A DNA stretch of 64,000 bases, taken from the NCBI GenBank assembly GCA_021234155.1, contig JAJEKV010000053.1, positions 2,836,077 to 2,900,076 on the forward strand, written 5' to 3'. The position numbers were made by a program, and so were the translations under genes. The notes under the pieces were generated by a model. That model saw nothing but the letters and a program-made list of their open reading frames with translations, did not search any database and had not been told where the DNA came from. Shown here one piece after another: positions 1 to 64,000 of the stretch; the stretch's first letter is position 1; the number at the start of each line of letters is the position of its first letter. This stretch comes from Isoetes taiwanensis. Taxonomy: Eukaryota > Streptophyta > Lycopodiopsida > Isoetales > Isoetaceae.

Positions 1-99
1 CAAAAAAATGCCCCACACCAATTTTCCGTTATAAAGACAGCGTTTAGGTAAACAAATTAGGCTGCCGTAAAATTGGCCTCCCAAGACATCTCAAGGGTC

Positions 100-351
100 G
101 GCCAATTTTCTAGGCCGGAAATTGCGACACCTAAACATTCCTTATACTAAATCTTATGTAATACATGAATATCCGCGCGGAGGCCAATTTTCTAGGCCGA
201 AAATTGCGACACCTAAACATTCCTATATACTAAATCTTATGTAATACATGAAATCAAGAGCTTCTAGGAAATTTTCTAGGCCAGAAATTGCGACACCTAA
301 ACATTCCTATATACTAAATCTTATGTAATACATGAAATCAAGAGCTTCTAG
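100..351. repeat. Three tandem copies of an ~85-bp unit
   Basis: Three head-to-tail copies begin near 100, 182 and 267. Each starts with a GG(C)CAATTTTCTAGGCC-like motif, continues through GCGACACCTAAACATTCC and ends in TAATACATGAA. Copies 2 and 3 are almost identical; copy 1 has a few differences and a different last ~12 bases. No coding potential is visible. It lies about 350 bp upstream of the PPR gene. Confidence 0.85.
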
Positions 352-528
352 GAACATGAAATTGGCTTCTTGGAAGCATGAAACTTAAGTAACAAAAATG
401 TTCTATTCCAACTTTCCTTGTTCATGATTCTTATTAAGTCCGCGATACTCGCATCAATTGGCTCCAAAATGGTATGGCGGATTGGGCAGCCACCCACGTA
501 ACTCATTGGTTTCGTGACGTTAAAATAC

Positions 529-621
<93 letters not shown>
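529..621. repeat. (CTAT)n microsatellite, ~23 units
   Basis: An uninterrupted CTAT tetranucleotide run. It is preceded by a GTGACGTTAAAATAC-like motif that recurs, slightly changed, directly before the CTAT run at 12,339. The array is therefore probably the 3' tail of a non-LTR retroelement and not an independent microsatellite. Long open frames across it (YLSI repeats) have no meaning. Confidence 0.9.
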
Positions 622-698
622 AAAATCTGTCCCAAAATTCGAAATGAGGCTGGTTTAATTCCATGTTTAATTCCTAAGACGCAAGAATGGGATAAATA

Positions 699-3139
699 AT
701 GCTAGCGGGGCGCATAGAAAAGGCCCTCGCTTCCGCTTCCTCCCCCAGGTATAAGTTTTCACTCTATTTTCATCTGAACGTTGGTCCATATTGTCCTTGC
801 TCCTCCTGTGCAGGGTTTTGGACTACCTGAGCAGTCTATGCAAGACAGGACGTTTAGATGAAGCGCTTGAGCTTTTGGAGCTGGAGCATATCCCCATATC
901 CCGAGACAATGCATTTTGCCTTCTTCAGCAGTGTAGCAGAAATAAGGACCTGGATAGAGGCAAGCGAGTGCAGTCCCTTATGGTCTTTGCCAAAATTGAT
1001 TCTGTTGAAATTCTGGGCAACCATCTTATTCGTCTATTTGCTTCCTGTGGATGTTTGGATGAAGCTAATCAAGCATTTTATAAAATTTTGCACCCAAGTG
1101 TGTACTCATGGAGTGCAATTATCTCAGCTCATGCTAATCTTGGGAGTGGTGCAGATGCCCTTCTTCTATATAGCAAAATGCAACTTTCAGGCATCAAAGC
1201 TGATAAATGTGTTTATCTTGCTGTTCTTAAAGGATGTGGCATGATAGGTGCTCTCCAACAAGGAAGGGAAATCCATCATCAGGTTCTTGGAAGTGGAATT
1301 GATTTTGATGTTGTCATTGGAAGCACCCTTATCAATATGTACGCAAAATGCGGAAGCTTAGAAGAATCACGTGATGTCTTGGAAGGTTTACAAACTCTGA
1401 ATGTGGTATGCTGGGGGGCCATGATTTCAGGGTGTGCAGAACATGGCGAAGATTTTCTTGCCCTAGATTGTTTTCAGAAGATGCAAAAGGATGGCGTTAG
1501 GGCAGACAAAGTTATATTCCTAAGCACATTAAAAGCATGTGGTCATATTGAATGCATTGAACAAGGCAGACTTATTCATGGACAGATATTACTGCATATC
1601 GTCGGATCTGATGCGGTTCTGGAAAGTACCCTTGTTGATATGTATGCAAAATGTGGCAGTTTGCAGGAATCACACAAAGTATTCAGAAACATGACTGTTA
1701 GGGACGTTGTAGCTTGGGATGCAGTTATTACAGGTTATGTACAGCACGATGAAGGGGTTCTTGCCCTGGAATCATTTCATAGGATGCAAAAAGAGGGCAT
1801 AAAGCCAGATAAAGTTACATTTCCAAGTATCTTGAAAGCATGTATCAAGAGTAAAGCAATTCAGCAAGGCAGAGTTATTCATGGTAGTCTTATTAGCCTT
1901 GGGCTTCAAGCAGATACTGTTGTGGGAAACACCCTTGTTGACATGTATGCCAAGTGCAATAGTTTAGAAGAGTCCTGTAAAGTGTTTGACAACTTGTGGA
2001 GTCGAGATGTGCTGTCCTGGGATGTAATGATTGCAGGATACGCACAGAATGATAGTCTTTTGGCTTTTGACTGCTTTGAGAAAATGCAATTAGAGGGCAT
2101 AGAGCCAGATAACTTCACATTTTCAATCATCTTAAAAGTGTTTGGTAGTTTAGGAGCTACAGGGAATGGTAGACTTATGCATGACCAGATCTTAAAACGT
2201 GGACTTGACTCTGATGTTGTTGGAAATGCACTTGTTGACATGTATGCAAAATGTGGTTGCCTAGATGAGTCAAGGAGAATCTTCAACAAATTGCTAAATC
2301 GAAACATAATTTCTTGGTGTGCAATGATTGCAGGGTATGCACAAAATGGTGAAGGCCTGCTTGCACTTGAGTGTTTTGAGATGATGGAAGAAGATGGCAT
2401 TAAGCCAAATGAAGTGGCAATCTCGAGCATCTTGACAGCGTGTGGTAATATAGGAGCCATAACACAGGGTAGACTAATCCATGAGCAAGCCCTAGAACTT
2501 GGACTTAATTCAGATACCATTTTGGGCAGTATCCTTGTTGATATGTATGCTAAATGTGGTGTTCTAAAGGAATCTGAAACGGTTTTTGACAAATTAGAGA
2601 GAAGAAATGTGGTGATCTGGAATTCAATGATTGCTGGATATGCCCAACATGGAGAGGCTTTTTCTGCAATAAATTGCTCTAAAAAGATGCAAGAAGAGGG
2701 ATTGAGACCAGATGATGTCACCTTTCTGTTGATCCTTGTTGCATGTGGTCGGGCAGGCTCAACAGATGCAGCTTGCTGGCAATTAGGAAATATGATTGAA
2801 CACCATCGCCTGTTGCCAGATTCAGAGCACTATAACTGCTTGATAGATCTTCTAGGGCATACAGGATGGCTGAAGGAAGCAGAAGATTTACTGCAACAGT
2901 GTCTGATCGAAACACCAGGTATCTCTGGTTGGATTTCACTACTTAGTGCTTGCAGAACGTTCTATAAGATGGAGTTAGGTAGGCGTTGCTTTGACGAAGC
3001 TACCTATTTAGATCCCACCACCCTCGCAAGATGTGCTTTTATGTCTAACATTTATGCAGATGCTCACATGCAAAAGGATGTTGACAAGATAGAAAATCGA
3101 AGAAGACGTGCAGGTGTATTTCATGACCTTGCTGAGTAG
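699..3139 (+). CDS. PLS-class pentatricopeptide repeat (PPR) protein with E-type C-terminus, two exons
   Basis: The long open frame runs to a TAG at 3137-3139, but it has no ATG near its 5' end. I join exon 1 (ATG at 699, through 748) to exon 2 (814-3139) across a 65-nt intron, giving 791 residues. Exon 1 supplies MLAGRIEKALASASSP, and the split codon AG|G encodes Arg before VLDYLSSL. Five MYAKC motifs, spaced about 100 residues apart (near residues 190, 290, 393, 491 and 593), mark PLS triplets. Linked GR.IH and W..MI.GYAQ segments support this. The C-terminus (GWISLLSAC to LMSNIYAD-like text) is an E motif, and the protein ends before any DYW domain. Known PLS-class PPR proteins bind single-stranded RNA in plastids or mitochondria, often for RNA editing; a partner would have to supply deaminase activity here. 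Targeting is not obvious from exon 1. A decayed paralogue lies tail to tail downstream. Confidence 0.88.
749..813 (+). other. Predicted 65-nt intron of the PPR gene
   Basis: The donor is CAG|GTATAAGT and the acceptor is a pyrimidine-rich TCCTCCTGTGCAG|G. The intron sits after the second base of codon 17. Retaining it would shift the ATG at 699 out of frame with the PPR repeats. The paralogue on the minus strand has a 64-nt intron at the same position and phase (6052-6115), which is strong independent support. Confidence 0.75.
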
Positions 3140-3870
3140 AAGAATCTTAAGAAAGCAACACACAAATGATAAACTTAGATCTACTGATGGCTTTAAAGCA
3201 ATATTGAGATGGAAGATGAGGACAACGGTGAGAGAAGGCAAGACCCATTAAAGTCGCACATGGCATTGTGTCTTTGCGTTCACCTATTTCAAGGTCTCTA
3301 CGCTTTAGTGGCAAGACTCACAAATGACAAACATGACATTGTCTGAACTCTCATCATTAGACATCTGCTTTGAAGCATTTAGTTGAGCAATGCATGTATC
3401 ATAGATGTTGGGACTGCAAAGAGACAGTCTGCAATGTCTACAAGAGGAGCTTGCTCCTGCTAGACAATTTTCATCCTCAAAAATTTTGAATGCGGGGATG
3501 AGAAAATTCAATAAATTAGATTCCATTCATAGAAGAATATCCCCTTGGGGAATTCTTAAGGTTTAAATTATAGTTGACTAAATGTGCAGCAGCCCCAAGA
3601 GAAGCTCATAATGGTAGCTGTGGTTTAAAGGCCCCCCTTAATTAAAACTGGCATCCCTGCTAGAACAGATGGACTCCACAACATCCAATATAAGATTGTC
3701 TACCGCATTGTGATTCGTCAAATCTAGTCAATTCTGAACACATACATTAGGGTAGGTATCATCCTTACACATTGTCGTGTTCATAACACCATGAGAATAT
3801 ATGCATGATTTCAATATCAACAAGGTATTCCAATGTAATCATATTATGGCCCATAAGTTGCCAAAGCAGT
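3140..3870. other. Gap between two tail-to-tail PPR copies
   Basis: No recognisable gene. It should hold the 3' UTR of the upstream PPR gene and the distal flank of the pseudogene. Short open frames on the minus strand (about 70 codons near 3,010-3,240 and 3,305-3,526) show no family resemblance. Confidence 0.6.
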
Positions 3871-3974
3871 ACCTAGACCTCTGCTTTTATACTGAATTTG
3901 ATGGGCATAACATGCATATATGACCTAGACCTCTGCTTTTATACTGAATTTGATGGGCATAACATGCATATATG
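3871..3974. repeat. Perfect 52-bp tandem duplication
   Basis: Bases 3871-3922 are repeated exactly at 3923-3974. Each unit starts ACCTAGACCTCTGC and ends CATGCATATATG. The lack of any difference implies a recent event. The second unit overlaps the last codons and stop of the open frame at the end of the minus-strand PPR pseudogene. Confidence 0.95.
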
Positions 3975-6156
3975 AATATGAACAGTAGTTTAACCATCCA
4001 AAAAGTTTGCATAGATATAAAAAGTGTGCAGATGGAGCAGCACATACATATAAACATTTAACACCACATTCATTCTTACTAGATATCATCTTCTTGATGA
4101 AAGACATCCTCGCTTTCTTTATCCTGAGACATTTTCTAGCATCATCTTGTCGATATAGTTTCCTTTGAGAGTCAGCGTAGATGTTTGACATTAAAACGTA
4201 CACGGGAACATATTGTGGATCTAGGTAGACAGCTTTATCGAAGCAATATCTTCCAATTTCCACATTGGCATGCATTTTGCAGGAGTTAACTAAAGACACG
4301 CATCCTGTTGTATTTTGCTGACCAGTTGCTTGAAGGAGGTCTTCTGCTTCTTTGAGGTATCCGGCACGACCCAATAGATTAATCATGCAATTGTAAATGT
4401 CAATGTCAGGCATCATGTCTAAGCATGCATGCATATATTCAAAATACCAACGGCCTTCATCTACCAGGCCAGCATGATTACATGCAACTAAAACTGAGAG
4501 AAATGCAGTTTTGTCAGGCTGTATATTCTTTTGCATTTCCTCAAAGCACTTCATGGCAAGAAGACCCTCGCCATGCTGTGCATATCCTGTGATCATACTG
4601 GCCCATGAAACTATATCCTTTTCTTCCATTTTATCAAACAATTTCCATGCTTCCTCCAAACACCCACATTTGAAATACATATCAATAAGAGAATTCTCAC
4701 AACAATGTCTGAATCAATCCCACATTTCAAGATCTGATCATGAATGAACCTGCCTTGCTCTATGTCTCCTGTGTCACTGCAAGCTTTTACAACAGTTGCA
4801 AATGTGATTTCATTTGGCATTAACCCTTCTGATTGCATCTTTCTAAAGCAATCTATAGAAGATTTAGCTTCCCATATTCTATATATACGCCATAATCATT
4901 GTTCCCCAGGACACCACAGTTTGGTATGATAATGTTTCAAAGACTTTGCAGCATTGTTTCAGGCTATAGCATTTAGCATACATATCCATTAGAGTGTTTC
5001 CTAAAACAATGTCTGATTCTAACTTACATTTTAAAGCCACATGCTTTTAAGACGCTAGAGAATGTGAGTTTGTCTGGTGATACTTTCTCCAATTGCATTT
5101 TTGGAAATATTCTAATGCCAGACAACCTTCATCGTGTTGTACAAAGCTCATGATAATTGCATTCCAAGATACAACATCCCGGTGCTGCAATTCATGAAAC
5201 ACTTTCTGTGACTCCATTAAGCTACCACATTTGGCATACATATCAAGAAGAGTATTTCCCACCAGAACATCTGATCTAAGACCTTGTTGCAAAATGTGGA
5301 GATGAGTGAGCCTGCCCTTCTGTATGGCTCCAAGGATAGAACATGCTTTTAAGACGTTTGGAAACGTAACCTTATCTGGGTTTGTTCCCTCTTCCCTGCA
5401 TCTTAGCAAAGCAATCCAGAGCAAGGAAACCTTCACCATGCTGTGTATACCCTGCCATCATTGAATTCCATGTTACCACATTTTTGGTTGGCAGATTATT
5501 GAATATATTGCATGATTCCTTCCAAGCTACCACACTTGGCATAGAGGTCAATAAGGGAATTCCCAATAATAACCTCTGGTTCTAGGCTGCTTTCAATGAT
5601 CTTCAAGTGGATATGCCTTCCTTTGATGAAGAGCAGAAACTGTGGCACATGCTTTTAAAGTAGAAAGATAAGTATTTTTGTCATATTTTAAACCTAATTG
5701 TTGCATTGTAGTACATAAATGAATCCTGCTTGTCCAGCATTTCCATATGCTGAAATAACTGCACTCCATGTATACACACTTGGCTATGTGATTTTTCCAA
5801 ACGCTTGACTGGCTTCAACCAAACATTTACATGTCACAAACAACCGAATGAGATGGTTGCCCAAAACTTCCACGTTATCAAGCCCATATTGGGCAATAAG
5901 GTATTGTGCCGATCTAGTATATTCCACATTTTTCTTACCAGCGGACTGCAAAAGATTGTAAGCGTCATCTCTGGTTAAAAGCGATCCTTGTTGTCCGAAA
6001 ATGCTGGTTTCCTGCCCTTCCTTGCAGAATATGCTTAAGTTACCCAATGTCCTGTTATACACGTAGAGCGTAAGGGATCAACCTATGAAACGAAAACGAA
6101 CAAGTGGGCTCATACCTGCCCACTACCTTCTCCGTCCTTCGACCGTCTCTGAACAT
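3925..6156 (-). pseudogene. PPR (PLS/E-type) pseudogene, paralogue of the gene at 699-3139
   Basis: PPR homology runs the whole length on the minus strand but is scattered over several frames (about 5784-6051, 5372-5566, 5047-5439, 4611-4838, 3925-4680), so multiple indels separate the pieces. The N-terminal part (LLTRDDAYNLLQ, GNHLIRLF) aligns with SRDNAFCLLQ and GNHLIRLF of the intact gene. An in-frame TAG near 5783 replaces the codon before PSVY. Exon 1 can be read from an ATG at 6156 to 6116, followed by a 64-nt intron (6052-6115, GGCAG|GTATGAG donor), with the same phase as in the intact copy. The C-terminal piece keeps an E motif (LMSNIYAD) and then runs into unrelated residues. It is probably a non-functional duplicate of an RNA-binding organellar factor. 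Confidence 0.85.
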
Positions 6157-7424
6157 TACCCACTACCACTCCCCACCATCGATGCTGCAAATCAAATGAA
6201 GAGAATTGTATTGTCAGCTAAGAGGATGTCAACTAGTCGTTGGTACCAGGAGGATGTCTGGCATTCTGTTTTGCCACTACAAGCATTTAAAGGGCCCGTT
6301 ATCAGCCTTGCTGGATCAGCCAAAGGCGGGTATAGACGGCTTTCATGCTTGTTTTTTGCATTTTTGCCCGTAGAAACGTAGAAAACGGGTAAATATTATG
6401 AAAGGCAGCCTATTGGCCAATGCCCGTCATCTGAAAAGGTCATTAGATAGTTTTACTTTCGATTGATCCCATCCTCGGAAATCCCTCCTCCAGATCCCAT
6501 AATCAATAGGATCCCTCCTCCGATCCCACAGCTAACTCACAGTTAAAGGGTAACTGCGCAGTTTAGGGCTATTTTTGGCCAGATCGTTGATCTCCGATAG
6601 TAGCGCCGTGCGGTGCACTTCCTCCTTGGCTCCTACCGGGCCGATCTTCCTCCACCCCATTCGATCGCCCCTCGGTGATCCCACCCGATTTCGCTTTTGA
6701 ATCGAGGGAGAAAACCCCACTACAAAAATGTACCATTTCCCTTGTAAAAGGCGATTTTTTTGTGCAAGAAGGTGTGGTTTTGTCCTCCCGAGATCACACC
6801 TCCTGATCCCCCAATCTAGGGTAAGACTATAAGGTCAAGACTATGGATTTGTTTGGGCTCCTTTTAGGATTGAAAGTAAGTATGACTATTTGATGCAATA
6901 CTTTTTCAACATATATAAACAAGATACTGCGCTACCGAGGGGTTGCCCTTCTATTGTGTTTTCATGATTTTGGTTTCATCGTTTTGTGTTGGAATTTTTG
7001 TTTTGTGTGGAGACGTAAATGTTATGAAACTAGGTGTCGCTTTTGTTGGCGCCAAGTTTTGAGTTTTGTTTGTTGTTCAAGTTTATTTGAAAATGGTTTA
7101 GTCTCAGATGCTTTGTAGACTAGTATGTGGAAATGCTATGGGGACATGAAGGAGCGCCACAATCGAGGAGGCGAGAAAAAAGATAAGGGTATTACCAATG
7201 CACTTGAGGATGAGCAATTTGTGTTGTAGATGTGTTTATGCTCTAAATGCACGATGATTCCAGATTTAAAGGAGCAACATATACATGTAGATATGAAGCA
7301 GAACATCATCACAAATATCTTTTTTGCAGAATGAGAGGGAATGTACTGTTATTTTTATATTGTTTAGGCTGAGCCCATTGAGCTTTTGTGAGGTTTACAC
7401 AATGCACATCATGGAATAATTTAA
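6157..7424. other. Non-coding stretch upstream of the PPR pseudogene
   Basis: No supported gene. A 98-codon plus-strand frame at 6085-6381 and a 62-codon minus-strand frame near 6532-6720 have no recognisable motifs. A GT-rich splice-donor-like CTAGG|GTAAG occurs near 6820, but no exon can be tied to it. Confidence 0.5.
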
Positions 7425-10400
7425 GGGCTAAACTTAGGGGTCAAAGCATATAGGTGGGGGTCACTTTTGCGCCAGCCAAGCACCCCTTAAGCACCCTTTA
7501 TACGATTTTTTAAAGACTTTTTTTAAAAGTATTTTGCCCGTCGTCGCACTTCACGTTTTTTGCGCAGCTTCCTCTGTTGCATTTCTAGATGCATGTGCAT
7601 CGATAATGATCAATCGATGTCCAATGAGAGTTTCAAACCTTTTGAGGATAAAATTCGGAGGAAGGAAAGGATGTATTCAACTCGTGTTTTTTTCTCTGAT
7701 TTTATTTGCTTTGCTCTTCCTCATCCGTTCCTTAAAATACTTTCTTATTTTGCTTTAGAAAATGACGTTGCAAGCACTGCTCCATGCTTATAGAAAACTA
7801 CCCGATAAAGGAAAATCTAGAACCTCTTAAGTTTGGTGTGGTCCTTGAGCTCTTAACAGATAAAGACAATAGATAGAACTTTTCCTTATCATGCTGAAGA
7901 TGAAAGAAAGATAAAAAAAAATACTAGAGTAGAAATGAAATATCAGAATGGAAAGTTTCATAATTACAACCTTGATTCAACTCTTGTTGAATATTGCAGA
8001 CACGTATTAATGCATTTGGACTTGAGATGTTTAAATTCTGTGTCAAACGATGTTGATATCAGGGATAGTATGGAGGCCTCCGTAGATAATAAGAATGAAA
8101 TGCAACTTATAGTAGAGTCCCCAAAAATCTGCAAATGAAAAGGCAGCCTCAAGCTCACTCCCTATTCAGTCCAAAAGCAAGTAATTGTGATAACTTTTAT
8201 AAAACTCAGTAGAATGATACAAGAAGGTGATACCACAAAACATGCAATGCGCTCAAAAGCATCCAATTGTATCATTCTAAATAAGCACAAAAGATCCCAT
8301 TAATAATAATGCCAACTACACATGAAAAAGCATTATGACTTACCTCTATTCCATTAAAAAGGTCCCAATCCATTTGGTCTTATGTCATTGGCAAATTCCC
8401 TTTCCATAAAAAAATGAAAGGATGGTTACTAATTGTGACCCTTTAAATGCAAAAGGAGAAATTGCAGGTTATCGTCAATTTTACCTGTCAATAATTCTGA
8501 ATGTTGTCGGCAAAGGTATCCTCAGTATTGAGATAAATTCATCTCATTCAGCTTCAAAGACGATCCCTTGCTTCTAGTTAAGATTACAAATTATTCCCAA
8601 TTTATCATCATTCCTCATAGATCAAATGCAACCTTGTAACATGTTTCAAAAGAGTCGATTTACTTGATCGAGACAATACGAGTTTCCATTCTTCAATTCA
8701 ATAACAATACTTCAATGATTTCTTCATAATGTTTATTGTTTTAATGCTCGTTTGGTCGGGTAACAACTAGAAGTACAAAGGATAACATCTAATTATCACA
8801 CATCATTTTGTTGTATACAAGAATGCATGTACTTACATAGCTTAAAGAAACTCTTAAGAAAGGCATAGACTCCCTTTTTTCACATTCAAAGGTAACAAGA
8901 AGCAGGATAGCCATATCCTCCAACACCGATAGCCCCGCCTCTAAGATGACTCCTTCTAGCAAGTGCTCAAAAGTACCTACCAAAGTCAAAATGAAAATGT
9001 GGTCAAGATAGATGAAAACCCAATCCAAAAAGCTAAAGTCATTCCAAAACCTCCGCACTTTTTTTTTTTTAAAACCTCCCGCTATTTGCTTGTTTATCGC
9101 TAACAAGATTAATAAATGTCTTTGCTGCCGCCCATATTGTTGCTCAGTGTACTAACATTGTCAAAATTGCTTTCTCATGAGATCTATAATTCAATATTCT
9201 ATGTGTTCTATGAACTCTTAACCATAGAAGCTCACTGCAACAGTCTAAAATATATCTTGTTTCTTCCATCTGCTCGTGAGTCCAATATGTCATGTAGAAA
9301 TATAACAAAACATATAGCTACACATGAGCAATACTTTTCCATTTCTTCATGCACCAATGCAGAATGTAGAAAACATTATAAATCTTGATGATACAATGAC
9401 AAAGTTTTGTTCCAACAATAAAAAATAGATGGAAGTTTATTAGTGCGATCACTTACTGGTCTAATAAGCTCCACAACCTCTTGAGCAACTTCATTAGCTT
9501 CAAGCTATTTCAAGGACAAAAGTCTCAATTGCTGATGCCTCTCGTGCCACTTGATAAGGTATTGAATTTTCTTTATATGTTCCAAAGACTAGCATGGTTG
9601 GAAAACTTTGACAGACGTACTTGTTCAAGATAGGATTTTCAAAACAATTCAGCAAGCAAGATACAACACTCTATTGCCCTTCTATAAATAAAAAGTAGAC
9701 ATAAAAAATATCCTTTCTACTGGCACAAAGACTATAGAAGGATAAAAATGGTTGCCAATTAAGCCTGATTTGTCTTTTGGGTCTCTATTTCTACATAAAA
9801 AGTAGCATATGCAAAATCGGGATGTACTATATTAAATCAGCGAGCTCTATTTGCAAATGAATAATTCAGACTAGGAGAAATGCAAGGGTTTGGATACAGA
9901 TGCAAAATAGAGAGATAAATTTGAGCATAAAAAAAAAAGAACTCAAGATAAGCTTGAGCATAGAAACGAGCCCAAAATAAACTATCACAAATACCATGGG
10001 GCAAAGAATTCCACAAGCTAGATCTCATTGCTATGCAGCACAGCTTCATCAAAAGTTTTGAATAGCTCCACAAATGCAAATTGCCTCCTTTTACTTCCCT
10101 TTTATCACCTCCATGTTTAGTCTTTCTTGTCAACCTATTGGTTGCAAGTAGCTTAGCCTGAAATTATCATTGTTTTCAACAGTTGTAATAATAACATTTT
10201 GCACACATCAATAGTCTTATCTTATCTTATAATGAAATATGTACAATTTTAGAGTAAAAAATGCACGAGAACAATGAGACAAGATTAGCAAGATCCAAAC
10301 GATTTACATTGAATCACAAATAATCTGCCTTTCCATGACCAAATGTGGAGACATCACCTTTTCAGCATCACAATCAACATTGTCCAAGATTCACTTCTGC

Positions 10401-10945
10401 CTTTTTCTATTCAGAAGCCAGTTTTTTGCAGTCATTACACCTGTAAGAGAGGGATCAATAGTCTGTAAGACAAAATAATTTAGCAAGCAACATACGCCAC
10501 CCAAAAACATGCTTACAACGACTGTATACAAATCAAGCTAAAATTCCTGGAAACTTCTGAACAAGAACTTGAGATAAAAGTACATCAGGAGTGTTCACAT
10601 CGTATTGCAGCTTTGAACTTGATGAGTCACCTCCAAATGGGCATATACTGCAAGCGATCGATTGAATCCCATTCAATGGAAAAATGGCCATAGAGCTAGA
10701 GACCCAAAATTAGTGCGTAATTCTAAGCTTGATTCTCAATTAAAATTGGTAGAATCTACCAAAGAGTGGGAGAACCCAGCCTCGGTGCCGATTATAAAAT
10801 TTATGTTATGAACACCCATCACGCATTATTCGCATTATTCGCGGATGGGCCCAAAATTTTAATCGCCATGTATAAAGCACCCTACAAGCACCAAGTGTCG
10901 TTGACACTAAAAGTGTCCCCCAGCTATATGCGTTTACCCTTAGCT
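7425..10945. mobile_element. Possible decayed DNA transposon bounded by inverted repeats
   Basis: The segments at about 7425-7500 and 10874-10945 are related in inverted orientation. Read inward, both contain GCATATAG, then TGGGGG and CACTTTT in the same order and spacing, followed by a CTTGG/GCACC-rich part. This is the pattern of terminal inverted repeats about 3.5 kb apart. The interior is AT-rich and shows no transposase or other family; the open frames inside it are short and unremarkable. The outer boundaries and any target duplication are unclear. Two inverted copies of a short MITE would look the same. Confidence 0.35.
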
Positions 10946-10969
10946 ATTTGGCGATTTTTTAGCATATTT

Positions 10970-11500
10970 TTGAAAAAATTGGCAAAGTAAATGGAAAAAA
11001 TTGGGAAAATAATAATAATTTTAGCTTAACATTTTAGGGACTACACCAATCCCGAGATCTTTAGCCAAACGCTAGAAAGTAAGAGAGTGAAATTTCAGAT
11101 TGTTTAGCTAAACCATAGAAACTTTTAGAATGAATTTCTGCCAGTTTAGCTAATATCATTCTAGTTTATAAGAAATATATGATTAGTAGTTTAATTTCTA
11201 GCATGGTAAATTAATTTGAGTCATAGATTTTGCTAGTTAGCATTATTTAGAATATTTTCCAAAGAAAATGACTAAAATAATTGAAAACAGTTGAAAAAAA
11301 AAGTATAGTCAATTTGGCTTAATATTTTCTCATACACCCATAGAAAATCTTGGGATGATGCTAGTTTAGCTAAACGCTAGAAAGTATGAGAGGAAAAATA
11401 TGTAGAGTTTAGCTAAACCACAGAATGCTTTGGGATTAGCTAAAGCCATTCTGGCTAATAAGAAATATGCGATTAGTAATTTATTCCCTGATGCACATAT
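10970..11500. repeat. Diverged ~305-bp tandem duplication
   Basis: Two direct copies with a period of about 305 bp. The anchor ACGCTAGAAAGTA occurs near 11,069 and 11,374, each followed by AGAG, GTTTAGCTAAACCA and AAGAAATAT.GATTAGTA. The copies differ by many substitutions and small indels, so this is an old duplication. It is AT-rich with no coding content. Confidence 0.75.
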
Positions 11501-11529
11501 AGTGATCTCTTGTTGGTATGATACCATAC

Positions 11530-11710
11530 TCTTCTTATCATTGGCATTATCTTATCTTATTCGGTAGCCTTTTAATATTTAGTTATTGTGTTTGGTGATG
11601 AGGCCTAGTCCCCGTGTTTTAGATGGGTTGTTGTTCTTGCAAATGTTCCATAACCCGCTTGGGTTCCCGTGGACGTAAAAATTTATCTTATCTTATCTTA
11701 TCTTATCTAT
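11530..11710 (+). mobile_element. 3' end of a non-LTR retroelement with (TTATC)n tail
   Basis: The segment runs through GGTAGCCTTTTAATATTT, TTTGGTGATGAGGCCTAG and GGGTTCCCGTGGACGTAAA into a short TTATC repeat. The same series, in the same order, is found on the minus strand at 32,076-32,330 and in degenerate form at 38,470-38,597. A shared unique 3' UTR ending in a simple-repeat tail is typical of a LINE or its non-autonomous derivative. No coding part is present, so this copy is strongly 5'-truncated. Confidence 0.7.
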
Positions 11711-12338
11711 CATTGCATTAAAAAGAACTAGCCCTCCAATACCAAAGTTGAAGGTCTTAAACTGTTCGATAAAATGTGAGACCTTTATGTCACAAAGAAT
11801 GACTTCTATGCTCCATAAAGTGTTGATAAAAATGTCATGAGCTCAAATATTGTGGAGTTCAATGTGAAGTATCTTCCGAATAAAACCTTTTCCATTGCAT
11901 GTTTGGCAATATTAAACATGCAAAGAAGCCCCCAAAGAATTGTAACATGATCATGGAACCAGAATAAGCATGCATGTGGCTCTATACAAGATGTTCTAAT
12001 TATGAAGACATAGCCCACGTAATGAATGTGCTCATGGCCTTCAAGTATCGCTTTTGATGTTAAGATATAGGTCTACGCTTAGGTCACGTTAGTCTGGCCA
12101 TCCGATTACCTATAACATAAAGAATAGTTTAAAATTCTCTAAGGGGAGAACTTGCTATTACATGAGAAGCCCATGGGAAGTCCGGGTTTGAATAAATGCA
12201 TTATGCACTCCCAACTCATAATCAAATCTCACGATGCAATGTAAAGTGGTTGGGGCAGGGGCCCCATTAAGCAATGTAGTGTGTTGTGTGGTCACATGCC
12301 CAAGTAGATGGTGCCTAGTGGCGTGACTTTTAAAACAA
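11711..12338. other. No recognisable gene
   Basis: Unique AT-rich sequence. Its last ~50 bp (GGCGTGACTTTTAAAACAA) resemble the motif before the CTAT run at 529 and probably belong to the retroelement tail that follows. Confidence 0.5.
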
Positions 12339-12439
<101 letters not shown>

Positions 12440-12785
12440 CATTCATAGCATAAATATCTGCCAAAATCACAAATGCTTGCAGCTCCTGCTTGATCCAAGT
12501 TACAAAGATGGGAAATAATATTCTCTGCTTGCTTGATAATATTATAGATTCGACATGCATTAAGCAATGATATCCATGCCCCGGCCATTAATAATAATGG
12601 AAATGTATGCAAAACATCCTCCTCAACATCTATAAGACCAAATTCTAAAAAATGTTAACCATACAAGCATAATGATCCTCCACCAGAGTCACTCCATATG
12701 TAGAGTGCATCAAAACAAAATGATGGTAGCCATAACCCACTAAGTCTCTGTGGCTCCAAGCATAAAGAATACCATTGAATGTTTT
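12440..12785 (-). pseudogene. Fragment of a PPR gene C-terminus (last repeat plus E motif)
   Basis: On the minus strand, frameshifted pieces read in order as the end of a PPR protein: an ILYAWSHRDLVG-like match to the usual LSACSHAGLV, then YGVTLVEDHYACMVN (usual YGI.P..EHY.CMVD), then AWISLLNACRIYN, then AENIISHLCNLDQAGAA, then FVILADIYAMNG in another frame. That is the canonical order leading into the E domain. At least two frame changes are present and no upstream repeats can be found, so this is a truncated relic. It is a more diverged sequence than the pair at 0.7-6.2 kb, hence a third PPR lineage. The left edge lies directly against the CTAT array. Confidence 0.72.
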
Positions 12786-13400
12786 AGCAACTTTTAAAAT
12801 TTGGTATTTTCATATACTTTCTATTTCAGGTTGACATGCTTATCCATGCTTGTGGACCATTCAAAGCTCATTAGCTCACTTCTACGACATTCCAAAACAT
12901 CCGCCAAAAATTATTACTTTTAGCAACTTTTTGTTTTGAGTTGAGGTGTTTGTCCTGCTAGTGAGCAGTAGCTAAACTCCAGGACATTCCAGAACAGCTA
13001 CAAAAATTACTGTATAGCAACATTCTACTTTAGGTTCAGGTGTTTGTCCATGCTAGTTGATTAGAAGCTAATCCACGCGACATTTCAAAAATTTCTACCA
13101 AAATAACTATTTTTAGCTAATTTTAATTTGAGTTGAGGAGCTTATTCATGGTATTTGACCAATCAAATCTCACTAGTTAACCTGACTTTAAGCATCCGGC
13201 TATAATTTTTTTTTTTTAGGTAAAATTAAAATTTTTAGCAACTTCGCTTTTAGATTGAGTCTTATTCATGCTAATTAATCACCAATGCTCACTAGCTTAA
13301 CTTCATGACATTTTGGAAGAACTAGTTAAAATTACCTCTAGATACTTTCTATTTTAGATCAAGTGCTTATCCAAATTATTGTCCCATCTAAGCTCATTAA
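12782..13400. repeat. Degenerate tandem array, unit ~95-135 bp
   Basis: About six diverged units. Recurrent landmarks are TTTTAGCAACTTT (near 12782, 12918, 13012, 13111, 13232 and 13338), then GAGTTGAGGTGTTT.TCCATGCTA, then GCTCA.TAGCT and GACATT.CAAAA. Spacing between landmarks varies from about 94 to 136 bp, so units have gained and lost sequence. It looks like an old, decaying satellite-like array with no coding content. Confidence 0.65.
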
Positions 13401-13574
13401 TTGGCAATATTGGCAGCCAATATTTGGCCTTGCCTTTATGTCAAAAGACCGACACCCATTCCCCCCCTCCCCCTCCCTTTTTTCTTGCATTTGTGGTTTG
13501 CCAATGGCATGCAAAAAGAATTACCCCTCTTTTTTTAATTAATTTTTTCATTTCGGCCAAAGCTTTATAAAAAA

Positions 13575-14170
13575 CATTTGCAAACCCTCGAGCGACTTTC
13601 ATGATTTGATGAATGACATCTTCAGGGATTTCTTAGACGAATTCATCATTATTATTATTTTTCGATGACATTCTAATCTACAGCAATTCTATGGAAGAGC
13701 ATGTGATGCACTTAAGGATAGTTCTAGAAAAGCTAAGACGACATCGTTTATACGCTCAATTCTCCAAATGTCATTTTCCAACAGGTAGAGTGGAGTATTT
13801 GGGACATCTGGCCACGGGGGAGGGAATCTCCACCAACCTGGCAAAAATAGAAGCCATAGTAGATTGGCCAAAGATCAAGAACGCCCCCGGCGAGAAGCTT
13901 TGGCTCAATGGCTACTACCGAAAAGTCTCATAAGAACTTTGCCAAGTGTGCATCCCTTTTGTCAAACCTCACTAAAAATAAGAAAATAAAGGATTGGGTG
14001 GCATATTTCCTTCGAAAAGCTCAAAGAATCCTTGACAACAAATACTGCTCACCTAAAGGATTCAAGCAAGGATAAGCTAGTAGCAATAGATGCAAGTAAA
14101 CTAGCAAATGTGGAGTTAATGTGGATCGCCTCCCGTAGACAAAAAGAGGTTGATTGATTTGCCAATAGAG
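13575..14170 (+). pseudogene. Ty3-type retrotransposon fragment: reverse transcriptase palm to RNase H start
   Basis: Frameshifted pieces read LMNDIFRDFLDEFII, then FFDDILIYS (the catalytic F.DD.L box), then EEHVMHLRIVLEKLR, LYAQFSKCHF, VEYLGHLATGEGIS and IEAIVDWP. This is the standard order after the Ty3 reverse-transcriptase active site. The next part keeps SKDKLVVAIDASK in another frame, matching the first RNase H aspartate region. The LNGYYRK segment corresponds to FLGL.GYYR. Flanking gag, protease, integrase and LTRs are not visible. At least two frameshifts make this non-functional. Confidence 0.85.
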
Positions 14171-15067
14171 AAGAAATTATATTGTTAGATGAGATTTTGA
14201 AGAATTTACGATGATCTTTTTACGAAAGAGTTGAATAAGAAGAAAGTGGAAACAAGAATACAAAAAGGAAGAGTCTATAGAAAGTAAAGATAGAGACAAA
14301 GGTATCTTGCTACAATGTGATTCACTAAAGGAAGGACTATGGCGATAAATTAACCGCAAATTTGCGTGACAATCGTAAACAATTTCACTACCAAAGATTA
14401 ACAAACCATCTTGAAACCACCTCAAACTCGCTTCTTGCTTCTAAGAACTATCAAATCTACCAGGCTCCTTTTAGTGCAAAGCTTCTAGATCTTATTTCTA
14501 TTATGATATAAGCCATATTCTTTGTTTGCAGGTAGCCCAAATTCCTAAGCCAATTACTGAAGCCTAACATTAAATTCAGATTCTAGAATAGGGCTCGCAT
14601 GAACCAACAAACCGCCTACCATAGGCTTCTCATTCATCTCAAAGAGATTTCTATTAATGGGATGGGATAGTCTACACATGCGAACTATCCACAAAAAAAT
14701 AAAGGGGAAACCAATTATATCATTTGGACCCCAAAGAATACAATGCTAATAGATGAGTGGTTGATGTACCGCCGAAAGCTTATCACCGGATTAAAAACCT
14801 CGCTTTTCGGGTTTTCGAGGAAAAACCCTAGTGATAAGCCTCTAAAGGGGCTTAGACAAACGGAAGGCATAAAATCGCCCCCAAAACCCCGCGATGGAGA
14901 AGTCGGAAACGATGTCAGCCGCCAACCGAACCCGCACATCACCAACACAACAAACGAGACAACACAAACATACCGAGGGATAGCATCACCCAATGGGTGG
15001 AAGAAGAACATGATAAACAAAAATTTATGCAATATACAATAAACAAAGAAGGGGAGGGTGGGTTCAA
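14171..15067. other. No recognisable gene; carries one copy of a dispersed short repeat
   Basis: Mostly unique sequence. A ~40-bp segment at 14577-14616 (TTCTAGAATAGGGCTCGCAT and on through ACCAACAAACCGCC) recurs at 15233-15273. A 99-codon plus-strand frame (14743-15042) and its antisense match no family. Confidence 0.5.
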
Positions 15068-15605
15068 AGAGAATAAGGTAATCGGGCCGAGAAGAGGAAG
15101 CCGATGAGATCTAAGATGCGAACCACGCCTAAAATAGCTTAAACCCTAGCCGAAAAGGGCATGCGCCACCGCATGCATTTAAGATATGCATGCCGCCTCT
15201 ATTTAGAATGCCGATCACGCCGCCGATCGACGCGATTCTAGAATAGGGCTCGCATGATGAACCAACAAACCGCCCCCGGCCGTGAGAACTTCCTTCCAAA
15301 CTAGGATCGAGGACGGCAAGGTCACAAAAGACAAAGGCTAAAGGCCGAAAAGGACAAGAAGAAAGAAACGCCAACTTTGGCCAAACCAGCAGGAAGAAGC
15401 CCCTCCCCGCCTGGAAACAAATCAAAGAGAATAAGGTAATCACGAGAGAAGAGGAAGCTACCGATGAGACGAAGATGCGTAACCACGCCTAAAATAGCTT
15501 AAACCCTAGCCGAAAGGGTATGTTACCGCGATGCATGCAAGACATGCATGCTCGCCTCTATTCTAATGCCGACCAATGTCAAAGGATCGATGCGATTGTT
15601 GCTAG
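15068..15605. repeat. Partial tandem duplication, period ~359 bp
   Basis: GAGAATAAGGTAATC occurs at about 15068 and 15427. It is followed in both copies by GAGAAGAGGAAGC, AACCACGCCTAAAATAGC, TTAAACCCTAGCCGAAA, a GCATGCATG-rich block and GCCTCTATT. The second copy is cut off after about 180 bp. No coding content was recognised. Confidence 0.7.
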
Positions 15606-16687
15606 ACTTAACAATCTAGTGGTTTTGTTAAATTGCCCTTTTCTAAGCCTTCCTGTATTTATTGTTGCCGGAGAGTGTTCTCCAAGACATTATTTTCCTT
15701 AATCCCACACTTTCCTTCCAAACCTAAAGCCAAATTTTGAATAGTTGGTGTAAGTTACCTTAGAAGATTCTAAGGTGTTAACCTCCTAATTCTTCCATTT
15801 TCTAAAACTAAAACTCGCCATTAAGAATTGCCTTTTGTTTTGTTCATTTAGATCTTTATGTTAATACATGTTGAGACACGCAAAGATAATAGTTGGTCTT
15901 TGCAAATTTTTTACCCTTCAAGGTTTGACTTGAATATTTTCAGCCTAAAGGGCTGAACGTGAATATTATTGTGGACTCAATCAAATGGACTTGGTTGTGT
16001 TAATTTGCCATATAATTCCTTTGATCGAGGATGATCAATCTTGGGAAGGAGGAATTGATATGGTGGTGCTCGAGGGAGTGCCTATGGAGAGCAAGAGAAT
16101 GAGAAAGAAAGTTAAATTGTTGAAACCAAAATCTTATATATAATATCTAAGCCATTGTGTTATATTATTAAGGACCTTTTTAAAAGAGATTTAAAATAGT
16201 CTATGGACTATAGAATAAAGGCACGATCTTTTCTAAAAAGGCAACAAAGACCTATATAGAGGCCACGATGTTAAACGAATTCTTCAAACAAGACAAAGAA
16301 AGGGGACGCCTCAGACTTCAAGGAACCCGAGTGGCTAAGGCCAATGACACTAGATATCAATGGTACAACCGCTACAATGCTTATGGGACCGAAGTACAAC
16401 ATCTTGGTTCATTAGTTCAAAGACGTGTTTTGCAACTAGTTCCTAATTAATGGAACTAAAATCTATCACGATCCAAATTTCAACGAATTTCAATGTTTTT
16501 AATTCTTAGTCAGCAACAACTTTAGAAAAATAACTTATATGAGGATTGATTGATTCATTGGAATAATCTTTAATACCTCTGGTGAATTCCCAAATTCCTG
16601 CCTAATCCCATTCTTAAGCCTAGATCTTTCCTTAAACTTGTGATTTTGCTAGACATGGATTTCTCTAGTGGTTAAATTGATCACCCG
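15606..16687. other. No recognisable gene
   Basis: AT-rich sequence with no family resemblance. A 60-codon frame at 16268-16450 has no known motif. Confidence 0.5.
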
Positions 16688-16917
16688 TTTTTTTTTTTTT
16701 TTTTTTTTTTTGAGGGTAAGATATATATGTATATTAAAAATTAGGAAATATGTACAATAGAGCCCGTCTACAAGGGAGATACAGATGATGTGGGAGTCCA
16801 AGTACAAGTACTACAGAGGGCATCTACTCGTCTTCCCCACTAAAAGGGTACCACCAGGAAAAGCTCCATTCCAGTACAGGATCCACCGATTAACTTCTCC
16901 GGATTAAATGCTATCTG

Positions 16918-18165
16918 TTACTCGTTATCAATCCAATGGCACCTGAAGTATGAATAGAACCCGACCAAGGTCCCTATTTTATCAAGTCCTTTGTTGTATT
17001 TCGTGCCTTTCTTCTTATGGTGAGATAGAGCCATCAAAGCAACCTCCATATTGAAAGAGTTTTTTAGCTTCTCCATAGAGATCCCCTGACTACCTAAAGC
17101 CACATCACAACGATGCTTCAAGATAACCCAAAGTGTCAGATTCACCAGGGAGGCATCAATGCAGCAGCGATCCGTGATGAAGAGCAACTCTGGCCAGACC
17201 AGTTGGCGTAACATGATACCAATAATAGGACAGACCCACTGCAAAAATTCAACAATCCGGGGACAGAAAAAGAGGTGTGCTATGGATTCAGTAACCTGAC
17301 AGCCCAATGGACATCTGTCATCAATTGTAATGCCCTTATTAAATAACCTTTCCATAGTACTTAATCCCCCTTGAAGAGCTAACCATCTAAAGAACTGAAT
17401 CTTCCTAGAACAGATAGACTTCCAGGAGTTAGACAATAAGGTTTTGGTGTCTGTCATACTAACCCCAAGCCTTACCTCAGCTAACAGGGGGGTATCCTGG
17501 CACAGATCCCTATATATCCTCTTCACACTATACTGATTTTGCCCATCATATAGCCAATTCTCCAGTGACCCCACAATACCTGTCAGATTAGTGGCATTCC
17601 ATAGGATTTCCCTTAAGACTTTACGGTCTCCTTCCCCTGGGTTCGAGATTGCCCTCTTGAATGCAGTCCAGTTAACCCATCTGCCATTAACCCAAAGGTG
17701 TTGCAACAGAGTTATTCCGCAACCCTTCCACTTGACAAAGATACGAGGGTGTGAGAGTGCCAAGGGAAGCCCGTTCCTCTCCCAGATCCCAGTGTTCCAA
17801 AATAAACTAAATCCACCTGCATCCCTAGGGGGATCCATAGGAGAGAAGAGATGCTGCACTTGTAACCAAGCATGAAGAATTTTACGCATAACAAGAGATG
17901 TTCCAGGGGCCACCTTGAAGTTGTAGAACAAAGCACCCAGCTCATCCCTAGGGAGAGATGGCTTACCAAGGAGCTTGCCTTGCTTCAACCAATAAGAGAC
18001 AAATCTGAGAGGCGGGGATGACTCACCTTGTAGAGCACGCTGCACAAATTTGAGTTCCGCCGAGCCTGCAAGAAGAAGGATCCCATGTTCCAAACCACCA
18101 TCTTTTTTGTCACGACAGAGTTCACCCCCGGCCACCTTCGCCATACCCCCTAGATAAATTTCCAA
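16918..18165 (-). pseudogene. LINE C-terminal part with zf-RVT domain
   Basis: A 415-codon open frame, the longest in this element. It starts within the RT-distal connector (GLEHGILLLAGSAELKFVQR) and carries the zinc-binding reverse-transcriptase domain. Its Cys/His pattern CPLGCQ...H..FCP lies in the second half, after KIQFFRWLALQGGLST, which is the usual RT-adjacent motif of plant non-LTR elements. It belongs to the same polyprotein as the RT frame just upstream, from which it is separated by a frameshift. There is no evidence of host use. Confidence 0.82.
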
Positions 18166-19330
18166 ATGATAATTTGTATTTGGTTATATACTCCTTCTCG
18201 AAAGCAACCATAACTGATGAGTAATAAATATGAGAGGCAAAGAACAAAGATTTTGCAAGTGTCACGCGTCCGGCTGTAGAAAGGGACTTTGTAGACCACA
18301 GACCAACCTTCTTTCTTAGTTTATCGAGTATAGGGGCCCAGAGTCCTTTGAGACTATCTGACAGCACCAAGGGAAGTCCAAAAAGTTTAACTGATTCCCT
18401 GGCAGTGACTACTGGGAAACCCAAACCCCTGGCTCGAGGATCAATGTTGCTTTCTATAGGCCATAGAACAGAGCATTTATTGGCATTGAGACCAATACCA
18501 GAAATAACCTCAAAGGACAGCAGGATCTCTCGGAATGAGAGAAAGATACTGTCATCATATCTGAGAAACATAAAAGTGTCATCGGCATACTGCATGATCG
18601 TCAGCTTATCCACACCTTCTGGGAAGGTTAGACCTTCCAAGTTCCCCTTTGACACTTTGAGGTGGACCATTCTTGTTAAAAGGTTTGCCATGATGAGAAA
18701 TAGATAGGGAGCAAGGGGGCAGCCTTGCCTTATACCTTTTTTGTAGATTAAATAGACCAGAGGGTTGCCCATTAACCAAAGACCGAGGTTGAGGCTAGGT
18801 TGTTCATCCCTAGCGTTAGTCGGATGAATTGAGCGTCAAATCCCATGCTACACATAACTGCACGTAATCCTGCCCATCTTAGGGAATTATACGCCTTTCT
18901 AAAATCCATCTTAATCAATACGCACTTTTGTTTTGAGGCCTGACACCAGTGCAACCCTTTCCTGGCTGCAAGATAGTTATCCAGGATATATCTGCCAGGC
19001 AAGAAGGCTGATTGCTCCATCCCAATGACCATATTGAGTATGGGTTTCAAGCGCATTGGCAATAATCTTCATAATCACTTTGCGGATGGCATTGGTAAGA
19101 GCAATAGGCCTCCACTCACTTAAGGTTAGAGGCCAGCGTGATAAAACCTGCTGCAAGAGTAGGGTGTAGAGAACATGAGGCCCATGCACCACAAACAGCA
19201 CTAGTAAAATCATCCCCAAGAACAAAATTCGACGAAGAATTCAAATGGGAAACCATCCGGACCAGGAGATTTTCCAAAGAAGAAGAGAGCATAGAATCTT
19301 ATAGATCTCATCCTTCTACATTATGGAGTA
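18122..19330 (-). pseudogene. LINE reverse transcriptase core
   Basis: Read in order on the minus strand: a KSPGPDGFP-like motif with FEFF, SEWRPIALTNAIRKVIMKII (RT motif 2), QSAFLPGRYILDN, IKMDFRKAYNSLRW (first catalytic Asp), GIRQGCPLAPYLFLI and IMQYADDTFMFL (YADD active site), and finally LSTAGRVTLAKS in the thumb. Together these identify a plant L1-type RT. They fall in at least three frames (breaks near 19225, 19062 and 18772), so no full-length enzyme is encoded. Confidence 0.88.
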
Positions 19331-19660
19331 GATGCCTATTTTCAACAGCATTAACCCTCTCCCCAATCAACACCGGGTCAACCAGAGTTTAGTCAAGATG
19401 GAACGAGGAGGGTAAGGGATCTTCCTCAAATTGTTTTTTCAAAACTTCCTCGCATGAAGGACCTGATTTCTGTGGGTCTTCCAAAGTATTGAGGTTATCA
19501 TCCTTCACCATTAGAATACTATTTTCTCGCTAATCTAGCCCCCACCTTTTAAGCCTTTCTTGTTCAAAACTTAGTCTTTCTTAGGATTTCTCTTTGCCGA
19601 GGATAGCCCAAAAATGGGTGACGAGCTTTGCCCTTTGAGGAGTGGTATTGTGTTTATTTT

Positions 19661-20794
19661 CTTTAATTCCCCGATGATTGGTTTGCGTGATAAAGCTTGA
19701 GTTTACACATTCTGTATCGATGTTCATGCAGTCTTCTTATTAATCAGGCCACCATTCCAATCCATATATGATTACTACATATTAAAAACAAGAATGCACA
19801 CTCAAAGAATGTAAAGTAAATCTATTTGTCGAGCATAAAAACACGCCAAAAAGTACGACATAATCTAATTAAAGTACAATAACTTAAAGAAGTATTGGAT
19901 TCAATATACAGGCACTTGTTTTACCCCCAGCCAATGAACTCTTACCCTATTGGTGAAAAAATGCCACCAACCTCACATATGCCTTTTAATCAAATATAGT
20001 TTCATCTTAATCCAATTTGTCTTGACTTAAAAACCATATTATCATTTAAGCTGCACTCATGATGTAGCATGCACAAATTATATGGGACCTTATTTTATGA
20101 TCTAAAGAAAAAAAGACCCTGATAGATCTATTATTTCCTAAATTTTAATTGCAATCTAAAACTTTGAAGTCTAGGAATAAAGTACAATCTTGATAAACTA
20201 GCATAAACACATTATACTAGTAACAGATGCAGACATGTCATATGAGAAAGCATATTTAAAAAGACATGGCTATATGGTGCAGCAAATGGAGTTGTATCCA
20301 GCTTATATATTCTCTTGCCATAACCTGAAGAACTGAGATTGATATTAGCTCGTTCGCTGAATGAGCTTGTCCTTAAGATATTGTGACCTCTTAACTTAGG
20401 TAAGGGCATCATCTCCTCGATCACAAGATGCTCCAACTCACAGTCTTATAAATGTTGAGGGCCCTTCTGGGACAATGATGCATGATTTATAAAACTTTGA
20501 TGCATAAGGTTCTAAAATTGCAAATATCTGCATCAACCAGGTCTCATATCAATCATAAAGACATTATTCTATCGTAATTATGCGAAACTCACCTCATTTT
20601 TCTATAGTCAAGGCCTCGTAAAATTTCTTCCCATGATTTAGCAACGATGGCAGTGAGACCACATAGTAGCACTTTTGCGCTTTGTTACCTTCGATCTGAT
20701 CAAGTGTTGAAATTGCACAATGAACCAGCAAGACGCTACTTCTTTGTAAAGTGGGACACGACTGCCTTGGACCAAATGAAACGGAGGCATCAGG
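19661..20794. other. No recognisable gene
   Basis: AT-rich unique sequence. Minus-strand frames of 74-86 codons near 20,212-20,898 match nothing I know and overlap the start of the truncated LINE that follows. Confidence 0.5.
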
Positions 20795-21205
20795 AATAGA
20801 TACAGGGAAATAAGATGGGGGCAGCCGGCCCACATCCTAATGGCAAGAGGGGACACAATAAAAGAACTAGCAGATGCGATTAGGGATATAACAGCCAAAC
20901 ATCGGGAGGCTCAAGAAGAAAGAGGGCTTCTATTATGAACCTCCTGAAAGGTGGGACATTATGGCCCAAAAAGAGCTCACCTGAAACCTGATGATAGCGA
21001 TGCACTGCCGCACGGTCATGAGGCCGATTTTAAGCAGGGTGCTGGTATCAAAAGAAACAAGATAATCCTCAGAAAGGGCTACATTGTATCGGGCCAGTGT
21101 TAAGCGCTTAGTAGCACCCTATGGGAGTCATACCCGCTACATCAGTCCAGAGGCCTCAGGGGGCACTAGGGACAATAATTCTAATTCTAATTCTAATTCT
21201 AATAT
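20795..21205 (+). mobile_element. 5'-truncated LINE 3' end with (ATTCTA)n tail
   Basis: The plus strand reads a coding-like RWGQPAHILMARGDTIKEL and AKHREAQEERGLL, then a 3' UTR ending TAGGGACAATA followed by four ATTCTA units (about 21176-21201). The same order, with RWGQP...MMAR, TKHGEVHKEKGL and GGGACAATA plus a TTCTA tail, occurs at the 3' end of the minus-strand LINE at 58,081-61,745. This is therefore a short truncated copy of that family, diverged by roughly a quarter or more. Confidence 0.7.
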
Positions 21206-21811
21206 TTCCTTTAATATTTCCTTTTGTTCCCTGCCACCCAGAATGAGACAACCGTTCTTATTGAAGTGAGGGAAAAAGGAGCATCTAAGCCTCTAGTTGG
21301 TGTTTAATATGACAATACACAATTTTCAAACGTCAGTCTAAGCTGAATGTGAAAGCTTTGTAGTATGCAAATCACAAATTGAATATACGGGATTTATGGT
21401 GGGGAACTCCATACACGACTCCCTAACCATCACATTTTTTTGTAAGGTTCAGAACTCTGAAATCCTCTGAAATCGTTGCTTTGGAATTTTGGCATATATC
21501 TTCCTCATTTTTATAGCTAATATCCTTTTGTCTCTTCACATTTCCAGTTAGCCCAATCTGCACTAACTTCTAATTCATATGATGATGTATTCCTGCCTTT
21601 ACATAGAATGTACAAAAAATGCATCCAGCAAAGCTAGATTGCACATCAATATTATGCAGTCATTTTCCAGACGTCCACCTTAGATGTGAAATTTTTCATC
21701 CTGGGTTTAAGCCATTACATAAAGTATATGGAAGTTGTGCAAGTTGCAAAATATAGGGCCATTGGACTCCATACAAAAGGCTTTTTCCAAAGACGTGGCG
21801 ATCTTAAACCC
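21206..21811. other. No recognisable gene
   Basis: Unique AT-rich spacer between two retroelements; nothing supported. Confidence 0.5.
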
Positions 21812-22280
21812 TTTTTTTTTTTAGGTTAAGGCAGATATTACATTATATGCAGCAATGCAAAGGAAAAAATAAACCTTTGCAAATGCTTTCTCATTCCAAA
21901 AGGGAATAAGAAAAAAACAACATAGGATTTGCCATAGGATTATGAAGTACAACCGATAGTTTTGAAAGTGTTCAGAAGAAAAAGAGCAGAATCAGCTAAT
22001 TATCCATAGCCAAGCGCAAACTCCAGTAGATCAATCTGCACTATATGAAAGACTATTTCCAGCTCATCCAGGTCGAGAGGAGTATGGACCATGAGCAGCA
22101 AAAAATATCTTCAAATCATTCCACTACCATAGATCTTCATAATCCAAAATGATTCCAATGGCTGTTTGGGCAAGGATGTGCTTCTTCAGAGTCATCATTT
22201 TTTCCTTAATCTGACTTCTTGTCCATTGTACAAAGGTCGGCTTTGAATCATATCTCCCCCTCCCAGGAGGGATGACCATG

Positions 22281-23040
22281 TCATAATGCTCCGTCACAAA
22301 ATCTGACATTATCAACATCAGCATCAGTTAGAGACAATTTAAAAAGGGCATAGAAACCATGATAATTCTCTAAGGAATCCCAATTTCTATCATAAGCTGA
22401 ACTCTTGCATCTCCTGTGAGCTATAGCAGTTTCAACCAGCAAGGATTGGAAACAAGCTTTAAGCCAACTAAGGCTGAAAGATTTCTGATCATGTAGAATT
22501 CTATTCCGATGTTTCCATATAGACCAAAGGGCTAATGTTCTCAAAGTGCCATAGACGGCATTTGGGAAATTTAAGAAGGCTAAGAACTCCTGAGATGTAG
22601 AACCTGTAATAGCAGCACAAATATTTCTAGCCCAAGACCAAAAAGGGAGAAGCCTAGGACATTGAAAAACATGCAGGTTCAACTTAGGGCATTGACAACC
22701 CAATGAACAAGCATTATAGAGTGTTGTCTTGTATTTAGCCACCTCATCATTGATGGACACAACCGCCTAAATAAAAGGATCTTCTTAGCACAAGAAGCTT
22801 GCCATCCATCAACAATAAGCTTGATCGCCTCCCGGTCCGGACAACTCCATTTTGTAGTGACTTTAAGTTCAAAATAGTGAATGATCATTCGATATATTCT
22901 TGATACACTATAGTGTTTTTTACCTTCACAACCCCATGAGATGGAGTCAAGTGACTCCTCCCAGTTGCGCAAAGCCTGAGAAAGTGAAGTGAATATTTTC
23001 TTGTTTGTCTGGGAATCACTGACCTTTGTCACCATTTGCT
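22281..23040 (-). pseudogene. LINE zf-RVT domain and C-terminus
   Basis: Two overlapping frames encode the RT-distal region. One ends KKILLFRRLCPSMMRWLNTR; the other continues CSLGCQCPKLNLHVFQCPRL, a Cys/His arrangement typical of the zf-RVT domain, then LWSIWKHRNRILHDQ (the common W..IWK.RN motif). A frameshift between 22679 and 22760 breaks the domain. Confidence 0.82.
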
Positions 23041-23256
23041 GCCAGGTAAGCCACCTCCCATTGCATCCGAGATCGAGATTGTTTCAAGACCAAAGATCAC
23101 TCCATTCTTTGTATTTCCTTGATACTTAAGAGCCAAGCAACTGCCTCAGGAGGATGTAGATTATGATGCCAAAAGAAATGAAATCTCGAACTTACACATT
23201 TGAGATCATCCCATGAAAACAATGGGAAGCTTCATTCCGTGCTTCCAACAGATGCT

Positions 23257-24718
23257 TCATGATAGGGGATGTGAGGGACCGGCCAGAGCTGATAAAAGCC
23301 GATTCCGTAGCCGATGGTGTATAGATCCGCCAATCCAATATTTGATAAAATATATAGCAGGAGAGTCATGGGAGGTACAAAGGGCACGCCAAACTAGCTT
23401 TGCAACTCGAGCTTGCTTGAAGAGACTCTTACAGCCTAGGCCACTAGAATCCTTGGGGGTATTAAGATTTTGCCAAGCAACTTTATAATCCAGTTTCAAT
23501 CTCCCCATATGTTGCCTTATCAGCCACTATTGCAGATGAAAAGTAAATGTATGTGCTGGCTATCACTGTATTAGCAATCTCCACTCTACCTGCCAAAGAA
23601 AGAGAAGCAGGGCACATCATGAATTTCCTCTTAATTTTGTTTGTGATTGAAGCCCAAAGACTATGCGAACCCATATCTGAGGCAACAGAAAGCCCCAGCA
23701 ATTTGATGGCCATATTTTTCTCTAGAAAGGGGATGTCCAAAAGGATCACACATTTAGACATGTTCAAGTGAAGTCCCGATACCTTACCAAACAACTCCAT
23801 GGCTGACAGAATGATAAAGATATTTTTCCCATCATCCTCTAAGAATATAAGTGTGTCATCCGCATATTGCATCAAAGAGAGAGACTTACAATCATTAGGC
23901 ATTTGAAGAACTTAACTTGCCCAGTTTGCTGGAGTTTAATGGTAATTCTGGTCACCATTTCAGCCACAATGAGAAACAGATATGGGGCAAGAGGGCATCC
24001 TTATCTGACTCCTCTTTTGCAGGGGGGTAAAAAAGGAAGGAGAGCCATTGACCAAAACTGCAGATCTAGCCTCTTTGTTGAAAGCATAGACCAAATTGAT
24101 TATCTGCTATGAAAAGCCGAGGAACTCCACTGCCCTATATAAAAAGTCTCAGTTAATAGTATCAAAAGCCCTTTTGAAATCAAGCTTTAGTAACATGCAA
24201 TTTTACTTGGAAAGTTTGTTCCAATGCAGACCTTCATATGCTCCAATGAAATTGTCAAGAATATTCCTGGAGGGAAGGAAAGCAGTTTGCAGGGGACTGA
24301 TAGACCTTTCCAACATAGGCTTGAGCCTATTTGCTAACAATTTAGCCAAGATTTTATAGCTTGTATTAGTCAAAGATATAGGTCTCCAGTCAGAGAAACC
24401 AATAGGTTGATCCACCTTTGGAACTAAAGCTTTAAGCCCAGCATTGATTGCAGGGTGTAAACTATCAGCAGTCCAAGCCCCTTGGATAAAAGTTGTGATG
24501 TCATCTTGCATAGCATCCCAGAATTCCTTGAAAAATTCTGGGGGAAAGCCATCAGGACCTGGGCTTTTACCAGAAGCCATAGAGTTCAAAGTGAGGAAGA
24601 TTTCCTGCTTCTGTGGGACAGCTATAAGAAGCTCATTGTTAATTGACATGGGATCAGAATCAATAGAATTGAAAAATTCTTTGAGATCAAGCTGAGAAGA
24701 AGGCTGCATATCAAACAA
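23257..24718 (-). pseudogene. LINE reverse transcriptase
   Basis: The first frame (24203-24718) has ASGKSPGPDGFPPEFFKEFW, FSDWRPISLTNTSYKILAKL, LANRLKPML and AFLPSRNILDNFIGAYEGLH. Next, in other frames, come LLKLDFKRAFDTIN (first catalytic Asp), a GSPSFFTPLQKRSQIRMPSC region corresponding to the QGCPLSP box, LMQYADDTLIFL (YADD) and LSLAGRVEIANTVI. Frame changes occur near 24200 and 23900, with a further break before 23508. It is clearly the RT of the surrounding L1-type element and inactive. Confidence 0.9.
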
Positions 24719-24938
24719 CTCTTGGCATTTCTAGGCAAAGAAGGATTGGATCGCTTGCTGATCCTGGATGATATTGCTTTGCTCATCTTGGACTGATATG
24801 ATATTGTTATTGATAATTACTTTTGGCAGCTCGAAAGAAGAAAGAAGAGCTACTTTTGTCCATCAAATTAACATACTGACATTTGCTTCTGATGGCCAAG
24901 GATTGAGCCTCTAGTTCCTCAATGTGTTTGACATTGAT

Positions 24939-25265
24939 TTACATCCTTTCCTCCTGCTCCTGCAGGGACTGATTATCTTTATCAAGAAATAAGAGTTTCC
25001 TCACCTTTTTTATCTGAGCATAAACTTTATTTTTTTTATGCCTTTTCTTTTCTGCCCAATCTTTTTCCCACTTCTTGATCCAATCTTTCAGCTTTTTTAG
25101 CTTCTGCACAAAACATGCCATTGATCTGCTATTTCCAAGCTTGGGAAAGGACAAATAGTATTCCCCTAATTGTGAGCAGAATTGCTTGATATGCGATAGC
25201 TGAACATTAAATTTGAAGGAAGTATTTACCTTGGCAGCACGTGAGGCATGTGAGAGGGACTCCAA
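24939..25265 (-). pseudogene. LINE endonuclease-RT linker
   Basis: A 108-codon frame rich in Lys and Glu (LKKLKDWIKKWEKDWAEKKR) between the endonuclease and RT parts. This basic, probably coiled segment is usual in plant L1 ORF2 proteins. It has no function of its own. Confidence 0.7.
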
Positions 25266-25325
25266 AACCTGTGGAAAATGGTCAGAAATGGAGTTGCTAC
25301 AGTCTGATTTAGTGAGAACTTGATC

Positions 25326-25960
25326 CTAAATATTCAGATCAGTTAATGAGGTATAGAATCTGTCTAACAAACAAAAGGTTCTCTCAGGTCCTTTTTTATT
25401 GCGCCAAGAATAAGAGGCCGAGGAGGAAGGGCGATTATAAACAAAAGTTCCAATAAGCTTATCCCATTCTCTCCTTTCATTTTTAGTCATATTTAATTTC
25501 TTGCCCAGCTTCTGATCCCATTGGGGAGTATTATTAAAATCCCTTGCTAAGAGCCAATTATGAACCTGTTTTTTTCTTTCAATCCAAATCCTCATTTCAC
25601 TCCACTACCTTTCTCTTTCATGAGGCTCTGTTGAAGCATGGACATTAATGATGTGCCTAAAAGCTGGCCTTTAATGTCCAAAAAACTGATAGATCATCGA
25701 CCTAAAGGAGCTACATAAGAGCCTGAGGAAGAAAATCCTTTTCAGATCATGCAAATACCTCCGTTTGTACCATTAGCAAGAGCCCAAGTGGAGCCACTCC
25801 ACTGACATATCCAATCTCCTAATTTAGAAGATTCAAAAGAAGGAAGCCTATGCTCCTACAGTAAAATGATGTCTGCTTTCATTTCTTGAATAGCTATCAG
25901 AGCCGGTTTTCTTGTTAAAGGACTTTTATGCCTCTAAGATTCCAACAAACAGTCTTCATG
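25326..25960 (-). pseudogene. LINE apurinic-type endonuclease
   Basis: Reading from about 25960 on the minus strand: MKTVCWNLRGIK (the conserved WN.RG start), then ALIAIQEMKADIILL (usual LQETK, here with a stop after ILL), then GDWICQWSGSTWALANGTNG with GGI. After a break comes a frame with VHNWLLARDFNNTP (usual GDFN), SYSWRNKK and CLLDRFYTS (usual RLDRF). The metal-binding Asn of WN and the DFN box are recognisable. Several stops lie between 25600 and 25860. Confidence 0.85.
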
Positions 25961-26372
25961 AAGATTTATTTCTGGTATTAGAAGTAGGCCCATCCAAATT
26001 AAAGAAGACCATTGTGTTTTTTCTTAGATGTTTGTGGGGTATAGAATCATCAAGTCTAGATTCTACAGGAGATGACGTGCCTGTCATTGGTTGGGTACAC
26101 CTCTTCCAAACTGTCATCTACAGCAGCCCCTATACTTTGATCAACATAAATAGCTTGAACAAACTGAGGATCTACGACTGGATTTTTGAGCCCTCTCTAA
26201 TGGCAGAAGGCTCAGCACAATTTGGTAATTTTGGCTGTTGCTTTAAGAGCTCATCAGTATCTTCCTGATTTCCAATCTCAGAGTTATGGATCAAAGGCAC
26301 TGGCTGTTGCTTGTGAAGCTCACCAATGGTTAGGACTAGAAAAAAGGTTCTGAACTAGAAAATCAGTGGCCA

Positions 26373-27174
26373 TTATTTTAGATGCATGAGAGCATTCACC
26401 TTTTCTCCACCGGGGAGAGGGGGAGGTAGACAAAGCTCCACTCTCCTCGTATTGGCCCCCTTAATTGTAATACCATGATTTAAAACCTTTACACTCTCGG
26501 GAAGGTCATCTGACTTCCGAATACAGGTCATCTTTCCTTTCTTCTGAGCCAATTGTGCTTGTTCTGCCCTTTCACGCTCTTCTCTGATCCTCTGCTTACG
26601 GGCCTTTCTCTTGACACTACCATTGACATTCTGCCTCCTAGATGCAGGGGAAGGTTTTTTATATGGTATAATCCATGGATTTGGAGGCTCCAAATTTGGA
26701 TTTTTGTTTTCAATGAAGCCTTTGCGTGTCGCCACCATGTAGCCAATTCCACAAGTACCACAAGGAGTGGGGATCCCTCTCCACCTGAAGAAGAAGGCAT
26801 TTCTAAAGGCCAAAGTAATCACAAGAATCAATTCTCTCAGAATTGGCTTGAGGAGATCTAATTGGACCCAAACACACCACCCGGTTTGTCCCATGGCTTC
26901 CATTCCAATGAAATCCCCCATTCTCGAAGAGATTCCTCAGATTTCTTCACTCCAATAGATTGGACTGAGGCCCTGCACCGAGATCTATGATGGAAGATCT
27001 GCTTAATATCCTGAGGATCAAAGGCTGGGTACCATCTTTGAAAGAAGATTTGGATATTGGCTCTCGTAATTGTGCCTTGTTTAAGGAGCATTTTAACAGA
27101 GATCTCATTCCCACATTCCACAATGAAGAAAGGAAAATCAAGTCAATAAATGTTAGAAATAGAGATACTTTCAA
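26373..27174 (-). pseudogene. LINE ORF1 (gag-like, DUF4283-type)
   Basis: Frames at 26858-27174 and 26373-26921 together give IQIFFQRWYPAFDP (the W.P.F.p core), then a -EESLREWG segment, IGDFIGMEAMGQTGWCVWVQ and a short CGTCGIGY Cys-rich stretch. A basic tail of KARKQRIREERERAEQ follows. This is the arrangement of plant L1 ORF1 nucleic-acid-binding proteins. A frameshift near 26,860-26,920 splits it. It lies 5' of the endonuclease, as expected. Confidence 0.72.
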
Positions 27175-27599
27175 TTAGCTTTTCGAAGCTCGGCTTTATC
27201 ATCGAGTTTCACTCCTTCATGGCTAACACGCCAATCATCGCCGATTCACCATCCGCTTTTAATCTTGCTTCCACAGCACGGGTTTTTCAGAATTTTACCA
27301 TGGAATACATGCTTGGTCCTTTTGCACAACTATCCCCTCCTCCTCTTGCAGGCAGAGCCAAAAAAAACCGAACGCCACCGCCAAAGGAATCGAACTTTTA
27401 TACCATCTTAAAATAATGCAATCTTTACCCGATGAAGATCATAGAACTTCACATTTTTATCCGTGATTGAGAGCAGAACCAGATTATGTTTAACATCTTA
27501 CAATCAAGGATAAAAAGTCAAGTTTTAAGACAAATTTTGAGGTGAGGTTTCAAATCTGTCGATGGGTTCGAATCTAGCCATGCAAACATTGGAAGTTTC

Positions 27600-28780
27600 C
27601 AAGTAGCTGGGGGAGGTTATTAATATAAAATACCAAAGCACTTTCAATTTTTGTAAGGGATATGGTCACAATGAGGATAATTGTATTGGAAGGCTATGTC
27701 TGAGTTGCATAAAAAGAGGTCAGTAAAGAAAGGAATGCCATGTTTGTCGTTTCTGCCAAGCAATGGGCCATACTGAATTTCGATGAAGTGTCAAAGAGTA
27801 TATGATGAAGCAAGAAGTAGCAAGAATAGGTAAGGAATCAAATCGATAGGTAGTGCTTCTATGTCCTACTTACTTCAATGGGAAGAAGGGGAGTGTATTG
27901 GCTATCGACACTGATTTGCAACAATATGGCTTTTCCAATAGAGTTCCTACAAACTCATCTCATGCAACTAAGGTGGCAGTTCCATGTACAAGCAATAAGA
28001 GTAGCCTAACGAGTTCGAATCACCAATGAAGACATCAAAGTTAACATTAGATATCTATACCTTGCTAAAAATTGCATCTACTTACAGGGAATACTTGTTC
28101 AAGATGTTGGAGCATGAAAATTTGGTACAAGATACATCTACCAACATTGTGATTCCTCAAGAAGAAGAAGATCCTGGAACATTTTTGTCCAAAGCTACCC
28201 TTAGAGAACTTTTTAAACGTGATTTCGGGTGGTGGTTCTGGTTTCAATGTTATATTGTATAACATAATGTGCCAAGTTCAGAAATATACTTCATATTGAT
28301 AAAAATACTTCTTTAATTCTGAACTACTAAAGTTCAGAATGGGAAAGTATGTCCCATAAGATTGGTTACTAAAGTGTCTGTCAATGTTCAGAGATGAGGA
28401 TAAAATTAGCTACAAATTTCATAGTGGTCTCTCTTGAAAATCTAGCTAATGATCCTGATATATATGATCTATTATTTGGGAGGGTTGTGCTAAAAAAGAT
28501 GGATGTTGGCCCTTTATATCTCAAGGCAGTCAAATGTGATACCCTATACAATAAAGAAAGCAATACAATTGTCATCCCACAAAAGATATTAACAAATACA
28601 AGAAAATTAGGGCGGCTAGCCGGCGCAGGGGGGATTGTGTGCCAGTATAGAAGTGTGATGTGGAATAGAGTTCTAAGATTTAAGCTTTTATATGAGGAGC
28701 TAAAAAAAAGTCATAGATTAATAGTTGTGGTACCATTTGAATGTATAACACATTCATTCAAACTGGATACTAATTGACTA
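27600..28780 (+). mobile_element. LTR-retrotransposon remnant: gag zinc knuckles and aspartic protease
   Basis: The plus strand carries FCKGYGHNEDNC near 27645 and CHVCRFCQAMGHTEF near 27740, two zinc-knuckle-like Cys/His stretches. Near 28210 VISGGGSGFNVI resembles the (V)DGGSG.N active-site region of retroelement aspartic proteases, with the Asp replaced. The open frame 28394-28777 then gives FIVVSLENL and DIYDLLFGR, the usual f.Vv....y.lLLGR end of such proteases. Intervening frame changes and stops show decay. No LTRs or RT are visible next to it. Confidence 0.65.
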
Positions 28781-30729
28781 CATATTTGTTAACAATAATG
28801 AAAAGTCTAAAAACTAACTATTGCCTTTTATTCATATGGAAATTGTAGAGGTACGTTAAAAAATAGAAAAAACAAAAAGAGCAAGGCATGATTTGGAATG
28901 GAAGTTATCGGATTGCTCCGGATTGGCTGGAGTTGTGAATTGTTGAAGCTCCCCATTGTTGGGTTTGCCAGAAGATTATTGGGTCTGCCAAACTTATTGT
29001 GGCAGAGCTCATGGCTTAGCTTAATTGAAGGAAAGTTTCGGGTTTGTTGGTCTGTGTTCTATGGGTTTATAATAGCGGAAAGTCGCTAGGTATGGGTAAA
29101 CATCTAACGTTCGCAATAACAACCAAATCATGCTAATAAATCATTGTTGATAGGGCTACATGAGGTACAAAATGGGCTTAACGAGGTGGTTTATGAACAT
29201 CAAATATCTCATCTTGCGCATTCCAAAATCTAACTTCACCATGAAGCGATAAGCCAGTGAAAGCAGAAAAGGATGTAGAGTCAGTTCCAGACTTGCAGAT
29301 ATTGAAGGTTCTCACCAAATATTTGTGGCCTAAAGATCTAAAGATGGTGATACAGTTCAATGGATTTTAATGTCACTTCTTTTCAAACTGCTCTATCCAG
29401 TTGATGCGCAAAAAGCAAATAGGTAGATTTTCAGAACAGAATGCAATAGAATAAGGAAATAGAAGATCAGTTCACCTGAGGGTCGAAAGGTGGATTTGGT
29501 ATTCCGCCACATGAAACATAATGCTTCGCTTCTCCTAAACTTCACAACAACAGCCAAATAGATCTTGTTTTATACCATATTACATCCAATCGATTGCTGG
29601 CATTTGCCATGGTAACAGAAGCTGCCAGATAATTAAAGCTGCAGATATTATGAGCATCGGATTTTCTTGAGATTTGCATTTCTAATGGACACTTGGTATA
29701 ATTTGAGACAAAAAAAATGTGTCGAATTTTCCTCCACAATATTGAAGGTCGAAGAAGTGACAACTCAAACCTGTGTGTTTCTGGCAACAACAAGATGACA
29801 GAGCACATTCTACTATATGCAGCTCAGAATCGACACCTAGGAATTGTCCCGTTCACAATCTGCCACAGCACAAATTCGCCGGTCTCTTCAAATTACATAT
29901 GCAATCCTCTCCACAATTTTCAGACATCTGCAAATTTGCCAGCGTCTAACCCACACACGATTTTGCTACCAAATGGATTTTGCTACATCTGTTAAGATCC
30001 TGAGATTCAAATTCTGGCTACTGGCTATCGGTTAGCAGTCTGGGAAATGGCGTGAAGCTACACTATCCTCTTTTTATAGTCTGATATCTGAAACGTGTCA
30101 AAAAAATTTACGAAGGAGTGTTACGCACAAGATATGCTAACGTGTCAAGATATTAAGGTAAGAATCTCTAAGTAATATTCCAGAAGAATCAATTATATAT
30201 GTTAAGAAAATTAAAATTTATTTACAACCCAAGATGTGTAGGATTTATACCATTGCGAATGCCATGGTAGACTTCGATTGCCCAGATAAGATTATGAACA
30301 AAATAACATCTACCTTATGGTTTGACTAGGACTGCCCACCTTTGATTGTACATCAAGGCGGAGTAAACACTTGTTTTAAGCTATGGGACGAAGAGGAACA
30401 TAAGCAATAATTCTAGAATGAGAAAAGGAATTTTTTAAATGAGAATGCACAATGAACCACGTGAATGTTAAGGTATGATTCAAACCGAAAGAGAGGAGGG
30501 ATCCAATAAAAGAATGATGATAAATGTCATTGTTGATTTCCCTGTGAATTCCCACACTACGAACCTATATTAGGCGTTAAATATTAGCCCTTCCAAATCC
30601 TCCCTTCAATCTGGAATCTTGACTCTTGTAAAATCTCCCCGTCAATCTAGACCCTACATACACATGCCTCTTATAATAAAGAGTGGATATGCCATCCTAA
30701 GAAATATCATAGTTGAAACATAAGGACAA
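28781..30729. other. No recognisable gene
   Basis: About 1.9 kb of unique sequence. Several frames of 60-92 codons on both strands (28898-30035) show no known motif. No repeat with the rest of the window was noticed. Confidence 0.5.
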
Positions 30730-31360
30730 AGTTACATGATATCCTAGGTAGAATGTAGAAAAGATTGTGCATATCAACCCATTTCCGCCCATTGGTCTAG
30801 TAGTATTAATAATTAATCTGATGGAAAGCCCACCATTAGAAGATTATGTTGTACATAAGATACAATCTTTGACTCTATATTACATTGGTTATTGGTTATG
30901 GTGAAGTACTAGTCAAATAATCAAGGATGAAAAAGAGAAGCGCTTTTAGTACATTGCATTGGAGAATAATACAAAGACAAAGGACAAAATGAAGACATCA
31001 CTATTTGAGAGATATTTTGATCTCCTACCTTTGCTTGTGTAGATGCATCATACGAAGCTTTTTGGACAAGGAATCAATAAAGGAGATAACCCACCATCAT
31101 CTTTGATATTTACACGTAAGATACACATGCTTTATAATGGAAAATGTAAGAAGAATTTAAATGTATATTAATTATTTCAAACAAGTCAAACTTACATTCA
31201 ATTTAACTGATGACACCTGGCAAAATATACCACTCAAGGCATTTAACTTTTGGACGGATTGAATGTACACATAAAATTATTCATCACGTACATGCTTAGA
31301 TGCAAAACAACTTTAAATCAAGCTCGCAAGCCTTCACAACCGAAGCAAACTGCCCAAGAG

Positions 31361-32011
31361 CATTACAAAACGGATATGAGGAGTGAAGCGCATATATTTT
31401 TTCGTAGAAGGTAGATGAACAGTCTTAAAACCTTTTGAAAAACTCTTAGCAACAACATCATGATCCAGTTCAGGATGAATCATGCAATCATCTTCGACTT
31501 GCTAATCAGCAGGAGTTGCAACATCAAAGTCGGCAGTGAGTTGTACTGAATCCAATACCCAATTATTTCCTCCATATTTCTGTCAGTGGTAGCATGGTAA
31601 GGAAGAGAAAGCTTGAGCCTTTTGTTGGGCCCCTATGATGAAAAACTGCCCGTCTTTGTTAATGCCTCTCTTTTTGTATCTTTCATTGAAGAATCTATCA
31701 TCCCAAACTTGCATGCCATTATGGAATAGTTAACTTTGACCCCTGGCATGTAGGCTTCTATGTCTGGTATCCATGCCTTGTGTGATTCTACTAAATTGCA
31801 ACTCAGTGCCAACACCTTCACCCCTCTCTTCTCAAACTCTGGCATGTGCTTTGTCACTGCCGCAAGCTCGGTTGTGCATACTGATGTGAAATCATCTAGA
31901 TGTGAGAATATTATCACCCAGCTTTTGTAGACGTAGTCATAGAAATCTAGCATCCCTTGTGTTGTTTTTACGCTATGAAATCGGAACTTTATCACCCAAT
32001 TGTAGAACCAC
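31361..32011 (-). pseudogene. 1-Cys peroxiredoxin (PRX6-type) pseudogene, copy A
   Basis: On the minus strand the sequence follows plant 1-Cys peroxiredoxin from its first residues (LGDKVP) through KTTQGMLDFYDYVYKSWVII, FTSVCTTELAAV (peroxidatic Cys in the usual PVCTTEL), FEKRGVKVLALSCN, ESHKAWIPDIEAY and VKVNYSIMA. The next part keeps GPNKRLKLSLPY, TDRNMEEIIG, FDVATPAD, EDDCMIHPEL and KKYMRFTPH. There are frameshifts, stops and a small deletion after SIMA, and the initiator ATG is changed to ATAGTG. No introns interrupt the coding parts. In the living family the enzyme reduces peroxides using one Cys. This copy is inactive. Confidence 0.88.
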
Positions 32012-32075
32012 TATGCTAAAAATATATAGAAGACTTAACAATTGCTTCTACACAAAATCAAATTGAGCTATGAGA

Positions 32076-32200
32076 TGAGATAAGATAAGATAAGATAAGA
32101 TAAGATAAGATAAGATAAGATAAGATAAGATAAGATAAGATAAGATAAGATAAGATAAGATAAGATAAGATAAGATAAGATAAGATGAGATAAGATAAGA
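32076..32200. repeat. (TAAGA)n pentanucleotide array
   Basis: About 25 copies, TAAGA on the plus strand, TTATC-type on the element strand, with two TGAGA variants at the ends. It is the tail of the retroelement insertion. The apparent SYLIL-repeat proteins read across it are artefacts. Confidence 0.95.
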
Positions 32201-32786
32201 ATTTTTACGTCCACGGGAACCCAACGGGTTATGGGATCGACACACGCAAAGAACAAAACCCATGTAAAACCTGGGGACTAGGCCCCATCACCAAATACAA
32301 TAACCAAATATTAAAAGGCTACCAAGAATAAAAGAAGATAATGCTAATGCTAGTGATAAATTTATGCTTCTTCTAAAATTATCTAGACATAGCCAATCCA
32401 AGGATTGGAAGGCCATTGATCTAGAATAATTCTGCTGCGCCTCCCACTGCCTGCTGCCCATTTCTTTTGCGGTGGGTTGCCCTCACCTTGCGAGCTCCTC
32501 CTTCTGTTTACACAATTGAAGAGGGAAGAGGTCCTCCTGTCTTGAGAAACTAGTCCCTCGAGATGGTTTCCATGTTTGAAAGAACATGTAAGCGGCTAAG
32601 AGGGTCTTGAAACCGAACCAAAAGATGGCGGGGGCGATCAGGTCTTGCCGCTCCCACCCTAGTAGCGGAGACAACTCCACCACCTTCACATGCATGACAT
32701 CGGTGAAAAATGCAAAGCGGCATCCATATCGAAAAGGGCATCATCTTACGCCTCTGCAACCCCTATAATACGCAGGTTCGGGGCTC

Positions 32787-33211
32787 CTAGTAACGAGAAG
32801 ATACCGAGGTAGCTTTGCTCTCGTCTGCTAGCGGCAAGCTGCGACTCCTGGTCCCCTTGGGATTGTGGAGATGTCCATCACCCACCTCAACATGTTCCCT
32901 TTCCAATGTCTGCACTTCTGCTTCAACACAATGTTTCTTCTGTGGCTGTAATTCTGTATCTAGTGTCTGTACTGAGGCATCACTTGTGCACATATACTGG
33001 GCTTTAGGGTCTGGAACGAAGGCATGTATTAACTGTAATAAGTGTGTCCATCTCTCAATAGACACGATCATAGATGTGGCCGTCATTCCTCCCTCAGAAT
33101 GAATGAGTCGTACCTGGTCAGTAGGCGGCAAACACTGAACTTGCAGGTCTAGAGCACTTTGGAGATCCTCCTGATCTTGGAAGGTAAATGTACCAGGCCT
33201 GCTTGTGCCGA
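32787..33211 (-). pseudogene. Retroelement protein C-terminus, open at the insertion edge
   Basis: A frame that is open right through the 5' junction at 33,211 gives PGTFTFQDQEDLQSALDLQ and then CLPPTDQVRL, and continues through MTATSMIVSIERWTHLLQLI to a stop at 32,787. The lack of a start inside the element suggests it was cut off by 5' truncation at insertion. I do not recognise the family. A second frame in the 3' part (32483-32695) may be untranslated. Confidence 0.45.
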
Positions 33212-33363
33212 TATGAGAGAGAACCCAACTAAAACAACTCTCTAGAAAAAACTAATTTATTGATGATCAATCTGGCAAAAGTATATGCTACAAAAAATGT
33301 GAACTCTATATTGGGATAATCTTAGTCTTGACCAACTGAGACTATTTATATGCATCAAGAGCA

Positions 33364-33405
33364 GCCGCAATTGTTGCTAACACTGCCGCAATTGTTGCTA
33401 ACACT
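33364..33405. repeat. Perfect 21-bp tandem duplication
   Basis: GCCGCAATTGTTGCTAACAC plus T at 33364-33384 is repeated exactly at 33385-33405. Copy B of the segmental duplication has only one unit (near 36449), so the duplication arose after the segmental event. Confidence 0.9.
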
Positions 33406-33515
33406 GCCAGAGTTCGAGAAGAGAGGGATGAAGTTGTTGGAACTATCTTGCAATTGAATACGCGCAATTTGAATACTTACAAGAGCTCCTTATTAAAGTG
33501 TAAGTATGATGTAAC

Positions 33516-34199
33516 CAATCCGAGTACTAGGGGATTCTTGTGCCACTCGAGCATCCATGCCTTGCATGTGTTGCCAATGGAGGTGCATATTTATAGTGCG
33601 TAAATAACATCAACAACTACTCTTAGGGATTTTTTATAAACATTTGTCCACATATATTTACCCCAAAAATATGCAAATATCGAATTAGTTGCATGAAAAA
33701 TACACTAAGAGATATAGAATACATATAAAAATATGTAAAAATGTTGAATATGGGCAGAGAATACATATATAATGTAATGGTTTCTCTGTAGAAATATTTT
33801 ATGGGGTATACATGCAGCAGATGGATAAAAGTAGGAAAAGGGATTTTCTGTTAGAACATTGATAAATAAGGAGTGAGTTTTTACCTGAACCCATCTTCGC
33901 AGATGGCATATCCAATATACATACAGGTGAATCCCCCAGGTGCATTGCATGCATGCTCAACCATACATTTCTGAGATGTTCTGCTTTTGAGCTGATCAGG
34001 AATCGTGATTTAACATCAGCATTACATTCCACACTCCCACAACTTCTCATAGCACTGCCTGTGCATGGCTTGGCATTATACATAATTGAGGTTCTAGATG
34101 TGTATCTTCAAATGTTGAGACATCAGTAGTCACCATGATCTTCTTTGCACAAACTTATTTTTTACTGATTATCTAGTATTATCATTACTGCAAAGATTT
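33516..34199. other. No recognisable gene
   Basis: AT-rich unique spacer between the two segmental copies; no supported feature. Minus-strand frames of 81-94 codons (33705-34083) match nothing I know. Confidence 0.5.
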
Positions 34200-34345
34200 G
34201 TCCCTTCAAAAGCTTTCGAGGCAGGGGTTTTTAAATCCTAGTAGTAATGGTTGTACTAGCCTAGTGTATGGGTCCCATGGCCTTTTGATCCTCGTGGATG
34301 TTAAAGAAAATCTATTCTGTTTTACTCTATTCTATTCTATTCAAC
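34200..34345 (+). mobile_element. Retroelement 3' end with (TTCTA)n tail
   Basis: The segment ends GGGTCCCATGGCCTTTTGAT, then CCTCGTGGATGTTAAAGAAA, then an imperfect TTCTA run (about 34313-34341). GTGGATGTTAAA is the counterpart of GTGGACGTAAAA at 11.7 kb and 32.2 kb and of ATGGACATAAAA at 38.57 kb, so this is a diverged member of the same tail superfamily. Confidence 0.55.
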
Positions 34346-34349
34346 ATGG

Positions 34350-34510
34350 TAGTCATTGTTCATGGAATCGACTAGACAAGCAAACTTCAAAATCAAGCTA
34401 GAGGATCCTTACCGGGTGGTGTTGGTCCTTGGTTGACATGCATTTAGGCTCAGCGAGGCTCTAGTGTGCGACTAAACCTTTTAAGCGTGAACACGGCCAA
34501 AAGTTAAGGA
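34350..34510. repeat. Dispersed repeat, related to 36,885-37,035
   Basis: Both places read TTGTTCATGGA.TCGA, then CTTA..GGGTGG.GTTG, then TCCTT..TTG.CATGCATTT, then GGCTCA and CTTTTAAGC. Together with the TTCTA tail just upstream, this may be the flank of an older duplicated block. Confidence 0.6.
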
Positions 34511-34849
34511 TGATTAATCGCAAATGAGCTATTTTATTTTTTATTTTTAGATTACAATTTGATAGATTAATAGACTCGATCTTTTATTTTGCAGAGGTGC
34601 AATCGCCTATGTATCATTCTTGTCATTGTAGAAGCTGGAAGTAGCAATGTCATGATTCTTGTATGATTTTTATAAAAAGGAATTAGCCCATACATGATCG
34701 TTAGATGCGAATTTGGATACAACAATAACATCTTATATGATCAGATAGGCATTTGAATTATGGAGATATGCATGCACAAGGATAATACAAGAAGGTGGTT
34801 TACACGACATCATCGTGATTTTTTTTCCTTAAAAAATGATGGTCAAATC

Positions 34850-36562
34850 TGTTACACGCAACATCCTAAGTAGAATTGAAAAACGATTGTGCATATCAAC
34901 CCATTTATGCCCATTGGTCTAGTAGTAATAATAATTAAATTTGATGGAAAGCCCAACCATTGGAAGATTATTTTGTACCTATTATACTTCTTTAGCTCTG
35001 TATATTGCATTGGTTATGGTGCATTACTAGTCAAATCAACTAAGATGAATAAAGAGAAGCACGTTTAACACATTGTATTTCATAATAATACAAAGGTAAA
35101 AGACAAAATGAAGACATCTAATATTTTGAGATATATTTTGGTCTCCTACTTTTGCTTGTCTTGATGCATCATAGCTGAAGAGTTTTAGACAAGGAATCAA
35201 TAAAGGAGGCATCCACTATCATCTTTGAAGAAAGCAATACTTACATGTAAAATATGCAAAAAGAGCTATTAGCCTTTATAATATATATAGATTGATAAAT
35301 AGATACATTTCTTTAACTCCACGAGAATGTATGATGAGTATAATTGTATATTAATTAGTTCAAAAAAGTCAAATTCTGATCAATTTGTCGACAACACACG
35401 GCAAAATATACCACTCAAGGCATGTAGCTCTTGGAAAGGCACCTGAGAACATTATTCATCATGTACATGCTTAAATGCGAAACAACCCTAAACCAAGCTC
35501 GCAAGCCTTTAACACAGAAGCAAACTGCCCAAGAGCATTACGAACAGACCCCTCAACAGGATGAGGAGTGAAACGCATATATTTCTTCATAGAAGGTAGG
35601 CGGGCCGGTCTTAAAACCTTTTGGAAAACTCTTAGCGGCAACCTCGTGATCCGGTTCGGGGATGAATCATGCAATCGTCTCCAGACTTGCCAATCGGCCA
35701 GGAGTTGCAACATCAAATCTTGGCAGTGAGTTGTAGGGAATCAAACACGAATTATTTCCTCCATATTTACTGCTTTGTAGTAGCGGGGATAAAGAAGAGA
35801 AAGCTTGAGCTTTTATTGGGGCCTATGATAAAAGCGCCCCTTCTTTGTTAATGCCTCTCCTTTTGTATCTTTCATTGAAGGATCTATCATCCCAAACTTG
35901 CTTGCTAGCTCCCTCGCCTTCATCCGCTATTATAGGATGGTTTACTTTAATCCACGGCATGTAGGCCTCTATGTCCAGTATCCATGCCTTGTGTGATTCT
36001 ATTGAATTGCATTTCGGTGCCAACACTTTCACCCCTCTCTTCTCAAACTCGGCATATGCTTTGCCATTGCTGCAAGCTTCGGTTATGCATCTTGGTGTGA
36101 AATCATCCGGATGTGAGAATATTATCACCCGCTTTTGTAGATGTAGTCATAGAAATCTAGCATCCCTTGTGTTGTTTTACGCTGTAAATCTGGAACTTTG
36201 TCACCCAATTGTAGAACCATTATGCAAAAGAATATAAGAAGACTTGGCGGTTGCTTCTACACAAAAATCGAGCTATGAGAGAGAAGCCAACTAAAACAAG
36301 TCCTTAGAGAAAACTAGTTACTTGATGGTCAATCTAGCAAAAGTGTGTATTACAAGAAATGCGACCTCTGTATTGGGATTATGCTAGCCTTGATCAACCC
36401 AGACTGTCTCAGTTTTTCATCTGGGGCTATTTATATGCATCAAGAGCAGCCGCAATTGTTGCGACCACCGCCGCATTATTTAAGAAGCCGCCATTTGGTT
36501 GATTACTTGTTTGCTCCAAACATAAACTTCTAAAGCTTCTTATTATAGTGTAGTATGATTTC
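34850..36562. repeat. Segmental duplication copy B (empty site)
   Basis: Direct counterpart of 30,730-33,515 without the retroelement insertion. The uninterrupted insertion site is GAGCTATGAGAGAGAAGCC at about 36270. The right edge extends through ATGCATCAAGAGCAGCCGCA to a shared CTTATTA.AGTGTA.GTATGAT. Confidence 0.88.
35471..36220 (-). pseudogene. 1-Cys peroxiredoxin (PRX6-type) pseudogene, copy B
   Basis: The ATG is kept at 36220 (MVLQLGDKVPDLQ). It is followed by TTQGMLDFYDYIYKSG in another frame, then FSHPDDFTPRCITEA (the peroxidatic Cys is present but the usual VCTTEL is altered), EFEKRGVKVLAPKCN, ESHKAWILDIEAYMP and VNHPIIAD. The C-terminal part keeps DDCMIHP, ARLPSMKKYMRFTPHP and a tail ending QFASVLKACELGLG. 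It has frameshifts and stops, different from those in copy A. Like copy A it lacks introns, which suggests that an mRNA-derived copy was duplicated as part of the larger block. Confidence 0.85.
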
Positions 36563-38469
36563 TACGTTTTCTTATTGAAGTAAGTAAACTATGTATAAAA
36601 ACCATCAAGCTCGCATAAATTTAACATGGTGCATGGGTCCACTAGTCTTGTTCCCAATTTGGCGAATTCTACAATTAAATTTTCTAATATAAAATGCCTA
36701 CACTTCAATATGCATGATCACCCCTTAGATTTTTTTTTATTAAAACAGACATACTTTTCTGCAATAAATGAAACATGGATTAGGTCTATGTTGGATATTT
36801 TATTCCAAAATTGCAAGAACCCTCGAACTTCGGACATTAGTTCCCTCTCTTCAAGCATTTCTATAGCTAGAATGGATATGCTTTATACATCTTGGTAGTG
36901 GTTGTTCATGGAGTCGAGTATGATCCCGGGGGAACCTTATTGGGTGGCGTTGATCCTTAATTGGCATGCATTTTGGCTCAATGGGAACCTGGCGTTTGAC
37001 TAACCCTTTTAAGCACGACCATGTCAAACACTGATGCTCGTCTCAATGACTACTTGGGATGGCCGCCTGTTAGGTTAGTAACCAGTTGGCAGATTTCCTT
37101 TTCGAGTTTGCAAGATAGGGAGTTAGAATGGGTTGCTTGCCTTGGTCATTTTGGCTAACCATATTGGGCCTATTTTACGGACTCATCTTTGGTTTTCGGG
37201 CTTTGTGTATATTCAGATACTGAGTTGGAAGGGGTGGAGGTCCATTTCACTTTGTTGTCGCGTGCTACAATGCGAGTTGTGGTGTTCGTCCCATTTTCAT
37301 TCTCTGGGTTGTATGCCACTTCGGCTTGATACCCTCTCGGTGTTACCCTTGGTTGGCTTTGGCATGTCAATTCCTCCGTGTTGGAAATTCGACCTTGTCA
37401 TTTGACCTGCCTCCCTGGCACCGAGGTCGCGGGAATGTTATCAAAGCCTATTGGGAATGTCGTGCTGGTTTGTATTTGGCTGCATTGGATCCTCCCTCTT
37501 GGTCGCATCCATTTAGGTTGTGCTTGAGGTGATGCCTTGCTTATGTTCTATTCCCGCATTTAAATACTTATGATGAAGCATCTTTATCAATATTAATTTT
37601 TCTTTTTGCACATAGGTGCACCATAGAATTCAATTTTCACGCAATTATCTCCGCATTAGATCAGGACATTGTCTCCAGTATTTGGCAACAGGCATCTATG
37701 GTAGGCCCAACTATTTTGGTAGAAGGCAAGCTCATGATTCAAGCCCTGGTTTTGTTGTATTCTAAAATTATGGACGGCTATAAATCACAACCACATTCAC
37801 CACCTGGTAAAGTATTATGCATCGATGTCATCACTCAAACCCGGGATTATGTTTCATATATTGATGCCATGTTCCACTAAGTATCAACGTGTTTCCACGG
37901 TTTCACATTCCACCTGCAAATATGCTAGAGCCCTTAGCCGACTCTCTGCAGTTGGATGTACAAGTGTGAGAAGGGGTTGGGTATAGTGCATAGGAGCCAG
38001 AAACAAGAGATTCAGATACCACACAATACAGGATTAGATTATCCTGAGCAGGACCAGAACTTGAACTTATCATATAGTAGGGGTTCAAGGAACATGCTCT
38101 TGTTCAGATACGAAGGCAGTTGCATATTTTTTCACATATTCAATACACATACAGAGCTCGGGAAACTTTTACAACACAAAGAGTTGGTGATCAGAGATCA
38201 AACCAACCATGCCATCTTCTAGTGTATTTTTCTATATCACAAGGCGCAGGGCTACAACATGGGAGTCATCTCAAAGGTACTAACTTTTTCTTTACAACGG
38301 ATCTCTACGCAATTTAGTTAACTTCGGCGATGGAGAGGTTGTGCAAGGTGCAAACGGTGAGGCTCCAAAAAAAGTGGGCAGTGTACAGGGGAGGCACATC
38401 ACTTATTTCTAACCAGTGGCCTCAGAACTCTTGCTGGAGTTACCTTTAGTTGCTTCCACTTTGTACTCT
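36563..38469. other. No recognisable gene; contains a dispersed repeat at 36,885-37,035
   Basis: About 1.9 kb of mixed sequence. Plus-strand frames of 60-90 codons (36626-36898, 37133-37405, 37698-37880) show no known motif. The 36,885-37,035 part matches 34,350-34,510. Confidence 0.45.
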
Positions 38470-38597
38470 TGATTCCCTTGGTGTTTTGTAATGAGGCTTA
38501 GCCCTTAGCTTTATTTGGGCTTATGCCCTTTGCTGTATATGTTCCATGGCCTACTTTAGGGTCCCTATGGACATAAAAAATCTTATCTATCTATATA
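38470..38597 (+). mobile_element. Degenerate retroelement 3' end with (TTATC)-like tail
   Basis: GGTGTTTTGTAATGAGGCTT, then GTTCCATGGCC, then GGGTCCCTATGGACATAAAA and ATCTTATCTATC. The order and wording follow the 3' ends at 11,530-11,710 and 32,076-32,330, with more changes. It stops a few bases before a second LINE fragment. Confidence 0.6.
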
Positions 38598-38619
38598 GCT
38601 ATAGTGCTGCAATTGATAA

Positions 38620-39990
38620 ATGCTCTTCTTTGTAGAATACAAGCATAAAAAAAAGAGCTTGAAAGGACTGCGAAATTGTGAATTTCAATCAAAGAAACAC
38701 TGTGAAAGGTTAATGCAAATACCTATTTTTAGAAGACTTCGCATGGTTAATATGTTACAGGCCATCAAGTTGTTAGGGATTCCAGTTGGCATCCATGTTA
38801 CTATGGGAGCTGCATAGGAGGAGATCATTAAGGGTTTGGAGAAGCACTTGTTCTGGTGGTCCATCGCAAAGTTGTCTCTTGCGGGCCGCATTACAGTGGC
38901 CAAGTCAGTCCTTAGTAGTACCCATGTTTATATGGCATCCATACTGCTAGCCCCACGAATAAAAATGCATTGAGCTCATTGCAATAGTTCGGAACTTTAT
39001 ATGGGGGGGTACTGAGGAAGGTGCCGTGATTAAGGTGGCGTGGTCGAAGTGCATCCTTCTCAAATGGGCAGGTGGTCTGGGTATGATGGACTTCTTACTG
39101 CAAAGCAAAGTCCTTATTTCAAAGTTCATTTGGAGACTCTTGAATGGTGAAGATGATTCTCCTGGTTTACGCCTTCTTAAACAAGCTCTTAGTCACTGTA
39201 TCCCTCTAGGTAAAAAAGCTGTCAAACCAGTCCTATCTTGGGCATTATTTCAGACTCTGCATCCTTTTCCAAGTGCTTCTCCATTTTTGCATGGCTTGTT
39301 GACAGCATGAGAGGCAATCAAACATCGTTTCTGGCCATGCCCCTCCATTCACACCCATATTGGAGACTCCATGGTGGTGGGCACCACTGCCTCCAGACCC
39401 CTCAGCACCTCCACTGGCATCATCAGTTCATCCCTTTACACAGAGACGATGGGTTCTGGCAGGCGTTGTCTCTATTCAAGCATGGTATGAAGCGGGTCGC
39501 CTACTATCTTGGCCTGAATTTCAGGCAAAGTTCTTGCTCTCTCGTTGGGATGTGTCTCTATGGGTGAAGGTCGCAGAAAATTTGCCTCTTGTAGTGCAAG
39601 TTGATATTACTGAAAGAGTGCCATGAGACTCTCATGAAAATATTCACAAAGGCAAGCACTTTGTCAGATCAGTATATCGCCTTCTTTCACCACAGCCCCT
39701 CCAGTTGCCAGATGGGTGGCACCTTCAGGTTCCACAACACACTTTATGTCGTACATGGCGATGGCTTTGGGATAAGTTGCTCCACCCTAAAGTCTCTGTA
39801 CTACGATGACAGGTTATCTACAGATGCCTGCGCGTTAACGCCTTCCGACATCGCTATGATCCTCGCATGTCTGCAGTATGCCCGCTCTGCCTTTCAGCCG
39901 TTGAGACTCTTGAGCACTGCCTCTTTGATTGTCCAGAGGTTCAACCAGCGTGGTCCTAGCTACAAGGCTTGTTTAACAGTACATTGGACT
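38620..39990 (+). pseudogene. LINE fragment: reverse transcriptase thumb and zf-RVT domain
   Basis: In shifting frames the plus strand reads AIKLLGIPVGIHVT, LEKHLFWWSIAKLSLAGRIT, VAKSVLSSTHVYMASILLAP, IVRNFIWGGTEEGAVIKVAW, LLKWAGGLGMMDF and SKVLISKFIWRLL. Then, at about 39,660-39,957, come VRSVYRLLSP, WRWLWDKLLHPKVSVLR, a TGA, RCLRVNAFRHR, CPLCLSAVETLEHCLFDCPE and PAWS before a TAG. That last part is a clear zf-RVT domain hidden in a frame with no long open stretch. The RT palm is missing, so the copy is 5'-truncated. The 3' end is lost or joined to foreign sequence near 40.0 kb. Confidence 0.85.
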
Positions 39991-40033
39991 GAATTGCACT
40001 TTGAGAAGTTGTTATATTGCATTCTTTTGACAT

Positions 40034-41283
40034 CTAAAAAATGCTTACTCCAGAGCTTGCTAAAGGCTGATGTGAAATCTTGTCCACACCCATTTCCTCT
40101 AAAAAATTGTGGATCATTTGTAAAATCACTTTTTGTGTGAAATATGCAGGCAACATTCGAAATACTTTCCTGCACCCCTCTTCATCAACCGCACTTTTGT
40201 GAGGCATACTCTCAGCATGATAGTTAATAAACTTCTCGAATAAATTCTCTGAGCTGCAAGCACCCTGGGGTTGTCCTCGCCTTTCCCCGATTACCATGCC
40301 AATCTAGAGCTGATATACCTAGTATGGTTGTCACTGCAGTGCTGCATATCCATTTCCCACCAATCGGAAATCTCCTGTTCCTGACATCAGATGATGGCTT
40401 AAATGCATGTTCTATGATATTGTAAATATAAGTTTTTCTAGCGTCATGAGTTTTCTCCTTGTAGATTGATCTGGCTTCCACAAGTTCTTTCACTGTGAAT
40501 CTACCAAAGTAGTTGTTGGGGCCGCCACAATCCCCCCTCCCCCCCTCCTCTAATGGCTTGCATGGTCTCTTCAATGCAGTTGTTAGTATCTTTCACAGTC
40601 TGAACCTTTTCCTTCCTCTTCTTCCTCGTCAAGAAGTTGAAGGCCCTCTTTCTGATATGGATACATCCATAGGAGGTATGGAAGGAATGTCATTTTCATC
40701 CACCACCACATTATTTTCTCCAACACGCTCAGTTCTTTGAAGCAACCCTTTTCCTATTATCTCGATGGAGTCTACTGGCCAGAGCAACAAGGCTGGCAAC
40801 TCTAAACCACTATTGATATTATTGCAAGCATAGCAGTATTTGTCCTTCAGCTCAACACTGAAGTTATGAAGCTGTATTGAAGAAATGGAGACTCCCACAA
40901 AGTCATCACCAATGAGCCTGTCCATTATAGTAGTGCATGTAATCCCATAGTATAAGCACACCTTCACCAACAATTCCTCTATTGCACTGATGATGCAAAT
41001 TCACTTTCCCATCCTTTCATATTAATCTGGAAACCACTATTCTTCTTTTATCATTAGCACCAGCTGGGTTTTTAATAGTTTCTGCATTTGGTTCAGGTGG
41101 CTGCTCATTCTTAATTGCATTAATCTCTTCCACATTCATGTAATCAGCATCATTCTTCTCTGCTCGAGATTCTTGGTTACAGGGTTCCTCAGCACTAGCT
41201 TCATGAGAAATTTGAAATTTAGAAGAAAGGTTGAGGAAAACATAGTATTGTATGCAATAACAATAAATGAAATATTTAGACAA
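40034..41283 (-). pseudogene. Decayed transposase-like gene (LGIS motif region)
   Basis: Minus-strand frames at 41017-41283, 40629-40973, 40224-40574 and 40034-40297 read like one broken protein. The most telling piece has FTVKELVEARSIY, then FPIGGKWICSTAVTTILGIS, then AESMPHKSAVDEEG and LPAYFTQKVILQMIHNFLEE. The G..VC..AF...LGIS plus GE.MP....LP...K..V order resembles the region in front of the DDE domain in a group of eukaryotic transposase-like proteins (DUF7869-type). I cannot see a DDE core here. The upstream part has an acidic, Asn/Glu-rich stretch. Family placement is an inference. Confidence 0.4.
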
Positions 41284-41290
41284 TGCCTAC

Positions 41291-42540
41291 ACCACGCTAC
41301 GCGCGACAGTGCGCGCAACACGTATATGGATAATAATTGTATGAAATACACATAAGAAAAAACATAATAATTTACCAAATACAGATATGTTGTGCTAGGC
41401 GCGACTCATACAAAAGTATCCAATATTTTTGTTTGTAATATAACAGGTCCAGACACATCAGCACATATCCCATTTCGTATTTGCTGAATCAGTACATCAT
41501 TTCGCCATTCCAGCTCTGCAGTATTTTTTGCTCAATGGGTTACCAAACCGATTTGGTGCATGTCAATACTACCAATGGAGTTCATGTCCACGAGCGAGGC
41601 TTGGCCTTGAGCCTCACCAAAGCCCGGGACAGGGCACTTTATAGAGATATCCCGAAAGCCACCCCATTCAGGGATTTTCAGATTGGTCCACAAGTTCGAC
41701 CATCTCCTCCCTGTTTTTGAGGAGAGAGATGGATGTGGAAGTGCAGTGCAGCAAGTGGCAGGCTTAGCAGAAGCCGAGTTCAATGCCCAGATAGCTGAAG
41801 TAGTCCTCCATGCAGCTGCATCAATTGGCATTACCTTTGTTTTGAGCCATTTCTTAGTCCTAGAAGCAGGACAAAGAAATTTGTTCGAGAGTCTAAGGAA
41901 CTACCATTTAGGATTGCTGGAGGCCAAAATGAGGCTTTTATAAAGCTATGTTGCATAAATGTTTTGAAATAAAGAATTTTTACTTACACAATTTGTCAAC
42001 TCAAGCATGTGTTATTTCTGGTTCTCGCACTGAGCGTGAGTCATTTCTTCTCGTGCTGAGCATGAGAAGTTAATATGGTTTTCTATAAAACACTTTTAAA
42101 TATGTTTCGTTTCCCATATCTAAATGTGTTTTATAGAAAATCATATTAACTTCTTGCACTAGGCGCGAGCAAATTGTAGTTTGTTAAAATTAATTTCTTA
42201 TAAAAGATGTTATGTCAGTACACTATACTCAATGATGTAGCTAGTGAGATATATAGATAATGAGGATGTTTACAGAGAGTGATTCAGACTACTTAAGGAA
42301 ACGAGACATACCTAAAATAGTTTCATAGAAAACCATATTAACTTCTCGCGCTAGGCGCGATTGAACTCCAGTTTGTTAAAATTCATTTCTTAAAGGAGAT
42401 TAGATTTACTGTACATATTACATGTAGTTAATTAACGCCAAAAAAAACTACTACAAAGTACATACAGGTCAGTACACTATACTCATTGATGTAGCAAGTG
42501 ATATATATAGATAATGAGGGTGTTTGCATTGAGAGACAGC
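41291..42540. repeat. Palindrome-rich block with inverted and direct repeats
   Basis: It contains five variants of a GCGCTAGGCGCGA-type palindrome (near 41295, 41394, 42030-42062, 42155 and 42347). The segment 42049-42105 (CTCGTGCTGAGCATGAGAAG, then TTAATATGGTTTTCTATAAA) is inverted at 42115-42170, forming a hairpin of about 55-bp arms. The right arm and its downstream flank are repeated directly at about 42310-42540 (CAGTACACTATACTCA and GATATATAGATAATGAGG shared). A frame at 41683-41943 (plus) and its antisense have no known motif. Confidence 0.75.
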
Positions 42541-42601
42541 TTTGGCATTTCAAGCTACAGACAAAATATAACAAATGAACAATACCAAAGAAGTTGGGAT
42601 G

Positions 42602-43327
42602 TCACTTCAAATCAAGTTCTTGCCTGGGTGTAGGCAATTTTTTATTCAACAAGGAAAAACCATGGCAGTTACAAAAGAAGAGGACCATTCTTTCACCAAC
42701 CAGGCTCATCATGGGCAGGTGGCACGTCACGCTCTTAACTTCATAAACACCATGCTCTGGAACCCATAGAAGGTGGATGACAACCCTATATATATCAGGA
42801 TAATTTCTAACAGAGGCCATTGCAACTCCCTGCAGCCAAGGATCGAGTTCCAAGCTCCTTTGCAGGCATCTATAAATTTCAGAATAGTTCATGTAGCAAA
42901 TGATGAAATCCACATATTCTGGAGCCGGTGGCAAGGTTTGCAATTAGAACAGGATGTGATCAGATTGCGGGATATGACTAATGCACTGCCACTGAGAGGA
43001 ACTCATATTTATAGCATGAGCAATACAGTAGCAGCATTATTCTGTAGACATATGAGTATGCATGTGAGTAGCACATGTAAAGATGACACGAGAAGTATGC
43101 TATAATAGCTACAATAAAGAGCAACAATGCTACAGTAAAATTTTAGTACATACCTCTCTGAATAGTGTTGTTAGCCAAGCCAAGAAACTCCCTACTGATT
43201 CTCCAAGTGTTTCTGCTCCTGCATGTGGTCTTCGTAATAGATGAGTGGCAGCAAAGCAATCTATCAATCTAATTCTAATATAATCAGGTCCAAAGGGCAC
43301 TCCATGGCATGCTGTAGTTGGTGCCAT
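42602..43327 (-). pseudogene. Unrecognised broken gene, two exon-like pieces
   Basis: The upstream piece (43327 to about 43150) starts with an ATG, MAPTTACHGVPFGPDYIRIR, and ends at a clean CAGAGAG|GTATGTAC splice donor. The downstream piece (42943-42602) reads EYVDFIICYMNYSEIYRCLQ and VVIHLLWVPEHGVYEVKS. No acceptor gives an unbroken join, so a frameshift or an unseen exon lies between. It lies on the same strand as the transposase-like frames at 40.0-41.3 kb and may belong to the same element. Function unknown. Confidence 0.35.
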
Positions 43328-44678
43328 ATTATCAACAATCCCTTGTCAATTACATCTTTCCTGTTTTTTTCTAACAAGAAGCATGCTTCTCCAATGGAAA
43401 ATTTCATTTCTCCTACTTGATTGCTCATTTCCTCGATCTGCAAAGCTTTCTTAATTATGTTGCACTAGTCATGGCGCCACAATCCACTCACTTGATAGAA
43501 GAACTACCTGAGATATGGCAACCTGATCCAGCGCTTCAGCAAGCTTCCTTCTTGGCGACATCCCTAACTCGAATTAAAACAACAGTAATGAAAACATAGT
43601 TCTTGTGTTTCTCTAGGTGCGAGGAGAGAAACACAAATTCCATGATCCAATCTTGCGACCAAGAATGCAAATAGCGGGCATTTTTAAAATAGAAAGTTAG
43701 TACCGGCCAATGATTGAAAAGCAGTTGGGGAAAGGGATATTCGTGGGCGAAAGTTTTTTAAATTTTAAATTGCGGGCAGGATTAATTTTTTTATTTTCTT
43801 GAAAAGTAATAAGGGTACTATACGGTTTTAATGGCGAGCATCTATTCATTAATTTTGTACGACCCGTGTTGTTTTTTAATTTCAATCGAATTTGAATCTC
43901 ATTTTCTTCATTCCTAATTTCTTCCGCAACGTTTTGCTTCGAGAGCGCCTTACTTTCCAATGCCTTTGTGTTGAGCGATCTCTCAATCAAGCGAAATTTC
44001 TCGACCACTACTTTCAGTTCAAGGTATCCTACTTCATTTTTGGCCTGTTTACAAAAATACCAGTTCAATTTGAGCTTTTCTTAGTAATAAGCTGCACTCG
44101 AGCTTCTAAAGTTGTAACAGAGCTCAATTGCAGTTTCTAGAGCTTCACCCACTTCGATGTGGCAACTAAAGGTTAGTATGTTCAAGTTTTTAATATATTA
44201 GAAACTCTGTGACTCTGTTTTTAATAGGTTTTAGAAACTTTTTGATTGCAGTGCTTAACTTTATTAATAGATTTAGAAACTCTGTGACTCTGTGATCAAC
44301 TCTGTAACTCTGTGACTCTGCAACTCTGATTTTATTAGATTATCTCCTTAACTTTGTCTTTATTGAAATATCTCTATTGCCCTGCATCTCTGCTTCTTGG
44401 CCTATCTTTGTTTGCAGCTTAGTCATGTAATCTACTGCAATTTCAATTCCAAGTTCTTTGTTTGATTCTGTGTTCAGGGTTTTCTGCTTAGTCTTGCTAA
44501 GTGAATCTGCAATGCTCTGTGATTATAATTCCTAGTATCTTAATCTTCAATTTTAATCATCAGAGTCAGGGAAGTGGGCTATGCTTCCCTGTGTTATGTT
44601 TTTCTTGTTTTAGGAAGCATACTCTCTTTAATATTTTTCTATGTTAAGCCTTCTATGGAGTGCCCTCGGTCTATAGAC
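43328..44678. other. No recognisable gene
   Basis: About 1.35 kb. Minus frame 43697-44068 and plus frame 43892-44140 overlap and match nothing. A ~160-bp stretch near 44,200-44,350 has several copies of AACTCTGTGACTCTG, a loose tandem repeat. Confidence 0.45.
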
Positions 44679-45154
44679 TTCTCGTGCTTAGCGCGAGAAG
44701 TCCATATTCTATCACTCTTAGTAGCATAAGTGTAGGGTTGTCCTTCGAGCTGCGCTACACATGAATCAGGAAAGATTGCAGTGCTAATAAATCCTTATAG
44801 ACCATTTAAATATTTCATATGGTTCGACTTTGGTATAATAAGCTACATATGTTTGAAATGTAGATTCATGTGTGATATGGATGGAAGGTTCACTGGCTTT
44901 TTGTGTATTGTTATGTTACTCTTTTTTCGGATTCGCGCGTAGCGCGAGTCGAGGTCATAGTCGAGGTCAACCCTACGACAGGGCACTAAGAGAGATGGAA
45001 TGTCACTTCTCGTGCTAAGTCACATTCTATCTGTAGCTCGAGAAGTCACATTCCATCTCTCTTAGTGTCCTAAATCCTTCGACTCGCGCTACGCGCGAAT
45101 CTGGAAAAATTGCTCTCACAATAAATCTTTATAGACTTGTCGCGCCACGCGCTA
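44679..45154. repeat. Long hairpin with GC-rich palindromes at both ends
   Basis: TTCGCGCGTAGCGCGAGTCG at about 44932 is matched in inverted form by CGACTCGCGCTACGCGCGAA at about 45080. Inside them, CACTAAGAGAGATGGAATGT (about 44984) is matched by ACATTCCATCTCTCTTAGTG (about 45048), and CACTTCTCG by CGAGAAGTC. The two arms span about 44930-45010 and 45039-45101 around a ~30-base centre. A further ACTTCTCG...CGAGAAGT palindrome lies at 44679-44700 and a CGCGCCACGCGC one at 45140. The block sits just upstream of the broken gene at 45,199. Confidence 0.8.
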
Positions 45155-45198
45155 GATGTTGGTGCAAGTTGCTTACTTAACACAAAAATATTTCAGCA

Positions 45199-48100
45199 AT
45201 GGCTAAGTTGGATATTTGTTTTACAGCTTCCAAGAGATCACTAGTTACATCAACTACTACACCCACAAAGAAACTCAAGAAGGACCCCAAGGTAGTACAA
45301 GAAGAAACTAAGGAGATAGATCGGACTCTTGGTATCAAGCTAATTGATGATGGCAGAGTCATAACATGTGAGCTAAGTCAAGACTTGCCAAAGACAGTTT
45401 TACCTGAGGGGTCTGAATGATATGTTACTATGAGCAGGGCAGGCTCAAAGTATGACGTAGTCCTACATTCAAGGGAGAACAAAGACGCGGCCCTCAAAAA
45501 AGTAGGGTTGGTCCTTTCATGCGAGGAGCTTGATGACGAGATCTGTGTCTTCATAATAGAGAAGACTGTAAAGAAGAATCTCAGCATTTCCAAATACAAT
45601 GCAGGTATAGACGGATTCAGACTAGATAAGACAACAGACGATGTTACAAAGTATGGCTAGCCCCTTCAAGGCTCACACCATACAATTCGTTATGTATGTG
45701 AAAGAGTGTTCGCAGTCCGACGAAGTTTGCAGAAGAAACCATCTTCAAGCTTCTACATATTTGGTTTTGGTAGTAGTGGCGGTGCACTTGAATCAGAAAC
45801 TTTGGCCTTAGTATCTTTGCCAAAGCCAGTGTGAAACGTATATTGAAAAGAAATCGAGGGTTGATGCTGTAGACAAGCTTCTGAAGTTCAAGCAATGGTA
45901 TCCACTTGGTTTGGACATAACAAAAAGGATAGCCATTGACAAGTTGATAAGATCTCCTAGAGCATCTTTCATATCTAGGATCTTTGATCCCAAACATGCC
46001 CTGAGGATACAGAAGTCCATGGTTGAATTTTCCACCACAGCACCAAATCTAGTTGATGTTATACCATGGGACTCAGTCAATGACAAGCCACGCCCATGGA
46101 AGACATGGGATGACCTAAGGAAGAGCGACACGGTACACTACATAGTCATTGACAGACAACACTCAGTTGAGGCGCGAAAGGCGCTTATAGAGAAAATGGA
46201 TAACAAGGAGTACATGGAGCACTTCAGTTATAGGCAATGTCGAATCCTTAATCATTACACACCTCAACTTGCACTGACTACAATAAGTGCAGACTTGAAC
46301 ATAATTGCAAGGGTGGTACAATACAATAAGTGACTTTATTTCTTATTCTGCAATAATCAACTTCGCTCATCGCGGCGAGGCTGCCGATCCAACATTGGCT
46401 GCGGTCTGGGTACATAACACGCAATAAGTTTTTATTATCTTGCTTCAGCATTCTCGCGCTACGCGCGAAATGGATATCTACATGGTACTAACTTATGGTT
46501 TTATATTCTTATCTCAGACCATATCCCATGCAGTTGAGGCAAGCTAGAAATCAATAGATTGAGCAAGAAGAAAGACACCTACGAGGAAAAGATGATCAGC
46601 AAGTCATCATACAAAAGAAAAATGATGTTGCGGAGGAGGAAGAGGAAACTTGCACCAAGAACAAAAGTCCAAGGAAGGCCCCTCTAATTCCTACCACATA
46701 GTCTTCAGTCATGATCATGTGTGGGACAAATGGAATGAGGTGTGGAACAAGTGGACAGCAGGAGAGCTTGTAGGAAAAGTAGGGAAACCTGAGAAAGGAT
46801 CCCTTGATGATTTCTGATCCTGAGACTTGAGGAGTGCCCGGGGTTAAGGGAAGAAGAAATTCTCAAGGTGCTCCAATCTGTTATAGAAGGACAGGTCTTT
46901 GTGAAGGTCTAAAAAATCAATGATGTACCATCCTTTCCAGAGGCCTGCAAGTCCATGAAAGACCACCCGTGTCATGAGGCCGGCCATCTCAAAGGAACTC
47001 TTTGAGATGCCTGGAATAGAAAACCTATCTGAGCAAGGCATCTTGGACATGATAAAAATAACTGATGAAGACCTGCTCAGGTACTCAAAGTGGTTGCCTG
47101 GATTTATTCAGGCATATAAATCCAGGAACAAGGAAAAACCAGCCCATCTACCATCATTTGGAGCTGAAGTGCAGAGTCAGTTGGGACTTGGACATTCACG
47201 GGCTGTCTCAAAAAGAAACCTACATGGTGAAGTCTTGTCGGGGTTCTGCAGTTTGTTGCCACCCGGACCCAAAGGCGACTTTATTGTTAAGTGGTGGTGT
47301 CGAACATACCCTCAGGATATAGACTACTACATCTCCATGCTCTCAAATTGTCTCAAGCGGACCATAGAAGAGTACATCACACTTGTGTTCTTATGCGAAC
47401 CTCTGAGAGGAATATCCAAAGATCTTGCGGGCCACTACTCGGGGTAGAGGCCAATATTGAGTGTCGCATGCACGGGGTGCTAGTAGATGGGATGCACCGC
47501 TAAGAACAATTATGTCACTCATGGCATAACAATGATCACTTACGTGATCATAAATAAAATGTTGAGCGTGGTTTCTGAGGCACACAAGAGTGGCCCCAAA
47601 AGCTTCTGGCCGATACTCGGTTCTGAGAGAAGGAGAGATTGGGTAATTACCAAGCTTGGACCGATGAGCTTACCTTCAACCCTGCCGGGAGGAATGTGAG
47701 AAGGAATTCAAGGCAAGTGCAATGAACAAGTCTGAGACCACAACATGGAGCAAAAGCCAAGTAGAAAGCCAAGTTAAATCGACCATAACATGGAGCAAAA
47801 AATATCTTCATAAAAATATACATGAGACCTTAGAGGTGATAGAAGGATTTCGAGGAAGAAGCGGATATGTTTGGTAGATGATGACCCGGATTAAGTGTTG
47901 CTTGAGCGTGGGCGGACATAAATCCTCAGACATGGCACCCAAAATAATGTAGATGAAGAGAATTGGGTGTCAACAAAATACTATAGATGTTTGACTCCCT
48001 CATATCAGCCCCTCTGATTGCACCTTTCACGAGTAGTAGACCCGATTTGCAAGGAAAAAGTAAACCTACGGACTATGATCAGGTTGTAAAAATTCTTGTT
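45199..48100 (+). pseudogene. Decayed mobile-element gene with ParB/sulfiredoxin-like motif
   Basis: A start at 45199 (MAKLDICFTASKRS, then a basic KKLKKDPK) runs to 45660 with one internal TGA at 45418. The frame then shifts, and 45911-46333 continues as KQWYPLGLDITKRIAIDKLI, WDDLRKSDTVHYIVIDRQHS and VEARKALIEKM, ending LALTTISADLNIIARVV. The VIDRQHSVEARKAL string resembles the VIDG.HRV.AA..L motif of ParB/sulfiredoxin-fold proteins, and the later ISADLN recalls their N-box. A likely intron, GGGTACAT to TTATCTCAG (about 46409-46517), carries one GC-rich palindrome. Downstream frames (46974-47447 with EEYITLVFLCEPLRGIS; about 47700-47877) show coding continued to about 48.1 kb. Many breaks make it inactive. 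The ParB assignment is an inference from motif shape. Confidence 0.45.
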
Positions 48101-48159
48101 AATGAAAATGTACTCAGTTGTAAAATACTTGTATGTGTACATAACTTATATGAATATAA

Positions 48160-50519
48160 AAGATGTTTTTGATGCAAAACTTAGTTTGGCCTTGGCTCTT
48201 TCCAGCATACACTCTACTTTTTGCCTTGGTTTTGTTGTCACTAATTTCTAACACACTCAATAAATGGTGCAATATTGCCACCAATTCATTTTCAAAAAAA
48301 AATACAGGACGCAATTTCTTGCTCAAAACATACGGAAAAAAACCCAGGTAAAAAAATGAACAGTGGAATAATTTCAAAATAACGGAATCGTGGTTAATAC
48401 ATAATGCACTCAACAATTTCAATAAGCTAAGGTATAAGTAGTACACTCAATTTATATTCAATTATTGAATACCATTACCCAAGGTATTGACCTTGCTCCT
48501 ATTCATTTGTTGGTTTCGAGACTCTTCCTTTAGCTTTGATCTTGTTATCCTGGAGTCCGGTGTGGATTATATTCCAATCCACATGGATGATCACAGTTTG
48601 GCTGTTGGTTAAGTTTGTCTAGCTTTATTTTTCTTGTACAGTTTGTGTTTCATTTTGTGAGTTTTTTTGTTCTTATTCCAGGGTACTTGTTAGTAACTTC
48701 TTGTTTAACGAGGTTATGATGGAAGTAATGAAGGCGCACAAGGAATGTTAATCATCTAGTCTTGAGCTTAACACCATCTCTTATAAGCTTAGAGATTGAT
48801 GCCTCCCACCCCGATTCACGTGTTTATCCTTCTGAACTAGAGCAAGTATTCAAGAATTTGCTTCAAATGTGATACAAATTGGTACTGAAGCCCATAGGAT
48901 AGCTGCCTCTCTTTGCATGATGAGAGGACAATCTACTGGTTTCTTTTATGACATAGATTCTGTCATGTCTAACATGGAATAGGAATAGATGGGTATGCCA
49001 GTTTCTGAACTCTATACTTTGAGGTCCCACATGAGCCTTGCAAGGCTTTATTGATCCAAGAAATCCGGCGGGTTGACTATGTGATTAGACATGCTTGTGA
49101 TCGGGCCCATCCATGAATTAATGTTTGATCTTGTTGATTTTGTGAACCTTAAGTTGATTGAAGGAATTGTTTGAGTGCTTGTCAACTACATGATTCTTTT
49201 TCTGATTTGTTGAATGTGAATAAGACGATTTCTGATTCTTCTGCTTGTAGATTATATGCTTATCGTATGTACATTTGTATTTATACTAACAGATCTGAAC
49301 TTTCAGCCGGCTACGAGCCCTGGATATAGCAGTTATCCCTTGGATTGGGAATTCTACTATGCGCGGATGATCATGGGTATCGTGCTGTAGTTCAACTCCC
49401 CAAGTTCACTGATGGTTTGTTAAAGTTTTGTTGAGTCATGCCTTTGCTATATCTGATGTCGCTGAAAGCATGGGTGTTTTATCACATGAGAGTTGCTAAC
49501 AGAATGCTCAAGCTCTCATCGACATCAGAGATATCCTCGAGGTAAGTCCCGAGCGTTGAGTTCTAGTTGGAGTTCAATTTCCCAACCTCGCTTAGTTTTG
49601 GATTGATGCGGTGCATCAGGTTATATGATGTTCAATTAGATTTTGGAATATTGTATTGTATCAGGTTATATCATGTGTGTTGTATCAGCCTTGCAAGATA
49701 ATCCTTGGGTTTGGGTTTTTAAACAATTGGGTCAACTTGGAGCAATCTGACCCCATCTTGACTCACAAGGGATGAACTAGAGGGTAATTTATAGACTATT
49801 CTGAGAAATATTACATGATCTGATGGCCACAAAAATTCCTAATATATAGTCCACGATAATACACACATGTGCAAGCATGTTTAAGTTATAAATGGGTAGT
49901 TCGCATGGTTAATTTAATCTTAGCTGTAAAGTACATTTATAATAAGTGGCTAAGAAAGGAGGCCCGTCCATTATATCAAAATTATGGATTTGGTTGATAT
50001 AGGAGGTCCATCTGTTACATCAAAATTGCAGATTTGGTTTCACTCCATCAATGGGATAGATGAAATATTTCTGATTCATTCTATCGCGCCGATATCTATC
50101 CGGAAGGTCTGATCTGCATAAATTATATGGATTAACATGCGCCTTTTTTCCATTCCTGTTCTTATTGATTCTTGTATCATGGGCCTTTGCATAGTCTAAA
50201 CCATTGTCTTAGTGTAATTTATAATTTGTGGTTAATTCCTGGTTAACAAAGTAAGATAAAGATTTTTTTCTAGATTTGAGCCCAGTTGGGTGAAACGAGC
50301 TAATCCTAAGGATTGGTTTTAGTTTTCTTATCTACCTTTCTTACTAAAGAGCTTAGAGTATTTGCTTAATTGTAGTACTCTCATAAAAAAGAACCCGAGC
50401 GTGTTCTATGTTTTTTAGCTCCGTAACTTCATACGTTTTGAATCTAGCTAATATTCTTGAAGGAATATCCCTGATATATCTAGACCTATTATATGACTAA
50501 TATTTCGCATGTGTCCAAC
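48160..50519. other. No intact gene; short coding-like trace near 48,842-48,985
   Basis: Mostly AT-rich. At 48842-48985 one frame reads IQEFASNVIQIGTEAHRIAA, then SLCMMRGQSTGFFYDIDSVM, and then two close stops with a coding-like continuation. I do not recognise it. No open frame longer than 60 codons exists from 48.5 to 50.6 kb. Confidence 0.45.
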
Positions 50520-52600
50520 TGAGATGGGCCTGACCAATCCAAGGTAGCATTCCGGGAATGGATCATATGTCGGACAAAACTCCAAAGAATGTGACATTCA
50601 TCCTCAACAGCTCCCACTTGGCAGCACTGACAAAGACTGTCTTTGTATGGCTCTCGTATCGATCTGTCTGTCTCGATTCAGAGACATTATGTACTTATGC
50701 AAATTGAGGCAATGAGTATGCATTATTTCATGGGAAAATGGGTACATAAGCGGTGTTGTATGCTCCATTTCGATTATGGGCTTTATGTGGTCTTTGGTAA
50801 TATGTGTCTTGAGTTGTTCAAAGGCGTTGCATCCCAGCTTGCTAAAGGAAGCAAGTGTCTGAATCTTGCCTCAAGCTTCGAAATGATCCTCTTACATTTT
50901 GCACCTATATGCACATGTGCTCACGCATATTCAAGCCACTACTAAGCCTCCGGTGGGCCTTGAGATCATCCATACTAACCATCTTACGAAAATAGACGAT
51001 GTGGCCATCAAGGACTACTTTTTGAAGAGGCAAGAAACATGTCTCCTGTAGAAGAATTTGATATTGGACCATGATTTCACTCCCACTGCCCGTGCTAAGA
51101 AGGATTGTTGCACCTGCTCTAAGTCGTTTAGGTAGCAAGGGACACCATCGGGCCCCAGACTTCGACACTGTATAAAAGAGCGAACTCCATCAAGAACCTA
51201 AATAAGTGCGGTGATGGGCCAAGTCATACAACTTCGCTTTGTGACTATTGTCCTGCATTGCATACATCGCTTTCCAGCACGATGTCACTTGTAACCAAGT
51301 GGAAGTATCTTAGTACATGGTAGAAAGGAACTCCACTTCCAAGTACTTGTAGATGAGGCATCATCTCCATTATTTATCTTCTTTAAGTGAGCGAGGGAGT
51401 TCTTGGTTGACCCAGGGATGAGATTAACTGCGATAAATTAATCGTAGCGTCGGTTAATGGCTTTGCATGTCTTCTGCAGTGTAAGCTAGGAGGTCCACAT
51501 CATCTGCATATATGACTCGCCTAGCATTCTAATGCAAAAGTTAAGTTCCGCCGCCCCCATTGTCGCCAGCTTTCCAATTGATCAATGTAGAGCCCAAATA
51601 ATGTTAGAGAGGGCTATTCCTAGAGGACCCCAACACTATTGTCAAATGGTTGGCTCGAGTTCTAACCCGGCACGAGCATGCCTCATATAGCCTATATATC
51701 CCATTAAAGCAGATCAAAGGGACCCTCAAGCTGTCGCAATCTTTCCCATAGCTTTTCTCGAGGCACAATGTCAAAAGTCTTGGCGAAGTCGACAAAGCAA
51801 TACAAGTCTTGTCAATGGTTTATATTGTCTTCAATCAGAGTACCTAGTGCAAAGATATGATCAATGATTAAGTGGCAGGGCCTGAATCATGCGTGTGTAA
51901 GAGCCCGCACCTCTTCTGCCCCTGCTCATCTTGTCAACTGCTGCTCGAGAATGTCGAGAGCAGTTTTGCAAACACTGAACTGACCATAATTTCTCGGTAA
52001 TTTGCCAGGCAATATGGGTCGCCTGCCTTGTAGATGGAAACAACATTACTAATGGTCCATTATGGAGGGAAGCCTTCCTGTAATGCCCCGTTGAACAAGA
52101 CAGTTAAGATCGATGCCATGAAAGGCCCTACCCACTTTAGCAACCCTGCCTGCATACTGTCCAAGTCTGCTGCTTTTCCATTGGCAAGACATTGTATGCT
52201 CTGGACGACAACTGCCTTTGTGATTTTTAGAGTCAAGCCTTCACGAGACCCCTTGTAGGTATTCTTTGCTCAAAACCACAGGAATATAGAGTTCTTTGCA
52301 ACTATTGCCCCCCTTGCTTGGAAGTTATATCCCTATAGGCTATATTGATTTTGTGAGCACCTTTGGTCAAAAGGCCACAGGATGATGGTCTAGGAGATAA
52401 GATATTTCCTTTGATGCCTCATGAAGTACATGGCTTTCTTATCCTAGAGGAAAGTCGCGGTATTGTCGGGGCATGTGGGTATAAAGTAGAATCCATGACT
52501 TGGCGAGGGGGCAGCATTTGAGTTCCTTACACCCGACATCAAACCCGATTATATGGGAAGATTATGGCCTCAGGGGCTGCCGCTGGCGACTTCTCTCAAA
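50520..52600 (-). mobile_element. LINE, F.KAFD.VPRE-type reverse transcriptase, decayed
   Basis: Minus-strand pieces in order are ITKAVVVQSIQCLANGKAA, GLLKWVGPFMASILTVLFNG, VSIYKAGDPYCLANYREIMV, FALGTLIEDN, CFVDFAKTFDIVPREKLWER, SPTLFGLYIDQLESW, VIYADDVDLLAYTAEDMQS (YADD active site) and finally QCCQVGAVEDECHIL (C-terminal Cys/His segment). Frame changes are frequent. It belongs to the same broad LINE group as the element at 58,081-61,745. The 3' edge near 50.5 kb and the 5' edge near 52.6 kb are approximate. Confidence 0.82.
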
Positions 52601-55600
52601 AGCACCTTTGTGCGGCATTCCCAACACTTCAATCAAGCTGGTCGTCTGTTGCTCACGGCTTAGGGGCCAAAATTCATGTCGAGTCATCTGTAAAGCGTCA
52701 GAGGGTAAGCCTCTTGCATGCTTTCGTAATCCAAAGCGTGGTTGAGGCATGCAGGAGGCTGCAACACATGGGATTTGAGCGACACCAAGCGAGATGTAGA
52801 TAGTAGATGATGCGAGTCGACCTCTACTACATCTCTACTTTACATGCCCATCGAAAATGATTGATAAGTACACCACACTTGGCGTTCACATCATTTTGAA
52901 GCCCAGTTTAAAGAAGGAAAATGTTAGCAATAAAGTTATTGTCATAATAAAATGAGATTAGTGTTATATCCGGTAGTTTTAGGCCTTGTCCCATAACGCA
53001 GCAGTTTGAAAAATCCGTGGTGAACATGGGCGGCGGGTGGTTTTGAAGATGGTGCGCCAACCTGGCAGAAGTGGTTAGCGTAGCCCGCGCCATTTTTTTA
53101 GAAAACATGGTGGTTTTTGTTTCTTATTTATCCTTGCAACTTTAACAAGAGTTTTTATTTATCCTTGCAATTGTAACAAGAGTTTTTCCACATCGAACCT
53201 ATTTGTTTCCACTCTCGCCTGTTCCGATGTTGGCGCTACAAGAAGAAGACCCATCTCCAAGATCAGTCTAATTTCTTGTTTAGCAAAATATCAAATTCTG
53301 GGGAACTTTAGAATCAGCATGCTCCTATGTCTCGGGAAGAAAGGTCCCGGACTTCTTTTTACCACTTTAGAGGCGAACTCTAGCACTTCTGATTCTTGTT
53401 GCATTGCCAGATCCTGGGAGAATACTGTGTCAGGTAAAGGAACTATTAATGGGATTTACTTACTCCGGTAGAAGAATAGAATGGGTCTGCGATATAAAAC
53501 CAGAACACTATGTATTGTTCCTTGGCCTATTTTGCTATTGGCGTCCATCAGGACACATTCTAATGTGTTGGTCGTCCGACAGAGATCTCAGGGCTAGGAA
53601 GTTAGGCTAACAATTAATTTTTTTTCATAACCATTGTTGATTTTTACATAATATTTTCTGATTCTATTTTTTATTTTTCTAGGAGTTTAAAGTATCTTTG
53701 GAGAATATTCCCGTGTTATCCGTTTCCATGTTCCGTTGCCGTTTCCGTTGTCTAAAACTTGGGGACCCGTTGCGTTTCCCATGGACGTGTTTTGTAACTA
53801 TGGTTATATCTAATAATTTATATGTCTTTCATAAACTTGCGAATGTTTTTTGAATTTTGATTTTTTAAATAAAAAAAAATAATATCTCTCATTACACACA
53901 AAACAAAAATATTCAACCTTTTTCTTTCTTCCCATAAAAAACAAAAAGCTGCCGACCATGAAATATTCAATTTTTTTTCTTTCCATGAAAAAGACAACTG
54001 CCAACAATCCAGTTCCTCTTTTTTGCCAAAAAAAATTTGGAGTTTCCCTATATAGGTAGGAGCTCCAATTGCAGCGCCCTGTTTGCCAATCTTTTCCTGT
54101 TTGCCAATTCTTTTTTTTTTTTTTTTTTAAAAGCTGGGCAGCTATCTTAGTGGCATCGCCTTGTAATGGATGAGTGGTAGATGGATGTATTTTGAAGCCA
54201 CCAAACGTAATCATCCACCATATCTTCAAACACAATCATAGAGCATGCATTGATGGAAATTGATGTACAAAAAACTAGAACAAAGAAAACCTCGAAACAT
54301 GGAATGGTCATGTAAATCATATCTATTCATTTGTCCCAATCCTTATGCCCCATGTAAGGATTGGAGCTTTAGCCCGACTATGGAATTAACCATGAAATAT
54401 GAATCTGTAGTATTACATCAAATTGCATGTCTGTTCTTGCGCTTTTAGTGATGAACTTTGTTATTTTTTTTTTTTTTGTTTTTTATGATGAACTCGGATT
54501 GCAAGGCCATGTTTTATTCACATGGACACAACTGGATTTTCATCGGCTGTTGCCTTCACCTCCACATCCTTCTCTGATTGCAAAATAGCCTGATCCATCT
54601 ATAGCTAGATCTAAAACTATACTTCTTGCATGTGGACGCAAAAGCCAAAATAGCCATTTAAATTGCCCCTTGTGTTGTTCGTTGTTGTGCTTTTTTGTTT
54701 GGTGCCATCAAGACTCTGTGGGCATGCAAATCCGGCGGTTCTTTTTTTGCAGGTTAGCATTTTGGGTGATGGCGCTTCATGCCGCCTCAGTTGGCGCGTC
54801 ATTTCTTGTTTTTTACCTGCGTTTTCTTGAACGATATCTGGCTATGGAGGCTTCAAGAGCCCTACTTCTTGAACTATGTCTCGCTATGGAGGCTTTTGTT
54901 GGTGCTTCTGTAACCTTGCCTATGCTTTCAACTGTTGTAGCATGAGCTCCACAGCAACCAGAGATGAGCTTCTCGGCGTTGACCCATAGCATAATATCCA
55001 GCCGTAACCAGACCAGACAACCCACAATAAACAATAGGAAAAAACATGCTTAGTTTAAGCTTTATTTACCTTCTTGTTTTCCTTTTTTATTTTTTGTGGC
55101 TTTGCATTTGCAGTCGAACAAGCATCGGTTGTGCAACAAAAACTCATGGCTGTTAAAAAGTTTGGCCCTTAAAATCATATAAGCTTATTACAAACTCTTT
55201 GTTATAAAACAAGATGCTAACGCATCAATGGATTGCCCATTAAACGACTCATTGATGTATGCACAACTACACACTATTGTGATTACCATGTAAGTGACAA
55301 GAATCGATATTATGTGTTTATTGACTCTTATTCAATATTTTGTGTTTATCGACTGTTGTCATCTTGCAAATGACAAAAGCCAATGCTGTTGTAGTTCTAA
55401 TTAAAGAGGAGCATATAATGCTTTTGTTTTCGTGATTATATATGCATAAAGTATAGAGGCAAATTCAATAGTTTAGTGTCGTTTAGTGGAGTCAATACCT
55501 ATGGGTTGCTCTATGGATTGCTTCTGCATGCTAAAGGAGATAAAGATTGGAATTCCATATAATTAAAACTCTAGTTATCGGCATGAATATTTGTTATTTA

Positions 55601-55772
55601 TAGAACATTAACTTTCTAGTTGTTTTTATTTCTACTACTACGTCCTCTCTTGTAGTTGTGTCTTTGAATAACAAGCACGTAGAGAACTAGTGTTGTCCTA
55701 GCCATTGCCTTCAATTTTGCTATTGCAATGACATAAGTTTTTGGAGGGAATGATAAACTTCTCTCTCTCTCT
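52601..55772. other. No recognisable gene
   Basis: About 3.2 kb with scattered frames under 145 codons (for example 53404-53610 plus, 53810-54235 minus, 54670-54945 plus). None shows a known motif. The minus frame at 53810-54235 runs through poly(A)-derived KKKKKK and F-rich stretches and looks artefactual. The 52,600-52,880 part may be the 5' flank of the LINE to the left. Confidence 0.45.
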
Positions 55773-56123
55773 TTGATTAGAATTTTTAGGCTTACTGTCC
55801 GACATAATTTTTTAAAGTTGATTCTTGTTCAAGAAATCCCTGCAGTTCTAGCATCAACCAAAAGGATACATTTGAGCATGTGTAAACACACTCTAGAAAT
55901 GCTTCCTCTTTTACGTGATAAGATTGTGATCCGGCGAGCAGACTCAATTCCCATATCCATTGGCGGTTGCACATTAGATCAATTGCCAGGGAACGCAGAA
56001 ACAGACACACTCTCTGCACTTATGATGGATCCTGTCCAGTTTCGAGATATGCTGCTCGATTACAACCCAATAAAGACCTTCTCTGTCAACTATGTTGGAT
56101 CCACTGATTTCAATCCAAAATAA
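55773..56123 (+). CDS. Unrecognised gene 3' exon (copy 1 of a tandem pair)
   Basis: An open frame of about 115 codons ending in TAA at 56121-56123. It begins just after a CTCTCTCTCTTTGATTAG acceptor-like tract, so it may be the last exon of a spliced gene. Distinctive text is RDKIVIRRADSIPISIGGCT, LDQLPGNAETDTLSALMMDP, VQFRDMLLDYNPIKTFSVNY and GSTDFNPK. The same ending, IKTFSVN and then DFNPK, survives in the degenerate copy at 57,707-57,945, and the two share the following 3' flank. Conservation of a coding phase between the copies supports a real gene. I do not recognise the family. Upstream exons were not found. Confidence 0.45.
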   Translation: MIRIFRLTVRHNFLKLILVQEIPAVLASTKRIHLSMCKHTLEMLPLLRDKIVIRRADSIPISIGGCTLDQLPGNAETDTLSALMMDPVQFRDMLLDYNPIKTFSVNYVGSTDFNPK

Positions 56124-56645
56124 TGCCATAAGTGTTGCTCTTTGTATCTTAATGCAATGTAATGTGGGCTTTGTATCTATTGCTCATTTACATACGGTTT
56201 ATGTACTTTAATCTAATGTAATCTGTTTGGCCAAAAATTTGCAAAACCATAAGCTAAAGACAGACATAGTCAGATATTTAAGTATTACGAAAATTTGTAA
56301 TCCATATCTAATGCATCTGCTACGTTATTGGACAGTGCGACAGGCTGTAGACTTCTTCAACGGTTATCGTAGTCTGAACTTAAAATGTGCATTAAAAATG
56401 CAATTTCCATGGCAGTAGTAGCCCATGCCATGCTCAATTACGCTCTCCATACTTCTGCACCGGTTTAAAGGAGGCGACACAACGATCTTAAATGCATTTT
56501 ACCTCTCCAATTCCTAAAGTGTTCAATTTTTCTACAGGGAGAACACTTGAAACTTAGAACTGTCATTTCATATACACAAGTTAATGAACATGAAAATAGC
56601 ATGTTTAGATGCAACCCAGAAGATTCTCTAATGCAACAACCTAGA

Positions 56646-57420
56646 AGGTTTACATCAAATGTTCATTGCAGTTCAACAGTTTCATGAATTATGGTATCAG
56701 GCCCATCTCTCTCTTCTGATAAATATGTGGTTGTGTTTTATTTACCTAATGCAGATGCTTTGAAGGTTCAGTCCAGTCTACAAGGTTCAAAGCAGAGATC
56801 TGAACACGAGCTTGATTTTCTCCATCCGTTGTTGCTTGATTAGGGCACCATGTTGCAATAGCATCTTCAATCCTAAGAAGCGATTATATAATGAAGCCGT
56901 GAATTTAAGCGAGCAAGATCCTCCTAATTGCATTAAAGTAAGTGTCTATATGAATGAATATTTATGTGCCAAATAATGTTTTTAAGTGTAAGGCTGATTT
57001 CCCTAATTACCTACAGGATGTTGTCTTCCTTCTAGGTTTACATCAAATGTTCATTGCAGTTCAACAGTTTCATGAATTATGGTATCAGGCCCATCTCTCT
57101 CTTCTGATAAATATGTGGTTGTGTTTTATTTACCTAATCTTGGATGCTTTGAAGGTTCAGTCCGGTTTACAAGGTTCAAAAGCGAGATCGAACCACGAGC
57201 TTGATTTTCTCCATCCGTTGTTGCTTGATTAGGGCACCATGTTGCAATAGCATCTTCAATCCTAAGCGATGCCATAATGAAGCCATTGAATTTAAGCGAG
57301 CAAGATCCTCTAATTGCATTAAAGTAAGTGTCTATATGAATGAATATTTATGTGCCAAATAATGTTTTTTAAGTGTAAAGGCTGATTTCCCTAATTACCT
57401 ACGGGGATGTTGTCTTCCTA
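56646..57420. repeat. 388-bp tandem duplication
   Basis: Two direct copies start at 56646 and 57034 with GGTTTACATCAAATGTTCAT, and both end GGATGTTGTCTTCCT. They differ by a few substitutions and small indels. Each contains TTATGGTATCAGGCCC (near 56690 and 57078), which resembles the initiator-Met primer-binding site of Ty1/Copia elements with one base missing. A 92-codon frame in copy 2 (56954-57232) spans part of the unit and is probably not coding. Confidence 0.9.
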
Positions 57421-57706
57421 AGACACAATGGATGAGTATTTCTTCACTTAATACATTGTCAATTATTTTACCTTACCGCCATTATTTGATTGTTATACTA
57501 TGTTGGTAGTGAACTAATTTTTTATTGTTAGATTTACATCATGAAAATTAATATACTTCCTATGCTTACTTAATCTTGTTTGGTCTCAAACATTACGAGA
57601 TCACATGCAAGCTGCATCTTAGAAGCGGTGGAAGCGACAGGGGTAAAAGCAGGTTTGCGGTACATACTTTGAAGACAATGACATGGATGACATTTGCTAG
57701 AATTGT

Positions 57707-57945
57707 GGCATGTGAAAGCTCACCTAGCCTTCGGGGATAAGATTGTGATAGAGAGGCGATTCGGTTCCGTATGCATTGGTGGTTGCACATGAGATCAATT
57801 GCTAGGGAACCTGAAAGCAGACACTACGTACTTATGAAGGACCACTGTTTAGTTTGAGATATGTTGCATGATTACAATTCAATAAAGACCTTCTCTGTTA
57901 ACTATCTTTGGATCCATCAACGATTTCAATCCAAAATAATGTTAA
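57707..57945 (+). pseudogene. Degenerate copy 2 of the gene end at 55,773-56,123
   Basis: Nucleotide landmarks match copy 1 in order: GGATAAGATTGTGAT against TGATAAGATTGTGAT, then GGTGGTTGCACAT, GATCAATTGC.AGGGAAC, TAAAGACCTTCTCTGT and GATTTCAATCCAAAATAATG. Stops and indels break the frame. The 3' flank (ATGTACTTTA, GCAAACCAT.GGCTAAA) also matches up to about 58,080, where a LINE tail begins. Confidence 0.8.
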
Positions 57946-58080
57946 GTGGCGTTGCACTTTCTAACTTAATGCAACATAATATCGTTTCTCTATCTATTGT
58001 TCATTCATATATGTACTTTATCTACTTTGATCTAGGGTTATCGTTTGATAGTAAATTTGCAAACCATGGGCTAAATATAT

Positions 58081-61000
58081 AATAGAATAGAATAGAATAG
58101 AATAGAATATACATTATTGTCCCTTGTTATACGAGGCCCACAGACTTATGTAGCATGGGCGAGCTCCCGATGGGTGCTACTAACACATCATGGCTTTATT
58201 GTAGCCTTTTACGAAGGCTCCCTTTTTATTAATATCGGCACTCACTTTGGATCGGCTTCAAGGCCGTGCGGAGTCGCGTCGTTATCAATCAGCTTTAAAG
58301 GCAGCATTTTTAGGCGATTCTGATTAGCCTCCCGGGCGGCTCATATCGAAGTCCTTTTTCCTTATGTACTTCCCCATGCTTTGTCGTCATTTCACATATT
58401 AGCGTCACTAAATCTCTCATTGTTTACATCCTTGCCATCATGGCGTATATGGGCTGGCCCCATCTTATGTTTTGTATTTGTTCACGATGTCTCCATATAT
58501 TGGGCACTCATTGAGCATGCGATTCTCGTCTTCCACTTCCCCTCATCCACAGTTACATATCCATGCGTCTTTCTCTACTCTCCTCCATCACATCCTTTTC
58601 AATTCTTAGGTCATGGCTCCCCATCCTAAATCTTGCTAGGATATCCCTCTTGGTTTTCCTAGTAAATTATCTGGTACATCTTTTGCCCTATCCGATGTTA
58701 CGGGTTGAAAGCTTGTCATAAACCAAATTGTCTTGGGCCTGTGTGTTTTTTTGACCATGCTTGCGTAGCCTTGTTTGTCAATCCTCATTCCATTAAGCCT
58801 TCGTTTATAAAGGTCGCTCGGGTTCATCCCCATTTCTCACGGTCCACCTTTGCTACATCCACTGAACCATCCAGTTGCTTCGCGATAATGTGTGATTTTC
58901 TTTTCTTCATAATCGCGATATTAAGCTAGTTTATTCGGTTTCTCACTTGCATTATTTCTTATGAGGTGTCGATAGTCTTCTCCCATGCCCTTACCTCCAT
59001 TGGTTTTACGTCCCGTCTCATATACTATATTTGTTTGTGGTGTATTTGTTCTCGGCTTGAATTCCTGTTTATGCCATTGCACGAGGGATTCCTTCTGTTT
59101 TCCCATTTCTTTTACGTTAGCCCGGTCCCCAAGCCTCGGCCCAGTATAGTTCGCGTGGTCGCGACCACTGCCCCGAACGGATAGCATTTGATTTCCAGTC
59201 TATTATTACGCTTTTATTGCGAGAAATTTTTCATATTATAGTAACTCCCAATGGGCTGTTTGGAATCTTGTATATTGCCCCTTTAGCCCATTTCCACGTA
59301 CCATGTGTATCATTACCCCATGTATCTATACTCTGTTGACTCTTCTAGTTACGTTCCCAAATACTTGAACAATTTGTGTCTATTCATTGCGAAGACTATT
59401 TTGGTTTTGCAAGATTCTTGTCAACCACGACTTTTCGCGAAGGTCTCAATGATTTCGATAACTTTTGTGCATTCCCTTGTTTTTTGTGGCCATCATGCTC
59501 AGGTCATCGACATATAACATAATGGGTACCTTGGTTTCCCCTAGCGTAGGAGCGTCTATGTCCCCCTGCTGTTCTGCTATGAAATCTTGTAATGCATCTA
59601 TGTATATTCGAGCAGGTGTTGGGGATAAGCGGGCACCCTGTTTGACTCCGTGTGCAATCTATTGCTTTTCCCTCTTCTTCCATTTTTGCATATACACTAT
59701 AGTACAATCTTGCAATTGCCCCTACCATGTCTCTTGGTGCCTGCATATCTATGAGCCTCTGTATTAGCTTCTCCCTCGGGACTGTGTCAAAAGCCTTCCT
59801 AAAGCCCACAAAGCAGCATATTACTTTCTTCCCACGATTTTGCGTTACGTTCTATTAATATCACGAGGGTTACTAGGTGGTCGGTGGTTGAGTGCTCCGA
59901 CTGAAACACACTGCACGCCCACAGCTCTCAGGTTCTCTATCTCTGCCCATTGTTTCAACTTATTGTCTAGGACCTTTCTAAACCATTTTGCAAAGATGGA
60001 GCTAACCATTATGGTTCTGTAATTTCCAGGTTCATGTTTGCTCCCTCCCTTGTGTGGGGTATGACCCTATTGTGCGCCCATCTGCTGGGGTCAGGTGTGT
60101 ATTATCTTTGTTGAATATATCATCACCTATTTCCCTAGCGATTAATACGCACATTTTAGTAGTTCCACGGTTAGTCCATCACAGTCTGGAGCTTTGTTGT
60201 TGGCCATCCTATTTAGCGCTATCATCACTTCACCTATGTTGAAACATGGTGTGTCCATCTCTGTAATTCTGGTATTGGTCTTTGGGGAAGCCCGGTCTTA
60301 TACAAATTTTCAAGGTATCTCTCCCATCCATTTGCCCCCAATATCGCCTTGTGTGTTTTCCATTCTTCTTATTCCTTGTCCTTTTCCTTTAAATCCTTTT
60401 AATTTTTCGGGGTTGCTTTTTGAGTAGTTTAGCCAATCCCCATTGGTGTTGTACCAAGTTTTGTTTCTCTTTGCCTTCAACATCCTCGGATATACCACTT
60501 TTCAGCTTGATATGTCTCTCTTCCTCTGCTCTCTCGACCCTTCTTTTTTTGCTCTCTGCCTCATCATTATACGGGTTGAGGCCTTGAAGGCATCATTCCC
60601 CTTTTCTTCTCCTCTTCCCAAAAACTTACATTGCCACTTTTTCTTGTTATATCATTAAGCGTAATCTTTTAATTTTTAGATGCGCCACAGTGTTCCCCGG
60701 TTCCATTTCCCATTTCTTCTTTAATGGTGCCGCGAATGTCATTATTTATCACGAAATTGTATTCTTAACTTCCCGCATCGCTACCACTTGTTGTGTCATT
60801 TGAAACTGCTTTCGTTTCCTGTAAGTGTTAGCGTATGGGTCTATGACTCTCCCTTTTCCCGATCGGCCACTCTAGGAGCATAAATCCGGGGCTTCTCCGG
60901 ATTGGTGCCATTAATTTCATTATTACATAATCTACTATACTTTTCCGTGTGCGTTACGGCTCCATTGAAATTCCACGAACCTTCCACCCTCCAGTACTCC

Positions 61001-61745
61001 ATTAGCTATGGCTGACCCGAGTAGCACGTACATGCCGGTAACTCCCCCAGCATTGACTTAAGCACGTCCCTCGTATGTCTCTCCCACTCTGTGATCTTGC
61101 CATGGATCCATTTCGTTTGTTTCCCTCTATGCTTGCTGAGTTTGTGCTTGTTCTGTCACGTTACGGCATTCAGGATCCAGCCTATTAATCTATCCCATTG
61201 GCCCATGTTCCTTCCATTTCATCATAGTCCTCTCCCATTTCTAATAATTCACCTTATCAACATTGGGTGGGTAATATGCTGTTAACCACAATTAAATCCT
61301 TTTGCTTTGCTTGATTTGTATACTCAATAACTTATATCTCTTATTGACATCGGGTGTGAAATGCACTATTTACTACATTTCTTTTAACATACCAGAGCTA
61401 GACACACTTCCTCTTCCTATCAAAAATCTTTTTGTCCTTCCAGCCGTGAATAGTGGTACCCTCACCTCCTCGGCTGACGTTTTGTATTTGTGTTCCCCAT
61501 GTTTCTACCCGGACATATTATGTCACTGACTCATGCTCCTCAGCCTCTCACGTCATCCCAATGGTATCGATTACAATTCGATTACCCATATCATCAGCGT
61601 CTCTTTCCTCGGGGTTGCTCCTAAAGTCTCTGAGTTTTTGCTCTGTTTCCATTTCTTCTCGGTGGGTCCACGAAAGTGCTTTTGTGATGCCTTATGTCTT
61701 GGCCCAGTTCAATGTGTAGCCCCATCTCCTTTGCCTTGATAGCGG
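58081..61745 (-). mobile_element. LINE with F.KAFD.VPRE-type reverse transcriptase and (TTCTA)n tail
   Basis: The (ATAGA)n run at 58081-58107 is the tail of a minus-strand element ending CAAGGGACAATAATG. Reading 5' to 3', pieces include VDPPRRNGNRAKTQ near 61.7 kb, RWERYLENLY, MANNKAPDCDGLTVELLK, EPGNYRTIMVSSIFAKWFRK, CFVGFRKAFDTVPREKLIQR and then MLYVDDLSMMATKNKG (YVDD active site, about 59,500). The 3' coding end has RWGQP and TKHGEVHKEKGL. It is broken by many frameshifts. The tail and F.KAFD.VPRE motif separate it from the L1-type LINEs at 16.7 and 21.8 kb. The 5' limit is approximate. Confidence 0.85.
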
Positions 61746-62239
61746 TCTCAAAGTCACATGACTCCCATGCCCTTCACAAATTAAGAATTAGAGGCCGATC
61801 TTTGGAAACCCACCTCCTGGAACATGTTTTTTAAAAATGGTCCAACCATGAGTTCAAACAAAGATTTATAATCAGAAGCTTTCTTTGAAACTAAGAATAG
61901 CAACACCTCACAGCGACCAAAGCGGTCTGCCTCTTAATCATCTTTTCCTTAAAAACATATAAAATAGAGGAATTTTACTACCACTAGCACATTAACATAA
62001 ACAAACGGTATACAACCCTATTTACAAAGAGCTATTTGAGTAACTTCCTTCACCTTTTCCTTGCAAAACCCTCATACTATATCTATCAACTTGCCTCTGT
62101 TTTGTCACAATTCCAGTCCTAGAAGGATCAGCACAACTCTTGATACACTTTTCATTAGGAGTGCCATAAGATTACGCAAATTATGTGCAGTCATTGCCTT
62201 TCATTACTGTTGACCTCCACACATTGTGTAGATCTTACA
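61746..62239. other. No recognisable gene
   Basis: Spacer between the LINE and the peroxidase-like remnant; no motif seen. Confidence 0.5.
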
Positions 62240-62841
62240 ACACAAGGATTAGGATGTCTTTCTTAAACCCACACCATTTTAGGTCATGGCTGGCCATTGT
62301 TTTGAGAGCATGTTTTGCCCTGTCGATTTGTAATAATGACCCTCTCCTCATTACATCAAGTGCCAAATTGGCTTCCACCTTCTTCACTGGTGGAGGTCAA
62401 TTGGCTGATGTTCCTCCTCCTGCGCTAGTTAATCACAGCTTGGGCTGGCTCAAACTTGTTGAGAGAATGAGCCAATAATTCAGGCGGTCGTGAGTGTGTG
62501 CCACAGGCTGGTAGGCTTTCGATGGTAATAATCGTCGTGACAGCGCCATCGAAATTACCTTATCCCCAAATTCACCTCGTGGGTCAGGCCCCTTTTTAGA
62601 GCCATCTAATCTTCCAATGGGGACTTTAAACTCTTCATGCAAGAATCTTGTTGGAGGATATTGGAGCTACGCTTGAAAGAGACTCTTTGCTCTGTTGGCG
62701 GGGCCCAGAATTACACATCATCCTAGACACAAGAGTACTTTGAAGGCTGGAGCACACATGTGATCTCTTCACACAGGATTCCATGCAAAGGGCAAGAGCT
62801 ATAGCAATCAAAGAGGCAAGCAATTGTAAATGAAAGAGCAT
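62240..62841 (-). pseudogene. Possible class III peroxidase pseudogene
   Basis: The minus strand begins at 62841 with a signal-peptide-like MLFHLQLLASLIAIALALCM. Further on, in other frames, are FKVPIGRLDGSKK (family: VPLGRRDG), then LPACGTH with ELLAHSLNKFEPAQAV (family: LP.P...L...F...GL), then GSLLQIDRAKHALKTMASHD and LKWCGFKKD (family: GLL..D.AL...T...V..MA.D...F...F). The order and rough spacing fit a secreted plant heme peroxidase. The distal and proximal heme-His motifs (HFHDCF, SGAHTIG) are not visible, so the call rests on weaker segments. It is broken by several frame changes and would be inactive. Confidence 0.38.
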
Positions 62842-64000
62842 GCAATATTGAATGAAGGAAACATATTTATAGAAAATTTTTGTGACGTATTTGAGTCAAA
62901 GGTTAAAAAGTAGACCATGTCATCAAATCAAGAAGACATGGCATTTCAACTCTTCCGTTAAGATGCAGAAGAGTTTCTACACATAAGAGCTAAAGATAGA
63001 AAGGGAGAAAAAAAAAAAGGATAAGATTTAAAATGTACAACTATCCAAAATACCATGTTAAAACATCTACACCTTCTGCCAGCGGGCTCAAATGTACTGG
63101 GCTTGTAAAAATATAAAACTCATGGCTAAAAATACGCCAGCGATGACGGATCCATAATTTTGGCGGGCAAATGAAGGTTTTCCCACAGACCTTCAAGTTT
63201 ATAACAAACACCATTAAGACCACACGCTAACCACCCACGAAATATTGCTATCCATCGCCATGAACACCTAAATTACTTGGCTTCTGTCGAAAACCCTTAG
63301 GGTTTTGAACCATTACGGAACAACGGTGAACAGGAAGTATGCCACCTCGACACAGAAATGTACTATTTTTACCATAAAACTCTCACCATGTAGTGAACGC
63401 GTCAGGGCCTTTCACCGTGGTAGGCACCTTCCCATATCTTTTCTTTCCATATAAGATTCTTTGAAAACCCGCTTTCGGTTTAAATGTCAACAAAAATTCC
63501 AAAATGTCCAGATTTGGAATTAGAAATTGATTCAGTGACTCTACTCATTTCTATATTTGGGCCTAAAACAGTTACTTTGGACTAGATTCAATTGGCCATT
63601 CGTAGTTAAAGGCTGGGACCCTAAGTGCCAAGCCAAGCCGTCTTTGCTGTAAAGGCTCTTCACCGACACGAAAATCAAGCTCTTTGCGGTTGCAAAGCTT
63701 TATAGATGGCAAATTAATGAAAGTAAACGATTTTCCTCACGGTATACCACGAGAGGAGCTCCTTAGGGAGAATTTTTGCGAGAATTTTTTGCAAGCACAA
63801 AGCCCTATGTTGAAATTTGAGTCCCAAATTTGAGCCTTTTACTAGATAGGCGAGGAGAATCCAACGGAGTTGAGCTAATTTTATGAAGTGATTCCATTTG
63901 GGCGGCTCACGCCGATAAGCGGGATCTTGAGGTTTGCGATGTCGAGAGCAACTCCACGGTATCAGCGGAATGCTCTAGAGTGAAATTGCAAACCATAACA
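62842..64000. other. No recognisable gene to the window end
   Basis: About 1.15 kb without repeats or motifs that I can tie to a family. A 60-codon minus frame near 63041-63223 has nothing distinctive. Confidence 0.5.

Follow-up and report, generated by a model that had tools for sequence, protein, structure and literature searches.

A two-strand DNA transposon of Isoetes taiwanensis with a DUF7869-type transposase, a ParB-like protein and family-specific palindromes

The ParB-parS and SopB-sopC systems of bacterial plasmids combine a ParB-family protein with clustered palindromic sites. The promoter of DndB, a regulator of the ParB superfamily, contains TACGN10CGTA palindromes to which the protein itself binds (PMC4507180, PMC10853773). 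In eukaryotes, a 2025 study of the brown alga Ectocarpus (PMC12477816) describes the 21.5-kb DNA transposon Sola1-1_Ec32, which carries a transposase gene and a ParB-like protein gene on opposite strands; a DNA methyltransferase domain is also part of this ParB-like protein. The same study mentions transposons of green and red algae whose ParB-like accessory proteins are similar (its references 50 and 51), and there the binding of an element's own DNA by transposon ParB-like proteins is put forward as a proposal only. Passages of PMC10045372 make no mention of Sola.

Here we describe a decayed transposon within a 64-kb stretch of Isoetes taiwanensis DNA, the whole of which we call the window. 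It resembles the ParB-parS and SopB-sopC systems in having clustered palindromes in the same locus as a ParB-like gene, but no ParA-like ATPase or role in DNA segregation is known for it. Going by PMC12477816, the element resembles Sola1-1_Ec32 in that its ParB-like and transposase genes lie on opposite strands, and the green and red algal transposons in having a ParB-like accessory protein; the pairing therefore has a precedent in the brown alga. Unlike Sola1-1_Ec32 as described, the Isoetes element gave no methyltransferase match and has a NIF-like phosphatase downstream. No methylase family was among the Pfam hits of nine element ORFs, whose reading frames are incomplete. The DndB/DGQHR proteins of phosphorothioation systems (PMC4507180, PMC10853773) are likewise ParB-superfamily members with a DGQHR-type motif, whereas those systems are bacterial, use TACGN10CGTA and have no transposase. 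What is new with respect to the known transposase/ParB pairing is the NIF/FCP1-like phosphatase and a palindrome specific to each family.

Extent, ends and copies of the element

The first-pass annotation had placed a decayed two-strand element at 40,034-48,100; that description stands, and the limits are revised to 39,993-48,395. DNA homology to less decayed copies spans 39,993-41,932 and much of the remaining element. The right end lies at 48,395; the left end is missing and with it the later, conserved portion of the transposase, and a LINE-like fragment adjoins. The coding remnants claimed on both strands are real: protein-level matches cover 39,993-40,361 and 43,151-43,573 on the minus strand and lie within 45,487-48,091 on the plus strand, and in this region two ORFs reach 160 aa or more, against a mean of 0.05 in 300 dinucleotide shuffles (an ORF of 173 aa or longer was present in 6 of the 300). 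The features are as follows.

39993..48395, no strand: decayed DNA transposon (DNA homology to c1101 and c908 from 39,993, to c908 up to 48,395)
39993..40361, minus: DUF7869-type transposase, N-terminal part, later conserved part missing (tblastn with c908 transposase residues 1-138)
40629..41000, minus: open frame that is probably one more exon of the minus-strand gene, putatively assigned (ORF list)
42602..42943, minus: open frame, likewise a probable exon of that gene, putatively assigned (ORF list)
43151..43573, minus: first coding part of the minus-strand gene (57% identity to c908)
45487..45831, plus: N-terminal part of the ParB-like protein (81% identity to c908)
45833..46327, plus: ParB/DGQHR-like domain (86% identity to c908; profile comparison; low dN/dS among copies)
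46330..46517, plus: probable intron containing a palindrome (GT..AG; the frame then continues as PYPMQLRQARNQ, likewise in c908; judged from sequence)
46656..47156, plus: central part of the plus-strand protein, matching no known family (28% identity to the d1078 protein, E 4.8e-18)
47774..48091, plus: NIF/FCP1-like phosphatase remnant (45% identity to a c908 segment that matches PF03031, E 2.5e-6)
48364..48395, minus: right terminal inverted repeat, AACCACGATTCC... reading inward (terminal-repeat comparison)

Among 12 sequences examined, four keep both ends (c908, d1027, d1066 and d1078; 9.3-13.9 kb). Their terminal inverted repeats begin AACCA and agree between the two ends at 29 of the first 32 bp in c908 and at 29 of the first 31 bp in the three others. 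All four show 4-bp target duplications (GTAA, AATA, ACAA, ATGG), a length that is a feature of the Sola superfamily, and enclose both genes between these ends. Intact copies encoding both proteins within about 8-10 kb had been named as what would support a single element; c908 (9,315 bp) has both terminal repeats and the GTAA duplication, but is not fully intact because part of the plus-strand gene is deleted internally. The two coding blocks also occur together elsewhere in the genome, where a transposase piece lies within 20 kb of 37 of the 150 listed ParB-like places against about 0.54 expected by chance. Its copies carry the two coding blocks on opposite strands, have ends in common and are flanked by target duplications. 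This supports the suggestion of one large transposon type, and we have little hesitation in regarding the element as a two-strand DNA transposon in which the minus strand encodes a DUF7869-type transposase and the plus strand a ParB-like protein.

The minus-strand region, annotated from its sequence as transposase-like, fits a Pfam family: the c908 protein matches PF25273 (DUF7869) at E 3.5e-40. DUF7869 is a domain without curated function, and we infer the transposase role because the element has terminal repeats and target duplications. No paper among the literature matches listed names DUF7869 and transposase together; the domain is now placed in a transposon with defined ends. The best family match of any of the window's own pieces, Herpes_U26 (E 0.005), fell on the minus-strand frame at 40,629-41,000, and we take it to be chance. 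By eye, a GTATGT donor-like site adjoins the coding part at 43,151-43,573.

Palindromes inside the element

The hairpin-forming repeats reported in the first-pass annotation prove to be palindromes of 15-21 bp, common within the element and hardly found in its flanks. In the window's family (c) the palindrome is TCGCGC-N3-GCGCGA. All 10 sites with at most two arm mismatches in the 64-kb window lie inside 41,292-46,468, and a scan with a related consensus gave 14 matches against 0.28 expected. The palindrome scan gave these sites, without strand:

41292..41306: TCGCGC-N3-GCGCGA, 2 mismatches
41390..41404: 2 mismatches
42025..42039: 2 mismatches
42051..42065: 3 arm mismatches, every one a CpG transition
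42154..42168: 2 mismatches
42346..42360: exact arms
44682..44696: 1 mismatch
44933..44947: exact arms
45084..45098: exact arms
45140..45154: 1 mismatch
46454..46468: exact arms, in the probable intron 3' of the ParB-like exon

Seven c copies, the window's included, hold 37 c-type sites against one in about 89 kb of flank. In the second family (d) the palindrome is TCACGC-N3-GCGTGA, with 25 sites in three copies against none in about 20 kb of flank; many form an array, mostly in steps of 32-35 bp (17 of 23), in the stretch corresponding to that after the ParB-like exon.

By analogy with DndB and ParB, each of which binds palindromic sites at its own locus, the ParB-like protein may bind the palindromes of its own family, a reading that we find plausible while placing it just short of probable. 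Alternatively, the transposase might bind them; they would then be enhancer sites inside the element, much like the subterminal repeats found in other plant transposons. Transposases commonly bind repeated sites in their elements, the palindromes are family-specific as are the terminal repeats, and a half-site-like TCACGCC occurs near the right end of d copies; the full palindromes, however, lie well inside the element, with none in the outer 60 bp at each end of the two-ended copies, and we think this alternative unlikely. We regard as equally unlikely that they represent hairpin repeats or small foldback insertions that spread through non-coding parts of the element with no bound protein. 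Some window sites do sit in longer inverted repeats (42,050-42,169 and 44,922-45,109) and local duplications, but foldback insertions accord poorly with the near absence of the palindromes from the flanks, and with a second family that has a different motif, mostly at steps of 32-35 bp, in the corresponding stretch.

The plus-strand protein and the phosphatase

The annotation had also proposed a ParB-like segment on the plus strand; profile comparison bears this out, and structure prediction gave no support. We consider it very probable, judging from sequence profiles, that the protein carries a ParB-superfamily domain. The family alignment matched the ParB/DGQHR profile with a probability of 93.3% (E 2.8e-7), and none of 100 motif-keeping column shuffles did as well; the match to classical ParB alone was weaker (46.8%), and with DGQHR alone the signal was confined to the motif. 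Among 19 family members, DndB was found below threshold in six (best E 0.002, with 17.7 bits where the cut-off is 29.1) and DGQHR in four (best E 0.05), and none reached the curated family thresholds of the ParB/sulfiredoxin superfamily. With HMMER, the window ORF ranked first of 725 window ORFs for the DGQHR profile (E 0.036) and second for the combined profile (E 2.4), and was not matched by the classical ParB profile alone. The motif itself, VIDRQHS in the window, is VIDGQHS in c908; DGQHS is present in 28 of the 36 aligned rows and differs in eight, the window's included. Values of dN/dS were 0.05-0.30 in 13 of 19 pairs of ParB-like copies.

An unrelated fold that carries the motif by chance would agree with the HMMER result for the window sequence alone, in which the signal is motif-only and 206 of 2000 motif-keeping shuffles score equally well, and with the absence of ParB chains from the structural matches listed for the low-confidence model of the domain (pLDDT 61.5). 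When the segment was modelled from its single sequence (pLDDT 37.7), Foldseek gave no match at E <= 0.001. Against an unrelated fold stand the unmatched score of the family alignment, the below-threshold DndB and DGQHR signals among family members, and a predicted order of strands and helices that fits a ParB core. We judge an unrelated fold improbable.

At the right end of both element families is a NIF/FCP1-like phosphatase frame, which exceeds the curated PF03031 cut-off (21.8) in d1027 (57.8 bits) and c908 (27.7 bits); a NIF match among element ORFs has E 1.4e-15. Among PDB sequences the phosphatase piece matched UBLCP1 at E 0.023 only, PDB sequence searches otherwise giving nothing useful, and the window's own broken pieces gave nothing above curated cut-offs against protein families. 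The phosphatase is an addition to the accessory genes known from large transposons. Its presence as a third plus-strand component, here a remnant, goes beyond the first-pass annotation, as does the family specificity of the palindromes.

Proposed mechanism and other readings

FCP1 relatives act on RNA polymerase II. In the scheme we propose, the DUF7869 protein would act as the transposase, cutting at the terminal repeats and inserting with a 4-bp stagger; the ParB-like protein would bind its family's palindromes, which might serve autoregulation of the divergent genes or the gathering of element DNA into a complex; and the phosphatase, like the FCP1 relatives, may act on host transcription. 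As a whole, this account of a two-strand cut-and-paste transposon is in our judgement probable. Further, and more tentatively than the binding itself, we speculate that a ParB-palindrome recognition module is built into transposons of the I. taiwanensis genome, and that in this eukaryotic parallel to ParB-parS or DndB-operator the protein and the arrays diverged together between families. If true, such a module, linked to the FCP1-like phosphatase, may tie an element's recognition of its own DNA to transcriptional or chromatin control. Two families whose palindromes differ, each recurring inside its element and nearly absent around it, offer a concrete and cheap test of the function of a eukaryotic ParB-like protein.

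The palindromes, the ParB-like gene and the spread of several genes over both strands are virus-like too, but that the element is the remnant of a large DNA virus seems very improbable to us: viral contigs held no relative of three window pieces or of the ParB alignment and no exact full palindrome, and the terminal repeats and 4-bp duplications fit a cut-and-paste transposon. Plasmids likewise gave no match, and phages a single one at E 8. That two unrelated elements lie side by side by chance, as the truncated window copy and its adjoining LINE-like fragment might suggest, is already contradicted by the enclosure of both genes within the ends of four copies and by the 34 of 37 genomic pairs with the transposase piece upstream on the opposite strand, and its probability is negligible.

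One further piece lies within the element:

41595..41931, plus: putative OPA3-like fragment without a Pfam match, present in c908, c1081 and c1101 as well

Gene pairing and ends of the element

The first-pass annotation had proposed that a ParB-like and a transposase-like block, lying on opposite strands, form one large transposon type. Broken coding sequence is indeed found on either strand within 40.0-48.1 kb of the window, and this 8.07-kb region holds two ORFs of at least 160 aa as compared to a mean of 0.05 in shuffles; single window pieces, when searched against Pfam, NCBIfam, PHROGs and PDB, gave no match over a curated cut-off. In the 1.66 Gb assembly the ParB-like ORF has at least 154 matches at E <= 1e-3 (best 150 of 3,022 first-look candidates scored) and the transposase piece at least 150 (best 150 of 3,076 candidates scored). 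A transposase piece lies no more than 20 kb away at at least 37 of the 150 listed ParB places, as compared to a chance expectation of 0.54. The 37 include the window, its C1084 duplicate and a ParB hit that was broken into two, and they are a lower bound because both counts come from the matches listed. Among those matches the two genes are on opposite strands in 35 of the 37 pairs, the transposase is upstream in 34 of these 35, and it is 4-14 kb away in 30 pairs.

The ParB-like matches comprise the window's own family, c, and a second group ~40% identical to it, whose open frames reach 408 aa and which an alignment of copies resolves into families d and e, ~55% identical mutually. We compared 12 sequences: the window and 11 retrieved copies, ten as 20-kb stretches and an e copy (e1067) as a 14-kb stretch. 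The e copy has the transposase and ParB-like protein in the same two-strand layout. The copy at C1084:2422044-2442043 repeats the window locus together with its flanks at 95.6-98% identity, and represents either a segmental duplication or an uncollapsed haplotype. Both ends are kept in c908 (9,315 bp), d1027 (13,714 bp), d1066 (13,944 bp) and d1078 (12,472 bp), 4 of the 12 sequences; in all four the terminal inverted repeats start AACCA and the target duplication is 4 bp long (GTAA, AATA, ACAA, ATGG), the shared ends and duplications anticipated of a single transposon type. The window copy retains its right terminal repeat (last base 48,395), and its homology to c908 and c1101 has its left limit at 39,993. 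What we take, from a reverse transcriptase and zf-RVT-like motif read by eye, to be a LINE-like fragment (window ~38600-39990, +) stops near the start of this homology.

Genes carried and inferred constraint on the ParB-like gene

The 483-aa minus-strand ORF of c908 matches Pfam DUF7869 (E 3.5e-40); the plus-strand gene of this copy has an internal deletion. At the right end, a d1027 ORF and the equivalent piece of c908 both match the NIF phosphatase family (E 1.4e-15 and 2.5e-6, respectively). NIF-like pieces occur in 7 of the 12 sequences (window, c908, c1060b, c1084, d1027, d1066 and d1078), and none was found in c1101, c1025, c1081, c1077 or the 14-kb part of e1067. For the ParB-like domain, dN/dS is 0.05-0.30 in 13 of 19 pairs, part of these low values coming with synonymous distances near saturation (>= 2); three other pairs give 0.40, 0.51 and 0.86, and 3 were not computable. 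We read this as constraint on the ParB-like gene between subfamilies.

Other window frames we presume to be as follows:
755-3139 (+) and 3925-4713 (-), long PPR-type open frames
35823-36146 (-), an open frame resembling 1-Cys peroxiredoxin
41595-41931 (+), inside the element, an OPA3-like protein fragment

The last, without a Pfam match, is also present in c908, c1081 and c1101, and is possibly a captured piece of a host gene.

In Ectocarpus, PMC12477816 describes a protein combining ParB-like and methyltransferase parts, coded on the strand opposite to a Sola1 transposase. It points to similar proteins from green and red algae and proposes that such proteins bind and modify their own transposon; the ParB-like/transposase pairing is thus already known in algae. 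Among the matches listed from the open-licence literature, we found no report of the pairing from land plants, and none of a phosphatase partner or of element-specific palindromes.

Family-specific palindromes and predicted self-recognition

At <=2 arm mismatches, all ten c-type palindromes (TCGCGC-N3-GCGCGA) of the window lie within 41,292-46,468. CpG transitions account for 11 of 16 core mismatches across 11 window sites, as expected from decay of methylated DNA. At <=1 mismatch, c-type sites number 37 in ~51 kb of element vs 1 in ~89 kb of flank (seven c copies including the window and leaving out the C1084 duplicate, with the borders of five partial copies drawn from homology extent, not from ends), and d-type sites (TCACGC-N3-GCGTGA) number 25 in ~40 kb vs 0 in ~20 kb of flank (3 d copies). 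The c copies also contain 3 d-type sites and the d copies 4 c-type sites, with 0-0.05 in shuffles. The highest count among 59 palindromes with permuted c arms was 9, for a shifted form of the c motif, and the runner-up had 0; among 119 with permuted d arms the highest was 2. A third variant, ACACGC-N3-GCGTGA, has five sites at <=2 mismatches in e1067. Because the copies share descent, the between-family difference at corresponding places outweighs the raw counts.

That one element carries both a ParB-superfamily protein and palindromes differing from family to family suggests that the protein recognises its own family's palindromes. PMC4507180 and PMC10853773 describe DndB, a ParB-superfamily DGQHR protein, as binding TACGN10CGTA palindromes of its own promoter and controlling its own operon, a precedent that favours self-recognition of element DNA. 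By this analogy the ParB-like protein would recognise the DNA of its own element through predicted binding to the palindromes, and the purpose might be autoregulation or DNA clustering.

Judged from reading frames, the palindrome-bearing places are probably introns, and in d one palindrome, where the ParB-like frame begins, may overlap coding sequence. Downstream of the ParB-like exon the d palindromes form an array, with steps of 32-35 bp in 17 of 23. In d copies the palindromes lie near the start of the ParB-like frame and after it (joined d1027, positions 11222-12695), a placement that resembles plasmid partition-site arrays. Inverted repeats of 120-190 bp (window 42050-42169 and 44922-45109) surround palindromes, with local duplications there.
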